64,000 nt of DNA from an uncultured Fulvivirga sp. GTDB lineage: Bacteria > Bacteroidota > Bacteroidia > Cytophagales > Cyclobacteriaceae. The stretch is taken from positions 30,058-94,057 of the forward strand of contig CANMSE010000007.1 of the NCBI GenBank assembly GCA_947500555.1. Reading direction: 5' to 3'. The position numbers were made by a program, and so were the translations under genes. The notes beneath the pieces are model-generated. The model was given only the letters and a program-made list of their open reading frames with translations, was not told the origin of the DNA and ran no database searches. This document shows, one piece after another, positions 1-64,000 of this stretch. Within the stretch, counting starts at the first letter, position 1; each line of letters opens with the position of its first letter.

Positions 1-423
1 AACCCTTTTCTTAATCTGGCTATTACTCAATCTCAATATCTCAATAGCGAAGAGAATAATGTTAAGGGTAAAATGGTTGAATTTATTCCTTTAATTAACC
101 TAAAAACCGGAGTACGATTCGGCTATAAAAATTTCCTTGGAAACCTGCAGTTTACCCATCTATCAAAGCAATATACTGATGCGGAAAATAGTCAGGTGCC
201 CGAAACCGGAGACAGTAGAGAAGGAACTATAGGTGAAATTCCAGCTTATAGCATCATGGATTTATCTCTCTCCTATCGTTTCAGACAATTCACTTTAGAG
301 ACTGGGTCAAATAATTTACTGAATGAAAAATACTTCACAAGGAGAGCTACAGGATACCCTGGTCCTGGAATCATTCCTTCAGACCCTAGAAGCTTTTACG
401 TGGCTTTAGAGGTCAAACTATAA
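1..423 (+). CDS. TonB-dependent receptor, C-terminal part (truncated by window start)
   Basis: Frame 1 is open from base 1; C-terminal beta-barrel pattern (LSLSYRFRQFTLETGSNNLLNEKYFTRRATGYPGPGIIPSDPRSFYVALEVKL) typical of TonB receptor ends. Confidence 0.85.
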   Translation, partial: NPFLNLAITQSQYLNSEENNVKGKMVEFIPLINLKTGVRFGYKNFLGNLQFTHLSKQYTDAENSQVPETGDSREGTIGEIPAYSIMDLSLSYRFRQFTLETGSNNLLNEKYFTRRATGYPGPGIIPSDPRSFYVALEVKL

Positions 424-574
424 TCCTTGTTATCTAGGCATACACAGATCTAATAAAACATTTTCGCTAAATAATTGTATTTTATTTTTGATATAGCTAA
501 GTTAAGTAGTTATAAGCAAGTATTTTCAGTTAGAATCAGCGTAGAAGGGAACTTCTAAAACGAATCCAGAAAGA

Positions 575-1690
575 ATGACAGACGAAGAATCACGATTGGC
601 AGAAATCAAGGCATATCAGATTCTTGATACCCCTCCAGAAAAAGAACTAGACGAACTTGCGGAAATAGCATCGTTTGTTTGTGACGTTCCAATATCATTA
701 ATCACAATTGTAGATAAAGATCGCCAATGGTTTAAGGCAAATAAAGGACTCAATAGTATTCAAACGGCTCGGAAGGACTCTTTCTGTCAACATGCCCTGC
801 ACAAACCCGAAGAGATTTTAGTGGTCAATGATTCACTTAAAGATCCCCGCTTTAAGGATAATTTATTGGTCAAATCTGATCCAAATATTCGCTTTTATGC
901 AGGCGCACCACTTGTCACACCAAAAGGTAATGCACTGGGCACTTTATGTGTAATAGACAGGAAACCTAGAACCATTACTCCAAATCAGAAAAGTGTTCTT
1001 AAGTTATTAGCCAAGAAAGCAATGGATTATCTGAACACAAGGAAATTATTGATTCAGCAAAACAATACCATCGAGACTAGTGCCAAGAAACTTAAAAAGC
1101 TAACTGACAATGTACCTGGAGGTATTTTTCAATTAAAAATGACACCTGAAGGCAAAATGTCATTTGATTTTCTAAGTAGTGGAATGAAAACATTACATCC
1201 TACACTTGATTTAGAAGAATGGAAAAATTCACCAGAGATAGGTTTTGCTCTTATGCATCCTGAAGATGTTTTGCCACTTCAACAGAGTATGGAAGACTCC
1301 TTTAAAAACCTTACTTTGTTATATCACGAATATCGAGTAGAAGAAAACGATAGCTATAAATGGCACCTTATAAAAGCTGAACCTGAAAGATTAAAGAATG
1401 GTAATGTTGTGTGGTATGGTAGTTTCCAGGACATCACACATAAAATAGAATACGAGAAAGCGATGGAGCAAATAGCATTTGACATTTCTCATATCCTTCG
1501 AAGACCGGTAACTAGCCTATTAGGATTAAGCCAGCTTATTGATAAAGACAAAGGAATTAAAAAATCTGAGTTGAAAGAATATGTTGGCTATATTAAAACC
1601 ATGTCAAAAGAGCTAAACGAATTTACAAGTGAGTTAAATGCTATTTATGACAAAAAAAGAGAGCAAATCGTTTCTCGAAATGTCCCCTAA
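575..1690 (+). CDS. GAF and PAS-like domain protein with HisKA-like tail, no HATPase domain
   Basis: N-terminal GAF pattern (FYAGAPLVTPKGNALGTLCVIDRKPR), PAS-like middle, terminal FDISHILRRPVTSLLGLSQLI H-box-like helix, then stop. Confidence 0.8.
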   Translation: MTDEESRLAEIKAYQILDTPPEKELDELAEIASFVCDVPISLITIVDKDRQWFKANKGLNSIQTARKDSFCQHALHKPEEILVVNDSLKDPRFKDNLLVKSDPNIRFYAGAPLVTPKGNALGTLCVIDRKPRTITPNQKSVLKLLAKKAMDYLNTRKLLIQQNNTIETSAKKLKKLTDNVPGGIFQLKMTPEGKMSFDFLSSGMKTLHPTLDLEEWKNSPEIGFALMHPEDVLPLQQSMEDSFKNLTLLYHEYRVEENDSYKWHLIKAEPERLKNGNVVWYGSFQDITHKIEYEKAMEQIAFDISHILRRPVTSLLGLSQLIDKDKGIKKSELKEYVGYIKTMSKELNEFTSELNAIYDKKREQIVSRNVP

Positions 1691-1710
1691 GAAAAATTTT
1701 TAATAAAACG

Positions 1711-1741
1711 TTGGGAGCTTTAATCAAGGAATATATCTTTG
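1711..1741 (+). promoter_or_regulatory. Bacteroidota-type promoter TTG-N20-TATCTTTG
   Basis: TTG at 1711-1713, 20-nt spacer, TATCTTTG (TAnnTTTG) at 1734-1741. Confidence 0.6.
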
Positions 1742-1758
1742 TTTAGATTAAGTCTAAA
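1742..1758. promoter_or_regulatory. Palindromic operator TTTAGA-TTAAG-TCTAAA (DtxR/Fur-like metal box candidate)
   Basis: 6-5-6 perfect inverted repeat directly after the -7 element; same architecture as 3958-3974. Confidence 0.55.
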
Positions 1759-1767
1759 TAAAAATAA

Positions 1768-2394
1768 TTGAAAACTTCTGTTCTCATTGTAGATCCTCAA
1801 TTTCTAACCCGAAATGGATTATTTCATTTGCTGGATAATGTGGACCAGCTGGAGATTGAAATGACGGAAGAGTTATGCGAGGATATTGACTATGCACAAT
1901 TTGATGTGATCATAGCAGATTACTTAAAACCTTACACTGGTTTAGTCAAAAAAGACTTTAGTAAAATGCTTCTAAGAGAGTATGGCAACAAGGTGCTGAT
2001 AATTTCTGCTGATTATAACAAAAGGAGAATTAAAGAAGTGATTAGCGCAGGAGCTTCGGGTTACCTGACCAAAGATTGCATACCTGATGAAATTCTTTCT
2101 GCTGTTGAAATGATTTCTAAAGGGAATCGCTTCTACTGTAATAAGGTTTTGGAAATGCTCACACACGTAGAAGGAAATGATCCAAATGATTGCGCTCCAG
2201 CAAACCTTTCAGAGCGGGAAATAGAAATACTTAAACTGATTGCGAATGGCTCTAGCTCATTAAAAATTGCAGATCAGCTACATATAAGTGTCCATACTGT
2301 TAACTCTCATCGAAAGAACATTCTGAAAAAGCTAAAATTGAAATCACCTACTCAACTGGTAGCCTATGCCCATGAAATTGGTCTAATTAATTGA
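1768..2394 (+). CDS. Response regulator, NarL/FixJ (LuxR HTH) family
   Basis: Receiver-like N-terminus (IIADYLKP, GASGYLTKD) and LuxR HTH (LSEREIEILKLIANGSSSLKIADQLHISVHTVNSHRKNILKKL); TTG start. Confidence 0.88.
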   Translation: MKTSVLIVDPQFLTRNGLFHLLDNVDQLEIEMTEELCEDIDYAQFDVIIADYLKPYTGLVKKDFSKMLLREYGNKVLIISADYNKRRIKEVISAGASGYLTKDCIPDEILSAVEMISKGNRFYCNKVLEMLTHVEGNDPNDCAPANLSEREIEILKLIANGSSSLKIADQLHISVHTVNSHRKNILKKLKLKSPTQLVAYAHEIGLIN

Positions 2395-2403
2395 TCAGCT
2401 GAA

Positions 2404-3786
2404 TCAAGAAGTCACAACTTGAGGCTCCCTCGCAATTGAATTGCCTGAAAGCTTTTTGAAAAGCTTCATTGTCACCAAAAGTATCCAAATAGTAACTATT
2501 ACATCAATGAGTGTTGATCCATAATACACCCACTCTACTCCAAAATACCCAGGTAGAATCAGCATCACAGGTACATAAAAAACCAGCTGACGGGCAAGTC
2601 CAATAATACTACCGTATTTTTCTTCTTTGATGGCAGGAAAAAAGGTAAGTGTCATGAATACTAAAGGCAAAATTGGTAATACAAGCATATAGATTCTTAG
2701 GTTCATCAAATCTGAAGCGGTAAAAGTCATATCAGGCAACGCCAAGTGCATACTCTCTGCAGGGAAAAGCGTTAACATTAACCAGAAAGGCAATACAAGA
2801 TATAACCCTGTTTTTGTAAATAGAACCAAGCTATCCTTGACCCTGTCAAACTGGCCAGCTCCAAAGTTGATACCTAATACCGGCTGTAGGGCTCGCATCA
2901 ATCCAAACAGCGGAGTCATCAGAAAAAATAAAAATCGATTGGCCGCTGCAAAAAATGCTAGATCATGGTCCGTACCATGATTTACTATGGCATTAAATAC
3001 TACAATAGCTTGTACGAGCCCCATAATAGTCATTATAAAGCCCGGAAAACCCATTTTAAGTATCGCCTGAAAAACTCTCTTATCATAAGTGAGCGATTTC
3101 ATATTGACCTCAAAAGAAGCTTTTCCTCTTTTAAAATAAATGTATCCCACTATTGAGTATATGGCCATTCCTATATTAGTGCCCCATGCAGCTCCTGCCA
3201 CTCCCATATCAAAAATGACTATAAAAACAGGTGTTAGAATGATATTGACAATTAGTCCATAGCTCATCATAATGGCGGCTGTTTTCATTTTACCTTCACC
3301 TCTAATGATCATATTTAATGTAAGGCCGTATACCCAAAAAGGAGCTGATAGCATAGTGATTCTAAAGTAGGTGACGCCTTCAGTCAAAATATCACCGCTT
3401 CCACCCATCATTTTGATTAGAGGTTCACCAAGGAAATAAGCAGGCAAAGCGATTACCACAGTGCCAATAATTGCAAATAGCGTAGCATTGGAGAGAATCT
3501 TTGATTGAGTATCCCAATCATCATTCCCCAGGGCAATACTTAACAAATTTGCGGCACCTGTACCTGCCCATGCCCCGAATCCCATTAAAATAGAAGTCAA
3601 TGGATAGGCTAAAGCCACACCCGATAACGCTATTTCGTCCATGAGTTGACCGATATAAACGGTGTCCATAAATGCATTTAAACCAAACAACACCATAGCA
3701 GCGATAGCGGGGAGCGAAAGCTTCCACATCACTTTTGTCAAAGGCTCAGTAAGTATATAGTGTTTTTGATGGTCTTTAAAATCCAT
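2404..3786 (-). CDS. MATE family efflux transporter
   Basis: 460 aa, multi-TM; LSLPAIAAMVLFGLNAFMDTVYIGQL and internal duplicated MATE pattern. Confidence 0.92.
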   Translation of the reverse strand: MDFKDHQKHYILTEPLTKVMWKLSLPAIAAMVLFGLNAFMDTVYIGQLMDEIALSGVALAYPLTSILMGFGAWAGTGAANLLSIALGNDDWDTQSKILSNATLFAIIGTVVIALPAYFLGEPLIKMMGGSGDILTEGVTYFRITMLSAPFWVYGLTLNMIIRGEGKMKTAAIMMSYGLIVNIILTPVFIVIFDMGVAGAAWGTNIGMAIYSIVGYIYFKRGKASFEVNMKSLTYDKRVFQAILKMGFPGFIMTIMGLVQAIVVFNAIVNHGTDHDLAFFAAANRFLFFLMTPLFGLMRALQPVLGINFGAGQFDRVKDSLVLFTKTGLYLVLPFWLMLTLFPAESMHLALPDMTFTASDLMNLRIYMLVLPILPLVFMTLTFFPAIKEEKYGSIIGLARQLVFYVPVMLILPGYFGVEWVYYGSTLIDVIVTIWILLVTMKLFKKLSGNSIAREPQVVTS

Positions 3787-3921
3787 TCCGGCTAATTTTT
3801 TTTACAATACAACACAATTAGAGCCTATGCAACAAGAGTATTAAGATCGGTCTTAAAATAGGATATTATACTTTCCTACAAAGTCACTACTAGTAGTGAT
3901 TAAAACCCCTACCTCTAGCGA

Positions 3922-3952
3922 TTGACTAGCCGTGCAATCGCCTCTACATTTG
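3922..3952 (+). promoter_or_regulatory. Bacteroidota-type promoter TTG-N20-TACATTTG
   Basis: TTG at 3922-3924, TACATTTG at 3945-3952. Confidence 0.6.
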
Positions 3953-3957
3953 CATTG

Positions 3958-3974
3958 TTTAGAATTAATCTAAA
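3958..3974. promoter_or_regulatory. Palindromic operator TTTAGA-ATTAA-TCTAAA (DtxR/Fur-like metal box candidate)
   Basis: 6-5-6 inverted repeat at the predicted transcription start, 8 nt before the receptor ATG. Confidence 0.6.
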
Positions 3975-3982
3975 TAATTACA

Positions 3983-6229
3983 ATGAGACTAGTACTTATC
4001 TTCCTTCTGACCTCCATATCACTTCATGCCCAAGTAAGTGTAAAACTTGTTGACAACACTGAGCAAGTGATAGAGGGCGTTCAGGTAGTGTTTTTCAATG
4101 ATAAAAATCAGCAGCATGTAGCAGTAAGTAATGAGTTAGGAGAAGCCAGGTGCAATTTCTCCCCTCCAATTAAAGTCACGGCTTCGCACATTAGTTATCA
4201 ACCAATACAGAAAACACTACAATCATCTTTTCAAGAGCTGACAATGAGCCCTTCCTACTTATCATTGGATGAAGTAGTAGTAACGGGGCAATACACTCCT
4301 CAATCAGCTAAAAATTCCGTCTATAAGGTTAGAACTATTAATGCAGAACGGCTTGAGAGTCAGGGAGCCAATACCTTGCAGGATGTGCTATCCAATGAAT
4401 TAAATATTCGTTTTGGTCGGGATAATGTCCTGGGAACATCAGGTTTAAGTATTCAAGGAGTATCAGGTCAAAATGTAAAAGTCCTCATTGACGGAGTACC
4501 TATGGTTGGCCGAAGTGGTGTAGCCAACGAAATTGATATTAACCAGATCAATGTCAATACCATTGAACGCATAGAAATAGTGGAAGGGCCTATGGCAGTC
4601 AATTTTGGAGCAGATGCACTAGCCGGAGTGATTAATATCATCACCAAAAAAGGTAATGGCGCCAAGTTGTCCGCCAATCTTACTTTGCAGGAAGAGACGG
4701 TAGAAGACAATTACTCCTTATTTGATGAAGGAATACATAATGCCAGCCTTACCGTGGGCAGCAATGTAACAGAGCACATTTATATACAGGCAGAAGGTCG
4801 TATCAATCATTTTGGCGGTTGGGTAGGTGATGAAACAAGTTTCTCCGATCGAAATCGCCAGTGGTATCCAAAGACTCAACATTTTGGAAGTGGTCTTGTG
4901 CGCTACGCTAAGGATAATTTCTCTATTCATTACCGACTTGATCATTTGAATGAGACTATAAGCAACCTCGGAAGTATCAATAACCTTGACCCAAATACTG
5001 AGCCCTTTTCAAGCGATCAGGAATTTATCAGCCATCGATGGATGCACCAACTTCAAGCAGAGTGGCAGGTGGGTAATTGGTTAGTGAATCCTGTCATCTC
5101 TTTTACAGATTATGAAAGAGTAACTGAAGGCTTTACTACATTCATTGAGAGTGATCTGGAAACCAATCGTAGAGAAATTCAAACTACTTACTACCAAACT
5201 GTATTTTTCAGAAATACCGCAAGCATAAACACGCTACCTTGGGGAAGTATGCAATTGGGAGTAGATGGCTCACTTGATACAGGTGGAGGTTCTACACTCA
5301 GTGAGGGGAAAAAAGAGGCTGAAGACCTTGCATTTTTTGCTTCTTCAGAAATAACATTAGGTGAAAATTTAGCTGTAAGACCCGGTATTCGCTATGGTTA
5401 TAATAGTCTTTATGCCACAGAGCCAACCCCCTCAGTAAATGTAAAGTATGACTTTAATAAAAACACCCAGATGCGACTTGGTTATGGTCGTGGTTTTAGG
5501 GTACCTTCTCTTCGCGAACTGTATCATGAATTTATTGACTCCAATCATAACCTAATCGGTAACCCTGAGTTGACCCCTGAGTTTTCACACAACATTAATG
5601 CAGACCTAACCAGATCATTTGAAAAACTACATTTCAAGACTTCTCTTTCAGGATTTTATAATCATATCAATGACCGCATTACATTTTTCACTCCACAAGA
5701 GAGTAATGCCGCCACCACTTACCTTAACCTCCAGGAGTTTCGGTCCACAGGCGGAACTGTCAATACCACATGGGCAAATCATGGATGGAACATCAATACC
5801 GGAGTGGCTTACATTGGAAGATACCAGCGTCTAAATGAAGAAGAAACTGTACCAAACTTCATTTTTAACTGGGAGGTAAATACTAACCTTTCTTATCGTA
5901 TCGCTGCATCAAATACTACGCTGTCTGCTTTTTACAAATTTAATGGCCCTCTAAAAGACTACAGGCTGGTAGATCCTGACGAGGATGGAGAGTTCACACC
6001 TGCACTTCAAGGAATCGATAGTTTTCATCTGTTGGATGTAACTATCAATCAAAGAATTAAAAAGTTATTGGATCTGACATTAGGGGCGAGAAATCTTTTC
6101 AATGTCACAGCGGTAGACAACAACTTCAGCTCCGGTGGGGCTCACTCGGGAGGCGGGGGAAGCACTTCGGTGGGCTATGGCACAAGTTTTTTTATACGAC
6201 TCAATTATCAATTCAAAACAAACAACTAA
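3983..6229 (+). CDS. TonB-dependent receptor with carboxypeptidase-like N-terminal domain (putative heme/iron receptor)
   Basis: Signal peptide, CarboxypepD_reg-like region, plug (LDEVVVTGQYTPQSAKNSVYKVRTINAERLESQGANTLQDVLSNELNI), beta barrel and C-terminal aromatic pattern. Confidence 0.92.
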   Translation: MRLVLIFLLTSISLHAQVSVKLVDNTEQVIEGVQVVFFNDKNQQHVAVSNELGEARCNFSPPIKVTASHISYQPIQKTLQSSFQELTMSPSYLSLDEVVVTGQYTPQSAKNSVYKVRTINAERLESQGANTLQDVLSNELNIRFGRDNVLGTSGLSIQGVSGQNVKVLIDGVPMVGRSGVANEIDINQINVNTIERIEIVEGPMAVNFGADALAGVINIITKKGNGAKLSANLTLQEETVEDNYSLFDEGIHNASLTVGSNVTEHIYIQAEGRINHFGGWVGDETSFSDRNRQWYPKTQHFGSGLVRYAKDNFSIHYRLDHLNETISNLGSINNLDPNTEPFSSDQEFISHRWMHQLQAEWQVGNWLVNPVISFTDYERVTEGFTTFIESDLETNRREIQTTYYQTVFFRNTASINTLPWGSMQLGVDGSLDTGGGSTLSEGKKEAEDLAFFASSEITLGENLAVRPGIRYGYNSLYATEPTPSVNVKYDFNKNTQMRLGYGRGFRVPSLRELYHEFIDSNHNLIGNPELTPEFSHNINADLTRSFEKLHFKTSLSGFYNHINDRITFFTPQESNAATTYLNLQEFRSTGGTVNTTWANHGWNINTGVAYIGRYQRLNEEETVPNFIFNWEVNTNLSYRIAASNTTLSAFYKFNGPLKDYRLVDPDEDGEFTPALQGIDSFHLLDVTINQRIKKLLDLTLGARNLFNVTAVDNNFSSGGAHSGGGGSTSVGYGTSFFIRLNYQFKTNN

Positions 6230-7624
6230 ATGAATAACCTTAAACTCAAATTTTTAGGATCACTATGCCTGTTGGCCACTCTCCTGCTATCAGGATGCGC
6301 TGATGACGATGATACACTGGCGCCCTTTACAGTTAACTTCAGCTCGACCGAGTTGGGGATATCCCCTTCATCCCAAGAGGCCGAAGTTACGCTAACCTTT
6401 TCGAGACCTGCCACGGTAGCCGGCTCCATCTCCCTGCTCGTACAGCCGGGAACATTGACTTATGGTGAAGATGGCGATTTCTATACTTCAGTGGCACCTG
6501 ATAACAACACCATTACACTACCTTTTGCCCCAGGCAACCAGCGTGTCAGTTTTACTATTTTTGCCGGTTCTGCCGCCAACTTGCAGGAACAAAAGACTTT
6601 AACACTGCTGCTTACCGAGGATACCGGGTTAGTCTTCTCATTAGGAGGGTCCGACAAGCTGGAAGTCCTTTTTGATGAAAATTTTATATCTCCCGGAGGC
6701 TCTTTGGTAATAAATGTCACGAAGGAATTTTCCCAGCGTGGCTACATCGATCTTAGCAAAGCCACTGTTGCGGTAGAAGATGTCGACAATTACGATTTAG
6801 GTTTTCAAAATGGTTCCGGCTTTTACGTCACGCTCAATGCCAGTGCCACAGTAATGGCGAGACCGTTGGACAAGAATGACCTGAACCAGGTTACCGTGGC
6901 TGATACAGTAGGTTTCGGAGCGGTAATGCGCGTACGGGAGCCCAATTTTGATCCAACTACCGGTTCCGTGGCATGGATTGACACACCCGATGGAAACCTG
7001 GAAACAACAGCGTTTAAAGCAATTGCCGCAAATGATGACGATAACAAAGTGTTCATTATAAAACGCGATAATGGCAACTGGAAAAAAGTAAGGGTACTAC
7101 AAGGTAGTAACGGTTATGTACTTCAGCACGCTGATATTGCCGCCACCAGCTTTGAAACGTTGGAAATTACCAAAAATGACACGTATGAAGCTGTGGCCGT
7201 TCATTTAGACAATGGTGTGGTCAATGCTTCTCCTGAAAATGATCGTTGGGACCTGATGTATACCAAATACACTGAAATACTCAACCTGGGGCCGGGCGCA
7301 CCCATTCCCTATGAATTTAATGACTACATCGTGAGCAACAGAAATGATGTATCTGCAGCCATGGTCATGGTTACGGATAACCTCACCTATGAATCTTTCA
7401 CTTCGGAAGATGTACAGGATGTGTCCTTTTCAGGTGAAATCAACGCAATAGGCAGCCGATGGCGGCAAGGCGGGGGGCCTTCAAGTGCTCCGGCTGTATT
7501 TAAGGATCGTTTTTTCGTAGTTACCGATGGCCAGCAGAATACCTATAAGGTATTGTTTACTGACATGTATTCAGATGCCAATGAACGCGGTGAGATTTCT
7601 TTCACTTACGAGCTACTTAACTAA
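6230..7624 (+). CDS. HmuY-like lipoprotein
   Basis: Lipobox LLSGC; C-terminal half WDLMYTKYTEI...GSRWRQGGG...FVVTDGQQNTYKVLFTDMYSDANERGEISFTYELL resembles HmuY family; follows TonB receptor. Confidence 0.65.
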   Translation: MNNLKLKFLGSLCLLATLLLSGCADDDDTLAPFTVNFSSTELGISPSSQEAEVTLTFSRPATVAGSISLLVQPGTLTYGEDGDFYTSVAPDNNTITLPFAPGNQRVSFTIFAGSAANLQEQKTLTLLLTEDTGLVFSLGGSDKLEVLFDENFISPGGSLVINVTKEFSQRGYIDLSKATVAVEDVDNYDLGFQNGSGFYVTLNASATVMARPLDKNDLNQVTVADTVGFGAVMRVREPNFDPTTGSVAWIDTPDGNLETTAFKAIAANDDDNKVFIIKRDNGNWKKVRVLQGSNGYVLQHADIAATSFETLEITKNDTYEAVAVHLDNGVVNASPENDRWDLMYTKYTEILNLGPGAPIPYEFNDYIVSNRNDVSAAMVMVTDNLTYESFTSEDVQDVSFSGEINAIGSRWRQGGGPSSAPAVFKDRFFVVTDGQQNTYKVLFTDMYSDANERGEISFTYELLN

Positions 7625-7629
7625 TTCAC

Positions 7630-8067
7630 ATGCTAACCCCTTTAAAAATAATCATCATCATTTTGCGCATAGGCTTGGGCGGGCTCTTTATCTATGGTGG
7701 TATTCAGAAGTTTGTGCCTAAACCGCCACGACCAAAGACCGAAGTGTCCATTGAGCTACCTCCGCATGTAGTCAAGATCAAAGCTTACATAGGTGGGCTA
7801 AAGCAAACAGATTTCTTCTGGCCTATGCTCGGTGCGGTAGAATTAGTAGGTGGGATTTTATTAGTGAGTCAGTATTTGTCGCTACTGGGTGCTGTGCTGT
7901 TGCTCCCGGTAACGATCAACATATTCCTTTTTCATCTTTTTTTGGAACCGCATGAAATTGGGGAATTGTTAATGACCCTGCTTTATCTAACGGTGAACCT
8001 ACTGATCATAGGCTGGTACTATCCAAGACTGAAACCCATATTCCTAAACTTCAAAACTATTTATTAA
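7630..8067 (+). CDS. DoxX-like small integral membrane protein
   Basis: Four TM segments; RIGLGGLFIYGGIQKFVPKPP, MLGAVELVGGILLVSQY. Confidence 0.7.
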   Translation: MLTPLKIIIIILRIGLGGLFIYGGIQKFVPKPPRPKTEVSIELPPHVVKIKAYIGGLKQTDFFWPMLGAVELVGGILLVSQYLSLLGAVLLLPVTINIFLFHLFLEPHEIGELLMTLLYLTVNLLIIGWYYPRLKPIFLNFKTIY

Positions 8068-8106
8068 TGAAATGGGCATGGTGCTCATTGTAACAATTTA
8101 AAACTT

Positions 8107-9036
8107 ATGAAAAATTTCCTAACACTCGTCTTATGCCTTGTATTATCAGGTGCTATGGCTCAAAAAAAGAAAAAACAAGATATTGAAGCCATAAAGGCCA
8201 TGTGTGGCTGTTACGATGTTTCCTTCAATTTTGCAGAAACATTTGCAGCCAACAAAGACTATGAATTTCATGACAATTATGTTTCAGGCGGACTGGAATA
8301 TGTTTTTCCCGTGGAAGAAAGCAAAGACAAAATCGTACTTCAGCATCTGTTGGTCATTGGTGATAGTATGATCATCAAACACTGGCGACAAGACTGGATT
8401 TATGAAAATACCGACTTTCATATGTTCCATAAAGATAACACCTGGAAGTATGTGGGCAAAGTCCCGGAAGAAGTGGCTGGGCAATGGACACAAAAGGTAT
8501 ATCAGGTTGATGATGGCCCGCGGTATGAAGGATCAGCCTCATGGGTACATGTAGATGGGAGGAGCTATTGGGAAAACACGGCAGATGCCCCGCTACCTCG
8601 CAGGGAATTCAGCAAGCGCAGTGATTACAATGTGATGGTACGCAGAAACCGCCAGGAAATTACAGATTATGGGTGGGTCCATGAGCAGGATAATGATAAA
8701 GTTGTTCGTGAGGATAGTGATGAAGTAATCGCTCAAGAAAAAGGATGGAATACTTACACCAAAACCGAAGAAAGCAAATGTCAACTCGCTAAAAACTGGT
8801 GGGGTGAAAAACAGGCGTATTGGAACGATGTTCGGAAAGTGTGGGATGAACTATTTGCTCAAAAGAAAACAGTGCAAATTGAAAAGAAGGTTGATGGTCA
8901 AATCCTGTTTATGAAACTCTTTGCTTTAGAGGATGAGATGCTAAAAGAGGGCTATGATAGTGTTGCTTCTACCACTAAAATTAAGGCTACGATCAACTCC
9001 TATCTTAAGGGTGATGTAAGTCTGGCTATGAGATAA
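8107..9036 (+). CDS. DUF6607 family secreted protein
   Basis: Signal peptide; CGCYDVSFNFAETFA...LQHLLVIGDSMIIKHWRQDWIYEN resembles the DUF6607 family. Confidence 0.7.
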   Translation: MKNFLTLVLCLVLSGAMAQKKKKQDIEAIKAMCGCYDVSFNFAETFAANKDYEFHDNYVSGGLEYVFPVEESKDKIVLQHLLVIGDSMIIKHWRQDWIYENTDFHMFHKDNTWKYVGKVPEEVAGQWTQKVYQVDDGPRYEGSASWVHVDGRSYWENTADAPLPRREFSKRSDYNVMVRRNRQEITDYGWVHEQDNDKVVREDSDEVIAQEKGWNTYTKTEESKCQLAKNWWGEKQAYWNDVRKVWDELFAQKKTVQIEKKVDGQILFMKLFALEDEMLKEGYDSVASTTKIKATINSYLKGDVSLAMR

Positions 9037-9107
9037 TCAAAAATTGACAAATGCCAACTGAGGTACTAATATTTTGAGGTATCTCAGTTTCATTTTAATT
9101 GGATTAT

Positions 9108-10358
9108 TTACTTTGCAGCCACCTGCATTAAAAGTCCACACAACCAGGCACCATACGTTCCTAAAGCGTACCCCAACACTGCTAATAAAACGCCCACTGG
9201 AGCTAACGAAGGATGAAATGCAGCAGCTAATACAGGCGCACTTGCAGCTCCACCAATATTGGCTTTGCTACCTATTGCTAAAAAGAAATATGGCGAATGT
9301 GACAAACGAGCTGTTATTATCATAATAATTACATGAAACGCCATCCAAATCAAACCTACCAGAAAGAACCCGGGGTTATCAAAAATAGCCATGATATCCA
9401 TTTTCATACCAATAGTTGCCACCAAAATAAAGATGAATACTGTTCCTATTTTGGAAGCCCCCGCTCCTTCCAAACTCCTTAGTTTGGTAAAAGACAGTCC
9501 AATACCGATAGTTGTCGCTATTACTATGAGCCAAAAGAATTTACTTTGTAAGCTAAACTTCTCAAGATAAGGAGCATTTTCAGAAATCATTGGCCCTAAC
9601 CAATCAGCACAAACATGCGATAAGCCAGTGACTCCAAAACCAATTCCTAAAATCATCATTAAATCCGTCACGTCCGGTATTTTGGCAATACTCAAGCTGT
9701 AAGCTTCCATTTTATCCCGCAACTCATTTATCGAGCTATTATCTGCTTTAAAAAAAGTGTTGATTTTATCTCTTCTTCCAATTCCTAAAAGTAAAGCTGC
9801 CATCCAAATTTCAGCTACAATCACATCCACAGTAATGCTTATAGAATACAATTCATCAGAAGGTTTGAAGAGTTCATACATAGCGGCCTGATTAGCACCT
9901 CCTCCTATCCAGCTACCGGCAATAGTAGCCATACCACGCCAAACGGCATCAGGCCCTATTCCTCCAACCCATTCAGGGTTAATAAAAGAAACAATAAGAA
10001 TAGCCAGCGGCCCACCTATTACCACACCTATGGTTGCCGCAAAAAACATGATCAATGCTTTTGGACCTAGTTTGAAGATTTCCTTTAGATCTATACTTAG
10101 TGTGAGAAGAACCAGACAAGCAGGCAGCAAAAATCTGGATGCTACAAAGTACAATTGTGATTCTTCAGCATCTACAATACCAAAAGTATTTAAGAGTGAT
10201 GGCAAGAAATAGCATAGCAAAATCACGGGAATAATCTTGTAGAACTTACTCCAAAAAGAAGTCTTGAGACCAGATGTTTTAAAAACCAGTGCTAGCATAA
10301 TCATTAATATTCCAAAAATGACCGCATCGTTTTCAATAAGTGGTGCACTGTGTTCCAT
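9108..10358 (-). CDS. DUF819 family membrane protein (YjcL-like)
   Basis: 416 aa, multi-TM; GSWIGGGANQAAM, IGSKANIGGAASAPVLAAAFHPSLAPVGVLLAVLGYALGTY. Confidence 0.88.
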   Translation of the reverse strand: MEHSAPLIENDAVIFGILMIMLALVFKTSGLKTSFWSKFYKIIPVILLCYFLPSLLNTFGIVDAEESQLYFVASRFLLPACLVLLTLSIDLKEIFKLGPKALIMFFAATIGVVIGGPLAILIVSFINPEWVGGIGPDAVWRGMATIAGSWIGGGANQAAMYELFKPSDELYSISITVDVIVAEIWMAALLLGIGRRDKINTFFKADNSSINELRDKMEAYSLSIAKIPDVTDLMMILGIGFGVTGLSHVCADWLGPMISENAPYLEKFSLQSKFFWLIVIATTIGIGLSFTKLRSLEGAGASKIGTVFIFILVATIGMKMDIMAIFDNPGFFLVGLIWMAFHVIIMIITARLSHSPYFFLAIGSKANIGGAASAPVLAAAFHPSLAPVGVLLAVLGYALGTYGAWLCGLLMQVAAK

Positions 10359-10427
10359 ATTGCATATCAGTTAAGCAACAAACTAGTCGATAAATGACTA
10401 GAATGACAAATCAGTTAATTTAGAGAA

Positions 10428-11285
10428 ATGATTCCAGAAGACATTAAAAAATCAATCAGTGATAAATTAGGAGTAATTCATTCATTTCAGCAGGCTTCTG
10501 GAGGCTGTATTAATAATGGTGGTGCCATTTCTACCTCAAAAGGTGCGTTTTTCATAAAATGGAATAACGCTAAAAAGTATCCAGACATGTTTGTTGCGGA
10601 AGCAAAAGGGCTCGACTTATTGAGACAATCCCAGTTGATAGTTCCCAAAGTAATTGATGTCCTCCATAATCAGGAATACCAAGTTTTAGTTTTAGAGCAT
10701 ATAGAAAGTGGGTCGGTAACTTCAAAAACGTGGAAAGATTTCGGACAAAAACTCGCCCTTATGCACCAAATATCTCAACCACAGTATGGGCTGGGCCATG
10801 ACAATTATATGGGGTCATTAAATCAGGTAAACCAATGGCATAACACTTGGATTGATTTCTTTATTGATCAACGTCTTGAGCCACAACTGAAAATCTCCAG
10901 AGAAAATGGGTTGATTGATTCATCCTTTGAGTTCAAGTTCCAAAGATTATATAAACTATTACCTGACATTTTATCAATTGAGAAACCTGCTTTAGTTCAT
11001 GGTGACTTATGGAGCGGCAATTATATGATTGACTCAAATGGAAACACAGTTCTTATTGACCCAGCTGTATCATTTTCACATAGAGAAGTAGACTTAGCAA
11101 TGACCAAATTGTTTGGAGGATTTAGTAACGATTTTTACTCTAGCTACCAAGAGACATGCCCTACGGCAAAAGGTTTAAGCGAACGGTTGGACATCTATAA
11201 TTTGTATCCTTTACTTATCCACCTAAATGTTTTTGGGTCTGGATATCTAAGTCAAATCCGGTCTATTGTTAGTAGATATGATTAG
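10428..11285 (+). CDS. Fructosamine kinase family protein
   Basis: GGCINNGGAISTSKGAFFIKWN, ALVHGDLWSGNYMIDSNGNTVLIDPAVSFSHREVDLAMTKLFGGF. Confidence 0.9.
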   Translation: MIPEDIKKSISDKLGVIHSFQQASGGCINNGGAISTSKGAFFIKWNNAKKYPDMFVAEAKGLDLLRQSQLIVPKVIDVLHNQEYQVLVLEHIESGSVTSKTWKDFGQKLALMHQISQPQYGLGHDNYMGSLNQVNQWHNTWIDFFIDQRLEPQLKISRENGLIDSSFEFKFQRLYKLLPDILSIEKPALVHGDLWSGNYMIDSNGNTVLIDPAVSFSHREVDLAMTKLFGGFSNDFYSSYQETCPTAKGLSERLDIYNLYPLLIHLNVFGSGYLSQIRSIVSRYD

Positions 11286-11410
11286 TCCTTAAAAGAATTG
11301 AGAATGCTCAAATCAGTGATTTAGCAAAGCTGAATAATCAATCTCATCACTTACAACTTCACCTTCTGATTAGTATGTTTGTAGAATTGATCAATACATA
11401 ACTCGCTCCT

Positions 11411-12418
11411 ATGCTTAAGATAGATATGCACACTCATATTATCCCGGAAAAAATGCCCAACTGGACAGAGAAATTCGGGTATGGTGACTTTATCTATTTG
11501 CAACATCATAAAGCTGGTTTTGCCAAAATGATGAAGGGCAATCAATTCTTTCGAGAGATAGAAGCTAATTGCTGGGACCCTGACTTAAGAATAGAAGAAT
11601 ATCAGAAGTTCAACACACAGGTACAAGTTGTTTGTACTATTCCCGTCATGTTTTCTTACTGGGCAAAACCAGATGACTGCCTCGAACTTAGCCGATTTTT
11701 AAATGATGATATTGCAGAACTAGTAAATAATTATCCTAAAAACTACATTGGGTTAGGTACAATCCCAATGCAAGAGGCTGATCTGGCAATACAAGAGCTT
11801 GAACGCATCAAAACAATTGGACTTAAGGGAATTCAAATTGGCTCCAACATCAACGATGAAAATCTAAGTGAAGACAAATTCTATCCAATTTTTCAAGCTT
11901 GCCAGGAACTTGATCTGGCTGTGATGGTTCATCCCTGGAATATGATGGGATTCAAAAACATGACCAAGTATTGGCTTCCTTGGCTGGTTGGCATGCCAGC
12001 TGAAACCTCAAGAGCTATTTGCTCTATGGTTTTTTCAGGTGTATTTGAAAGACTACCCGACTTAAGAGTGAATTTTGCTCATGCAGGGGGCTCTTTTTTG
12101 CCAACTATTGGTAGAGTTGAGCATGGGTTTAATTGTCGGCCTGATCTGGTAGCTATCGATAACCCTGTAAATCCACGAAACTATCTAGGTAAGTTTTGGG
12201 TGGATTGTATTACACACGATCCCAAAATGCTGGAATATGTATTAGATGTTCAAGGCTCTAAAAAAGTTACGCTTGGCTCTGATTACCCATTCCCTTTGGG
12301 AGATCTTGAAATTGGCAAGTTTATTGAACAAATGTCGTTGTCGAAAGATACCGTTGAAGATATATTTTGTAATTCTACACTTGAATGGTTGAAGCTCAAC
12401 AAAGAAGATTTTATATAA
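11411..12418 (+). CDS. 2-amino-3-carboxymuconate-6-semialdehyde decarboxylase-like amidohydrolase (ACMSD)
   Basis: IDMHTHIIPEKMPNW, PMQEADLAIQELERIKTIGLKGIQIGSNIN, HPWNMMG, ANFAHAGGSFLPTIGRVEHGF-like, LGSDYPFPLGD. Confidence 0.85.
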   Translation: MLKIDMHTHIIPEKMPNWTEKFGYGDFIYLQHHKAGFAKMMKGNQFFREIEANCWDPDLRIEEYQKFNTQVQVVCTIPVMFSYWAKPDDCLELSRFLNDDIAELVNNYPKNYIGLGTIPMQEADLAIQELERIKTIGLKGIQIGSNINDENLSEDKFYPIFQACQELDLAVMVHPWNMMGFKNMTKYWLPWLVGMPAETSRAICSMVFSGVFERLPDLRVNFAHAGGSFLPTIGRVEHGFNCRPDLVAIDNPVNPRNYLGKFWVDCITHDPKMLEYVLDVQGSKKVTLGSDYPFPLGDLEIGKFIEQMSLSKDTVEDIFCNSTLEWLKLNKEDFI

Positions 12419-13038
12419 TGGACCTAAGATATATTGGATTCTTATTAGTATTCATTAGCACTGTTCTACAAGCACAAACGCAAGAAGAAAAAGTTAGACA
12501 GGCAGAAATGGAAGCGGCTCAGTTAAGACAGGCACAGCTCACCACCTTGCTAGATCAAGGTGTAGATTTAATGGAAAGTCAAGAACATGAAGCAGCTAAT
12601 GAGATCTTTAAAGATGTTTTAAAAAAATCAAAGGTAGTTCCTACAGATTTGACATTCTATTTTGGAAAAAATTCTTTTCATCTGGGTAAATACCGACAAA
12701 GCATCGATTGGCTTAACAAGTATATAGAACTAAAGGGAACCACAGGTCAGTATTACAAGGAATGTGTGGATCTCTTGGATAAGGCCAATCAAGCATTTAT
12801 TGTAGTACGAGAAGAAGAGAAGCAAGAAGCCAAATCCATTTTAGCCGCTGATTATGATATAGACTGTGGTCCATCAGGCAAAGTAGTTTGTCCAGTATGT
12901 TCTGGAAATGGTGTAATCATCCAACGAGGTTCTTTCGGTGATATTTACAAGACCTGTCCCTATAGCGATAATCATGGAAACCTGACTTGTGAGGAATACA
13001 ACCTTTTACTTAAGGGACAGTTGAAACCCAAATTTTGA
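12418..13038 (+). CDS. Secreted TPR-like protein with C-terminal cysteine cluster
   Basis: ATG overlaps upstream stop (TAATG); signal peptide then helical repeats; CPVCSGNGVIIQRG...CPYSDNHGNLTC. Confidence 0.65.
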   Translation: MDLRYIGFLLVFISTVLQAQTQEEKVRQAEMEAAQLRQAQLTTLLDQGVDLMESQEHEAANEIFKDVLKKSKVVPTDLTFYFGKNSFHLGKYRQSIDWLNKYIELKGTTGQYYKECVDLLDKANQAFIVVREEEKQEAKSILAADYDIDCGPSGKVVCPVCSGNGVIIQRGSFGDIYKTCPYSDNHGNLTCEEYNLLLKGQLKPKF

Positions 13039-13072
13039 TTAAATTTGCATGTTTGAAAATCATTCATGCAAA

Positions 13073-14101
13073 ATGATACTACACAACAGAGTTAACAGAG
13101 AATTACTAAAAGAGAAGCTTCATCAAAGTGATGAGAGCCGAGTAACTCTTTCCTTCTACAAATATTTTAAAATAGATGATACTAAATCATTCAGGGATCA
13201 GTTTTACGCTGAGCTATATGAATATGGAGTATTTGGTAGAATCTATGTAGCCGAGGAAGGAGTAAATGCACAAATTAGTGTACCTGAATCTAAATTTTCA
13301 GATTTCAAATCGTCTATAGATCGACATGATAATCTTAAAGGCATTAGGCTAAATATAGCTATCGATGACGATGGGAAATCATTTTACAAGCTAAAAATTC
13401 AGATCCGCCATAAGATAGTTGCCGATGGTCTTAATGATTCTACTTTTGATGTAACTAATCGAGGTATTCATCTTTCTGCAGAAGAATTCAATAAACTGGC
13501 TGCCGATCCTGATACAGTCATTGTAGATATGCGCAACCACTATGAAAGTGAGGTTGGGCATTTTGAAAATGCCATCACCCCAGATGTCGATACTTTTCGA
13601 GAGTCTCTTCCTATTGTTGAAGAATTGCTCAATGACAAAAAAGATAAAAACATTGTTATGTATTGCACTGGAGGAATTCGCTGTGAAAAAGCAAGTGCCT
13701 ATTACAAACACAAAGGGTTTTCAAAGGTCTATCAGCTAGATGGTGGTATTATAGAATATGCTAGACAGATTAAAAAACAAGGTCTTGAAAATAAGTTTAG
13801 AGGTAAGAATTTTGTTTTTGATGAGCGACTAGGTGAGCGTATTTCTGACGAAGTAATAAGCGTTTGCCATCAATGTGGAGAAAAAGCCGATGCGCATACC
13901 AATTGCAAAAATGATGGTTGTCACCTGTTGTTTATCCAATGTGAAAAGTGTGCCGAGAAGTATAGCGGATGCTGCTCTGAAGAATGTAATGAAATAATTC
14001 ATTTACCTGAGGAGAAACAGGAAGCATTACGAAAAGGGATTAACAAAGGTAGGCAGGTCTTTAAAAAGGGTCGATCAGAAAAATTGGTCTATAAAAAATG
14101 A
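13073..14101 (+). CDS. trhO: Rhodanese-domain tRNA uridine(34) hydroxylase TrhO (YceA family)
   Basis: [53 protein letters not shown]-terminal Cys cluster. Confidence 0.9.
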
Positions 14102-14637
14102 TGAAGAAGGCAAGAATAGGTATAATCAATGTGTCGGACAGAGCAAGTAAGGGTATTTATGAAGATATTCCTGGAAAGGCTATTGTTGAAACCTTAGATG
14201 AATACCTTATTTCAGAATGGGAAAGTGAGTATTCAGTATTGCCTGACGAACAAGATCAATTAGAAGCCAAAATGATAGAAATGGCAGATAAAAAAGACTG
14301 TTGTTTAATTGTAACAAGTGGAGGCACCGGACCTGCGCTTCGGGACGTGACTCCCGAGGCAACAGAAGCAGTATGCCAAAAAATGATGCCGGGTTTTGGC
14401 GAATTGATGCGTCAGGAAAGTTTAAAATTTGTACCTACAGCAATACTTTCAAGACAAACTGCCGGTATTCGCAACAACACATTAATAGTTAATCTGCCCG
14501 GAAAACCTAAAGCCATTCGCGAATGTTTGGATGCTGTGTTCCCTGCTATCCCTTATTGTATCGATTTGATAAACGGACCTTACTTAGAATGTAACCCAAA
14601 GGTTATTCAAGCGTTCAGACCAAAAGTAGTTTCATAG
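14098..14637 (+). CDS. mog: Molybdopterin adenylyltransferase MogA
   Basis: [72 protein letters not shown]. Confidence 0.88.
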
Positions 14638-14638
14638 T

Positions 14639-15619
14639 ATGGCACGAATAAAATATTATTACGATACGGAGACTTGTAAGTATGAAAGGGTGAAAGTAAA
14701 AACCCAGGATGTTATACTTAATTTTCTCGGATTAGTTTCACTTATTGTAGGTTGCTCGGTAGGATTGCTTATGCTATACAATACATACTTCGAATCTCCT
14801 AAGGAGTTGATGCTTCAAAACGAAATTGAAGACCTTAAGTATTATTATGGCAGTCTGGAGGAGGATGTCACTAAGATGAATAATATTCTGGCTGCTTTGG
14901 AACAACGTGATGATGATATATATCGCATCGTTTTAGGAGCAGAACCAATAGATACTGAAATACGAAATGCAGGTATAGGAGGTACTGATCGATACGAAGA
15001 TATCAGATCCTCATCAAGCGAATTTAGAGATGAGATAGTAAGTCTTGCGGAAAATGTAGACAAACTGAAACGTAAGATGTATATACAAAGTAAGTCTTAC
15101 GATGAAATAGTCGAACTGGCTGAAAACAAAGCTAAACTTTATGCTGCTATTCCAGCGATTCAGCCTGTAGCTAATAAAGAATTGATCAGGTTAGCTTCAG
15201 GTTTTGGCTATCGTATACATCCTGTCTACAAAGTTAAAAAATTGCATACAGGTATAGATTTTTCCGCTTCAATAGGTACGCCTATTTATGCTACTGCTGA
15301 TGGTACAATTGAAGACATTCGTGTATCGTTTAGTGGTTATGGTAAAACTGTTAAAATAGATCATGGGTATGGTTTCAAAACACGTTACGCACATATGCAT
15401 GAGTTTGCTGTCAAAGAAGGACAAAAGGTTAAGCGTGGTCAGGTAATTGGCTATGTAGGCAATACGGGTACCTCAACCGCTCCACACCTGCATTATGAAG
15501 TCATCAAAAATAATAGAAAGATTAACCCTGTCCACTACTTTTTCAACGATCTGAATCCAGATGAGTATGAGAAGATCGTAGAACTTGCTTCTATCGAAAA
15601 TCAATCTTTAGGAATGTAA
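14639..15619 (+). CDS. M23 family metallopeptidase
   Basis: SGFGYRIHPVYKVKKLHTGIDFSASIGTPIYATADG...YGFKTRYAHMHEF...GNTGTSTAPHLHYEV. Confidence 0.93.
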   Translation: MARIKYYYDTETCKYERVKVKTQDVILNFLGLVSLIVGCSVGLLMLYNTYFESPKELMLQNEIEDLKYYYGSLEEDVTKMNNILAALEQRDDDIYRIVLGAEPIDTEIRNAGIGGTDRYEDIRSSSSEFRDEIVSLAENVDKLKRKMYIQSKSYDEIVELAENKAKLYAAIPAIQPVANKELIRLASGFGYRIHPVYKVKKLHTGIDFSASIGTPIYATADGTIEDIRVSFSGYGKTVKIDHGYGFKTRYAHMHEFAVKEGQKVKRGQVIGYVGNTGTSTAPHLHYEVIKNNRKINPVHYFFNDLNPDEYEKIVELASIENQSLGM

Positions 15620-15709
15620 TATATCCCTCAAAATGGGGTATTATATTAATGAATTAAGACGTTAATTTGTGCTCAATTTTTTTTGAATTAAAACAGGACA
15701 TACACTTAC

Positions 15710-16381
15710 ATGAAACTAATTTTTATTACCACACTATTTTTGATATCAAATTCACTTTACTCTAATGATTTGACTAATCATGAGCTAGAAATAAAAAGGT
15801 ATGAAAAAGATGTAGAAATTATTCACGATAGTTACAAATCTCTGAATCTAAATTCTTTGGAAAAAGAGTATGATAGCTTCATTGATGCAGTACAAGCTTA
15901 CGAGAAGAATCAAACAGAGTCTAACTTCGAACATCTGGAAAAGATAGCTCAAAAAATAAAATTCTTTGACACCCTTAAAAGAGAAGAGGAATTGAATAAG
16001 GAAATCACTAGTTCTAAATATTTTGATCTTTCAGCAAAAGTATTTCAGTATAAAAATAGAGTTGATAATTTATATATTCAGGAAAGAGGTTCCGGGTCTT
16101 TTTATGGTGGTATGGAAACCCATTCGAATAGTGTAATTCAAAAAAAGAAACTATACGTGGCTGGTATGGAAGCATTTGAAAAAACCATGCTTGAAGTAAA
16201 ACATACCAATCCTTGTAATTACAGTCAGAGAATAGATTTACTAAAAGAGAACAAGCGCTTATTGGTTAAAATGGAGAAGTTGCTAAATGTTAGTAATACA
16301 AAAGAACTGGAGAAGCAGCTGAAAAATGAAAAAGAGTCAAAAAAAATAATGGAACTTATATTCAATTATCCAGTTAATTGA
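15710..16381 (+). CDS. Hypothetical secreted coiled-coil-like protein
   Basis: 223-aa ORF with signal peptide-like N-terminus; no family recognised. Confidence 0.5.
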   Translation: MKLIFITTLFLISNSLYSNDLTNHELEIKRYEKDVEIIHDSYKSLNLNSLEKEYDSFIDAVQAYEKNQTESNFEHLEKIAQKIKFFDTLKREEELNKEITSSKYFDLSAKVFQYKNRVDNLYIQERGSGSFYGGMETHSNSVIQKKKLYVAGMEAFEKTMLEVKHTNPCNYSQRIDLLKENKRLLVKMEKLLNVSNTKELEKQLKNEKESKKIMELIFNYPVN

Positions 16382-16397
16382 TAATCTTTGTTCAACG

Positions 16398-16481
16398 ATG
16401 AAAATTTTTAGTAGCACATATAACCATCATTACCATCATCATGTTAAACACTTGATGCATGGGAGTTATATGTTTAAATAG
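16398..16481 (+). CDS. hisL: His operon leader peptide MKIFSSTYNHHYHHHVKHLMHGSYMFK
   Basis: 27-aa ORF with 7 His codons (HHYHHHVKHLMH) followed by an intrinsic terminator and hisG. Confidence 0.88.
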   Translation: MKIFSSTYNHHYHHHVKHLMHGSYMFK

Positions 16482-16503
16482 AAAATAATATCTAATCATA
16501 AAC

Positions 16504-16537
16504 AAAAAGGCTTGTCATGCGACAAGCCTTTTTTTAT
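16504..16537 (+). terminator. His attenuator terminator hairpin
   Basis: AAAAAGGCTTGTC-ATGC-GACAAGCCTTTTT perfect 13-bp stem, 4-nt loop, T tract, 21 nt before hisG ATG. Confidence 0.92.
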
Positions 16538-16557
16538 TTCCAAAACTTTTAAATTAA

Positions 16558-17418
16558 ATGACACAAAAATTAAAGATCGCTATTCAAAAATCAGGACGAC
16601 TACAGGAACAATCCATTAAACTTCTTAGAGAATGTGGATTTTCTTTCAGTGGAGGCTTCAGCAAACTCAAAGCAGAGGTAGATAATTTCCCTGCCGAAAT
16701 ACTTTTTCTAAGGGATGACGATATTCCTCAGTACATTGAGGATAACGTTGCTGATATTGGAATAATAGGTGAGAATGTATTTATAGAAAAGCAGAAAGCA
16801 GGCGATCTCATATTGAAACTCGGTTTTGCTAAATGTCGCTTATCTATAGCCATTCCAAAATCAGAAGAATATAATGACTCTTCAACTTTGAATAACAAAA
16901 AAATAGCAACCTCTTACCCCATCATCGTACAGGAATTTTTGAATAAAGAAGGGGTCAATGCAGAGATTCACGAGATTAGCGGCTCTGTAGAAATAGCTCC
17001 CGGAATTGGCCTGGCTGACGCAGTTTGTGACATCGTAAGCACTGGGAGTACATTACTCACGAATGGACTAAAAGAAGTAGAGACTATACTGAAGTCCGAG
17101 GCTATATTAATTGCAAGTAAAAACCTGGAAAGCGAAAAGCAGGAACTTTTAGATCAATTAGTTTTTCGCATAAATGCAGTTAATGCAGCTAAAAACAATA
17201 AGTACTTATTATTAAACGCACCTAATGATGCCATTGAGGAAATTACTAAAGTGCTACCTGGTATGAAAAGCCCAACTGTAACTCCACTCCAAGAAGAAGG
17301 TTGGTCATCTCTACACTCTGTGGTTAACGAAAACGACTTCTGGCAAAAAATTGATGAATTAAAATCTCTTGGTGCTCAAGGCATTTTAGTTATACCCATT
17401 GAAAAAATGATATTGTAA
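16558..17418 (+). CDS. hisG: ATP phosphoribosyltransferase
   Basis: KIAIQKSGRLQEQSIKLLRECGF; VCDIVSTGSTLLTNGL; first gene of his operon. Confidence 0.97.
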   Translation: MTQKLKIAIQKSGRLQEQSIKLLRECGFSFSGGFSKLKAEVDNFPAEILFLRDDDIPQYIEDNVADIGIIGENVFIEKQKAGDLILKLGFAKCRLSIAIPKSEEYNDSSTLNNKKIATSYPIIVQEFLNKEGVNAEIHEISGSVEIAPGIGLADAVCDIVSTGSTLLTNGLKEVETILKSEAILIASKNLESEKQELLDQLVFRINAVNAAKNNKYLLLNAPNDAIEEITKVLPGMKSPTVTPLQEEGWSSLHSVVNENDFWQKIDELKSLGAQGILVIPIEKMIL

Positions 17419-18707
17419 TGGAAATAATCAAAAATATTGAGCTGTCAGCTGTGGACAGCATACTAAAGCGACCTGGATTAGAAAATGATTACCTTGAGGG
17501 AGCAGTCAAAAATATTATACAAAGAGTCAAAACTTCTGGCGATGAAGCACTTATCGATTTTACAAGTCAATTTGATAAAGTTGATCTGAACGAATTGCAG
17601 GTTTCAGAAACTGAAATAACAACGGCTATTGGTCAGGTAAGTGAAAATCTTAAAAATGCAATTACTCAAGCCAAGCAAAATATTGAAGCCTTTCATAAAA
17701 GTCAAAAAAGAGAAACGGTAAAAATTGAAAATCAACCTGGAGTTACCTGCTGGAGAAAATCAGTGCCTATTCAAAAGGTTGGGCTGTACATACCCGGAGG
17801 TACAGCGCCTCTTTTTTCAACAGTTCTAATGCTGGGCATACCGGCCGTAATTGCAGGGTGCAAGGAGATTGTAATGTGCTCCCCACCTAACTCAGAAGGG
17901 AAAATTGATCCTGCTATCCTCTTCACGGCCAACTTGGTCGGTATAAAGAAAATATACAAGGTAGGTGGGGCTCAATCCATAGCAGCCATGGCTTATGGAA
18001 CCGCCTCTATTCCGAAAGTTGATAAAATATTTGGCCCTGGAAATCAGTATGTGACTAAAGCCAAGCAGTTGGTTAACATGGAAGGCGTATCCATTGATAT
18101 GCCTGCGGGACCATCTGAAGTAGCCGTTATAGCAGATGATATTGCTGAACCATCTTTCATCGCAGCAGACCTACTCTCTCAAGCTGAACATGGTGTTGAT
18201 AGTCAGGTTATTTTAATCAGCTCATCCGAAAACTTAGTAACAGAAGTACTGAACGCTATAGATACTCAAATAGAGCAGCTTCCAAGAAAAGACATAGCAT
18301 TGGAATGTCTTAAAAATAGTAAGGCTGTAATTACTAAAAGTCTGGAAGAAGCAACAGATGTATCAAACAGTTATGCCCCAGAACATCTTATTATTAATTG
18401 TAAAAATGCGTCTTCAATAGCTGAGAACATTACGCAAGCAGGTTCTGTATTCATAGGAGCCTACACTCCCGAATCAGCAGGAGATTATGCTTCCGGAACT
18501 AATCATACACTACCAACCAATGGTGCAGCTCGAGCATATAGTGGAGTATCCCTCGACTCATTCGTAAAAGAAATAACCTTCCAAGAAATTACAGAAGAGG
18601 GTATTACTAAATTAGGGCCTGTGGTGGAAACAATGGCTGAAGCAGAGCAACTAATTGCACATAAAAAAGCTGTCTCTATAAGACTTCAAAAACTCAACGA
18701 GCAATGA
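17418..18707 (+). CDS. hisD: Histidinol dehydrogenase
   Basis: GLYIPGGTAPLFSTVLMLGIPA, KIFGPGNQYVTKAKQ, PAGPSEVAVIAD. Confidence 0.98.
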   Translation: MEIIKNIELSAVDSILKRPGLENDYLEGAVKNIIQRVKTSGDEALIDFTSQFDKVDLNELQVSETEITTAIGQVSENLKNAITQAKQNIEAFHKSQKRETVKIENQPGVTCWRKSVPIQKVGLYIPGGTAPLFSTVLMLGIPAVIAGCKEIVMCSPPNSEGKIDPAILFTANLVGIKKIYKVGGAQSIAAMAYGTASIPKVDKIFGPGNQYVTKAKQLVNMEGVSIDMPAGPSEVAVIADDIAEPSFIAADLLSQAEHGVDSQVILISSSENLVTEVLNAIDTQIEQLPRKDIALECLKNSKAVITKSLEEATDVSNSYAPEHLIINCKNASSIAENITQAGSVFIGAYTPESAGDYASGTNHTLPTNGAARAYSGVSLDSFVKEITFQEITEEGITKLGPVVETMAEAEQLIAHKKAVSIRLQKLNEQ

Positions 18708-19738
18708 ATATTGATCAATTCGTTCGACCAAACATACTTGAGATGAAGCCTTATTCTTCTGCCAGAGATGAATATAACTCAATGGATGATGTTTCATTGC
18801 TGGATGCCAACGAAAATCCGTTTGAAACAGATCTAAATAGGTACCCAGACCCCTATCAGAAAGATCTGAAAAATCTCATTGGTAAAGTAAAGTCTATTGC
18901 TCCGGAAAACATCTTTTTAGGTAACGGAAGTGATGAGGCCATTGATTTGATATTACGGATTTTTTGTGAACCATTAGAAGATAGCATTATCATTCCAGAT
19001 CCAACTTATGGAATGTATCAGGTGTCTGCAGCTATACAGAATGTAGAGGTAAAGAAAGTGGCGTTGAATAAAATTTTTGAGTTGGATGTACAAAGTATAT
19101 TAGAGTTAAACAGGACATCCGGAAAGGTTCTGTTTCTTTGTAACCCTAATAATCCATCTGGGAATTTCTTTTCAAGAAATGATGTGATTAGTCTATTGAA
19201 TCAGTTCAATGGTATTGTAGTGATAGATGAAGCATACATAGATTTCACAAAGGAGGAGTCGTTTATTGTTGAGATTGAAAATTATCCGAACCTGATAGTT
19301 CTTCAGACTTTTTCAAAAGCGTGGGGCATGGCTGGATTAAGGTTGGGAATGGCTTTCACCAACAATTCAATAATCAAACTCTTTAATAAAGTGAAAGCTC
19401 CTTACAATCTTTCGAGTCTTACTCAAAAAACCGCGCTAGCTGAAATAGAAAAAGGGGTCGATCAATTATTCAACACAGTCAATAATCTTATCAGCGAGCG
19501 AAAAAGGCTGGAAAAAAGCTTTAATGAAATGAATTGTGTCGTTAATATGTTTCCGTCTGAAACGAATTTTTTATTAGTCAAATTTCGAGACTACAAAAAA
19601 GCATATAATGCTTTAGAAAAAAATGGTCTAATTGTGAGGGACAGATCTAAAGCGCTTCATTGTGAGGGATGTTTGAGATTGACTGTGGGAACAAGGAAAG
19701 AAAATGATCAGGTTATTGAGACGTTAAAAGCATTATGA
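18704..19738 (+). CDS. hisC: Histidinol-phosphate aminotransferase
   Basis: [49 protein letters not shown]. Confidence 0.97.
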
Positions 19739-20832
19739 AAAAAGTATTATTTATAGATAGGGACGGCACCATCATCTTAGAACCGGAAGACGAGCAAATA
19801 GACAGTCTGGAAAAACTTGAGTTTTACCCTGCTATCTTCAGGTGGCTTGGTTCTATTTGTCAGGAACTTGATTATGAACTAGTTATGGTTACCAATCAAG
19901 ATGGATTAGGAACCGATTCTTTTCCGGAGAACACCTTCTGGCCTGCACATAATAAAATGATGGATGCCCTTAAAAAAGAAGGGATTGAGTTCTCTGAGGT
20001 TCTTATTGATAGATCATTTCCAGCCGACAATTCACCAAATAGAAAGCCCGGTACCGGATTGTTGCAGCAGTACATTCAAGGTGATTATGATCTTGCCAAC
20101 TCTTATGTGATTGGAGACCGGAAAACAGATATTGAGCTGGCAAAAAATCTAGGTGCAAAAGGGGTTTTAATAAATGATGGTTCAATAGAATTAAATGACT
20201 TGGAAGCTAATTGCTCATTAATAACTACTGATTGGGAGACCATATATAACCACTTAAGAAAAAGGGAATCGACCGTAAAAAGGAAAACGAATGAGACTGA
20301 CATTGAGATTAGTCTGAATCTAGACGGCACAGGACAAAGTGATATATCTACTGGTTTAGACTTTTTTGATCACATGCTTGACCAATTGGCTAAGCATGGT
20401 TTGGTAGATCTTACAATCAAAGTAAAAGGAGACCTTGAGGTTGATGAACATCATACCATCGAAGATACTGCTATCGCATTGGGTGAAGCTTTTTTAGCAG
20501 CTCTAGGAGACAAAAGAGGAATTTCAAGATATGGATTCCTTTTACCTATGGACGATTGTTTAGCTCAAGTTGCTATCGACTTTGGAGGACGCAATTGGAT
20601 TGTATGGGAGGCTGAGTTCAAGAGAGAAATGATTGGAAAAATGCCAACGGAAATGTTTTTTCATTTCTTCAAATCATTTTCAGATGCTTCAAAAAGCAAC
20701 CTTAATATTAAAGTTGAGGGAACTAACGAGCATCATAAAATTGAAGCTATTTTCAAAGCATTTGCAAGAGCGATACGAATGGCAGTAAAAAGAGATGGCA
20801 ATCAGCTACCAAGTACTAAAGGAGTTATATGA
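19735..20832 (+). CDS. hisB: Bifunctional histidinol-phosphatase / imidazoleglycerol-phosphate dehydratase
   Basis: FIDRDGTII...[20 protein letters not shown] and [18 protein letters not shown]...[17 protein letters not shown]. Confidence 0.97.
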
Positions 20833-21410
20833 GAGTAGCTATCATAAAGTACAATGCCGGAAATACTCAGTCCGTGATCTTTGCTTTGAATCGCCTTGGT
20901 ATTGATCCAATATTGACCAATGATTTTGAAGAATTAAAGTCTGCAGATAAAGTGATCTTCCCAGGTGTTGGTGAAGCCAGTACCACTATGACGCATCTCA
21001 AGAATTTGAAACTTGATAAACTTATACCCAACCTGAGACAGCCAGTTTTAGGTGTATGTTTGGGGATGCAACTGATGTGCAAACATTCTGAAGAAGGAAA
21101 CACTGACTGTCTTGGTATTTTTGATACGCAAGTAAAACTTTTTAAATCCAAAGTAGATAAAGTGCCACACATGGGATGGAATGACCTGGTGTTATCACAG
21201 AATGTATTAAATAAAAAGATCGAGGATACTCATATGTATTTCGTTCATAGTTATTATGTACCTATCATAAAGGAAACTACCGCTACAGCTAATTATATTC
21301 ATGATTTCTCTGCATCCTTACAGCAAGACAATTTCTGCGCGGTGCAGTTTCACCCCGAAAAGTCTGGAAAGCAAGGTCTGCAGCTATTAAAAAATTTTAT
21401 TGAACTATGA
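20829..21410 (+). CDS. hisH: Imidazole glycerol phosphate synthase, glutaminase subunit
   Basis: [47 protein letters not shown]. Confidence 0.97.
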
Positions 21411-22123
21411 GAGTAATACCTGCTATAGATATCATCGATGGACAATGCGTGCGCCTTTCTCAAGGAGATTATAATGAGAAGACTGTTTATGAAAAAGATC
21501 CATTAGCAGTCGCCAAGAGGTTTGAGGCATCAGGTATAAAACGACTACATCTGGTAGACCTGGATGGAGCAAAAGCAGGTAGTATTGTAAATCATCAAGT
21601 GTTGGAATCAATCGCCAGCAATACAAATTTATCTATTGACTTTGGAGGTGGTGTAAAATCCGATGATGATATCAAAATGGCTTTCGATTATGGTGCAAAG
21701 CAAGTTACATGCGGAAGTATTGCCGTCAAAAATAGGGATCTGGTTCTTAACTGGGTAGCAACATATGGCCCTGATAAGTTGATTTTAGGAGCGGATGTGA
21801 AGAATAAAATGGTTGCTATTCACGGTTGGACAAAAACCAGTGATCTATATCTTGATGAGCTTCTCAAAGATTATTTAGCGGCAGGATTAAAATATGTGAT
21901 TTGCACAGATATAGCCACTGACGGTATGCTGACAGGACCAAATTTCAATCTCTACAAGGAATTATTGATCAATTTTCCAATGATGAAATTAATAGCTAGT
22001 GGCGGAGTTAGCTCAAATGATGACCTACTAAGACTAAAGAGCGATGGTTTGCATGGAGCGATAGTTGGTAAAGCTCTTTATGAAAATAGAATCTCTCTTG
22101 ATGAATTAGAACAGTATGCTTAA
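21407..22123 (+). CDS. hisA: ProFAR isomerase
   Basis: [52 protein letters not shown]. Confidence 0.97.
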
Positions 22124-22868
22124 AAAAAGAATTATCCCATGTCTTGACATCAAAGATGGAAGAACAGTCAAAGGAGTAAACTTCATAAACATCAGAGACG
22201 CTGGCGATCCAGTAGAGCTTGCTCAAAGCTATGCAAAACTAGGAGCTGACGAATTAGTATTTTTGGACATTACAGCGACTCATGATAATAGAAAAACTTT
22301 TGTCAAGCTGGTAAAAGACATTGCTAAGCATATTGACATTCCATTTACAGTTGGAGGTGGAATAAGTTCAGTTGATGATGTCAAACCTCTGCTGGAAGGT
22401 GGGGCAGACAAGATCTCAGTCAATTCTTCAGCAGTGAAAAGGCCTGAGCTAATCAATGAACTTGTTCTTGCTTTTGGGAGTCAGTGTATAACCGTGGCCA
22501 TTGATGCTAAATTCATTGATGGTGAATGGGTCGTTCACACGCATGGTGGGAGAAAGCCTACCAATAAAAAATTGTTTGACTGGGCAAAAGAAGTTGAGAA
22601 GCGCGGTGCCGGAGAGATTTTATTTACTAGTATGGATCATGACGGCACCAAGCAAGGGTTCGCCAATGAGGCATTGGCTAAGTTGAGCGATCTCATATCT
22701 ATTCCAATTATTGCTTCGGGTGGTGCCGGTAACGAATCCCACTTTAAAGAAGTATTCACAGACGGAAAAGCTGATGCAGCATTGGCGGCAAGTATTTTTC
22801 ATTTTGGAGAAATTCCCATACCCACATTAAAAGATTATTTAAAAAAGGAAAATATAGCTATAAGATGA
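22116..22868 (+). CDS. hisF: Imidazole glycerol phosphate synthase, cyclase subunit
   Basis: [45 protein letters not shown]. Confidence 0.98.
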
Positions 22869-23452
22869 CAGAATCACCAAACTTTGAAAAGGGTCTTATA
22901 CCTGCCATTATTCAAGATTATTATACTAAAAAAGTACTTATGCTTGGCTATATGAATAAGGCAGCCTATGACCAAACGGTACGGTCTGATAAGGTTACTT
23001 TTTTCAGTAGGTCAAAAAACAGACTTTGGACTAAGGGAGAAACTTCCGGCCACTATCTTAATGTCAAATCAATAGACCTTGATTGTGATCTGGACACCAT
23101 ATTGATTCAAGCGACTCCTGAAGGTCCAACTTGTCACACAGGCACCGATACTTGTTTTGGAAATATGAGTAACACATCGACTGACTTGGGGTTTTTAGAG
23201 GCTACAATTCAACATAGAAAGCAAAACCCAAAAGAAGGGTCTTATACAAATGAGCTGCTTGCTAATCTTAACAAGGCTGCACAAAAGGTCGGTGAAGAAG
23301 CAGTGGAGTTGGTAATTGAAGCCAAAGATAATAATGAAGAGTTATTTCTGAATGAAGGAGCTGACCTGATTTACCATTACATAGTGCTACTGGCAGCTAA
23401 GGGATATAAATTACAAGATGTTATTGAGGTGTTGAAAAATCGTCATCAATAA
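22865..23452 (+). CDS. hisI: Bifunctional phosphoribosyl-AMP cyclohydrolase / phosphoribosyl-ATP pyrophosphatase
   Basis: [13 protein letters not shown]...[20 protein letters not shown] and [34 protein letters not shown] (hisIE fusion). Confidence 0.97.
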
Positions 23453-23508
23453 CAAACTTGTCAAACAGATTACATCTATCCTTAAGCACTTCTCTGTATT
23501 ATTGTGAT

Positions 23509-24195
23509 ATGGCGGATACAAAAACAATCGGTGGGTTTGAGTTTCAACGATACGAAAAGGAAACCTATAATGAAGATGAAACCATCAAAAGAAGTATTGA
23601 ATTTCATCAGTGGATTGATAAAAGAAGGTCAGTAAGGGACTTCTCAGATCGACCAATACCAAAGAAAGTAATTGAAGAGCTGATCTGCTCTGCTTCCACC
23701 GCTCCTTCCGGTGCGCATAAGCAACCCTGGACTTTTGCGGTAGTTAGCAATCCTGAATTAAAAAAAAAAATACGTGAAGCTGCAGAAAAAGAAGAGCATG
23801 AAAGCTACACTAAACGCATGAGCGAAGAGTGGCTAGACGATCTAAAGCCTATGCAAACCGACTGGAATAAACCTTTCCTTGAGATTGCGCCCTATCTTGT
23901 TATTATATTTAAAAAGGCATACGATTTAGACGAAGACGGTAACAAGCATACTAACTATTATGTAAATGAATCCGTTGGTCTTGCAGCAGGCATGTTTTTA
24001 ACAGCCATTCACAATGCTGGGTTGGTGGCATTAACTCATACACCAAGTCCTATGAATTTTCTAAGTAAACTTTTAGAAAGACCTGATAACGAAAGACCTT
24101 TTCTTCTTATCCCTATTGGCTATCCGGCAGAAGAAACCTACGTTCCGAAGCTAGATCGAAAATGTGTAGATGAGGTGGCTGTTTTTTACGAATAA
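23509..24195 (+). CDS. Iodotyrosine deiodinase-like flavin reductase (nitroreductase superfamily)
   Basis: DKRRSVRDFSDRPIPKKVIEELICSASTAPSGAHKQPWTF, EHESYTKRMSEEWLDDLKPMQTDWNK, IPIGYPAEETYVPKLDRK; ATG at 23509 preferred over TTG at 23458. Confidence 0.85.
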   Translation: MADTKTIGGFEFQRYEKETYNEDETIKRSIEFHQWIDKRRSVRDFSDRPIPKKVIEELICSASTAPSGAHKQPWTFAVVSNPELKKKIREAAEKEEHESYTKRMSEEWLDDLKPMQTDWNKPFLEIAPYLVIIFKKAYDLDEDGNKHTNYYVNESVGLAAGMFLTAIHNAGLVALTHTPSPMNFLSKLLERPDNERPFLLIPIGYPAEETYVPKLDRKCVDEVAVFYE

Positions 24196-24279
24196 TTGGT
24201 TAATATTTATTTTGAATCAATTTTAAAATTATTTTTAAACAAGTATTTATCACTAGCTTTAACAGCAAATTCTAATTTA

Positions 24280-24762
24280 ATGAAAAGCACTTTTTTATTT
24301 CTTGCATTTATTATAGTCTTATCTGCGTGCAAAGATGATGATGTAGTCCCAACCACTGATTTAGGGCCTTCAGCTGCAGGAAGATACTCTTATTCCGGAC
24401 AAATAAGGAAGATAGATGACGGAGGTTTTTTGGGCAGATTAACCGGTACACTTGAACTAAAGGCCAATGATTTAAATATTACTATATTATCAGTTTCTGG
24501 TGAAGAAATAAATTTGGCAGATGTCTTAGACACGCCTGATGGGACTGTATTTAATATTTCGAATAAAGACTTTATTGACCAAAATGGTGATGAATTTACC
24601 TTAATCGGTGTGCCCATTTTCTCTTACTTGAGTGATTCTTACCATGCAGAATATAATTTAGAACAAGACTGCTTTAAGATGGTATATGATCACATCTACA
24701 TTGACGAAAGTTTGACTTCTTCTAATCGCAGGCATGAGCTTTTTGCAGAAAAAATAAACTAG
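24280..24762 (+). CDS. Hypothetical lipoprotein
   Basis: MKSTFLFLAFIIVLSACKDDD lipobox; internal start preferred over track start 24196. Confidence 0.65.
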   Translation: MKSTFLFLAFIIVLSACKDDDVVPTTDLGPSAAGRYSYSGQIRKIDDGGFLGRLTGTLELKANDLNITILSVSGEEINLADVLDTPDGTVFNISNKDFIDQNGDEFTLIGVPIFSYLSDSYHAEYNLEQDCFKMVYDHIYIDESLTSSNRRHELFAEKIN

Positions 24763-24763
24763 A

Positions 24764-25534
24764 CTACTCATCCATCATCTCAGAGAATTCCTCCACATCA
24801 AATTTGATGTCATCCTCCCCTATCTGATCAAATGGATTTTCTAAATGCCCCTGAATATTATCTAAGCTTACCAATATAAAGCTAAAGATTATAGGCATCA
24901 CGTATTGAAGTCCTTCCGAATAGTGCTCAGAAACAGAAACGAAGTATGGCCCGTAGATAATTGGGAAAGAGTAAATGAATACTTTACTATAAGCCCGTAA
25001 GGTCACCGGAGTTCTATAGTGCAAAATCACCTTTAAGTTTTCCATCGCCACCATGATCTTGCTGATATACTGACTTACCCTGGAAACCTCTCCCACTTGT
25101 AGTCCATGATCTCGAAATCTCTGTGCTATAGATGATAGTTCGGAAATCTTATTATAAATCATTTTCTCAGCTTGCTTTTCCTTATTTGGATTACTTACAA
25201 AGAAGTTTCTTATGCTACCGTATACGTCAACAAGCTGATTCTTTATTTCTAGTTGGAACTCATCATTATTTCCTATCCAGTCGCGAGAAGCATGATACAG
25301 AGCAATCATATGTGCTTTAAAATCTCCCAATAGGCCCAGAGCTCTTTCTCTCCTTTTATAAGCACTATCTATTGAAAAAACTACTGGAAATACTATGGCA
25401 ATCGCCACTAAGGTGAGAGGGAAATCTGCCACAATACCATACCGATCACACAGCCACGTGCTTACCACCGCTAAAATGGTTACGATAAAAGTTTTGTAAT
25501 TGATAATGAGGTATAAACTCCTGATTATTTTCAT
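24764..25534 (-). CDS. Bestrophin-like membrane protein
   Basis: TM segments plus C-terminal NIQGHLENPFDQIGEDDIKFD resembling bestrophin-like channels. Confidence 0.55.
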   Translation of the reverse strand: MKIIRSLYLIINYKTFIVTILAVVSTWLCDRYGIVADFPLTLVAIAIVFPVVFSIDSAYKRRERALGLLGDFKAHMIALYHASRDWIGNNDEFQLEIKNQLVDVYGSIRNFFVSNPNKEKQAEKMIYNKISELSSIAQRFRDHGLQVGEVSRVSQYISKIMVAMENLKVILHYRTPVTLRAYSKVFIYSFPIIYGPYFVSVSEHYSEGLQYVMPIIFSFILVSLDNIQGHLENPFDQIGEDDIKFDVEEFSEMMDE

Positions 25535-25667
25535 AAACCAAATTTGGCGTGAATATAATCATTTCGTCTATGTTAAGGAATTGTTACTTACTACTAATTA
25601 TAGTCACGTTTGCACCCTGCATAAATGAGAGATTTACATATTTTTGCGTGACTAAGATTGATCTATT

Positions 25668-26378
25668 ATGGGAAGAGCATTTGAATATAGAAGAGCCGCT
25701 AAGGAAAAGCGATGGGACAAGATGTCCAAGATATTTCCAAAGTTAGCTAAGGCCATTACTGTAGCTGCCAAAGAAGGTGGTACTGACCCTGAGATGAATG
25801 CTAAGCTTAGAACGGCTATTCAGAATGCCAAGGGTGAAAACATGCCCAAGGATAATATTGAGGCCGCCATCAAGCGATCCGAAGGAAAAGATGCAGCTGA
25901 GTATTCTGAAATCAACTATGAAGGCAAAGGTCCACATGGTGTTTTAGTGTTTGTAGAGTGCGCTACTGATAACCCCAATCGCACGGTCGCCAATGTGAAA
26001 AGCTACTTTAGCAAAGCAGCTGGTGGTTTGGTACCTACTGGTTCCTTAGAGTTTATGTTTTCAAGAAATGCCGTATTTGAATTTGAGAAAACTGACGACA
26101 TGGATGTTGAAGAGCTCGAATTAGAGCTTATTGATGCAGGAATGGAAGAGATTGAAGAGCAGGAAGAAAAAATCTTCGTGTACGGGGACTACACCAACTT
26201 CGGAAATATTTCAAAAGCACTTGATGAAAAAGGGATTGAGGTAGCAAAAGCTTCCCTAAAGAGATTTCCGACCAACTCTGTTGAGTTTAGTGAAGAGCAA
26301 TTGGAGGAAATTGAAAAGATGATCGACAAGCTTGAAGACGATGATGATGTTCAGGCGGTATTCACTAATATTGCTTAA
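25668..26378 (+). CDS. YebC/PmpR family regulator (translation factor-like)
   Basis: [70 protein letters not shown]. Confidence 0.96.
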
Positions 26379-26836
26379 TGGCACAATCAGCAAAGAATAC
26401 ACTCAAAATTTCTCGAATTATCCACTGGGCATTATTAGCAGCTCCTGTCCTATTAGGGATTTTTGTTTATCTGTTCATACAGAATAATGCAGCTTTAGGA
26501 GATGAAAGCTTGCAAGAACTTATCTATTTACCTCTCGTATTTATGCTGGTTTCGATAGTAGGTGGTAGATTTCTATTTCAAAAAATACTAGGATCAGTTA
26601 AGGATAAAGGCCTTGAAGAAAAACTTCAACTCTTTTTAAAGGCGTCCATTGTCAGAAATGCTTTATTTGAAATGACAGGACTAGTGACAGCAGTGGTTGC
26701 CTTTCTAACTGGTAATAGCACTATCCTACTACTGATACCTATTATAGCATTACAATTCATTACTAACCGTCCTTCTCTTCAAAAGGTAGAAATAGAATTG
26801 ATGCTATCCAGAGAAGAAGTGGACAGTTTGAAATAG
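26378..26836 (+). CDS. Hypothetical membrane protein
   Basis: 152 aa, hydrophobic segments; TAATG coupling with YebC. Confidence 0.55.
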   Translation: MAQSAKNTLKISRIIHWALLAAPVLLGIFVYLFIQNNAALGDESLQELIYLPLVFMLVSIVGGRFLFQKILGSVKDKGLEEKLQLFLKASIVRNALFEMTGLVTAVVAFLTGNSTILLLIPIIALQFITNRPSLQKVEIELMLSREEVDSLK

Positions 26837-26951
26837 CAAAGTATTCTCTTTCAAAAACTTGGTGATTTAATCTCCTTGGCTTATCTCGTAACCAGGATTT
26901 TACTATATTGTCAAGTTAAACATAATTTCGAATCAGTCTAATCAGGTAAAT

Positions 26952-29489
26952 ATGAAATATATCACCGCTCTCTTTTTTGCCTTTTCATTACTAAGTATCA
27001 CAAAATCCGCGTCTTTAGCCCAAGTAAATTCTAGTCAGGAAGCCAATTACAAGACTAAAACAAGTATGAGTTTCAATTATTCCACACAATATGATAACGG
27101 CTATGTGGTTTTAAAGGATGGTACTCAACTAACAGGTCAAATAGCGTTAGTGGGTCAATCCTATAACAATTTATGGGGAGTAAAAATTAAAACGAGTTCA
27201 GGTAACAAGTACAGCCTTCAAATGAGAAGTCTGAAAGAGTTTGGTTTGGCTTCAGGGTTGACTAACGATACCCCAGAGTTTTTTAGTTGGACATTACCTG
27301 AGAAAAAATCTGTAATTAATGGATTCAAGTCCATTAGAATCGGCTATGCAGATTTTGGTTATGTCACGGATAAATCAGGGAAAACTTATGACGGGTCAAT
27401 TCAGATTAAAGAAGTATCAGGTAAAATTGAAAATATATCAATACGTGACGCTTCCAAAAATTTAACGAAGCTTGATGCAGAGGACATCAGTAATTTCGGT
27501 GTGAAAAAATATAAAGACCCAAAATTCGAAGGCGCATGGTCAATTATCCGCTGGAAACAAAATTCATATACCAGCACTTTTGCAAATACAAAGTCCATAC
27601 CTTATCCTGGTTACGTCAATCTTACTAATGGACAAAAAGTAATTGGCGACATTACTCTACTTAGAAAAGGCACTCAAGTTAATAAAGTAAATGTGCTCGG
27701 GTCAGCGGATGCAAAACCTCAGAAAATCAAAACTGAGGACATCAAGTCTTATGGATATACTATTAAAATGGCGGATATCAATGAGCTCTACAGCAAGTAT
27801 GACGTAGCCAGCATTAATCCAAATTATCGATTCTTTCCCGGTAAAATAACTATGGAAGATGGTACGATAAAGCAAGGTTTTGTAGCTAAATCATCTGCTA
27901 ATGATCTATCAGATGCCTACTTCTCAAAAGATGAAAATAGTTATCTGGAACTCATTGACCAAGATCAAATAGATGAAGTAGATCAGGAAATTCCAGATGA
28001 AGAATGGTTACGTTATAAAAATTACATCTACAACCAAACCCATGTTGAGGGCTACAAAATTCAAAATCCAAACCAATGGAAATATGATGGAAAGTATGAT
28101 CCTAACATATATAAAACGCTTTACCAACCAGGATATGTCAGATTAAAAAATGGAGACACCAAGGTGGGTTCAATATCTATTAATAAGCAAGGTACCATAA
28201 CCAAAGTGCGATTTAAAGAATCAGGTAAAGACCTTGTCAAATATGGTTACAAAGACTACGAAACTTACGGCTTACTCGAGCAAGAAGCAAAAACAGCATT
28301 CCCGGCAGAATTATTTAGTAAATCGAATAAAGGATTCATTAGACTTTTCAATACTGATGAGACATTGTATGGAGATCTAAAAATAAAAACTAAAAATAAT
28401 AAAGCTGGAAGCAGTGAGCTTGAAAAGCAACTATTCATATTTAACCATAACGGAACGGAAGAAGAGTATAAAGAAAGTAATATAGATATCTACGGACTGG
28501 TAGATGTAGATATACAAAGATTGCAGAAAGCCACAAAGACGGCTGATCCAAAGCAAGGATTTCATCCCGGCAGCTTTGTTCTCGATGGCATAAAAAAAGA
28601 AGGTGTAATTGCATGGGCTGCTCCTAACGATGGAGGTCAGTATTTCGCATTTTACTATGCCACAGCAATGGATGGGCCCGCTAATGTGTTTTATTTGTCA
28701 AGCGGTGTTTCTGATATAGTTCAAAATATTGAAATTATTGATTTAGAGACCCAGTCTAAATCAGAAGAATTGGCCAATACAGGAGAAGGTCTCGAAGGTT
28801 ATGTAATAACACATGACGGTGAAAAAATGGAAGGTGAAATAGCCTTAACAATTCCACCAAAAATTCAATTCGCTACTAATGTTCAACTAAAGAAGGCAGA
28901 TGGCGAAGTAAGGAACTATGCGAATGATAATTCATTACGAGAAATTATCATTACAGAACCGGGTAGAGAAGCTCTATTTGTCTCTTTTGAAGGTGAGTAT
29001 GTGGAAGTTTTACAACAGGATGGCCACTGGGTACATTTTAAAAATCCGCACCCTACAACACTATCGACATTGTCATCTTTTGGTAACGACATATTAAATC
29101 AATCCGCCCAAGATGGACTGGAAAGTCTTGATCGAAGAGCTGATGAAGAGGCTATGAAAGACGCTATGAAGAAGTCAATTGAAGGAGATTGGGATGAAGG
29201 TGATCAACGTAAATTCAATGATTTTATGAGTCGTAAACGAATGAAATGGACAGACACAGAATTCCTAAAATTTTATAAAAAGGAATATGTAGTTATGAAT
29301 AAAAATGATGGTACTAATGCTATCTATATCCCTTCCTTTACAGAACCAAGTAGTTTCTTTAGAATCGAAGGTTTATTGATGGGTTGTATCGAATTTCTAG
29401 AACTAGAACCTTCAGAGCAAAAGCAACTCTTCAAAATGAAAAATCCGCAAGCAACACTGAGTTTTTTGAACCAGAATCTAACAAACTGA
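26952..29489 (+). CDS. Large secreted protein with repeated ~80-120 aa modules
   Basis: Signal peptide; recurring GYVxLxxGxxxxGxIxI...(Y/F)GL modules (see findings). Confidence 0.7.
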   Translation: MKYITALFFAFSLLSITKSASLAQVNSSQEANYKTKTSMSFNYSTQYDNGYVVLKDGTQLTGQIALVGQSYNNLWGVKIKTSSGNKYSLQMRSLKEFGLASGLTNDTPEFFSWTLPEKKSVINGFKSIRIGYADFGYVTDKSGKTYDGSIQIKEVSGKIENISIRDASKNLTKLDAEDISNFGVKKYKDPKFEGAWSIIRWKQNSYTSTFANTKSIPYPGYVNLTNGQKVIGDITLLRKGTQVNKVNVLGSADAKPQKIKTEDIKSYGYTIKMADINELYSKYDVASINPNYRFFPGKITMEDGTIKQGFVAKSSANDLSDAYFSKDENSYLELIDQDQIDEVDQEIPDEEWLRYKNYIYNQTHVEGYKIQNPNQWKYDGKYDPNIYKTLYQPGYVRLKNGDTKVGSISINKQGTITKVRFKESGKDLVKYGYKDYETYGLLEQEAKTAFPAELFSKSNKGFIRLFNTDETLYGDLKIKTKNNKAGSSELEKQLFIFNHNGTEEEYKESNIDIYGLVDVDIQRLQKATKTADPKQGFHPGSFVLDGIKKEGVIAWAAPNDGGQYFAFYYATAMDGPANVFYLSSGVSDIVQNIEIIDLETQSKSEELANTGEGLEGYVITHDGEKMEGEIALTIPPKIQFATNVQLKKADGEVRNYANDNSLREIIITEPGREALFVSFEGEYVEVLQQDGHWVHFKNPHPTTLSTLSSFGNDILNQSAQDGLESLDRRADEEAMKDAMKKSIEGDWDEGDQRKFNDFMSRKRMKWTDTEFLKFYKKEYVVMNKNDGTNAIYIPSFTEPSSFFRIEGLLMGCIEFLELEPSEQKQLFKMKNPQATLSFLNQNLTN

Positions 29490-29493
29490 AGTT

Positions 29494-30975
29494 TTAGAAA
29501 ACTATATTCTCGTACACCTCATTATTATATGTGCGACAGGAAAGTTTAGCAGTCAAGGCACTTGGTTTGAACAATGATTTACCCATAACCATTCTAACAC
29601 ATTCTTGAATGCCTTCAGTGATAGAAGGATGAGGATGCACACATTCAGCTAGCTCTTCAATACCCTTATCCATACTTATAAGCAACGCTACCGCCTGAAT
29701 GGCACTGGAAGCATGATGCCCAACCACACGCATTCCAAGGATTTTCATGTCCTCATCATTTGTCACCAATAGCTTTATAAACCCTTGTGTATTACGCTTG
29801 GCAATAGCTCTTGGTATACATGAATAGTCGAGTGTAACAACTTTATAAGGAATGCCTTTTGCTTTTGCCTGATTCTCATTGAGCCCCACTCCTGCCACTT
29901 CAGGGTGAAGAAACATAATAGTGGAGATGTTCTCGTAGACTAGTTTTCTTTTCGGTTGCCCAAAAATCTTCTCCACTGCATGTCTCCCTTCCAACTCTCC
30001 TACATTCACCAATGCAATATCAGCGGTAATATCACCGACAGCATAGATGTTAGAAACACTGGTTTGTGTTTCATTATCCTCAATACCTCTATGGTTTAAA
30101 GTGATAGGAACAGCGTCAGCCCACAGATTTTCATAATTCGGAACTCTACCCACAGATACCAAAGCTTTTTCAACATTAAATATCTCTTTGCTTCCGTCAT
30201 TATACTCTAGCTCATACCTCACCTTGCCATCAACTTTTTCCATCTTAATTAAGCGTGAATTTCGGTGTATCAAAACACCACTCTCCTCCATATTGCGCTC
30301 AATCACCTCAACAACATCTTCATCTTCAAACGGTAAAATGCGGTCTCCCTTATCAATTAAATGAACCTTCGTCTTTCCAAAGCCTGAGAATATCGTTGCA
30401 TATTCACAACCTATTACTCCCGCACCTAGAATTACCATACTTTCAGGGAAATCATCAATATTTTCTATTCCCTCACTAGTCAGGATAATCTTTTCATCTA
30501 TAGGTATTTCAGGAAGTTTGCGAGGTCGACTACCTGTTGCCAGCACCACATAGTCGGTATGAACTACTTCTACTCCATTGTCTCCGCTAATTTCAATTTC
30601 ATGTTCATTTAGCAGCTTGGCGCTTCCCACCTTAAACTCAAGCAGGTTAGAAAACTGTGAATGCTGAAGCAAATCCATATGATCGGTAAGCAGGTACTTG
30701 CGAGCGACTACAGCATCAACTACATCCTTTTTTACATCTTTGAATTTGATATCAGGGGGATTGACATTGAATCGTTTTAGATGTTTATTGAGTCGAGCAG
30801 TTTCTTTAGAAATTTCCCACCATGTTTTAGATGATAACGCCCCGTTGGTTACACCTGCTCCACCAATCCCATATCGCTCTACTAACAATACTTTTTTCTT
30901 GAAATCGAGCGCCCTCATAGCCGCTGCATAACCTGATGGACCAGCACCAATAACAACTAAATCGTAGTTCTTCAT
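29494..30975 (-). CDS. NAD(P)/FAD-dependent pyridine nucleotide-disulfide oxidoreductase-like protein (dihydrolipoamide dehydrogenase/SthA-like fold)
   Basis: DLVVIGAGPSGYAAAMRA, VILGAGVIGCEYATIFSGFG, YAVGDITADIALVNVGELEGRHAVEKIFG, HPHPSITEGIQE; active-site Cys pair absent. Confidence 0.85.
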   Translation of the reverse strand: MKNYDLVVIGAGPSGYAAAMRALDFKKKVLLVERYGIGGAGVTNGALSSKTWWEISKETARLNKHLKRFNVNPPDIKFKDVKKDVVDAVVARKYLLTDHMDLLQHSQFSNLLEFKVGSAKLLNEHEIEISGDNGVEVVHTDYVVLATGSRPRKLPEIPIDEKIILTSEGIENIDDFPESMVILGAGVIGCEYATIFSGFGKTKVHLIDKGDRILPFEDEDVVEVIERNMEESGVLIHRNSRLIKMEKVDGKVRYELEYNDGSKEIFNVEKALVSVGRVPNYENLWADAVPITLNHRGIEDNETQTSVSNIYAVGDITADIALVNVGELEGRHAVEKIFGQPKRKLVYENISTIMFLHPEVAGVGLNENQAKAKGIPYKVVTLDYSCIPRAIAKRNTQGFIKLLVTNDEDMKILGMRVVGHHASSAIQAVALLISMDKGIEELAECVHPHPSITEGIQECVRMVMGKSLFKPSALTAKLSCRTYNNEVYENIVF

Positions 30976-31197
30976 AATTTACTATAGACTATTGTAGTCT
31001 TAAATATAATGATTTCTAAATCAAATTAGATGACTCTCAAGAATATGAAAAGTACAGAAATGGAAGTGAATAGCCAGTATTCTTTGACCTTGATGAAGTA
31101 AGGGAATTGAAGTGATTTTTGAAACCAATAGGAAGTATGAATAAGCAAATATGCTCAATTCTGTGAACTGTTCCAGTTATCGAAACTAAAGCCTTAA

Positions 31198-31293
31198 TTA
31201 AAGAACAATCAAGATTAAAGCTGCCGTGATAAGTCCAAGAACAATAAGTCCTATCTCGATTGTATTTTTCATTGTTGTTTGTGATGTAATCAT
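31198..31293 (-). CDS. Putative single-TM micropeptide MITSQTTMKNTIEIGLIVLGLITAALILIVL
   Basis: 31-codon ORF with one strongly hydrophobic segment inside a ~500 nt intergenic gap. Confidence 0.3.
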   Translation of the reverse strand: MITSQTTMKNTIEIGLIVLGLITAALILIVL

Positions 31294-31489
31294 AGTGTAA
31301 TTATCACCCATACCCTCTTATTATAGAAATGAAAACCTCTGAACTGTAAGATTCTTGTACTGAATCGGGCATAATACTGACTGAATTATTAAACCCTATT
31401 CTACGTAATTCTATCTAAACTGCACTTCATGCGCAAGAATTGATATTTTTTATTATTATGTATATATTTACGTAACTAACTACTTAATT

Positions 31490-32443
31490 ATGGAATACTT
31501 GGATAAACTGGGCGTTTTAGCCCTTGGCAGTAGACTGAGAAGGTTGAGTGACAACATTATGGCTGATGGAGCAACCATGTACAGACAAGCAAATGTAGAT
31601 TTTGATCCCAAATGGTTCCCTGTTTTTAGTCTACTGTCCAAGCAATCCCCACTAGGTATTATGGAGATAGCCGACCACTTGAATATATCGCACCCATATG
31701 TAATCAAATTAGTCAAAGACCTGGAGAAAAAAGGATATCTAACCAATGCGGCCAATTCATCAGATGGAAGAAAACGTGCCATTCAATTATCAGATGCAGG
31801 ATTTAAAATACTCAATGAGCTTGAACCACTTTGGGATGATATAAGTCGGACTATGGAGTCTTTGCTTCGTGATTTAAACAATAGTATCTATTCAAGTATC
31901 ATACAACTGGAAGAGGCTTTTTCCAGTCGTAGTTTTGCTGATCGGCTCAGTGATACACGTAAAGAACGACAGCAAGCCTCAGTGACCATTCTTCCTTTCT
32001 CGGCTGAGTATGAGTCATATTTTAAAACACTAAATGAAGAATGGCTTAAGAAGTATTTTGAAATTGAACCTCTGGATGTGGAAGTGCTTTCTAATCCAGT
32101 AGAATACCTTATAAAGCCAGGTGGTACTATCCTTTTTGCCGAATATAATGGGGAGATTGTAGGTACATGTGCTCTTAAAAAACATGAGTCAAACCAATAT
32201 GAACTAACCAAGATGGCCGTTACTGAAAAAGTCCAAGGTCTACAGATAGGAAAAAAATTAGGCCAGGCAATATTAACATCTGCAAAAGAAAAGAATGCCG
32301 CAAAAGTATTTCTAGAATCCAATAGAATTCTAAGTCCAGCCATCAATTTGTATAAGCGACTTGGTTTCGTAGAAGCCATACATCCTTCTCAATCTGATTA
32401 CATCAGATCAGACATATATATGGTATTGAAAGCTGACCTATGA
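31490..32443 (+). CDS. MarR-type HTH / GNAT acetyltransferase fusion protein
   Basis: N-terminal MarR HTH (SPLGIMEIADHLNISHPYVIKLVKDLEKKGYLTNAANSSDGRKRAIQLSDAG), C-terminal GNAT (LTKMAVTEKVQGLQIGKKLGQAILTSAKEKNAAKVFLESN). Confidence 0.92.
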   Translation: MEYLDKLGVLALGSRLRRLSDNIMADGATMYRQANVDFDPKWFPVFSLLSKQSPLGIMEIADHLNISHPYVIKLVKDLEKKGYLTNAANSSDGRKRAIQLSDAGFKILNELEPLWDDISRTMESLLRDLNNSIYSSIIQLEEAFSSRSFADRLSDTRKERQQASVTILPFSAEYESYFKTLNEEWLKKYFEIEPLDVEVLSNPVEYLIKPGGTILFAEYNGEIVGTCALKKHESNQYELTKMAVTEKVQGLQIGKKLGQAILTSAKEKNAAKVFLESNRILSPAINLYKRLGFVEAIHPSQSDYIRSDIYMVLKADL

Positions 32444-32961
32444 AAGATCAATTTATAATCAGGGATGCAGATCAAAATGATTATGAGCAAATAGGACGCG
32501 TGCTTGTTAGTTCTTATACCCTCCTCAATGATTTTCCAAAGCCTCAAGAACAGCCTAACTACTATGATAAACTTCAGCACATATATAAACTCTTAACAGA
32601 TGATAGCATTGAATTATTTGTTGCCATAATCAATGATCAAAAAGTAGCCGGAACCGTCCTCTTCTTTGGCGACATGGCTTATTACGGTTCTAAGGGTACG
32701 GCAACTAAAGCCAAGAATACAGCAGGCTTTCGCTTTTTAGGGGTAGATCCCGATGCTCAAGGTCTCGGCATAGGTAAAGCTCTGAGCTTACATTGCATTG
32801 ACCGTGCAAAAGAATTAAAATGTAAACAGGTCATTATCCATTCCACTGAAGCTATGAAAACAGCCAGGTCTATGTACTTGAAAATAGGATTTGAAAAAGC
32901 TCCATACTTAGATTTTGACTGGGATGGATATGGAGTTTATGGGTTTAAACTCGATCTTTAG
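32440..32961 (+). CDS. GNAT family N-acetyltransferase
   Basis: FRFLGVDPDAQGLGIGKALSLHCIDRAKELKCKQVIIHST. Confidence 0.92.
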   Translation: MKDQFIIRDADQNDYEQIGRVLVSSYTLLNDFPKPQEQPNYYDKLQHIYKLLTDDSIELFVAIINDQKVAGTVLFFGDMAYYGSKGTATKAKNTAGFRFLGVDPDAQGLGIGKALSLHCIDRAKELKCKQVIIHSTEAMKTARSMYLKIGFEKAPYLDFDWDGYGVYGFKLDL

Positions 32962-32992
32962 GTGAAACATTGGTCACTTACGAGATTGATTT

Positions 32993-33865
32993 ATGAAATT
33001 TCTATACCTTATTTCCCTCTTTTTTATTCTTTGTACAACAGGCATCTGTCAGGTTAAAGAAACCATACTTACTAATCACAGCGCCTCAGACAGGTATGCA
33101 AACTATTCTCCAGATGGTAAGCTAATAGTTTTTGAATCAGATCGAAATGGTAGCTGGGACATTTATCTTATGAATTCAGATGGCAAAAGTGTCAAAAGGT
33201 TAACACTACATGATAAAGATGACAGGCGCCCTAGCTGGCACCCATCAGGAAAAAGTATCTTGTTTGAATCAGATCGTATGGGTCAATTTGAATTATTCAA
33301 AATGGACATTCCAAGTGGTAGAGTAGATTGGATAGACATAAAAAGGCCTGATGGTGACCCAATCTTTGCCAGATACTCACCAGACGGTAGCAAAATCGCT
33401 TTTTCCTTTAAAGAGTCAGATGACAAAGCCAATATCGCCATAGTGAATAAAAAGGGGAAAGGGTTTAAGCTGGTCACCGATAATGATTTTAGAAGCTTTT
33501 ATCCGAGCTGGTCTCCAGATGGTAAGTCTATAGTCTTTTTCTCAAGACACGAGACTAATAATAACGATGATGAAATTTATACGATCAATCTTGATGGCAC
33601 AGGTATGACCAGACTGACCAATTGGCCAAAACACAATTTCTGTCCTTCTTGGTCATCTGATGGGGCGAAAATTGCCTATGTTACTTCTATGGATGATAGA
33701 AGACCTGAGATTTACATTATGGATGCTGATGGCCAAAATGCTATGAGAATCACTAATAATGAAGATGGTGACACCTTACCTTTTTGGTCTAAAGACAGTA
33801 AGAAACTGCTTATCACAGGTTACAGAAATGGTAGCTTTGAAATCTGTGAACTACTAATCAATTGA
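32993..33865 (+). CDS. TolB-like PD40 beta-propeller protein
   Basis: Repeats of YSPDGKxIxFxSDRxGxWDIYLMN type (six to seven blades). Confidence 0.85.
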   Translation: MKFLYLISLFFILCTTGICQVKETILTNHSASDRYANYSPDGKLIVFESDRNGSWDIYLMNSDGKSVKRLTLHDKDDRRPSWHPSGKSILFESDRMGQFELFKMDIPSGRVDWIDIKRPDGDPIFARYSPDGSKIAFSFKESDDKANIAIVNKKGKGFKLVTDNDFRSFYPSWSPDGKSIVFFSRHETNNNDDEIYTINLDGTGMTRLTNWPKHNFCPSWSSDGAKIAYVTSMDDRRPEIYIMDADGQNAMRITNNEDGDTLPFWSKDSKKLLITGYRNGSFEICELLIN

Positions 33866-33937
33866 TCTTCTTAATTTATATTCACGTTGAAGCCAATTAA
33901 GATTCCTCTGAAGCCATTTTAACTTTTTTAGAACTAT

Positions 33938-35053
33938 ATGAAGCGAGCACTTGTCAGGTATAGAAACAGTGCATTCCGCCAGTTTCTTCGGAGACATAAG
34001 AAGTATGCACCTATCTACTTTTTTATTGGAGGATTTATATTCGATACACTTACACTTGGAAGAGTTGATCGTGCTTATGACCTTACCGTTTTATGCTTGC
34101 ACATGGTGAATCTTACTGTCATCATCTACTTATTCAACCTAGCTGATGATGGCAAATGGAAAAATACATTTCTTGACCGTTTTGAAGAATATTTCCCTCT
34201 GGCTATTCAGTTTTTCTTTGGTGCATTGTCCAGCGCTTATGTAATCTACTTTTCCCGAAGTGTCTCTCTTTCGAAAACGGTTTCCTTTTTTATTATTTTA
34301 ATCGTGCTGCTGTTTGCCAATGAGTTTCTCAAAAAACGGATCTCCAATAAGTATCTTCAGTTTAGTGTGTACGCGTTTATCAATTTCACTTATTGTTCAT
34401 TTATGATTCCTGTTTTCATCCGCGAGATGAGTACAGAAATTTTCATTGTTTCAGGCCTTGTTAGTTTTGGTATAACGCTCACATTGATTGGCGTTACTTA
34501 TACAGCCAGCCCTAGCACGCGTAAAGAAATTACTTTGTGGAAGGTCATTGGACTTGTAGGCATCATCTACATTACACTAAATTTCTTCTATTTTTTTAGA
34601 TTGATACCACCTGTTCCGTTAGCATTAGATACAGGTATAGTAGCCCATAACATAAAAGTGGAAGATGGTAACTATATAGTAAGTTACGAAGCCGATGATT
34701 CACATATATTTTGGCGAGATCATCGTTTAAATTTTGTCCTTGAGCCTGAAGAAGAAGTGTATATTTTCTCTTCAATTTTTGCTCCGACTTCACTGGAGAA
34801 AGAAGTATTCCACCGCTGGAAGTGGTACAATAAGGAAACAGAAGATTGGGAAATTGTAGAAGACATAGGCTTTGAAATAGTAGGTGGCCGTGATGGTGGC
34901 TTTAGGGGCTATACCTATAAAAGCAATGTCTGGCAAGGTACTTGGAAGGTAGAAGTAATGACAGAAGAAGAACTAGTGCTCGGGGTGATCGACTTTAATC
35001 TCATTATCAGCGAGAATTTGGAACCTAAGAAGTTAGTCGTAAAACGATTTTAA
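33938..35053 (+). CDS. DUF2914 domain membrane protein
   Basis: N-terminal multi-TM; C-terminal VFHRWKWYNKETEDWEIVEDIGFEIVGGRDGGFRGYTYKSNVWQGTWKVEVMTEEELVLGVIDFNL. Confidence 0.82.
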   Translation: MKRALVRYRNSAFRQFLRRHKKYAPIYFFIGGFIFDTLTLGRVDRAYDLTVLCLHMVNLTVIIYLFNLADDGKWKNTFLDRFEEYFPLAIQFFFGALSSAYVIYFSRSVSLSKTVSFFIILIVLLFANEFLKKRISNKYLQFSVYAFINFTYCSFMIPVFIREMSTEIFIVSGLVSFGITLTLIGVTYTASPSTRKEITLWKVIGLVGIIYITLNFFYFFRLIPPVPLALDTGIVAHNIKVEDGNYIVSYEADDSHIFWRDHRLNFVLEPEEEVYIFSSIFAPTSLEKEVFHRWKWYNKETEDWEIVEDIGFEIVGGRDGGFRGYTYKSNVWQGTWKVEVMTEEELVLGVIDFNLIISENLEPKKLVVKRF

Positions 35054-35143
35054 CTAGGCTTTATGACCTATAGAATCTTCTCTCTATTCACCAGCATATG
35101 CTCTCACGTAGTGATGCCATCAAACAAATATCTATTCTCCGCT

Positions 35144-36604
35144 CTACTTATCAGATTTACTCTCCCCTTGATCACCTTTTGGGTTTTGAGGAGGAGGTTT
35201 AGGTACTGTCTTTTTAGGAGACGATTTCTGTTCAACTTCAGTAGCAAGCTTCTTGATTTCCTCAGGAGATTTTCCTTTTAAATACTCAGGTAGCTCCATG
35301 CCAGCCATATTAAACATTTCCTGGAGAGGTGGCACTGATTTGTAAAGACCAGATATAAAGTTGGCTGTTGACGTTTTTTCACCTACACCATTACCACCAT
35401 CCCAAACAGTGATCTTATCAATTTTAATGTTCTTAATAGCTTCTGTTTGCAACTTAACTAGCTCGGGCAATTTGTCTGCAACAAGTAAAAGAACAGCATC
35501 TTTTGCATTATCACCAGCTGCATCTACAATTTGTTTCAGACCTTCAGCCTGTTTCGTCAATACCTCATAAAGGCCTTGTGCCTCGGCTTGCTTTCTAAAT
35601 AAGATAGCATCAGCCTCTCCCTTTGCCCTTCTTCTAATCATTTCAGCTTCTGCCTCAGCAGCAATTTCTACACGTTCTTTATCAATTTGAGCCGGCACCA
35701 CAATATCAGCAGTTTGTTCTGCTTTATCTCTAGATGCTCTAGCGTTTTCGGCTATTTGCTCAGCTGCATAGGCCTCTTCCAAGGCCTTTGCCGCTTGCAC
35801 TTTTTCAGCTGCTGTGGCTATCTTTTGTGCTTCAGCTTCCTTCTCAATTCTTGCTGCGTCAGATTGAGCCACTTTAATTTTTGCTGTGTTCTCTCCTTCT
35901 ACTGCACGTGCATCGGCATCGGCAACTTGCACTCTTTGGTCTTGAACAGCGTTGGCTGAGCCAATAGCACCATCTCTATCTTTTTCAGCTACTGATTTCT
36001 TAGCATCATTAATAGCTTTAGCTGCTGCCTCTTTACCTAACGCTTCAATATACCCAGACTCATCTTTAATGTCCGTTACGTTTACATTGATTAGTTTAAG
36101 GCCAATTTTTTTTAGCTCTGCTTCTACGTTAGAAGCTACATTGGCCAAAAATTTATCCCTGTTACTATTGATCTCTTCTATATCCATCGTAGCTACTACT
36201 AAACGTAACTGTCCAAAAATTATGTCTTTGGCCAAGTCATGGATATTTTCTTGTGTAAGTCCTAAAAGGCGTTCTGCAGCATTATTCATGATACCCGGCT
36301 CGGTAGAGATACCTACTGTAAATCGAGAGGGGACATCTACTCGAATATTTTGCTTACTCAGCGCATTAGTAAGCATCACCTCGATAGAACTAGGAGTCAA
36401 ATCCAAAAACTCATAATCTTGGAAAACAGGCCAGATAAAGGCTGCACCACCATGTATACATTTAGCTGAGCCTCCACCTACTTTACCATATACCACCAAA
36501 ATCCGGTCGGAAGGACACCGTTTATAGCGTCTAAAGAAGGTGACAAGAATGACAAAAACAAATAGTGCCACAAAGGCAAAAACGGGTAATGCTAATACAC
36601 TCAT
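35144..36604 (-). CDS. Flotillin family protein
   Basis: SPFH region (RCPSDRILVVYGKVGGGSAKCIHGGAAFIWPVFQDYEFLDLTPSSIEV) and EA-rich coiled coil with AEAQGLYEVLTKQAEGLKQIV. Confidence 0.93.
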   Translation of the reverse strand: MSVLALPVFAFVALFVFVILVTFFRRYKRCPSDRILVVYGKVGGGSAKCIHGGAAFIWPVFQDYEFLDLTPSSIEVMLTNALSKQNIRVDVPSRFTVGISTEPGIMNNAAERLLGLTQENIHDLAKDIIFGQLRLVVATMDIEEINSNRDKFLANVASNVEAELKKIGLKLINVNVTDIKDESGYIEALGKEAAAKAINDAKKSVAEKDRDGAIGSANAVQDQRVQVADADARAVEGENTAKIKVAQSDAARIEKEAEAQKIATAAEKVQAAKALEEAYAAEQIAENARASRDKAEQTADIVVPAQIDKERVEIAAEAEAEMIRRRAKGEADAILFRKQAEAQGLYEVLTKQAEGLKQIVDAAGDNAKDAVLLLVADKLPELVKLQTEAIKNIKIDKITVWDGGNGVGEKTSTANFISGLYKSVPPLQEMFNMAGMELPEYLKGKSPEEIKKLATEVEQKSSPKKTVPKPPPQNPKGDQGESKSDK

Positions 36605-37188
36605 TTGGACTTACTTTTTGTAACTTTTAAGATATTGTTATTCACTATTTCTAATACTTCCACTACAGCACCCTGAGGCATGTCTATTTCATCATCAGTA
36701 AGTGCATCCAATGTACGTAATGTGCCTTGTACTTGTACTTGCACCTGACCTATATTACCTCGTTTAGCCTTTATCTCCATATACACTTCGCCTATCGCAC
36801 CTAAAGCATTTTTCATTTTCAAGGTACCTGATTCATTGGCTTTGGCTAAGAAATAAAATATACTCGCCATTATAGCCATCATGGCAATTCCTGCTACAAA
36901 AGAAATGAGAATACTTAATCCATTGCTCAGGCCTGAGTCAAGACAAGCAATGCCAGTCCATGCGAATATGGTAAAAAAGGCTATGAAATTCTTAAGTGTG
37001 AAGAACTGAAAACCAATACCGTCATCGGTTTCTACATCATGGTCGGCACCACCATCATGATGAGTATCACCACCAAAAAAGGTAAGTAGCAATTGCAGAA
37101 CAAAAAAAACCGTGAAGGGAATGGCCATTCCCCAATAGATACTTTCCAGCAGCTCTAATCCTTCCCACCAAGAGCCAAAATCATCCAT
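36601..37188 (-). CDS. NfeD-like membrane protein with C-terminal OB-fold, flotillin partner
   Basis: TM segments then KNALGAIGEVYMEIKAKRGNIGQVQVQVQGTLRTLDALTDDEIDMPQGAVVEVLEIVNNNILKV; stop overlaps flotillin start. Confidence 0.75.
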   Translation of the reverse strand: MDDFGSWWEGLELLESIYWGMAIPFTVFFVLQLLLTFFGGDTHHDGGADHDVETDDGIGFQFFTLKNFIAFFTIFAWTGIACLDSGLSNGLSILISFVAGIAMMAIMASIFYFLAKANESGTLKMKNALGAIGEVYMEIKAKRGNIGQVQVQVQGTLRTLDALTDDEIDMPQGAVVEVLEIVNNNILKVTKSKSK

Positions 37189-37419
37189 TATTTTTCTTTA
37201 ATTTATTTGAGTACAAATTAGATTATAATTCAATATCAAAAAACAAAAGAGTCAACTTATTACTGAATTAATATCTTTTTAAAAGATACATATCAGTATT
37301 GGAACCAAAAAAAACTAGTAGAAAGAGAGTTTGAGCCCAATCCTTAAATAGTAATAAATATCAGTAGTGTACTTAATTCATAAAATAGTACCTTAGTTAC
37401 TTAATTTTAAACATTTAAA

Positions 37420-37611
37420 ATGAGTAACGGAACAGTAAAATTTTTCAATAATGCCAAAGGTTTTGGATTTATCGCTCCAGATGATGGTAGTAAAGATGTG
37501 TTTGTCCACTTAAATGGATTAACAGAAGACATTAGAGAAGGAGATAAAGTAGAGTACGATGTTGAGGAAGGCCCAAAAGGACTGAATGCAACAAACGTAA
37601 AAATTGCTTAA
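37420..37611 (+). CDS. Cold shock protein (CspA family)
   Basis: GTVKFFNNAKGFGFIAPDDGSKDVFVHLNGL. Confidence 0.96.
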   Translation: MSNGTVKFFNNAKGFGFIAPDDGSKDVFVHLNGLTEDIREGDKVEYDVEEGPKGLNATNVKIA

Positions 37612-37634
37612 TCAATCATATTCTCTGAGTTATA

Positions 37635-37667
37635 ATAACCTGCCATTCCTGGCAGGTTATTTTTTTT
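37635..37667 (+). terminator. Intrinsic terminator after csp
   Basis: ATAACCTGCCA-TTCC-TGGCAGGTTAT followed by T tract. Confidence 0.9.
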
Positions 37668-37676
37668 GTTATGACT

Positions 37677-38687
37677 TTACATTTCCTCCCTCAACTCAAA
37701 TACTTTTCGCATCTTATCAATCAGTCTTTTAGATTCAGAAAAGTTCAATGTTTGCTGTCCGTCTGAATATGCCTCCTCAGGTTTTTCATGGGTCTCATAA
37801 ATAACTCCATCGGCACCAGCCATGATACAAGCTAATGCCACCGGCTCGACATGATCCCGAATACCAATACCATGTGAAGGGTCGGCAATTACAGGCAAAT
37901 GAGATTTCTCTTTCAATATGGTTATCGCATTAATATCCATGGTATTTCTGGTCGCTTTCTCATAAGTCCTAATACCTCGCTCACAAAGCATTAAATTTTC
38001 GTTACCCGCAGAAAACACATATTCAGCCGAAGACAGTAACTCCTCAATCGTACCCGAAATACCGCGCTTGATGAGTACAGGCTTATGCACCTTTCCTAAT
38101 TCGTCCAGTAAATTAAAATTTTGCGTATTTCTTGCTCCCACCTGGAAGATATCAATGTAGTCATGCATTTCCTCTATCTGACTTACCTGCATCACTTCCG
38201 TAATAATTTTGATACCTGCTTTGCGTACAGCATCGTACCAAACCTTCAATCCATCGATACCTAGCCCTCTAAATGAGTAAGGCGAACTACGAGGTTTGTA
38301 AACACCTCCACGCATAATTTTTACGTTGTTCTCTATCAAATGCTCAATGGTCTTATCTATCTGGTCCTCTCCTTCAATGGAGCACGGTCCAGCCATAATT
38401 GCCATCCCTCCCTCTTCAATTACTACGCCATCACCTAAATCAATTACAGTAGGCTTTACCTTCCACTTTCGAGAAACAAGCTTATAATCGTCAGAGACAA
38501 TATGGATATCAGAAATACCAGGCATATGTCCAATATCACGGATATCGAAATCCTTTTTGCCAATCCCAACAATGTAATCACCTTTCTGAGTGTTTACTTC
38601 GGTGGTCTTATATTTCAGTCCGTTTATTTTGGTAACGATTCTGCTTTTAACTGCTTCGTCAATATTTTTTTCAAGTTGTATGATCAT
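37677..38687 (-). CDS. aroF: 3-deoxy-7-phosphoheptulonate synthase (type I beta, ferredoxin-like N-terminus)
   Basis: MAIMAGPCSIEGEDQ, GGVYKPRSSPYSFRGLG, VGARNTQNFNLL, LCERGIRTYE, PVIADPSHGIG. Confidence 0.95.
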   Translation of the reverse strand: MIIQLEKNIDEAVKSRIVTKINGLKYKTTEVNTQKGDYIVGIGKKDFDIRDIGHMPGISDIHIVSDDYKLVSRKWKVKPTVIDLGDGVVIEEGGMAIMAGPCSIEGEDQIDKTIEHLIENNVKIMRGGVYKPRSSPYSFRGLGIDGLKVWYDAVRKAGIKIITEVMQVSQIEEMHDYIDIFQVGARNTQNFNLLDELGKVHKPVLIKRGISGTIEELLSSAEYVFSAGNENLMLCERGIRTYEKATRNTMDINAITILKEKSHLPVIADPSHGIGIRDHVEPVALACIMAGADGVIYETHEKPEEAYSDGQQTLNFSESKRLIDKMRKVFELREEM

Positions 38688-38694
38688 TTTTGAT

Positions 38695-38726
38695 AAGTTT
38701 CATGCTCCAGGCTCCAAGTCTTTAGC
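38695..38726. repeat. Degenerate relative of the 39521-39544 repeat arm, trpA-aroF junction
   Basis: AAGTTTCATGCTCCAGGCTCC-AAGTCTTTAGC resembles AAGTTTCAAGCTGCAAGCCACAAGTCTTAGC at 39528-39558. Confidence 0.45.
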
Positions 38727-38738
38727 ATTAAAATGTGA

Positions 38739-39515
38739 TTAGTTATTTTTAATTTTTTTTACGAACTGATGAATATCTAATTTCAAATCTTTGCTATCCG
38801 TTAATGTCTTTATAAAAGCACTACCTATGATTGCTCCCTGCGCATTTTCTGTGGCCTGCTGAAAAGTCGTATTATTAGAAATACCAAAACCAATGAGTCG
38901 CGGATTTTTCAAGTCCATGCTGTTGATTCTTTTAAAATAGTTAAGCTGTTTTTCTTCAAAAATATCCTTGGCACCAGTAGTGCCTGCCGAAGAAACCATA
39001 TAGATGAAAGAATCGGTATGAGTATCAATCTCCGTTATTCGCTCATCCGAAGTTTGCGGAGAAATTAAGAATACGTTTCTCAAGTCATACGCTTCAAATA
39101 ACTCCCTATAAGTATTGAGGTATTCTGCCATTGGTAAATCCGGAATAATGAGCCCATCCACGCCAACCTGCTGACAAGTCTTACAGAAAGCTTCCAGTCC
39201 ATATTGCAAAATAGGATTTACATAACCCATTAAAATAACCGGTGTTGAATTGGTTTGCCTAAGCTCACCGAGCTGATCGAATAACACTTTAAGCGTCATT
39301 CCATTATTCAAGGCGATTGTATTACTCTCCTGAATAGTAGGTCCGTCTGCTACAGGATCAGAAAATGGAATGCCTATTTCTATCATATCCGCTCCTGCCT
39401 CTTCTAAATGATTAGCAATGGTCATTGTATCTCCAAGATTTGGGTAACCGGCAGTGTAGTAGACAGAGAGTATGTCCTTGGTTTTTTCTTGAAATAATTT
39501 ATTTATTCGATTCAT
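38739..39515 (-). CDS. trpA: Tryptophan synthase alpha subunit
   Basis: EIGIPFSDPVADGPTIQESN, GLIIPDLPMAEY, STGTTGAK-like SSAGTTGAKD; ATG at 39515 preferred (MNRINKLFQ). Confidence 0.96.
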   Translation of the reverse strand: MNRINKLFQEKTKDILSVYYTAGYPNLGDTMTIANHLEEAGADMIEIGIPFSDPVADGPTIQESNTIALNNGMTLKVLFDQLGELRQTNSTPVILMGYVNPILQYGLEAFCKTCQQVGVDGLIIPDLPMAEYLNTYRELFEAYDLRNVFLISPQTSDERITEIDTHTDSFIYMVSSAGTTGAKDIFEEKQLNYFKRINSMDLKNPRLIGFGISNNTTFQQATENAQGAIIGSAFIKTLTDSKDLKLDIHQFVKKIKNN

Positions 39516-39520
39516 GAAAT

Positions 39521-39605
39521 AAGCTTTAAGTTTCAAGCTGCAAGCCACAAGTCTTAGCTACCAATAATTTGAAACTAGATCCTTGTAGCTTAAGGCTTGA
39601 AGCTT
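39521..39605. repeat. Long imperfect hairpin between trpB and trpA
   Basis: Arms 39521-39544 and 39582-39605, 24 nt, 19 Watson-Crick pairs; most remaining positions can be G-U pairs on one strand. Confidence 0.65.
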
Positions 39606-39611
39606 GTTATT

Positions 39612-40793
39612 TTAATATTCTCCCCATTTTATATACGTATCCAAGTCTTTATCTCCTCTACCGGAAAGGTTAATAACCACCACATCAGATTTTTTGAGAT
39701 TTAGTTTAGCCAAAGCTGCCAGAGCATGAGCCGTCTCAATAGCCGGGATAATTCCTTCCAATCTGCTCAACTCCACTCCTGCTTCCATAGCCTCCTGATC
39801 AGTGGCACTTTCGAAATGGACTCTGCCCGTCTCAAACAAGTGAGCATGGATGGGACCGATACCTGGATAATCCAATCCCGCAGAAATAGAGTAAGGTTCC
39901 ACTACCTGGCCATCGTCCGTTTGCATGAGTAATGTCTTACTTCCATGTAACACGCCAGGTTTGCCCAATACTGTTGTAGCCGCTGACTGACCAGTGGCAT
40001 TACCTTTACCTGATGCCTCCACTGCCACTAGTTTTACCTCTTCATTATTCAAATAGTGATAAAAGGCTCCAGCTGCGTTACTTCCTCCTCCTACACATGC
40101 AATTACATAGTCAGGATTCTGAGTATCTTCTTGCTCCTCCAACTGCTTCATTATCTCCTCGCTTATCACTGACTGAAACTGTGTAACCATATCAGGATAA
40201 GGGTGCGGCCCTACCACAGAACCAATAATATAATGCGTATCTTCTGGGTGACTGATCCAGTGACGCATGGCCTCGTTTGTAGCATCTTTTAGTGTTTTGC
40301 TCCCGCTGGTTGCCGGCACTACTTTTGCGCCCAGTAATTTCATTCGTTCTACATTCGGTCGTTGACGCTCTATATCCACCTCACCCATGTATACAATACA
40401 CTCCATACCCATTAGTGCACAAACTGTAGCAGTAGCAACACCATGCTGTCCCGCTCCTGTCTCAGCGATTATCTTTTGCTTACCGAGCTCCTTAGCTAGC
40501 AAAATCTGGCCGATAGTATTATTGACCTTATGCGCTCCTGTGTGGCAGAGATCTTCTCTTTTTAGGTAAATCTTCGACTTGTATTTCTCAGAAAGTCTGG
40601 GCGCAAAATATAGTGGTGTAGGTCGGCCCACGTACTGCTTCAGTAAATACTCAAACTCCTTTTGAAAAGAACTCTCATTAATAATATCGAGGTATCTAAC
40701 TCTTAATTCTTCCACGTTCGGATATAGCATTTCGGGAATATAAGATCCTCCAAAATTTCCGTAATATCCATTTTCATCAACTGCGTACTTCAT
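39612..40793 (-). CDS. trpB: Tryptophan synthase beta subunit
   Basis: [62 protein letters not shown]. Confidence 0.98.
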
Positions 40794-40802
40794 CTTAATA
40801 TT

Positions 40803-41417
40803 CTATGAAATTTTACTTTTCAATTCTTCTAACTTCTGAATGTCTTTCAATCCTGGCTCAATCTCAAACTTGCTGTTTAGATCAATACCATAAATCTTGT
40901 CTGCAATAGGCACTAGCTCCTCAACGTTGTCCAAATTAATTCCTCCACTTAAGATCAATGGCTTTTTTAACTTTTGATCTTCAATCACAGACCAATCAAA
41001 CGCTATTCCATTACCTCCGTGCTGAGTTAATTTTGTATCGAACAAATAGTAATCGATAAATGGTGCATAAGCATCCAATTTTACCTGACCGGGTAATGCA
41101 TTACCTGCAAATACTTTAATGATTTTGAGTGCATTGGACTTTAATTCGACACAGTAATCGATATTTTCATCGCCATGAAGCTGAAGGTAATCGAGTTGGT
41201 ACTTTTTTTGGATATTCTTCACTTCCATAACAGGCTGATTCACAAATACACCGACCTTCAAAGCTGTTAGCACCTCTGGCATAATAAAATCTTTTCCCAC
41301 ATACCTGGGAGATTTCGGGAAGAAAATAAAGCCCATCATATCAGGCTGCAATGCAGCAACCTCCAAGATGTTATCTCGTAGCCCACAGACTTTTATTTTC
41401 AACCCAGTTTTAGGCAT
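40803..41417 (-). CDS. trpF: Phosphoribosylanthranilate isomerase
   Basis: KIKVCGLRDN, MGFIFFPKSPRYVG, LQLHGDE, LSGGINLDNVEEL; start at MPKTGLK (41417), overlaps trpC end. Confidence 0.95.
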   Translation of the reverse strand: MPKTGLKIKVCGLRDNILEVAALQPDMMGFIFFPKSPRYVGKDFIMPEVLTALKVGVFVNQPVMEVKNIQKKYQLDYLQLHGDENIDYCVELKSNALKIIKVFAGNALPGQVKLDAYAPFIDYYLFDTKLTQHGGNGIAFDWSVIEDQKLKKPLILSGGINLDNVEELVPIADKIYGIDLNSKFEIEPGLKDIQKLEELKSKIS

Positions 41418-42219
41418 ACTGCTCGCTTTGTAATTGTTGCAATGATTCAATAAACTGTTCGCACACTTTTTCTGGTCTACTTTGATGCATGAACTTTTCA
41501 CCCATCAAAAAACCTTGGAATCCCGCCTTCTTCAAGTCCAATACAGTAGTAGGATCGCTGATGCCACTTTCTGAAATTTTAACAAATTCAGATGGAATTT
41601 GATCTACCAGTTCTTTGGAAATATCTGTAGACACTTCAAATGTTTTGAGATCTCTGTTGTTCACTCCAACCAAATCGATATATTCATTGAGAGACTTCTC
41701 TAATTCCAGGCCATTATGTACTTCCAATAAAGTTTCCATTCCTAACGATTTAGCAAAGGCAGCTAACTCTTTGAGCTTACCCGGCTCTAAGGCTGCCGCT
41801 ATCAAAAGCACTGTATCAGTACCAATTGATTTAGCTTCCACCAATTGGTATTCATCCACCACAAAGTCTTTTCTTAAAATAGGGCAGAAATTGAATTTCC
41901 TGGCAGTTTGCAAATCTTCGTTCTTACCTCCAAAATAATGCGTGTCTGTTAATATGGATAGTGCGGAAGCACCTGCCTGCATATATCCGATAGATGTGCG
42001 TTCGATAGAGACGTGTGCATTAATCAATCCTTTGGAGGGCGATTTACGCTTTATCTCAGCTATGATTCCAGACTTATCTTCTCGTAAAATATACTTGCGC
42101 ATGGAAACGGTTTTGGAACCGAAGTAAATACTTTGTTCTAACAATTTCTCTGGAAAAAGTGATTTTCTCTCTGCTACTTCTTTGTGCTTATGGGCTACTA
42201 TTTCTTCTAAAATATTCAT
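41410..42219 (-). CDS. trpC: Indole-3-glycerol phosphate synthase
   Basis: IIAEIKRKSPSKG, ALSILTDTHYFGG, ILRKDFVVDEYQ, VGVNNRDLKTFEV, SESGISDP. Confidence 0.97.
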   Translation of the reverse strand: MNILEEIVAHKHKEVAERKSLFPEKLLEQSIYFGSKTVSMRKYILREDKSGIIAEIKRKSPSKGLINAHVSIERTSIGYMQAGASALSILTDTHYFGGKNEDLQTARKFNFCPILRKDFVVDEYQLVEAKSIGTDTVLLIAAALEPGKLKELAAFAKSLGMETLLEVHNGLELEKSLNEYIDLVGVNNRDLKTFEVSTDISKELVDQIPSEFVKISESGISDPTTVLDLKKAGFQGFLMGEKFMHQSRPEKVCEQFIESLQQLQSEQYA

Positions 42220-42296
42220 TTCTTTTAGTTTCGCATTAGACTAGACTCTTCACAAAAAATGCTCATAGTGACAGTTTTCTCATCAATTTGACAATC

Positions 42297-42340
42297 GTCA
42301 TTCTGATTGAATCTGCTTCGCAGATGATTGAAGAATCTCA
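42297..42340. repeat. REP-like repeat GTCATTCTGATTGAATCTGCTTCGCAGATGATTGAAGAATCTCA, trpD-trpC junction
   Basis: Matches the common Bacteroidota GTCATTCTGA...GAAGAATCTC intergenic repeat style; internal ATCTGC-TTC-GCAGAT palindrome. Confidence 0.6.
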
Positions 42341-42350
42341 TTTAATGATT

Positions 42351-43361
42351 TTATGAATTTGCTATACTCGTTTTCTTTTCAATTAATTTTTTAAATGCAT
42401 TTAGGGCTTTGCCTGATTTTAATGACTCATCTGCTTTAGCCAATGCCTCCTCTAATGATTGACTTCTATCGGCACAATACAAAGCCATACCTGAATTGGC
42501 CACTACTACCTGATGCTGAGCATCCGTAGCTTCACACTTCAATACATGTTCGAAAATCTTGGCTGATGATTCAACGGTATCTCCTCCGTAAATATCCTGC
42601 TGCGATAGTTGAGATAATCCTAAATCAGTTGGTTGAAGCAATTGCTCCCCTTCATTGGTAACCATTTTAAATGCTCCCGTTAGGGATATTTCATCGTATC
42701 CATCAAGTGCATGTAAAATCAAGAAGTCTTTTGTCGTTTTCTGGTACAAATAGCCATACAGACGTGCTAGCTCCAGACTAAAAACCCCAACTAATTGTTT
42801 AGACGGAAAAGATGGATTTACCATCGGCCCAAGCATATTGAAAAAGGTTTTAACGCCAAGGTCTTTACGGATAGGCGCTACATTTTTCATGGCCGGATGA
42901 AAAAGAGGTGCATGCAAAAAACAAATGTTTGCCTCGTCCAATGTTCTTTTTAACTCGGTACTATCATTGGTAAACTCATAACCAAAGTAGTTCATTAGGT
43001 TGGAGGAGCCACAGACCGAAGACACTCCATTATTACCGTGCTTAGCTACTGCCTGACCAGCACCGGCAACCACGAAAGAAGACAGGGTAGAAATGTTGAA
43101 AGTATTTTTACCATCACCACCCGTACCACATAGATCAATTGCATCATATCCTTCTAAATCAACAGGCACACATAATTCCAACATTGCATCTCTAAATCCT
43201 GTGAGTTCGTCTACCGTAATAGTGCGCATCATATACACCGTAAGAAAAGCGGCCACCTGACTCTGATTAAACTTACCCCCGGCCAGATCTACCAATACCT
43301 GGTGAGCGGTTGCTTTATCTAACGTATCGTGATTAAATAGTCTATAGAGTATCTCTTTCAT
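42351..43361 (-). CDS. trpD: Anthranilate phosphoribosyltransferase
   Basis: DLCGTGGDGKNTFNISTLSSFVVAGAGQAVAKHGNNGVSSVCGSSNLM. Confidence 0.97.
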   Translation of the reverse strand: MKEILYRLFNHDTLDKATAHQVLVDLAGGKFNQSQVAAFLTVYMMRTITVDELTGFRDAMLELCVPVDLEGYDAIDLCGTGGDGKNTFNISTLSSFVVAGAGQAVAKHGNNGVSSVCGSSNLMNYFGYEFTNDSTELKRTLDEANICFLHAPLFHPAMKNVAPIRKDLGVKTFFNMLGPMVNPSFPSKQLVGVFSLELARLYGYLYQKTTKDFLILHALDGYDEISLTGAFKMVTNEGEQLLQPTDLGLSQLSQQDIYGGDTVESSAKIFEHVLKCEATDAQHQVVVANSGMALYCADRSQSLEEALAKADESLKSGKALNAFKKLIEKKTSIANS

Positions 43362-43363
43362 AC

Positions 43364-43933
43364 TTAATTCTCAATCCAATTTTTAATTAATTGCAGTCCC
43401 TCTTTGGTCATTATAGATTCAGGATGAAACTGAAGTCCTTTAACATCGTAATATTCATGTGCAACGCCCATCACTAAGCCTTTAGAATCCATTGCGATAA
43501 CCTTCAATGGAGGGGTAATAGAGTCGTGATCCACTGACCAAGAGTGATAGTGCGCTATTTTAAATGATTTAGGAAGACCTTTGAACAATTCATCATTATG
43601 AGATGCTAATTCACCCTCCACTCCATGTAACACCTCTTCCATATTGAATAAGCTGCCTCCATATACTTCGGCTATTGCCTGATGACCTAAACAAATCCCT
43701 AAGATAGATCTTGTTGATCCATACTTGACAATTAGCTCCTTCATAATTCCCGCTTCATCAGGAATACCAGGACCAGGTGAGAGCAGTATTTTATCATATT
43801 TAGCTACTTCATCTAGACTTATTTTATCATTTCTATGAACCTCTACATTATTGTTATAGCCTAGCGCATGAAGTCCGTGTACTAAGTTGTAGACGAACGA
43901 ATCGTAATTATCTAATACTAGTATCTTCATCAC
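43364..43933 (-). CDS. trpG: Anthranilate synthase component II (glutamine amidotransferase)
   Basis: ILVLDNYDSFVYNLVHGL, LSPGPGIPDEAG, ILGICLGHQAIAEVYGG, LQFHPESIMT. Confidence 0.97.
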   Translation of the reverse strand: MMKILVLDNYDSFVYNLVHGLHALGYNNNVEVHRNDKISLDEVAKYDKILLSPGPGIPDEAGIMKELIVKYGSTRSILGICLGHQAIAEVYGGSLFNMEEVLHGVEGELASHNDELFKGLPKSFKIAHYHSWSVDHDSITPPLKVIAMDSKGLVMGVAHEYYDVKGLQFHPESIMTKEGLQLIKNWIEN

Positions 43934-45330
43934 TTATTTATCTCCTCAGCTAGTTTAATGGCTTTTCTCAAGGCTGCTAGTTTGTTATCAACCTCTTTCA
44001 ACTCACTTGCTGGTTTAGATTTAGCGACTACCCCGGCTCCGGCATGGTAGTGCAGCTCATTGTCTTTACATAAAAAGGAGCGAATCATAATAGCGTGATT
44101 AAAGTCCCCATTAAATCCTACAAAGCCAATGGCTCCAGCATAATAATTTCGACTTACCTGTTCGTATTTATCTATCAATTGCATGGCCTTGTACTTCGGT
44201 GCCCCTGAGAGTGTACCTGCCGGAAATGTGTCGGCCACTAATTGCAGTGATGATTGACCCGGATCTAATTCACCTGTTACCTTAGAAACGAGATGTATTA
44301 CATGAGAGTAGTACTGAACTTCCTTGAACACTTCCACGTCTACATTCTTAGCACTTCTGCTCAGGTCATTTCTAGCTAGGTCAACCAACATGATATGCTC
44401 AGCATTTTCTTTTTCATCTGCCGATAGTTTTTTAGCTAACTCTGCATCTGCGGCATCGTCTCCTGTTCTCTTAAAAGTGCCCGCTATGGGGAAAATTGAC
44501 GCCTTATTTCCCTTTATACTTATTTGTGATTCTGGAGAAGACCCAAAAATCTTAAAACTGCCATAGTCATAATAAAATAAATATGGAGACGGATTTATAG
44601 ATCGCAACGCTCTGTAAACATTGAACTCATCCCCTTGATATGGCGACTTAAATCTTCTACTCAACACAATCTGAAACACATCGCCTCGATGACAATGTTC
44701 AACTCCTTTTTCTATGATATCTAAAAACTGATTATCAGTATAGGAGGAAGTCTCGTCTCCTGTAATCTCAAAACTAAACTGAGGGTCGTCATGGCGTTTG
44801 ATTAAAGAAATCATTTCATTCAAATAGCTTGTATCGTCACCCTCTGGCGCATGCTCGAATACATATAGCTCATTTTTAAAATGATCAATAACTATAACAA
44901 GGCGATACAGACGATAAAGCACATCTGGAATTAATATATTCTTGTTACTTAAAGACAGCTCTTCGTATTGCTGTACTGCATCGTAAGCCATGTAGCCAAA
45001 AATACCATTTGAGCTAAATTTGAATTGGTCAGGCTCACTAACAAATAAGTTCTTAAAAGCTTCAAATTCTCCTACAAACTCAGATCGATCAATTTCTTTA
45101 TCTATGGTTGAGCTACCAGGTAGCTGAACGCTCAAATTTTGACCGCTAAGTTGAAAAGACGCCATTGGTTGGCAGCAGATATAAGAAAAGCTATTCTCAT
45201 TACCATGATAATCCGAGCTTTCTAGAAGAATACTATCCGCATATTTATCTCTGAGCCGAAGATAAATACTCACAGGTGTAAGTGTGTCTGCCAGTAGTTT
45301 TTTGTAAGTAGTAGTGAGTTTTATTGCCAT
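43930..45330 (-). CDS. trpE: Anthranilate synthase component I
   Basis: GDVFQIVLSRRFKSPYQGDEFNVYRALRSINPSPYLFY, SSPESQISI, IAGTFKRTGD, HIMLVDLARNDLSR, GTLSGAPKYKAMQLID. Confidence 0.97.
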   Translation of the reverse strand: MAIKLTTTYKKLLADTLTPVSIYLRLRDKYADSILLESSDYHGNENSFSYICCQPMASFQLSGQNLSVQLPGSSTIDKEIDRSEFVGEFEAFKNLFVSEPDQFKFSSNGIFGYMAYDAVQQYEELSLSNKNILIPDVLYRLYRLVIVIDHFKNELYVFEHAPEGDDTSYLNEMISLIKRHDDPQFSFEITGDETSSYTDNQFLDIIEKGVEHCHRGDVFQIVLSRRFKSPYQGDEFNVYRALRSINPSPYLFYYDYGSFKIFGSSPESQISIKGNKASIFPIAGTFKRTGDDAADAELAKKLSADEKENAEHIMLVDLARNDLSRSAKNVDVEVFKEVQYYSHVIHLVSKVTGELDPGQSSLQLVADTFPAGTLSGAPKYKAMQLIDKYEQVSRNYYAGAIGFVGFNGDFNHAIMIRSFLCKDNELHYHAGAGVVAKSKPASELKEVDNKLAALRKAIKLAEEINK

Positions 45331-45352
45331 TCGTCTCTTAAAATCAAGTCAT

Positions 45353-45385
45353 AAAAAAAGCTCGCTGAGAACAGCGAGCTTTTTT
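45353..45385 (-). terminator. Trp attenuator terminator hairpin
   Basis: Minus strand AAAAAAGCTCGCTG-TTCT-CAGCGAGCTTTTTTT, perfect 14-bp stem including A/T flanks, T tract, then trpE. Confidence 0.93.
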
Positions 45386-45418
45386 ATTTCTATATGGTTT
45401 ACATATAACAGTGCTGTT

Positions 45419-45472
45419 CTATCCTTTTGGAAAGTACCACCACCAAGCGCTATATGTATTTATCGTTTTCAT
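45419..45472 (-). CDS. trpL: Trp operon leader peptide MKTINTYSAWWWYFPKG
   Basis: 17-aa ORF with three consecutive TGG codons before attenuator and trpE. Confidence 0.92.
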   Translation of the reverse strand: MKTINTYSAWWWYFPKG

Positions 45473-45477
45473 TGGTT

Positions 45478-45485
45478 CAAATATA
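45478..45485 (-). promoter_or_regulatory. Bacteroidota -7 element TATATTTG upstream of trp leader
   Basis: TAnnTTTG match, 5 nt before the leader ATG. Confidence 0.55.
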
Positions 45486-45535
45486 GAATCCGATGTGATA
45501 TAAAAAAATATATCGAATTAAAAAGATTGAAAAAA

Positions 45536-45712
45536 TTAGTCTGCTTTCTTTTTAGCAGCAGCCTTTTTAGCCGGAGCCTTCTTAGTAGCAGGTTTCTTAG
45601 TAGCAGACTTTGGTGCCTCAACCGTTTTTTTATTCTTTGCTTTAGGCCTAGTAACTCCATAAGAGCCCATCGTTATTTTACCTTTTCGTGTTTTTTTGTC
45701 TCCTTTTCCCAT
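45536..45712 (-). CDS. 30S ribosomal protein THX-like with Lys/Ala-rich C-terminal tail
   Basis: 58-aa ORF absent from track: MGKGDKKTRKGKITMGSYGVTRPKAKNKKTVEAPKSATKKPATKKAPAKKAAAKKKAD. Confidence 0.82.
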   Translation of the reverse strand: MGKGDKKTRKGKITMGSYGVTRPKAKNKKTVEAPKSATKKPATKKAPAKKAAAKKKAD

Positions 45713-45749
45713 GAATTTATTGATTGAATTGAACTAAGAGCTGAATTTA

Positions 45750-45781
45750 AATAACCTCTGGAACAATGTCCAGAGGTTATT
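45750..45781 (-). terminator. Terminator hairpin after the M13 peptidase gene
   Basis: AATAACCTCTGG...CCAGAGGTTATT, 12-bp stem. Confidence 0.75.
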
Positions 45782-45805
45782 CGATTTTCACGCTTGATTA
45801 TCTTA

Positions 45806-47884
45806 CTACCAGATTTTCACTCTTGCACTATCAGCTTTATACATAGCATCACCTTCATTTACATCAAAGGCGGCATAAAACGTTTCTAAGTTTGAAATTG
45901 GGCCATTTGCTCTATACATTCCTGGAGAATGAGGATCTGTAAGTACCTGAGTTCTTAACGTCTCATCTTTATACTTAATTCTCCAGACAGTTGCCCATGA
46001 AATAAAGAACCTTTGTTCAGGAGTCAGGCCATCTATTTCACCAGGATTACCATTTTGCGCAAGATGCATTTGTAAACCGTCATAGGCAGCACTTATTCCT
46101 CCTAGGTCACCAATATTTTCACCTAAAGTAAAAGCACCATTCACGTTAACACTATCCAATGGTTCATAGGCATCATATTGAGCTATTAACATTCCTGTAC
46201 GCGCTTTAAAGTTTTCAGCATCAGCATCGGTCCACCAATTCTTCAAATTACCATCAGCATCAAATCTACTTCCTTGATCATCAAAACAATGAGAGATTTC
46301 ATGCCCAATTACTGCTCCTATACCCCCATAATTTACAGCAGCATCTGCCTTATAATTATAGAATGGAGGTTGTAATATGGCTGCAGGGAATACAATTTCA
46401 TTAAATAATGGATTGAAGTAAGCATTAACCGTTTGTGGGCTCATACCCCACTCTTTCTTATTAACTGGCTTACCAAGTTTTGCTACATTGTATTCAAAAC
46501 CAAACTTTGCAGCATTCATAATATTTTGAACATAAGAAGAGCTTTCAGGATCTGAATCTACATCCAGATTAGAGTAACTTCTCCATTCATCAGGATAGCC
46601 AATTTTTACCGTCATTTTTTCCAACTTCTCTAATGCCTGAGTTTTGGTAGAATCAGTCATCCAATCTAACCCTTTGATTCTAGCAGCAAACGCCAATTTT
46701 AAATTCTCAACCATTTCCTGAGCTTTTTGCTTGGCTTCAGGAGGGAAAACAGCATCTACATAAAGTTTTCCTATAGCTTCACCCAAAGCACCATTCGTAT
46801 TACCAAGTACTCTTTTCCATCTTGGCCTCATTTCTTCTACACCTCTAAGCTCTTTACTGAAGAAATCAAAGTTTGCTTGTACAATCTCATTATTTAAGTA
46901 GTTAGCCGCACCATCAATTAATCTCCATCGCAAATACTCTTTCCACTCAGCTACGGGAACTTCATTTACGATAGTTTCATATTCTTTCATAAATTCAGGC
47001 TGAGCTACTATCAAAGTATCTACATCATTCACACCCATATCTGTCAGATACTCTTTCCAATCTACCGAAGGTGCAATTTCACTAAGCTCTGTCAGGGACA
47101 TCTTGTTGTAAAGTGCTGGGATATTACGTTGCTCTACATTGGTCATAGATGCTTCTGCCAATCTTGTTTCCATAGCCATAATTCTATCTGCCTGATCCGC
47201 AGCGGTAGCCTCATCATCACCTATCAACTGAAGCATTCTGGAAACATGCTTTACATACTTTTCTCTGATTTCTTTAGACTTAGAATCTTCTTTGGTATAA
47301 TAATCACGATCTGGAAGACCAAGACCACCTTGAAATAAGTAAGACGCCATAACTTTACTATTCTTCAGGTCAGGAATAATCGCAAATCCAAAGAAAGCTC
47401 CACCGCCATAAACTTGTTGTTTTGAGAGATACTTTTGAAGTCCATTTGCATCTTCTATAGCCGCAATTTGATCAAAGTGCGGCTTCAATGGTTGAATACC
47501 CGCTTTCTCGGCTAGTAGTGAATCCATACCAACAGCATAAAAATCTGCTGCTTTTCGTTGATCCGTACCCGCTGCATATTTATCGCTTTTTGCAGCGGAC
47601 TCAAGTACGTCAAGAACAACTTCATTGGTATTCTCGCGAAGTTCATTAAAACTTCCCCATCTTCCCTGATCTCCTGGTATCTCAGTTTTATCCAGCCAGC
47701 CTCCATTTACATACTTGAAAAAATCATCTCCTGGATTCACAGTAGAATCCATATATGACAAGTTAATTGCTGGTAGTTCTTCTTCCTTGGCAGCTTCTTG
47801 TGAGCTACCACCACAGGAAACTAATATTACGCCAGATGTCAAAAGCCATGCCGTGTGAATTAGTTTAGATTTAAGTAATTTCAT
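45806..47884 (-). CDS. M13 family metallopeptidase lipoprotein (neprilysin/PepO-like)
   Basis: Lipobox LVSCG; NAYFNPLFNEIVFPAAILQPPFY, VIGHEISHCFDDQGSRFD, ENIGDLGG. Confidence 0.97.
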   Translation of the reverse strand: MKLLKSKLIHTAWLLTSGVILVSCGGSSQEAAKEEELPAINLSYMDSTVNPGDDFFKYVNGGWLDKTEIPGDQGRWGSFNELRENTNEVVLDVLESAAKSDKYAAGTDQRKAADFYAVGMDSLLAEKAGIQPLKPHFDQIAAIEDANGLQKYLSKQQVYGGGAFFGFAIIPDLKNSKVMASYLFQGGLGLPDRDYYTKEDSKSKEIREKYVKHVSRMLQLIGDDEATAADQADRIMAMETRLAEASMTNVEQRNIPALYNKMSLTELSEIAPSVDWKEYLTDMGVNDVDTLIVAQPEFMKEYETIVNEVPVAEWKEYLRWRLIDGAANYLNNEIVQANFDFFSKELRGVEEMRPRWKRVLGNTNGALGEAIGKLYVDAVFPPEAKQKAQEMVENLKLAFAARIKGLDWMTDSTKTQALEKLEKMTVKIGYPDEWRSYSNLDVDSDPESSSYVQNIMNAAKFGFEYNVAKLGKPVNKKEWGMSPQTVNAYFNPLFNEIVFPAAILQPPFYNYKADAAVNYGGIGAVIGHEISHCFDDQGSRFDADGNLKNWWTDADAENFKARTGMLIAQYDAYEPLDSVNVNGAFTLGENIGDLGGISAAYDGLQMHLAQNGNPGEIDGLTPEQRFFISWATVWRIKYKDETLRTQVLTDPHSPGMYRANGPISNLETFYAAFDVNEGDAMYKADSARVKIW

Positions 47885-48054
47885 CTCTTTAAGTTCTTAG
47901 TTTTATTTGGTTCGCTAATCTACTAATAATCCTATGATTATTGCTTGATTCTTTGATTAGCGGCCTAGTTTATAGATAAGTTACATCACATTTACGTAAG
48001 CTAACGTAAAACCAAACTTGATTTTTGATGTTTATTAATCAAATGACATTGTAA

Positions 48055-48537
48055 ATGGCAAAGGCAGATATAAAAATTGTAGAAGTTCTGAGGAAAACGG
48101 CTAATAAAATGGACAAAAGCAACTCGTACCAATGGGGGCATATGGGAAGTTGCAATTGTGGCTTCCTTGCACAGGAAATAACTAATCACTCAAGTTCGGC
48201 TATACATAGTAGAGCTATGCAAAAATATGGTGATTGGAATGAACAGCTTAATGACTATTGTCCCACTAGTGGATTATTAATGGATGATCTAATAACAACC
48301 ATGTTTCAATTTGGTTTCGACTCCGATGATCTTAAGCATCTTGAAAAACTCAGTGATAAGCAGGTCTTACATACTTTGCCTATTGAGGAACGGTACCTTA
48401 ACCATAATTCTAAGTCAGATGTAGTCAAATACCTAAAGACTTGGGCAAATCTTTTGGAGAAAAGGATAGTTGAAAATATAGATTTAAAAAATCTTACACA
48501 GTCTGTGACACAAACTTCGGAGCTTTCATTAGCCTAG
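48055..48537 (+). CDS. Conserved hypothetical protein
   Basis: 160-aa ORF in intergenic space; SYQWGHMGSCNCGFLAQEITNHSSSAIHSRAM. Confidence 0.6.
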   Translation: MAKADIKIVEVLRKTANKMDKSNSYQWGHMGSCNCGFLAQEITNHSSSAIHSRAMQKYGDWNEQLNDYCPTSGLLMDDLITTMFQFGFDSDDLKHLEKLSDKQVLHTLPIEERYLNHNSKSDVVKYLKTWANLLEKRIVENIDLKNLTQSVTQTSELSLA

Positions 48538-48544
48538 AATATCT

Positions 48545-48775
48545 ATGAATATAATTCATGAGTATTTTAGAAAAGAGTTTGATGGGTTGATAATCTTAGT
48601 ACAGCTAAACCCTGAAACCTTTGAAGGTGTAGAGTTAACAATCACGGAAAAAGGTGTTGTTGAAAAAAGAACGTTGCAATTCGATGAAGATATCTATGAG
48701 GATTTAGATGGAGATGAATTCACTTCTTCCAGTCCACTTGAATTTAATTTGCACTTGAAAGGCGTTTCTGGTTAA
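48545..48775 (+). CDS. Hypothetical protein
   Basis: 76-aa ORF directly after 48537; acidic, no family recognised. Confidence 0.5.
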   Translation: MNIIHEYFRKEFDGLIILVQLNPETFEGVELTITEKGVVEKRTLQFDEDIYEDLDGDEFTSSSPLEFNLHLKGVSG

Positions 48776-49134
48776 ACCACCTCCCACTCCAGGCTATACT
48801 TAGCATCTTCTGATTCAACACTTTTCAAATCTGTCTTAAATGGGCCTCCTCTTTCATTAACCAGCATCAAAAACTCTCCTAGTTTATCATTGGGCGATAG
48901 AAAGTCATAGTCCCAAAGCTCTATATTTATGTGAGTACCCTTCTCAATATCATTGATGCGCTCTCCAACTTTAATCTCTCCCTCTTTCATCTTTATATAT
49001 TTTGAGTCCAAGGGAAATATTTTATTCTCGTTGTACTGCAAATAAACTTCGTCACCATCAGCTTCATCTTGTCGATAGCAATATAAATTCAATAATCGAA
49101 GTTCATAGATTGTATTTGCGGCCATGATTGTCAA
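48772..49134 (-). CDS. Hypothetical protein with C2-like motif
   Basis: GTHINIELWDYDFLSPNDKLGEFLM resembles a C2-domain strand/loop. Confidence 0.5.
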   Translation of the reverse strand: MTIMAANTIYELRLLNLYCYRQDEADGDEVYLQYNENKIFPLDSKYIKMKEGEIKVGERINDIEKGTHINIELWDYDFLSPNDKLGEFLMLVNERGGPFKTDLKSVESEDAKYSLEWEVV

Positions 49135-49202
49135 TTTTAAATCAAGATATTAAAGATAGTTCAAAGAGTGCAATTAAATTTTAACTATTCACTTATTCGG
49201 CC

Positions 49203-49210
49203 TACCTTTG
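49203..49210 (+). promoter_or_regulatory. -7 element TACCTTTG of SRP RNA gene
   Basis: Exact TAnnTTTG just before the predicted RNA 5' end. Confidence 0.55.
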
Positions 49211-49213
49211 CAC

Positions 49214-49308
49214 AGGCAAATCAGTACGACCAGCTCCTGCTGAACTCCCCCAGGACCGGAAGGTAGCAAGGGTAGGCGGTTGTAGCGGTGCGATACTTGA
49301 TTTGCCTT
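49214..49308 (+). ncRNA. ffs: Signal recognition particle RNA, small bacterial type (4.5S)
   Basis: AGGCAAATCA...CCCCCAGGACCGGAAGGTAGCAAGGGTAGGCGG...TGATTTGCCT; closing helix plus conserved SRP domain IV, followed by T tract. Confidence 0.95.
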
Positions 49309-49374
49309 TTTTTGTTTTATAATTCAGTGAATTATCTTAGCACAAATCTTTTAACCACTACCTAACAAAATTCT

Positions 49375-50031
49375 ATGAAATTCTTTATTGATACCGCTAA
49401 CCTAGATGATATAAAACAAGCTTATGATTTAGGGGTTTTGGACGGTGTAACAACCAACCCTTCGCTGATGGCAAAAGAAGGAATCACAGGCAAAGCTAAT
49501 ATCAGAGCACATTACAAAGCAATCTGTGAAATTGTAGATAACAATGTTAGCGCTGAAGTAATCTCAACAGACTTTAAAGGTATTATAGAAGAAGGTGAAG
49601 AACTGGCTAAAATTGATGATAAAATAGTCGTTAAAGTACCTATGATCAAAGAGGGCGTTAAAGCCATCAAATACTTTAGCGATGAGGGTATTCGTACCAA
49701 TTGTACTCTAATTTTTTCGGCAGGACAAGCATTATTAGCAGCAAAAGCAGGTGCCAGTTATGTTTCTCCTTTCATAGGGCGTTTAGATGATATATCTCAT
49801 GATGGACTTACTTTAATAGAGCAGATCGTTCAGATTTACGATAATTATGGGTTTGAGACTGAAGTCTTAGCTGCAAGTGTTAGACACACCATGCACTTAT
49901 TACAATGTGCAGAAATTGGAGCGGATGTTGCTACTTGCCCGTTAAAAGTAATTACAAGCTTATTGAATCATCCTTTAACAGATAGCGGGCTAGCTCAATT
50001 TTTGGCCGATCATAAGAAGGGCAATAAGTAA
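49375..50031 (+). CDS. Fructose-6-phosphate aldolase / transaldolase-like protein
   Basis: [52 protein letters not shown]. Confidence 0.95.
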
Positions 50032-50034
50032 TCA

Positions 50035-50748
50035 ATGTCATTTTCTACTGACCCTGTCGTAAGAGTAAAAGAAGCCTGCATTTTTCAGGATAATAATGCT
50101 GTATTAAGTGATGTTGACTTCGAATTAGAAAAAGGTGAATTTGTTTTTCTGATTGGAAGGACAGGAGGTGGAAAATCCTCATTATTAAAAACTCTTTATG
50201 CAGATTTACCACTTAGACTGGGTCAAATAGATGTTGCTGGATATAATATAGGAAGTATCAAAAAATCAGAGGTCCCTATGCTAAGGCGAAAGCTGGGTAT
50301 TATATTCCAGGACTTTCAGCTTTTCCCTGATCGCACTGTAGCTGAAAATTTAAATTTTGTCCTTAAGGCAACTGGCTGGAAAGACAGTGCTAAAATGAAG
50401 TCAAGACAGGCTGAAGTGCTAATGCAGGTAGGTTTAGGGTCTGTAGGTTCGAAAATGCCGCACCAGCTATCTGGAGGTGAACAACAGCGTGTAGTAATAG
50501 CCAGAGCGTTGCTTAATGAGCCTGTTATGATTATTGCGGATGAACCAACAGGTAATCTTGATCCGGAAGTATCTCAGGGTATCTACCGGCTTTTCCAGGA
50601 TATCAATAAAAAAGGGACTGCCATTCTTATGGCAACGCACGACCATACATTAGTAAAAGATAATAAAGCGCGCATTCTCAAATGTGAGAAGGGGAAATTG
50701 CTGGATTCAAAAACAAACGACTTTGAAATTAAAACAGATTTGTATTAA
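50035..50748 (+). CDS. ABC transporter ATP-binding protein, FtsE-like
   Basis: [96 protein letters not shown]. Confidence 0.9.
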
Positions 50749-51272
50749 ATAGATAAGTCTTCTTCTGCAGGCTCAACGCTTTCCTCATCATCTTCCAACT
50801 CCTCTATTTTCTCATTAAGCACATCAATCCTAACCAATAAGTTGAGTATTAGTGCATCAACAACTTTTTTGCTAGGATTGCTCTGAAGTTCATCTTTAAG
50901 CACTTGGTACATAGCATCAAGCTTTTGTATATCCTGCTCAAAATCGACCTCTATAGGAGCTTTTTGAGTATCATAATCATAAATAAGTTCCGTTTTTTCA
51001 GCTATTATCTGAAAATAATAGGTCTCAATATCACCGAAATCATTTGAAAGTTTTTGTCTTTCAGCAATCGTATCAATACGCTTATCAGGCTGATAGAAAT
51101 ATAGAAAAACCGAAGTGCAAAAAAAGAAAACTGCCGCAACCCTCCAAATCCAGGAATAATTATTGGATGATTTTATCAACCTACGACTTATTCCTAGCCA
51201 TACTGAATGTTCTGGATGCTTATCATCAAACTCCTGCCTGTTATTCTCTATATATTTCTCTAACTTATCCAT
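50745..51272 (-). CDS. Anti-sigma-factor-like membrane protein
   Basis: Single TM (IWRVAAVFFFCTSVFLYFY), stop codon of the ECF sigma gene overlaps its start. Confidence 0.6.
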   Translation of the reverse strand: MDKLEKYIENNRQEFDDKHPEHSVWLGISRRLIKSSNNYSWIWRVAAVFFFCTSVFLYFYQPDKRIDTIAERQKLSNDFGDIETYYFQIIAEKTELIYDYDTQKAPIEVDFEQDIQKLDAMYQVLKDELQSNPSKKVVDALILNLLVRIDVLNEKIEELEDDEESVEPAEEDLSI

Positions 51273-51816
51273 TGCTATTTACTTCCAGCAATTCTCTTAT
51301 CTTCTTTTTAGACCTATTAAATTGAGACTTACTAGTAGAAGATGATATATCTAATATCTCACCAATCTCATTATGATCATAACCTTCGAACAAGTATAAC
51401 GAAAATACTAACCTGTACCCATCTGGTAACTGTCCAACGGCCGTTCTTATCCTCTCAACGCTCAATAACTCCTCGGAAATATCTGCTTGCTGCTCATCAA
51501 TCACCTCAGGAAGCGTTTCCATCGGAGAAATATCAACGTGCTTCTTCTTTAGAAAGTTAAGAGATTTATTAATTACAATTCTCTTTAACCAAGCCCCAAA
51601 AGCCGCATCTCCTTTATAACTTCTTAAGTTTTTAAAAGCACTGATAAACGCTTCTTGCAAAACATCTTCTGCATCTTGTGAGTTATTGACTATTCTGCAA
51701 CATACGTTATACATTGCTTTTGAATAAAGCGAATACAACTGATATTGAGCGGAATTATCTCCTCTCAAACATCGGTCTATAATATCCTGATGTATATTAT
51801 AATTCTGTTGTTCCAA
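51265..51816 (-). CDS. RNA polymerase sigma-70 factor, ECF subfamily
   Basis: NSQDAEDVLQEAFISAFKNL, FGAWLKRIVINKSLNFLKKK, GYRLVFSLYLFEGYDHNEIGEILDISSSTSKSQFNRSKKKIRE. Confidence 0.95.
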   Translation of the reverse strand: MEQQNYNIHQDIIDRCLRGDNSAQYQLYSLYSKAMYNVCCRIVNNSQDAEDVLQEAFISAFKNLRSYKGDAAFGAWLKRIVINKSLNFLKKKHVDISPMETLPEVIDEQQADISEELLSVERIRTAVGQLPDGYRLVFSLYLFEGYDHNEIGEILDISSSTSKSQFNRSKKKIRELLEVNSNG

Positions 51817-51874
51817 GCTTTGAACCTCTGTAAGAAAGACAAATATAGTCTAACGAGGTTGCATATGGAGTGGT

Positions 51875-52588
51875 TTATTTTTTGAGCGAAGCGAGGCTTT
51901 CTTTAGCCATCTGAAAATCAGGGGAGATTGCCAAAGCTTGTTGATAAAGTGATTCTGCAGATTTTGCATCACCTTCAGCTTGTGCAATCATACCTTTCAA
52001 GTTTAGCAAAGCTACTTTTATCGGATATTCTTTTTGATTTCCTTCAGCGTCATTGAAAACAGCATTTAACTCCTCAGCTTCTTTTTTACTCAACAATATA
52101 TCGGCATTGGTCTTACTTTCCGTATAGCTTTTTAACTCGTATTGTAAGAATGCCATTTTATACAATGTCTGAAAATCATCAGTCTTTAAATAAAGTGATT
52201 CATACTGCTCAAGTGCTTTATCTTTTGCACCAACATTATCATAAGAAATCGCTGCGATTTCCATAGCACTTACATTTTCTGGATTAAGAATGAGTACATC
52301 CCTGGCTGTCAAAGCCGCTGAAGGATAATTTTGAGTTTGGAAATAAAGCAACGAGAGAGAGTATAAAATAGAATCGTTTTGTGGATTCTCAACAAGTATC
52401 CCATAAAGAGCTTGTTTAGCCACTCCATAATCATTGTACCTAATAGCTGCTTGATACGTTCTGGCATGATGTAATGAAAATATTTGCCCTGCTGACAACT
52501 GAGTTTGTTCAGTTGGCTGTTGGGCCTGATCTTGAGCAAAAACTGTAGCAGCAAAAACAGTTAAAAATAACATTATCAAATACTTCAT
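51875..52588 (-). CDS. Secreted tetratricopeptide repeat protein
   Basis: Signal peptide; TPR-like repeats (NPENVSAMEIAAISYDNVGAKDKALEQYESLYLK; AESLYQQALAISPDFQMAKESL). Confidence 0.78.
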   Translation of the reverse strand: MKYLIMLFLTVFAATVFAQDQAQQPTEQTQLSAGQIFSLHHARTYQAAIRYNDYGVAKQALYGILVENPQNDSILYSLSLLYFQTQNYPSAALTARDVLILNPENVSAMEIAAISYDNVGAKDKALEQYESLYLKTDDFQTLYKMAFLQYELKSYTESKTNADILLSKKEAEELNAVFNDAEGNQKEYPIKVALLNLKGMIAQAEGDAKSAESLYQQALAISPDFQMAKESLASLKK

Positions 52589-52630
52589 CTTCTCTTATAT
52601 TAAAATCCAGCGCCAAAGCTAAATATTTCC

Positions 52631-54058
52631 TTAGACATTATCTAACCCTTTCTTTTGAGCTATTTTCTTCAATAAATCTAGAGCTTCTTCGCGATTATTT
52701 TTAATCTTACCTTCCAGAATCGCTTCTTTGATTTCCTCCTTTATTTCACCTATCACTCTTCCCGGAGCAATATCAAACTGCCTCATGATTTCTTCGCCCG
52801 TAACAGGAGGCTGAAAATTTCTTAGTTTGTCTTTTTCCTCTACCTCCTTCATCTTCGTCTCGACCTTTCTAAAGTTGGAAAGGTACTTTTTTACTTTGAC
52901 ATCATTCTTGGAGGTGATATCTGCTCTACAGAGCTGCATTAAATCTTCCAAATCATCACCTGCTTCAAAAACCAGTCTTCGTATGGCAGTATCTGTAATA
53001 TTATCTTTAACTAAGGCAATGGGTCTCAGATGAAGTCTTACCAACTTTTTGACATAGTGCATTTTTTCATTCAAGGGTAATTTGAGTTTCTTAAAAATAC
53101 CCGGGACCATTCTTGCTCCCTTATCTTCATGCCCATGAAAGGTCCACCCTACTTTGGAATTGAACCTTTTGGTTGGAGGTTTGGCAATGTCATGCAAAAT
53201 CGCAGACCAACGTAACCATAAATAATTTGACTTTTTAGAAACATTATCAAGCACTTGAAGCGTATGATAGAAATTATCCTTATGAGATTTACCATCTATA
53301 GTTTCCACCCCATGTAGATCGACCATTTCAGGAAAAAACTTTATTAGTAACCCTGAGTGAAATAATAGCTTAAATCCATAAGATGGGACATCTGAAAGAA
53401 TGATCTTATTTAGTTCATCAGATATTCGTTCTTTAGAAATTATATCAATACGATTTACATTATTTACTATTCCATCATAAGTATCTGGCTCAATGTCAAA
53501 ACCAAATTGAGTAGCGAACCTTATAGCTCGCATCATGCGAAGGGGGTCATCACTAAATGTAATGTCAGCACCTAATGGAGTTCTAATACTTTTCTTTTTT
53601 ATATCCTTCACTCCATTGAAGGGATCAACCAGCTTACCAAAGTCTTTTTCATTGAGACTTATGGCCATAGCGTTGATGGTGAAGTCTCTTCTATGCTGAT
53701 CATCTTCCAGAGTTCCATCTTCAACCAGAGGCTTTCTGGAATCGCGTTGATAAGATTCTTTCCTGGCTCCAACAAACTCTAATTCATAACCCTCAGTTTT
53801 TACTTGTGCAGTTCCAAAGTTTTTAAAGACAGTAACTTTACTGTTATTTAATTTTTCCGCCACAAGTTTTGCAAGCTCAATACCACTGCCGACCGTGACG
53901 AAATCAATATCTTTACTATACCTTTTTAAAATTAGGTCTCTAACAAAGCCGCCCACTACATAGGTTTCTAATTGCAGTTGTGTAGCTGCATCTTTTACCA
54001 CTTCAAAAAAAAAGTTCTTATCAAGTGAAGACCTAAAATTTATTCTATCCTCTGCCAT
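52631..54058 (-). CDS. CCA tRNA nucleotidyltransferase with HD domain
   Basis: YVVGGFVRDLILKRYSKDIDFVTVG, RRDFTINAMAISL, DDPLRMMRAIRFATQFGF, LHDIAKPPTKRF. Confidence 0.96.
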   Translation of the reverse strand: MAEDRINFRSSLDKNFFFEVVKDAATQLQLETYVVGGFVRDLILKRYSKDIDFVTVGSGIELAKLVAEKLNNSKVTVFKNFGTAQVKTEGYELEFVGARKESYQRDSRKPLVEDGTLEDDQHRRDFTINAMAISLNEKDFGKLVDPFNGVKDIKKKSIRTPLGADITFSDDPLRMMRAIRFATQFGFDIEPDTYDGIVNNVNRIDIISKERISDELNKIILSDVPSYGFKLLFHSGLLIKFFPEMVDLHGVETIDGKSHKDNFYHTLQVLDNVSKKSNYLWLRWSAILHDIAKPPTKRFNSKVGWTFHGHEDKGARMVPGIFKKLKLPLNEKMHYVKKLVRLHLRPIALVKDNITDTAIRRLVFEAGDDLEDLMQLCRADITSKNDVKVKKYLSNFRKVETKMKEVEEKDKLRNFQPPVTGEEIMRQFDIAPGRVIGEIKEEIKEAILEGKIKNNREEALDLLKKIAQKKGLDNV

Positions 54059-54099
54059 TTGCTGGTAAAGGTAAACTATTCATCACGAGGTAAAGTGAA

Positions 54100-55116
54100 T
54101 TACTTGTTAAAGGTTGGGCAGGGAATAAACTTCTCTGGTTTTTTTATTTTCGATCTTAATGCTGCTTCGAGACGATAAGTTAAAGATACCTCATGGGCAC
54201 CACCAGAAATGGTTCCTAATTCCGAAACGGTAAAATCGTAACTATATCCGATTTCCATATTATTTAATTGCATTCCTAGAATAAGTACTACGGCATCCTG
54301 GCTAATATTATCAGCAACATTTTGCTGAATAGGGATTCCTCGATACCAAAGCCCTATCATAATTGGCTCATATAAAAAGTGTAGACCTATATCTAGTTGG
54401 TCAAACTCTCCCTGACTTTTGTAAATAAAAGATGGGGCTATACTTGACGTCCTAATTCGCTTTAACAGGCCATGATAAAGTGGTATCCGAAAACCCGCAT
54501 GAATAGAACTTTTCATAGGCACCTCACTTTCCTCATTAAGTAAAGATCTATTCGGTTCATTTATATGAGCAGCAGAATATCCTACCCAAAACATTTTACT
54601 GTAAAGAAGAAACCCTGCACCAAAATCAAAGTAATTTGCATTGCCCAAATTGTTCACGCTCTGGTCAAGAGTTGGCACCTGACCATCTGTATTAAAATCT
54701 AATTGGTCTCCAAACACCAGTTCAGCAAAATCGATACTTCTATTGGCATAGCCGAATGAAAGGCCTGGTGTAAATACCCACTTATTGGCAAGTTCCACCT
54801 TGTAACTATAAACAAAACTTATTGAAGTAGATGTCAAATTAGCAGAACCTGCCTTGTCCACAGTAGCAATTAACCCAAACCCACTTCTTAAATCGGTCAT
54901 GTTATAATCGTAAGAAAATGCATAGGTCACAAAGCCATTTGCAAGATTAGGCCACTGGTTACGGTAATTGGCAATAAAGCGATGTCCGTATCCGGTTCCT
55001 GCAAAAGCTGGATTAAGATAAAGAGGTGCTGCGTAATATTGAGAAAACTGTGGATCCTGACAGTAACTCGATAAGGCAAGTACAGAGAAGAATATAGTTA
55101 GAAACTTTCTCATCAT
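54100..55116 (-). CDS. Type IX secretion-associated PorP/SprF family membrane protein
   Basis: QDPQFSQYYAAPLYLNPAFAGTGYGHRFIANYRNQWP, EIGYSYDFTVSEL. Confidence 0.95.
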   Translation of the reverse strand: MMRKFLTIFFSVLALSSYCQDPQFSQYYAAPLYLNPAFAGTGYGHRFIANYRNQWPNLANGFVTYAFSYDYNMTDLRSGFGLIATVDKAGSANLTSTSISFVYSYKVELANKWVFTPGLSFGYANRSIDFAELVFGDQLDFNTDGQVPTLDQSVNNLGNANYFDFGAGFLLYSKMFWVGYSAAHINEPNRSLLNEESEVPMKSSIHAGFRIPLYHGLLKRIRTSSIAPSFIYKSQGEFDQLDIGLHFLYEPIMIGLWYRGIPIQQNVADNISQDAVVLILGMQLNNMEIGYSYDFTVSELGTISGGAHEVSLTYRLEAALRSKIKKPEKFIPCPTFNK

Positions 55117-58100
55117 CTTATCAGGTTAACGTCCCCCGTCCGTGTAGTTTGCTGTCCGTTTTCAAAGACAAGATTGAGCTTGTATACATAAACATCTTGA
55201 GGAGCCAACTTACCATTGTAATAACCATCCCATCCAATATTTCGGTCGGAGCTCTTAAAAAGTAATTCGCCCCATCTATTGAAAATAAATAATTCGAATT
55301 CCGAGACCCCTTGTGTCAAGGGCAAGAAAACATCATTAACACCTGCACCATCAAATCCACCGGAAGGGCCTGCCAAGCTCGGAGAGAATGCATTTGGAAC
55401 AAGCAGTCGACCGTTTTGCTGACCTTCAACAAGACCTACTCTTTTAAGCGTATCAGTACAACCTAAGTTGTTGTAAGCAATTAATGTTACGTCATAAAAA
55501 CCTTCTTCTGTATACTGATGTGTAGGTTCTGACTCTGTTGAAGTTGTACCATCGCCAAAATCCCACAAGAAAGAAGTGGCTCCTATACTTGCATTATTTG
55601 TGAAAATCGGATTATCAGGAATAAAAACTATAGTAGGGCGGACATCAAATTGAGCTATTGGTGTATCAAATACTTCAATAATATCGGCCTTAATTTCTGT
55701 GGTTGATTGATTAAAGGCATTTGAGGCTGTCAGTGAAACCGAATATATACCAGGTTCAAAATACGTATGAATAGGGTTTACCAGTGAAGAAGTACTCCCA
55801 TCACCAAAATCCCATTCATAAGAATCTGATAAAGCAAACTGGCTTAAATTAGTGAATGAAACTTGTAGAGGTGAGCATCCAAAAGCCGGGTCGTAGTCAA
55901 AATCAACTATAGGTGGAATTGGGTTAATTACGATTGTCTTTATATCAGTTGAAACACAATCCCCTGATGATGCAGTTAGCGAAATAGTATATGTTCCTGC
56001 TTGTAAGTAGGTATATTCCGTTAAGTTAGGATCCAGACTGGTTGTACCATCATCAAAATCCCATAAGTAATCCCATGGGCCTGTATTAGTATTATTAATC
56101 AGAAAAACAGTGGCATTAGGGAGTGTTTGGTTTAAAGGTGTAGCGTCAAATGACGCATTTATTATTTTCTGTTGCTCTATATCAATTGATTGGATAGTAG
56201 GATTGCTATTACATCCAGCAAAATTTGTAGTTATCAGCTGAATTTCCACATTGCTAACTATGGTTGTCTTGGCTATTGTGTACTCCAAGAAATCTTGTGA
56301 GGACCCAGTAGTTAATAAGATTACCCCATTAACCGTAACCTGCCAATTGTAAAGGCTAAGTCCTTTTTGTATTGCTTCAGTTCTTATTGTAACATCGTCA
56401 CAACTAACACTTAATGTATCAAGTACAAATGGTGATGAGGGAACAGGGTTAACTCGTATAGTAACTGTACTATCACCAGTACAGACTCCACCTAAAGATG
56501 AGCTTAATGTAATAGAGTAATCCTTAATTTCCTGAGTGGAATTATCAAAAGAGAAGGAGAAATTTGGTGTTGTACCAGTATTGACTTGGGTAACAAGTCC
56601 ATTTATGTCATCAATAGTCCACACATACCCAGTTGGCATTTGACTTTGAGTTAACGCATCCACCTCAAAATCAACATCTACTGGTGAGCAATTGTCATCA
56701 AATGGCGAATAGTTTATAGAGTTAAATCCTGCCAAAGGTTCAGGAAATACTCTGATAGTTTGAGCACCACTTATACTTACACATCCATTGATTGATATTA
56801 CTCTCATTCGAACATCAAAAAACAAATCTGCTGATGTCGTATTAACAAATGATATGGGGAATACCGAAGAGAACCCTGGATCAGAAGGTGATTGGATAGA
56901 ATCTATCTGAAAACCCATTCCATTATCAATTTCCCAAATATATTGATCGATAATATCTGGCTGGGACCCTACCATATCATTAGAAAAATTAACGGTGAGA
57001 ACACTGCACCCTTCTGTGACGTCAGGAGTGATTTGGGCTAAAGGCAGTGGGTCGACCGTCACAGTTTGAATGAATAAATCAGTGCAAGAATTCTTATCAG
57101 TTGTTACCAAAAGGGCAACATCAAAAGTCCCGCTTGTGGCATAAGTAAAATCAAATGAGGTCTGATCCAGATAGGTAGGATTGCTGTTAAACGTTATTCC
57201 GTCATAATCTAAGTCCCATTCCCAACGGATAACAGTTTCACCATCAATTGCAACTATAGAAGACAAATCCGCAAATGAGGTTGGCTGTCCTATACATTCT
57301 CGCGAAGCACTAAAATTTGCCTGGGGAGCAGGATATACATAAACAAACTCTTCCGCTATACTTTCGCACGTGGTTGATACATCCATGATAGTAAGTACAG
57401 CACGATAAATGCCCGGAGTAACAAAATTTCTATCAAAAGGTCCTAGTGCTGTAGCAGAAAAAGTTCCAGCCGCTGGTTCTTCAAAAATTAAAGCCCCACT
57501 CTCATCAAAAAATTCCCACCTCCACCTTGTATTAACCGTTGGAACACCTACAGAATTATCAACAAAGCGAACATCAAAAGATTGACTAAGCACATCATCC
57601 TGACAGAATTCTGGATTAATAATCACTCCTGATAAATCAGTTGTTCCAACAGCTGCAACTAGCGTTGGTGATATGTTCACAAAGTTTTCGTATATCTCTT
57701 CACAATTTCCAGCAGCATTCGAATCTCTCACCAGAAGTCTGATAAGCTTAACACCAGAGGTACTATAGGAAAACGTAGGGTTAGCATCTGTAGAAGTAGA
57801 AATTGGTAAGCCTGCACCAGTATTGTTATCATAAAACTCCCAGGTGTATTGAAAGTTGGCCCCTCCTATTGCTGGAGTCAAATTTTCAAAATATATGATA
57901 TCATCGATACAAAAGATAGTTGTTAAAATTCCACCGATACTATTCAACCAAGTTTGATAGCTGGGGTTGGGACTTTCAACTATTACAATTCGTGCGGTTG
58001 TTGTCATTGCAGGGTTGTCTCCATTAACCAAATCACCACTAACGGGGTTTAAGGCATTGCCATCAGTTAAATCGTTATCATAAGCATTACATTGATTCCA

Positions 58101-58838
58101 GTTGTTAAGGGTTATTTCAAATTGCCTTCCCACATCAGCTGGAACGGTGGCTGGCACATCAATGGGGAGCGTGGTTTGTCCCGGGGCCAATACTGGATAC
58201 AAAGGATTATTTGAAGGATTAGGATCGTTGTAAGGGTAAGCACCCGGAGTTAGTGCGTTGACTTGAATTCCTGGAATTCTGGCTCCTGCAGGGCCTGTTC
58301 CATAAATCCACTGAATCCATCTGGGATCATTATTTTCTCTTGTGGCTCTTGGGAAACAATTCCAATCACTATTATCAACAAACTGTAAACTAGTGGCGAA
58401 ACCTTGGCAAACTCTGAACTCACCGGGATTAATATTGGTAACATCATTTGTCCAAACAATAACCTGGGTTTGGATGGGCACTACACTTCCTCTCGGATTA
58501 CAGATATTATCAGCATCTATGACAAGGTCATACCCACAATCAACCGGAGAATTTGGGTAGGTATGAGAAATGGTAACACCCGTTGCAGGAAATGCCCCCT
58601 GTACATATATCTCTTCTGGTGTTCCATCTCCCCAATCAACATAATAGGCGGTCCCAGGAGTTGACTGTAAATAGATAGTTTCCAAATCAACTGTAAATGG
58701 TGCGCATCCTCTACTGCTTGTTAAGAAGGCAAAACCAGGCTCCATTATATCAGCACTAGTGCATTGGGCAGATACCTTATTTAATGAAACAGAAAAAAAG
58801 AAGAAAAAGAGACCGTAATATGCTACCCTTTTTGACAT
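55113..58838 (-). CDS. Large secreted PKD-domain protein with gliding-motility-associated (T9SS type B) C-terminal domain
   Basis: PKD motifs (YEWDFGDGSTSSLVNPIHTYFEPGIYSVSLTASN), C-term VPNAFSPSLAGPSGGFDGAGVNDVFLPLTQGVSEFELFIFNRWGELLF...GWDGYYNGKLAPQDVYVYKL. Confidence 0.94.
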   Translation of the reverse strand: MSKRVAYYGLFFFFFSVSLNKVSAQCTSADIMEPGFAFLTSSRGCAPFTVDLETIYLQSTPGTAYYVDWGDGTPEEIYVQGAFPATGVTISHTYPNSPVDCGYDLVIDADNICNPRGSVVPIQTQVIVWTNDVTNINPGEFRVCQGFATSLQFVDNSDWNCFPRATRENNDPRWIQWIYGTGPAGARIPGIQVNALTPGAYPYNDPNPSNNPLYPVLAPGQTTLPIDVPATVPADVGRQFEITLNNWNQCNAYDNDLTDGNALNPVSGDLVNGDNPAMTTTARIVIVESPNPSYQTWLNSIGGILTTIFCIDDIIYFENLTPAIGGANFQYTWEFYDNNTGAGLPISTSTDANPTFSYSTSGVKLIRLLVRDSNAAGNCEEIYENFVNISPTLVAAVGTTDLSGVIINPEFCQDDVLSQSFDVRFVDNSVGVPTVNTRWRWEFFDESGALIFEEPAAGTFSATALGPFDRNFVTPGIYRAVLTIMDVSTTCESIAEEFVYVYPAPQANFSASRECIGQPTSFADLSSIVAIDGETVIRWEWDLDYDGITFNSNPTYLDQTSFDFTYATSGTFDVALLVTTDKNSCTDLFIQTVTVDPLPLAQITPDVTEGCSVLTVNFSNDMVGSQPDIIDQYIWEIDNGMGFQIDSIQSPSDPGFSSVFPISFVNTTSADLFFDVRMRVISINGCVSISGAQTIRVFPEPLAGFNSINYSPFDDNCSPVDVDFEVDALTQSQMPTGYVWTIDDINGLVTQVNTGTTPNFSFSFDNSTQEIKDYSITLSSSLGGVCTGDSTVTIRVNPVPSSPFVLDTLSVSCDDVTIRTEAIQKGLSLYNWQVTVNGVILLTTGSSQDFLEYTIAKTTIVSNVEIQLITTNFAGCNSNPTIQSIDIEQQKIINASFDATPLNQTLPNATVFLINNTNTGPWDYLWDFDDGTTSLDPNLTEYTYLQAGTYTISLTASSGDCVSTDIKTIVINPIPPIVDFDYDPAFGCSPLQVSFTNLSQFALSDSYEWDFGDGSTSSLVNPIHTYFEPGIYSVSLTASNAFNQSTTEIKADIIEVFDTPIAQFDVRPTIVFIPDNPIFTNNASIGATSFLWDFGDGTTSTESEPTHQYTEEGFYDVTLIAYNNLGCTDTLKRVGLVEGQQNGRLLVPNAFSPSLAGPSGGFDGAGVNDVFLPLTQGVSEFELFIFNRWGELLFKSSDRNIGWDGYYNGKLAPQDVYVYKLNLVFENGQQTTRTGDVNLIR

Positions 58839-58997
58839 TGCTTTACGTGTTTATAGTCGTAAAGCCAGCTAAGACAATCATATATATCTCAAAGATGATT
58901 AATGAAACCCTTGTAAATCAGTGTTTTAGATTCATTATCGATAAAGAGTCAACTATGACGATGAATGGAATAGTATGGGGGTTGATAGTAGTTAAAA

Positions 58998-60047
58998 TTA
59001 ATTCCAGAAACCCTCTTTACTGTTAAAAGTAGGACACGGGAGCTGTCGATATTTCTTTCTTACTCCTTTTCTAAAAGGTTTTGTAGCAAATTCGTAGATG
59101 ATAGACACTTCATGGGCACCACCTGCATCTGTTGATAATTCCGAAATAGTAAAATCGTAGCTATATCCTACTTGAAAAGAATTAAACAGTAGGGCAAGTG
59201 AAAATACTATTGCGTCTTGTTGCACTTGAGAGTCTTCTAATCCTATATACTGAAATGATCTTTGAAGAGGTACACCTCGATACCATACCCCAATAGATAT
59301 AGGATCAATATGATAATTAACTCCTAAGTCAAGTTGAGTAAAAGTACTTCCCTGCCTTCTATAAACAAATCCAGGTGTGAGGTATGAAACCTTACTAATA
59401 GTTCTAGGACCATTATATAAAGGAATTCTCATCCCACCATGAACATTGAGTTTCATAGGAAGGCGACTTTCATTTCCAATGAGTGAAATATTTGGTTGAT
59501 TCATATGATAAGCAGAGACTCCTAGCCATAAGTTCCTATTGTACATTACAATTCCCGAACCAATATCAAGATATTGAGCATTATCTATTCGACCAAGACC
59601 AGGGTCATTAGACCCGGATTGATCAGTAGCCAATTCATCACCCAACTGTAGTTTACTTTGATCTATACCCTGTTGTCCATATCCGAAGTATATTCCCGGA
59701 GAGAATACCCAATCTTCACTAACCCTTATTTTGTATGAATAGAGAAGTCCAGCTGTTGTAGTTCTCCAACCACCTGTACCCATTTTATCGGTAGATGCCA
59801 TTAAGCCAAAACCACTTTTTAATTCACCTATAAACATCTCATAAGAAACTGCATAAGTCGAGAAAACCTGAGGAAGATTGGGCCATTGCAGTCTATGGTT
59901 TGCAATTAATCGCTGTTGGGGAGTTATTCCAGTGAAGCCAGGGTTTAAGTACAGAGGAGCATTGTAAAACTGCGAAAACTGCGGGTCTTGTGCTGAAACT
60001 AGTTCAGCAATAAACATAAAAAGTGTAATTAATAGTACTTTTTTCAT
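58998..60047 (-). CDS. Type IX secretion-associated PorP/SprF family membrane protein
   Basis: QDPQFSQFYNAPLYLNPGFTGITPQQRLIANHRLQWPNL, QVGYSYDFTISELSTDAGGAHEVSIIY. Confidence 0.95.
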   Translation of the reverse strand: MKKVLLITLFMFIAELVSAQDPQFSQFYNAPLYLNPGFTGITPQQRLIANHRLQWPNLPQVFSTYAVSYEMFIGELKSGFGLMASTDKMGTGGWRTTTAGLLYSYKIRVSEDWVFSPGIYFGYGQQGIDQSKLQLGDELATDQSGSNDPGLGRIDNAQYLDIGSGIVMYNRNLWLGVSAYHMNQPNISLIGNESRLPMKLNVHGGMRIPLYNGPRTISKVSYLTPGFVYRRQGSTFTQLDLGVNYHIDPISIGVWYRGVPLQRSFQYIGLEDSQVQQDAIVFSLALLFNSFQVGYSYDFTISELSTDAGGAHEVSIIYEFATKPFRKGVRKKYRQLPCPTFNSKEGFWN

Positions 60048-60065
60048 CTCTATTCAACTTTCAAG

Positions 60066-63000
60066 TTATCGAATCAATGTCACATCTCCAACCCTGGTCG
60101 TTCGTTGACCACTCGAAAGAATTAAATCTAACTTATATACATATACTCCTGCAGGTAGCAAATTGCCCTTGCTATCATATCCATCCCAACCAATTCTTTG
60201 ATTATCACTAAAAAATATTAGGTTACCCCAACGGTCATAAACCCACATTTTAAACTCTTCAACACCAACAGTAATTGGAAGAAAGATATCGTTAGCAGCA
60301 TCACCAGAGGCCGGATTATTAGGGTCAAATTCAGCTCCACCAGAAGGACCATTTAAGCCCGGGGTAAAAGCATTTGGGGTTTTAGTAAATCCACCTTCTT
60401 CTGCGAATATCGTCTGAACAAGAGTATCATAACAAACAATACTATTCCCATTCACATCTAATCCATGATCTAAAGAAGCTATCAAAGATACCAGATACTC
60501 TCCTTCCTCCTGGTAGAAATGTTCCGGACTCCTTGAGGTAGAAGTATTAAAATCACCAAAGTCCCAAAAAAATCCATCTGCATTCTGTGTTCTATTTATA
60601 GGCCTAAAACCCTCGTCCGGGATAAACACAAGGTTTTTAGTACTGTCTCCAGCAGGAACTACTTGTGTAATAGTGAATTGTGCTGAAGGAACTACTTCAA
60701 CTCTAGCCACAACAGCGTCAAAATCAAATTCGTTAAAACCATTTTGCGCGGAGAGTTCTACATTATATATGCCCGGTTGTGTAAATGTATAAGAAGTGTT
60801 AGGAGTAGCTATATCCTGTCCATCAATTGTCCAGATAATACTGGCCTGTTCAATATTTCTTGAAAGTCTAGGGGTATTTCCATCAAACAGATAACTGTAT
60901 ATATCGATCGTTAAAGGGGCACATCCTGAAATCTCTCTTAAATTATCTGGTAGGTCCTCAGGCACGTTTATTCCGGTTACCGTTTGACAATCGGAACCTA
61001 TACAAGCGATAACCTCTGGGCTTGCAGGAACTACTCTTATAAAGAAATTATCAATATCATTACAAACATCTCCTATGGTCGGAGAGAATACTTTAAGTTC
61101 AACTGAATAACCTACACTGGTAAAAGGAGACGGCTCTGTAAACGTATAGATGTAATTAGGTCCAACACCTGTAATCACAGAATCACCGATTTGTAGTTCG
61201 TAAGTATTCAAAGGATTAAAATTATTAAACCTAAATTCAACTTGTGCAGTACCTGAATTAAAGTCCATAAGCACATCAGGAGGGGATTTTGTGAAAGCAA
61301 AAGCATTATTTGCATCTCCAGGTACAGAACTAACTTCAAGATCAGCAATAGCATCTTCAAATATAATTTGAACGTTATCTGGTGAGGTAGCTCTACAACC
61401 ATTTCCATCAACAATTTCCACAATTTGATACGTGGCTGAAGTTGTGGTTAACTCAGCATATTGATTGGGTAAGCCTATTATTGGTCCTTTTCTAGTTGTT
61501 ATTCCGTTCTCATCAGTTATATCAAGTGTCAATTCGAAAGGAGCTGCTCCTGTAAATGCAAATTCCACCGCTTCTACATTTCCAACACACCTTGTTCGTG
61601 TGCCCACACCATCCGTAGGATGCGGTACTATTGAAGCCGTAACCACCGGACTTAACGTAAGTGTTACAAATCCTGGAGTGAAGCCATCACAGCTTGGATC
61701 TCCGGTACCTAACCCTAAAGTCTTATCATAAACAGCATTTATCTCATATCGAACTACAGCTTCGGTGGTTCCGGTATTAGTTAAAACATGATCAATATCA
61801 TCACCGTTTGTATAACCAAAAGTAGCTGAACTTCCTATAGCTCCAAAATCCACTGAACCAGAAAGAACAGTCGCTTGCCATTCAAAACGTGTTCCTGTAA
61901 CCTGGCCATTCAATGGAATATTTGCCACATCTCCTGAACAACGCTCTACCTGTGCATCGGCAATTGTTACATCAGGAATAGGGTTAACTGTTACAAAAAC
62001 TGACACCGGATTACCCTGACAATTAGCTTCAAAAAGTGACTCAGGAGTGACTATATATTCAAGAGTTTGTGGTGAATTACTGCTATTGCTTAAGCTCAAG
62101 AAGAGCTTCGTACCAACCCCTGTCAACTGCTCACCAGAAATATTAGGGTTATCAGCAACTGTCCAGGAAGCAAAGGCAGTTCCAGGGTCCAAATCTAAGT
62201 TTAGATCTATTTCATAGGGTTCACCACTACATATTTCTACAACTGTTTCAGAAGGTGTTACCACAGCTCTTGGTCTCACAGTTACCACTAATTCAATTGA
62301 ATTCATATCACCTGGGCAAGTTCCAGCATTACTACCCACAATTCTCGGTGTTAACTGGTAAGTAACAGTCTGATCTGATGTGATACCCACTCCATCTGCA
62401 ATATCAATTATATCCGTTATTTCATTAGCAGGGGCAGTTGTAGTTAATACTCCAGAAGTACTAAAACCTGTTACTGATGGATCAGAAGCAAATGCATTAT
62501 CTATTTCGAACTCCAAGAATCCACCACCTGAGGGTATAACTGTAGTACTAATGAAATTATCTAAAATGTCTAGACTCTCTCCTTCACAAATAGAGACGAA
62601 TGCTCTGTCAAAAGATCCAGTAGGTTTTGGTTCTACATTCACAAATACGGTTGTAGTAGTCCCTGGACAGCCGGCTCCATTATTTTCCGTATTTAACTCT
62701 ATATCATACCTTACCTGACCAACCGTATTTCCTAAATTGGTGAGCTGATCATTAATAACCGTATTATTAGCTAAATTCAGTCGTTGAAAAGGAGCGCCCG
62801 AAACTACACCAATAGGATTAGTTGCCTGAACATTGAATACCACTGCTCCTGAAGTAGTAGTTGTGGGAGAAGTCAACGTAAAGTTAGTTGTTCCATCATT
62901 GCATATATCATCATCACCAATTGCATTTATAGTAGGTTCTGGGTCAATGGTTAACACTATTGTCTCAGTCGGTCCCTCACAATTCGAAGGGCCCACACCA

Positions 63001-64000
63001 AAGGTACTTATTGGGGTAACTCTCCAGGTCACAGTTAATGGAGTCCCTGCCGGATTAGTAACTATAGTATTTTCGAAAACTTCATTCAATATATCATTAG
63101 GGTCTACCACATTTCTTGGTGAAGCAGGGTTATGAGTAATGATACCTAGACCTGCATCTATATTCACCACTTCAACATCATAACTATCTACAGGGGCAGT
63201 ACCACCTTGAGAGATAAAACTAATTCCAGTAATCTCCATATTACAAACAATTGAACTTAAATCAGTTCTTAAGGCAGGTGCTGGAGCAACCAGAATCTCT
63301 ACAGTAAAAATATCTCCAATACATGCTCCCAATTTAGGGCGTATAGTATAAACAACACTAGTAACTGATGTTCCCGTATTGGTCCATGCGTCATCTGCAA
63401 TCTCAGCACTAAGTACATTAGTTGTGGCAATTGGGTTTCCAGCTGATGCCGTAAGTCCATTTCTGGTAATACTGATTATATCATAAAAATCTGGTATAAC
63501 AGATCCTGGATCAATTGCATCATCCAAGTCAAATGCAACTACGTCATCAGTACATTTATCAATTTGTATTGGTCCGGCTATACTAAATGGCTCAGGATCA
63601 ATTGTTATAGTAATTAGTTGAATATCACCCGCACAACCTGCTCCATTAAAATCTGAAAACGGCCTTACTTCATAGACTACATCTACTGGAAGGTTAGTTG
63701 TGTTGTGTGTCCAGGCATCATCCGCAATTTCACCAGTATCATTTGTTATTCCAGTGGCAGGGATTCCGGCAGAGGCTGTTAGCCCATTTGAATTAATGCT
63801 TATAATATCAAATGATCTAGCTAGAACAGATGTCCCATTAGTAGTTAGCGTTACTCCAGTTGCCTGGTCACTGCAAACAGTATTATCTAGATTGGCTAAT
63901 ACGGGCTCTGGAGCAATCGTTATAGTGATATCAAATGCATCGCCTTCACAATCTCCATCTGCGACTGAACTCCTTGGTATCACGCGGTAAACAATATCGC
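60066..64000 (-). CDS. Giant secreted repeat/PKD-like protein with gliding-motility-associated C-terminal domain (5' end beyond window)
   Basis: Frame stays open to base 64000; repeated PKD-like modules with Cys-containing linkers; C-term FNPNNPASGDAANDIFLPITVGVEEFKMWVYDRWGNLIFFSD-type domain. Confidence 0.93.
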   Translation of the reverse strand, partial: DIVYRVIPRSSVADGDCEGDAFDITITIAPEPVLANLDNTVCSDQATGVTLTTNGTSVLARSFDIISINSNGLTASAGIPATGITNDTGEIADDAWTHNTTNLPVDVVYEVRPFSDFNGAGCAGDIQLITITIDPEPFSIAGPIQIDKCTDDVVAFDLDDAIDPGSVIPDFYDIISITRNGLTASAGNPIATTNVLSAEIADDAWTNTGTSVTSVVYTIRPKLGACIGDIFTVEILVAPAPALRTDLSSIVCNMEITGISFISQGGTAPVDSYDVEVVNIDAGLGIITHNPASPRNVVDPNDILNEVFENTIVTNPAGTPLTVTWRVTPISTFGVGPSNCEGPTETIVLTIDPEPTINAIGDDDICNDGTTNFTLTSPTTTTSGAVVFNVQATNPIGVVSGAPFQRLNLANNTVINDQLTNLGNTVGQVRYDIELNTENNGAGCPGTTTTVFVNVEPKPTGSFDRAFVSICEGESLDILDNFISTTVIPSGGGFLEFEIDNAFASDPSVTGFSTSGVLTTTAPANEITDIIDIADGVGITSDQTVTYQLTPRIVGSNAGTCPGDMNSIELVVTVRPRAVVTPSETVVEICSGEPYEIDLNLDLDPGTAFASWTVADNPNISGEQLTGVGTKLFLSLSNSSNSPQTLEYIVTPESLFEANCQGNPVSVFVTVNPIPDVTIADAQVERCSGDVANIPLNGQVTGTRFEWQATVLSGSVDFGAIGSSATFGYTNGDDIDHVLTNTGTTEAVVRYEINAVYDKTLGLGTGDPSCDGFTPGFVTLTLSPVVTASIVPHPTDGVGTRTRCVGNVEAVEFAFTGAAPFELTLDITDENGITTRKGPIIGLPNQYAELTTTSATYQIVEIVDGNGCRATSPDNVQIIFEDAIADLEVSSVPGDANNAFAFTKSPPDVLMDFNSGTAQVEFRFNNFNPLNTYELQIGDSVITGVGPNYIYTFTEPSPFTSVGYSVELKVFSPTIGDVCNDIDNFFIRVVPASPEVIACIGSDCQTVTGINVPEDLPDNLREISGCAPLTIDIYSYLFDGNTPRLSRNIEQASIIWTIDGQDIATPNTSYTFTQPGIYNVELSAQNGFNEFDFDAVVARVEVVPSAQFTITQVVPAGDSTKNLVFIPDEGFRPINRTQNADGFFWDFGDFNTSTSRSPEHFYQEEGEYLVSLIASLDHGLDVNGNSIVCYDTLVQTIFAEEGGFTKTPNAFTPGLNGPSGGAEFDPNNPASGDAANDIFLPITVGVEEFKMWVYDRWGNLIFFSDNQRIGWDGYDSKGNLLPAGVYVYKLDLILSSGQRTTRVGDVTLIR

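Follow-up and report, generated by a model that had tools for sequence, protein, structure and literature searches.

Known amino-acid leaders and their relation to the Fulvivirga locus

In enterobacteria, the his operon is preceded by an attenuator (Rfam His_leader, RF00514) in which a leader peptide rich in His codons lies upstream of hisG and an antiterminator competes with an intrinsic terminator. Outside the Proteobacteria, His leader peptides have been described in Bacilli before hisZ and hisS (Naville and Gautheret, 2010; PMC2965389), and in the Bacteroidetes the Bacteroid-trp leader is catalogued in Rfam (RF01692; Weinberg, 2010; PMC2864571). For Flavobacterium psychrophilum, a transcriptome article reports that a structured, transcribed 5' element precedes hisG; this element has no Rfam match and is shared among the Flavobacteriaceae. 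The article also describes strong clues for leader-peptide attenuation ahead of amino-acid operons (PMC9723704). In a study of his genes across the Bacteroidota superphylum, attenuation comes up for enterobacteria only (PMC8305728).

The locus analyzed here lies upstream of hisG in an uncultured Fulvivirga sp., in a window of 64,000 nucleotides, which is the whole stretch of DNA that was studied. It shares with RF00514 the His-codon leader peptide, the opposition of antiterminator and intrinsic terminator, the position before hisG and the same inferred mechanism, but in the window Tyr, Val and Lys codons stand between the control codons, and a candidate promoter abuts the ORF. The search with the Rfam His_leader model that the original prediction had suggested returned 28.5 bits, below the cut-off of 49. 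No recognizable sequence homology to the enterobacterial leader was found; the original prediction had described the peptide as unrelated in sequence to enterobacterial HisL. The Bacteroid-trp model likewise remained below its cut-off (33.2 bits, cut-off 49), with the terminator arm AAAAGGCUUGUC as the best-shared part, and membership in either family was rejected. A scan of 20 related his leader loci from across the phylum identified no Rfam family at cut-off. The Bacilli leaders resemble the locus in combining a His-codon leader peptide with a premature terminator outside the Proteobacteria, but they belong to Firmicutes and precede other genes. The F. psychrophilum element agrees in gene and phylum; the main text of that article gives neither a sequence nor a mechanism for hisG, and the element probably belongs to the leader family described below.

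A catalogued leader of the same design is found within the window itself:

45340-45492, minus strand: trp leader before trpE (RF01692 match at 45373-45492, 52.7 bits), the sole copy in the genome

Its leader ORF MKTINTYSAWWWYFPKG is located at 45472-45419 (minus strand) with a TATATTTG box 5 nt upstream of the ATG, and AGAACAGC can pair with GCTGTTCT of the terminator. Bacteroid-trp leaders and the his leader thus have the phylum, a -7 box beside the ATG, control codons, an antiterminator at the ORF end and a terminator in common, and differ in that Trp codons are used in the former and His codons in the latter. As a separate observation, the window contains an ordinary Bacteroidales small SRP RNA at 49207-49311 (plus strand; RF04183, 84.8 bits).

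The leader ORF and the his operon

The coding part of the locus comprises the following features:

16398-16481, plus strand: His leader ORF, 27 codons followed by TAG, with His codons that are conserved in relatives
16425-16460, plus strand: His control codons (codons 10, 11, 13, 14, 15, 18 and 21)
16558-17418, plus strand: hisG, first gene of the operon (TIGR00070 and TIGR03455 above cut-off)
17418-23452, plus strand: hisD, hisC, hisB, hisH, hisA, hisF and hisIE, contiguous or overlapping, each scoring above its NCBIfam cut-off

The leader ORF extends from the ATG at 16398-16400 to the TAG at 16479-16481 and encodes MKIFSSTYNHHYHHHVKHLMHGSYMFK, with seven His codons within 12 residues. The range of 16398-16537, the peptide length and the His count had all been given correctly in the original prediction, and hisG follows the leader and its terminator as stated there, with its ATG at 16558. 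The operon order is hisGDCBHAF-IE, without gaps from the hisG ATG to position 23452, and the HisG protein is 84% identical to that of Fulvivirga lutimaris, the nearest named relative found.

Both strands taken together, the window contains 1102 ATG-initiated ORFs of 8-45 aa; the runner-up among them reached four His in 12 residues, as compared with seven in the leader. When the 300 nt preceding hisG were dinucleotide-shuffled 5000 times, the maximum was five. The His-rich leader ORF is far above chance, and a short ORF rich in codons for the pathway's end product is situated directly upstream of the biosynthetic operon.

Conservation across the Bacteroidota

DNA upstream of hisG was collected from relatives in the genus, the family, the order and the phylum, and an ATG ORF with at least four His in 12 residues was counted as a His-rich leader. 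A His-rich leader was present in 233 of 288 distinct Bacteroidota hisG upstream regions and was followed by a terminator in 163 of these 233; these counts treat relatives individually, although they are non-independent samples, and the terminator count uses a looser detection than a first classifier. The absence of a terminator according to that first classifier proved wrong at several loci, whose terminators the detector had missed. The comparison of hisG upstream regions proposed with the original prediction therefore revealed His-codon runs and terminators that are conserved in relatives. In a subset of 212 of the regions, leaders with at least four His in 12 residues occurred in 167 (0 on the reverse strand, 0.6 in shuffled sequences) and leaders with at least five in 130 (0 and 0.0, respectively), and no other amino acid tested in the same way in these 212 regions was comparable to His. 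The named genera carrying a His leader include Chitinophaga, Niastella, Puia, Flavihumibacter, Foetidibacter and Chryseosolibacter. In one member of the same genus (L006 in genome G003) the leader has shrunk to MKIGNNILNHHHTVFV, in which no more than three His codons are left, and the terminator is retained; this is possibly a case of decaying control.

Outside the His codons the peptide diverges, and amino-acid changes outnumber silent changes in most comparisons between congeners; this retention of His codons in a drifting peptide is expected of a codon sensor, in which it is the codons and the RNA, not the peptide, that matter. Clusters of His can bind metals, and the small ORF might accordingly encode a functional, for example metal-binding, His-rich peptide whose place before hisG reflects co-transcription only. 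Conserved start and stop codons in relatives would fit such a product, but the excess of amino-acid over silent changes around His codons that stay in place, and the wide variation of leader length and sequence across genera, leave this explanation with a close to negligible probability. An RNA that itself binds histidine or a protein, as a riboswitch or protein-binding leader, would equally account for a structured leader ahead of a biosynthetic operon. However, the conserved part consists of His codons whose third bases are mixed, both CAT and CAC being used, and no Rfam riboswitch or T-box was detected at cut-off, so that we see next to no chance for this reading either.

A model, R1, was built from 42 Cytophagales-type leaders to represent the proposed Bacteroidota his leader family. 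It scores the window locus, which belongs to its training set, at 113.9 bits. In the genome, R1 found one good copy, the one at hisG, and three more matches at 33-42 bits. One extra match corresponds to the reverse strand of the same his terminator, and one at 33.5 bits spans the second half of the model only. A match at C2 (34.6 bits) was considered as a second genomic his leader and rejected, since it turned out to be an ordinary terminator downstream of an accC-like gene.

Terminator, antiterminator and the predicted fold switch

The locus contains three RNA elements:

16504-16536, plus strand: intrinsic terminator with U tract, 13-bp stem and 4-nt loop, of which 16509-16520 doubles as antiterminator partner
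16457-16467, plus strand: antiterminator 5' segment GCAUGGGAGUU, from the last part of the leader ORF, predicted to pair with 16509-16520
16416-16473, plus strand: predicted protector hairpin, the fold of the nascent RNA without a ribosome, which hides the antiterminator 5' segment

The hairpin of 13 bp followed by a T tract that had been predicted is present at 16504-16533, with five G-C pairs in its stem and a T-rich tail, and places an intrinsic terminator between the leader ORF and the first gene. Its stem is maintained in relatives by changes on both sides. Weak, sub-cut-off matches to the Rfam sRNAs BTnc231 and BTnc060 on both strands of the terminator were dismissed as terminator similarity. 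In the antiterminator, which was absent from the original prediction, 16457-16467 would pair with 16509-16520, a stretch that takes in 5' arm and loop sequence of the terminator. Arms at 16436-16452 and 16464-16482, transferred from the Bacteroid-trp alignment as a region 1:2 pairing, had a fold probability of 0.00 and were replaced by the protector at 16416-16473.

To simulate the switch, the RNA was folded as it would exist just before the 3' arm of the terminator is made, and pairs under the ribosome were forbidden. The footprint was a fixed assumption, namely the A-site codon plus 14 nt, with an upstream edge set some 17 nt ahead of the stop codon; these sizes follow general knowledge of bacterial ribosomes. 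In the simulated fold of the window, 10.1 antiterminator pairs are expected with the A site on His codons 10-15, 2.3 with the A site on His 18 and none at His 21, while the expectation is 0.01 with the ribosome at the stop codon. Without a ribosome it is also 0.01, because the protector hairpin forms. Under a broader definition, which counts pairing upstream of the terminator arm, the window retains about four expected pairs at the stop codon as compared with ten in the stalled state. Of 500 shuffles of the window segment, 11 reached as many pairs as the stalled state.

Across 143 loci, the simulated means were 9.4 pairs in the stalled state, 3.6 at the stop codon and 5.1 without a ribosome; stalled and stop states differed by at least three pairs at 114 loci and the order was reversed at none, with the simulated switch being just partial at 92. 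Stalled pairing dropped from 9.7 to 6.2 in a shuffle control. For 124 loci, the duplex between the leader end and the terminator 5' arm had a mean energy of -13.6 kcal/mol (-8.2 kcal/mol when shuffled), with p ≤ 0.05 in 83%. When the antiterminator segment of the window was exchanged for that of a congener, pairing was about equally good (p 0.46), because the genus shares one version of the antiterminator; within its own genus, the specificity of the antiterminator therefore rests on the shuffles and on the wider family.

In this wider family, the alignment of the 42 Cytophagales-type leaders provided evidence from covariation. Six core antiterminator pairs were formed in 214 of 252 cells, and permutation of partners among species yielded a mean of 199.8 cells and reached 214 once in 5000 permutations. 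At one of these pairs, 16 sequences have A-U and 15 have G-C. Different sequences follow the same logic elsewhere: in Chitinophaga and relatives GGUAAGC pairs with GCUUACC, and in a large family with leaders like MISIQLHHHHLHYCSQAMC, probably the Flavobacteriaceae, the antiterminator is formed by CUCAAGCG and CGUUUGAG. Taken together, prediction and covariation point to an antiterminator that excludes the terminator and depends on the position of the ribosome.

Promoter and translation start

One further feature precedes the leader ORF:

16382-16390, plus strand: candidate -7 box for the Bacteroidota sigma-ABfr (TAATCTTTG), 7 nt upstream of the leader ATG

The -7 consensus has been given as TAnnTTTG (PMC7366714), and TAATCTTTG is the sole match to TAn(2-3)TTTG within 60 nt upstream of the leader; a -33 TTTG element was not recognized upstream of the window leader. 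Among 164 leaders, a -7 box was located 4-11 nt upstream of the ATG in 58 occurrences, with further peaks at 15-20 and 33-37 nt before the ATG, as compared with a background of 24 occurrences in the 140 nt upstream of the same loci. Since the box sits around position -7 (PMC7366714), many leader transcripts should begin at the AUG or no more than a few nt away from it. For the window, the position of the box predicts that transcription starts on the leader ATG or very few nt from it, and its placement 4-11 nt from the start codon in many species suggests near-leaderless mRNAs. Such transcripts are rare in the phylum: about 3.7% of mRNAs have 5' ends under 10 nt in Bacteroides thetaiotaomicron (PMC7366714), and 5.5% are leaderless in F. 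psychrophilum (PMC9723704).

A 223-aa ORF (15710-16381, plus strand) is located directly upstream of the leader, with its 3' end touching the candidate -7 box; it matched no NCBIfam model at E 1e-20. As this same-strand ORF ends only 16 nt ahead of the leader, the terminator might merely end the upstream gene, with hisG having its own promoter and the His-rich ORF being incidental. Such a coincidence would be highly improbable in view of the 167 of 212 hisG upstream regions that carry a His-rich ORF, where 0.6 would be expected, of the covariation in the antiterminator and of the candidate -7 box between the upstream gene and the leader.

Relatives without a terminator

In 41 relatives, which include some sister genera, the His codons run into a UUCCUC-stop-GAGGAA hairpin that carries the leader stop codon in its loop, and no U-tract terminator is found. 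In most of these leaders, a conserved ACAUAUCGCCC and a covarying GGCUG/CAGCC hairpin come next, and the peptides end in HHSS-stop (L039, L040, L178 of Marivirga arenosa, L253, L274, L278 and 35 others). Of 16 genomes searched with a model of this leader type, 14 had a single copy each, located before hisG; the 64-kb window had no match. Several of the loci (among them L268, L274 and L278) share a conserved AAACGTATATTGCATnCATG within about 20 nt upstream of hisG, which may act as an additional promoter that escapes attenuation or as a signal for translation. In another family (L113-L117), the last His codons form a stem (e.g., CATCGCC...GGCGAT) directly before the leader stop codon, and no terminator was seen. 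A programmed +1 frameshift through the stop-codon hairpin was considered and rejected: the +1 frame is open in some species, and inspection by eye found the register to ACAUAUCGCCC not conserved.

For the terminator-less device, Rho-dependent or translational control are the obvious candidates, and these relatives show that the His sensor can be wired to a different output. By extension, the leader in the window could also act via translation or Rho-dependent termination and not via the intrinsic terminator. This is very unlikely, as such a mode needs no terminator or antiterminator structure, whereas the window and its genus carry a strong terminator together with a covarying antiterminator.

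A wider picture can be proposed, in which the Bacteroidota possess a phylum-wide family of his attenuators that Rfam lacks. Its ORFs would often be translated from mRNAs that are leaderless or nearly so, and one branch (the 41 loci including M. arenosa) would have been rebuilt without a terminator and would control hisG by a non-intrinsic, Rho-dependent or translational route. Taken as a whole, this picture is tentative, with slightly less than even odds of being right in all its parts.

A proposed model for his operon attenuation

Sequence, conservation, covariation and the predicted ribosome-dependent fold argue that the element in the window controls the his operon as a ribosome-mediated transcription attenuator, with a probability of roughly 0.93. 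Leader translation, its coupling to transcription and the response to His-tRNA are inferred. In this model, RNA polymerase would transcribe the leader ORF with a ribosome close behind. With ample His-tRNA, the ribosome would get to the stop codon and cover the ORF end, so that 16457-16467 is not free, the terminator at 16504-16533 folds and transcription stops before hisG. With scarce His-tRNA, the ribosome would stall on His codons 10-15 and leave the ORF end free to pair with the terminator 5' arm and loop (16509-16520), by which the terminator would be blocked and hisGDCBHAF-IE transcribed. If no ribosome were present, the protector hairpin would mask the antiterminator segment and termination would be the default.

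The classical ribosome-mediated attenuation proposed in the original prediction is thus supported by conservation, a covarying antiterminator, the predicted switch and a drifting peptide; its presentation as a layout known from enterobacteria needs to be amended, given the Bacteroidetes trp leader in Rfam and the structured hisG 5' element in Flavobacteriaceae. With a similar trp leader already catalogued for the phylum and a hisG element reported, the novelty of the finding is moderate. The his leader is widespread and uncatalogued, with no Rfam family, and Bacteroidetes his leaders may have been mentioned earlier beyond the freely accessible main texts that the literature search covered.

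Implications for the Bacteroidota

With this leader, the his operon of much of the phylum joins the genes under ribosome-mediated attenuation, and a ready-made family becomes available for annotation. The Bacteroidota have unusual promoters and make little use of Shine-Dalgarno sequences. As an attenuator of this type needs a ribosome that keeps up with RNA polymerase in the leader, its spread implies local coupling of transcription and translation in the Bacteroidota. Finally, the loss of the terminator in related species that kept the sensor offers a natural comparison of one sensor with different outputs.

Follow-up and report, generated by a model that had tools for sequence, protein, structure and literature searches.

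A predicted tryptophan attenuator upstream of trpE in a Fulvivirga-like Cytophagales bacterium

The trp leader of Escherichia coli (trpL) encodes a leader peptide with Trp codons, and its RNA can form alternative 1:2, 2:3 and 3:4 hairpins, with an intrinsic terminator before trpE. In the Bacteroidetes, the Bacteroid-trp motif (Rfam family RF01692) was published in 2010 (Weinberg et al., Table 1 of PMC2864571) and has been noted before the trp operon of Flavobacterium psychrophilum (PMC6414381). The transcriptome of the latter organism gave strong indications of leader-peptide attenuation before its amino-acid operons, and hisG and pheA were reported to have structured 5' elements (PMC9723704). 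Leader peptides that are themselves leaderless are found in other phyla. They include trpL of Sinorhizobium meliloti (PMC7298713) and the mycobacterial polycysteine attenuators (Canestrari 2020, as cited in PMC13236596).

The element described here is situated in a 64-kb stretch of DNA (the window), directly upstream of a complete trpEGDCFBA operon, which encodes the whole tryptophan pathway. This operon is very probably controlled through the element by ribosome-mediated tryptophan attenuation, as the initial annotation had proposed. This reading is supported by the match to RF01692, by the conservation of the leader and terminator, and by the antiterminator that was subsequently found. The coordinates of all features are given in Table 1.

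Table 1. Features of the trp attenuator and its surroundings in the window
Feature	Position	Strand	Basis or remark
RF01692 Bacteroid-trp match	45492-45373	minus	Rfam; 52.7 bits, gathering threshold 49, full-length 1-131
-7 promoter box TATATTTG (predicted)	45478-45485	minus	Bacteroidetes sigma-A consensus TAnnTTTG; predicted start about 45473
Leader peptide ORF MKTINTYSAWWWYFPKG, 17 aa	45472-45419	minus	Homologous UGG-repeat leaders before trpE, 88 distinct regions
Leader start codon ATG	45472-45470	minus	
Three successive UGG (Trp) codons, putative sensing codons	45445-45437	minus	
Leader stop codon UAG	45421-45419	minus	
1:2 (protector) hairpin over Trp codons and antiterminator strand, predicted to form without a ribosome	45400-45458	minus	Fold, RF01692 model
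Antiterminator strand (region 2) AGAACAGC, overlapping the UAG stop	45420-45413	minus	
Antiterminator partner (region 3) GCUGUUCU / GCTGTTCT, in terminator 5' arm and loop	45375-45368	minus	
Intrinsic terminator (3:4 hairpin) and T tract, AAAAAAGCTCGCTG-TTCT-CAGCGAGCTTTTTT	45385-45354	minus	
trpE, anthranilate synthase component I, first gene of the operon	43930-45330	minus	PF00425, PF04715
trpG, trpD, trpC, trpF, trpB, trpA and DAHP synthase gene, rest of the operon	37677-43933	minus	Pfam domains
thx, 30S ribosomal protein Thx, 58 aa	45712-45536	minus	PF17070
His leader peptide MKIFSSTYNHHYHHHVKHLMHGSYMFK, to its stop	16398-16481	plus	Before hisG
Perfect hairpin and T tract of the His leader	16504-16533	plus	Before hisG
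Small SRP RNA	49207-49311	plus	Rfam RF04183 Bacteroidales_small_SRP, 84.8 bits

Family, leader and terminator

An Rfam cmscan of the whole window gave two matches, RF01692 among them, and the copy at the trp leader is the single RF01692 match in the whole genome. The element belongs to this catalogued family both by its score, which exceeds the gathering threshold, and by its place upstream of Trp genes in the Bacteroidetes, the trpE similarity pointing to a Fulvivirga-like member of the Cytophagales. This kind of switch is already known for the phylum. The proteobacterial model RF00513 (Trp_leader) gave 37.8 bits, below its cut-off of 41, and was rejected. RF01692 reaches its cut-off in 2/61 relatives, though most of them carry an obvious attenuator, and fell below it in all five of the checked loci with plainly visible attenuators, showing that the model is under-sensitive in this order. 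It describes the 1:2 hairpin and stops at the first bases of the terminator. The full terminator and the antiterminator are thus absent from the model, and the antiterminator had to be sought separately.

Upon rereading the minus strand, the leader peptide, the hairpin and their coordinates were found to be exactly as first annotated. The strand reads TATATTTGAACCA ATG AAA ACG ATA AAT ACA TAT AGC GCT TGG TGG TGG TAC TTT CCA AAA GGA TAG through the leader, continues with AACAGCACTG and later with AAAAAAGCTCGCTG TTCT CAGCGAGCTTTTTTT, and finally reaches trpE. The ORF is short and rich in codons for the product of the operon, as in other amino-acid attenuators, and an intrinsic terminator with a T tract lies between it and the first gene. 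The terminator, found by a pattern scan, has a perfect stem of 14 bp with 6 G-C pairs and ends 23 nt upstream of the trpE start. The earlier description of this hairpin as GC-rich is correct for the inner 8 bp, but not for the outer 6 pairs, which are all A-T.

The comparison of trpE upstream regions in the Cytophagales, suggested in the initial annotation as a check, drew on 80 trpE loci of named genomes together with 30 of the window's genome and its relatives. A UGG-repeat mini-ORF followed by a terminator precedes trpE in 72/81 of the regions scanned first. The complete set comprises 88 distinct regions of Cytophagales and Sphingobacteriales with 98 distinct units, most of which are missed by Rfam; in the 88 regions, conservation extends to leader, antiterminator and terminator jointly. 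Nearly all relatives retain the terminator, mostly 12 to about 280 nt from trpE. The trpE matches of seven loci (L095, L096, L097, L098, L106, L110 and L111) were reported with one internal stop codon each, possibly only the terminal stop of the match.

The thx gene is situated just upstream on the same strand, ending 63 nt from the trp leader, and an intergenic terminator would be nothing unusual. The hairpin might then merely terminate the thx transcript, the WWW mini-ORF being a product of chance. However, no other ATG mini-ORF of 8-40 codons in the window contains WWW, and the trp leader has a terminator, whereas among 30 simulated windows (first-order Markov, same dinucleotide content) a single WWW mini-ORF occurred, which lacked a terminator. 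In addition, many of the regions in which leader, antiterminator and terminator are jointly conserved have no thx recognised nearby, and a promoter box lies between thx and the leader. Simulation and conservation together rule out a chance origin of the WWW ORF, and termination of thx as the sole function of the hairpin is extremely improbable. The stretch from leader to terminator has a folding energy of -41.3 kcal/mol vs -22.6 +/- 3.2 in shuffles, 5.8 sd lower. The bare 9-mer TGGTGGTGG has 85 copies in the genome and its count was dropped as evidence; because it is so common, the evidence consists of the combination of features and their conservation.

The short gap between terminator and trpE and the AT-rich character of the region would also be compatible with translational or Rho-dependent control, by uORF reinitiation or by masking of the trpE start, in place of intrinsic termination. 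Such control is highly improbable here, since a hairpin of 14 bp followed by an unbroken T tract has the form of a standard intrinsic terminator, and nearly all relatives have retained it. Because its distance from trpE varies, masking of the trpE start is not a conserved feature.

A second attenuator had been claimed in the same neighbourhood, and a His leader followed by a hairpin was indeed found before hisG. His-run leaders precede hisG in 24/30 loci examined, the window's copy included. The His leader has no Rfam match at cut-off. Two such elements at a distance of about 29 kb, each preceding a separate operon, are unremarkable.

The antiterminator and the alternative folds

The strand AGAACAGC is the exact reverse complement of GCTGTTCT over 8 nt, a length equalled by 0.2% of shuffled region 2 sequences (P = 0.002). 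The helix of AGAACAGC with GCUGUUCU uses the 5' arm of the terminator, so that antiterminator and terminator would be mutually exclusive, as in other amino-acid attenuators. An alignment of 32 units has 89.4% of the cells in this helix paired, vs 30-57% when the partners are slid by 1-3 columns. Upon permuting the rows, the value was 86.2 +/- 1.1, and 10/1000 permutations were as high as observed. The strong conservation of the motif leaves room for few two-sided, compensatory changes, which occupy 9 cells in the 32 sequences; visible cases include TGAACAC/GTGTTCA (in second units), TGAACG/CGTTCA, TGAACT/AGTTCA and GATCGG/CCGATC. The pairing excess beyond that due to conservation alone thus appears to be present but modest. 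For 81 of the 98 units, region 2 pairs better with its own region 3 than with the median foreign one. For the terminator stem, also over 32 sequences, 90% of the cells are paired and 48 changes are two-sided. The putative antiterminator, the missing half of the element supplied by the comparison, is what would make a switch of the leader and terminator.

The predicted folds depend on the position of the ribosome. In the simulation, a ribosome whose edge lies at any of the three Trp codons, combined with a polymerase that has reached the end of region 3, gives the antiterminator as the predicted fold. A ribosome placed at the stop codon covers region 2 and leaves the terminator as the sole fold. 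With the ribosome stalled, the antiterminator has a predicted energy of about -12 to -14 kcal/mol and is weaker at equilibrium than the terminator; the switch must therefore be kinetic, as in other attenuators.

Stalling, termination and the response to tryptophan can be inferred from this anatomy. RNA polymerase would start at, or a few bases from, the leader AUG, and a ribosome would enter the 17-codon leader. When charged tRNA-Trp is scarce, the ribosome would stall at UGG-UGG-UGG and open the 1:2 hairpin, freeing AGAACAGC to pair with GCUGUUCU; the terminator would be blocked and the polymerase would proceed into trpE. When tryptophan is plentiful, the ribosome would reach the UAG codon and cover the overlapping antiterminator strand, the 3:4 hairpin would form, and transcription would end at about 45353.

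Attenuation would thereby release an RNA of ~120 nt starting at AUG, resembling rnTrpL of S. meliloti (PMC7298713), and the leader RNA or peptide might also act in trans, as do rnTrpL and peTrpL of that organism. This additional role is very improbable: apart from the W run, the peptide shows little conservation across the Cytophagales, contrary to what a trans-acting product would need, and nothing in the analysis points to targets.

The 5' end of the leader transcript

In F. psychrophilum the -7 box TAnnTTTG sits -12 to -5 from the transcription start (PMC9723704). The box TATATTTG of the window begins 13 nt upstream of the leader ATG, which places the predicted 5' end about 1 nt before the AUG. 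As judged from this position, the leader mRNA should be nearly leaderless. There is no clear -33 TTTG upstream of the leader in the window; several relatives have one. A scan for promoters of the sigma-70 type, the wrong type here, gave no more matches than in shuffles and was discarded.

The position of the box recurs among the relatives. It starts at -18 to -12 from the leader ATG in 41 of the 88 first leaders, vs 0.39 expected from shuffled upstream sequence, predicting 5' ends of 0-6 nt for these leaders. The same placement was found for 4/550 of the longest ORFs in the compared loci, which is only a rough baseline because many longest ORFs lie inside operons. Leaderless mRNAs are a minority in the phylum, amounting to 5.5% in F. 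psychrophilum (PMC9723704), and 87% of the predicted transcripts of F. johnsoniae have a leader of more than 10 nt (PMC6847099). Unlike in the window, the box of the Flavobacteriaceae-type trp leaders that were fetched lies mostly at -24 to -30, giving a predicted 5' leader of 12-18 nt, with a minority at -12 to -15.

Upstream of the trp leader, thx was recognised in 24 regions, and in 12 of these its stop codon is -1 to 18 nt from the leader ATG. None of these 12 abutting regions, which do not include the window, has a -7 box, and the box is present in 10/12 of those with a larger gap to thx. It seems that the leader is served either by a promoter of its own that abuts it or by transcription, perhaps also translation, continuing from thx; coupling of thx and leader is put forward as a hypothesis. 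It can be proposed tentatively, at slightly less than even confidence, that in the Cytophagales, which have no Shine-Dalgarno initiation, the Trp leader is systematically placed for undelayed delivery of the ribosome. Delivery would occur by a transcript start 0-6 nt before the AUG or by an AUG abutting the thx stop, with possible termination-reinitiation. If this is true, the placement would be an adaptation of attenuation to translation without a ribosome-binding site. Both kinds of start raise the question of how attenuation loads a ribosome in the absence of a Shine-Dalgarno site.

Tandem units and comparison with known attenuators

Two complete units, each having a leader peptide, antiterminator and terminator, stand in series before trpE in seven loci of the same genus (L084, L085, L086, L089, L090, L091 and L093). 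Tandem trp attenuators were also found in L003 and L004, probably of the same species as two of the same-genus loci, and in Rufibacter (L041, L044 and L066). The TrpE tree joins the window to L084 (100/98), within a group of four rows whose other three members are tandem. Upon aligning the DNA (alignment A1, in which the wrongly oriented row L001chk was ignored), unit 1 and the promoter were found to be kept in the window and unit 2 to be absent. The simplest reading is that the second attenuator unit has probably been lost in the window. In the literature searched, Salmonella mgtCBR offers the only other case of attenuators in tandem, and these are of a different kind (PMC3641672). The paired units of the sister species raise the question of what is gained by a second attenuator in series.

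The trp operon of this bacterium is thus very probably under leader-peptide attenuation, as in other Bacteroidetes. The analysis adds a candidate antiterminator to a family model that mostly misses the attenuators of this order. A specialist might pursue the near-leaderless start, the thx-abutting variants and the tandem relatives, which appear to be undescribed in the papers searched. No statement of a leaderless leader peptide for the Bacteroidetes was found in the same literature, most subscription papers being outside the search.

The closest described element is RF01692 Bacteroid-trp, which like that of the window occurs before trp genes of the same phylum and has a UGG leader and a 1:2 hairpin. 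The model, however, has neither the full terminator nor the antiterminator described here. F. psychrophilum likewise shows signs of leader-peptide attenuation before amino-acid operons, but is a member of the Flavobacteriaceae, not of the Cytophagales. In the S. meliloti trpL and, as cited in PMC13236596, the mycobacterial polycysteine attenuators, the attenuator ORF begins at the 5' end of the RNA, as is predicted for the window leader from its promoter box; both belong to other phyla. The element resembles E. coli trpL (RF00513) in its Trp-codon leader, its alternative hairpins and its intrinsic terminator before trpE, no sequence homology being claimed. It differs in having three Trp codons, where E. 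coli has two, and in a predicted near-leaderless start without an evident Shine-Dalgarno sequence.
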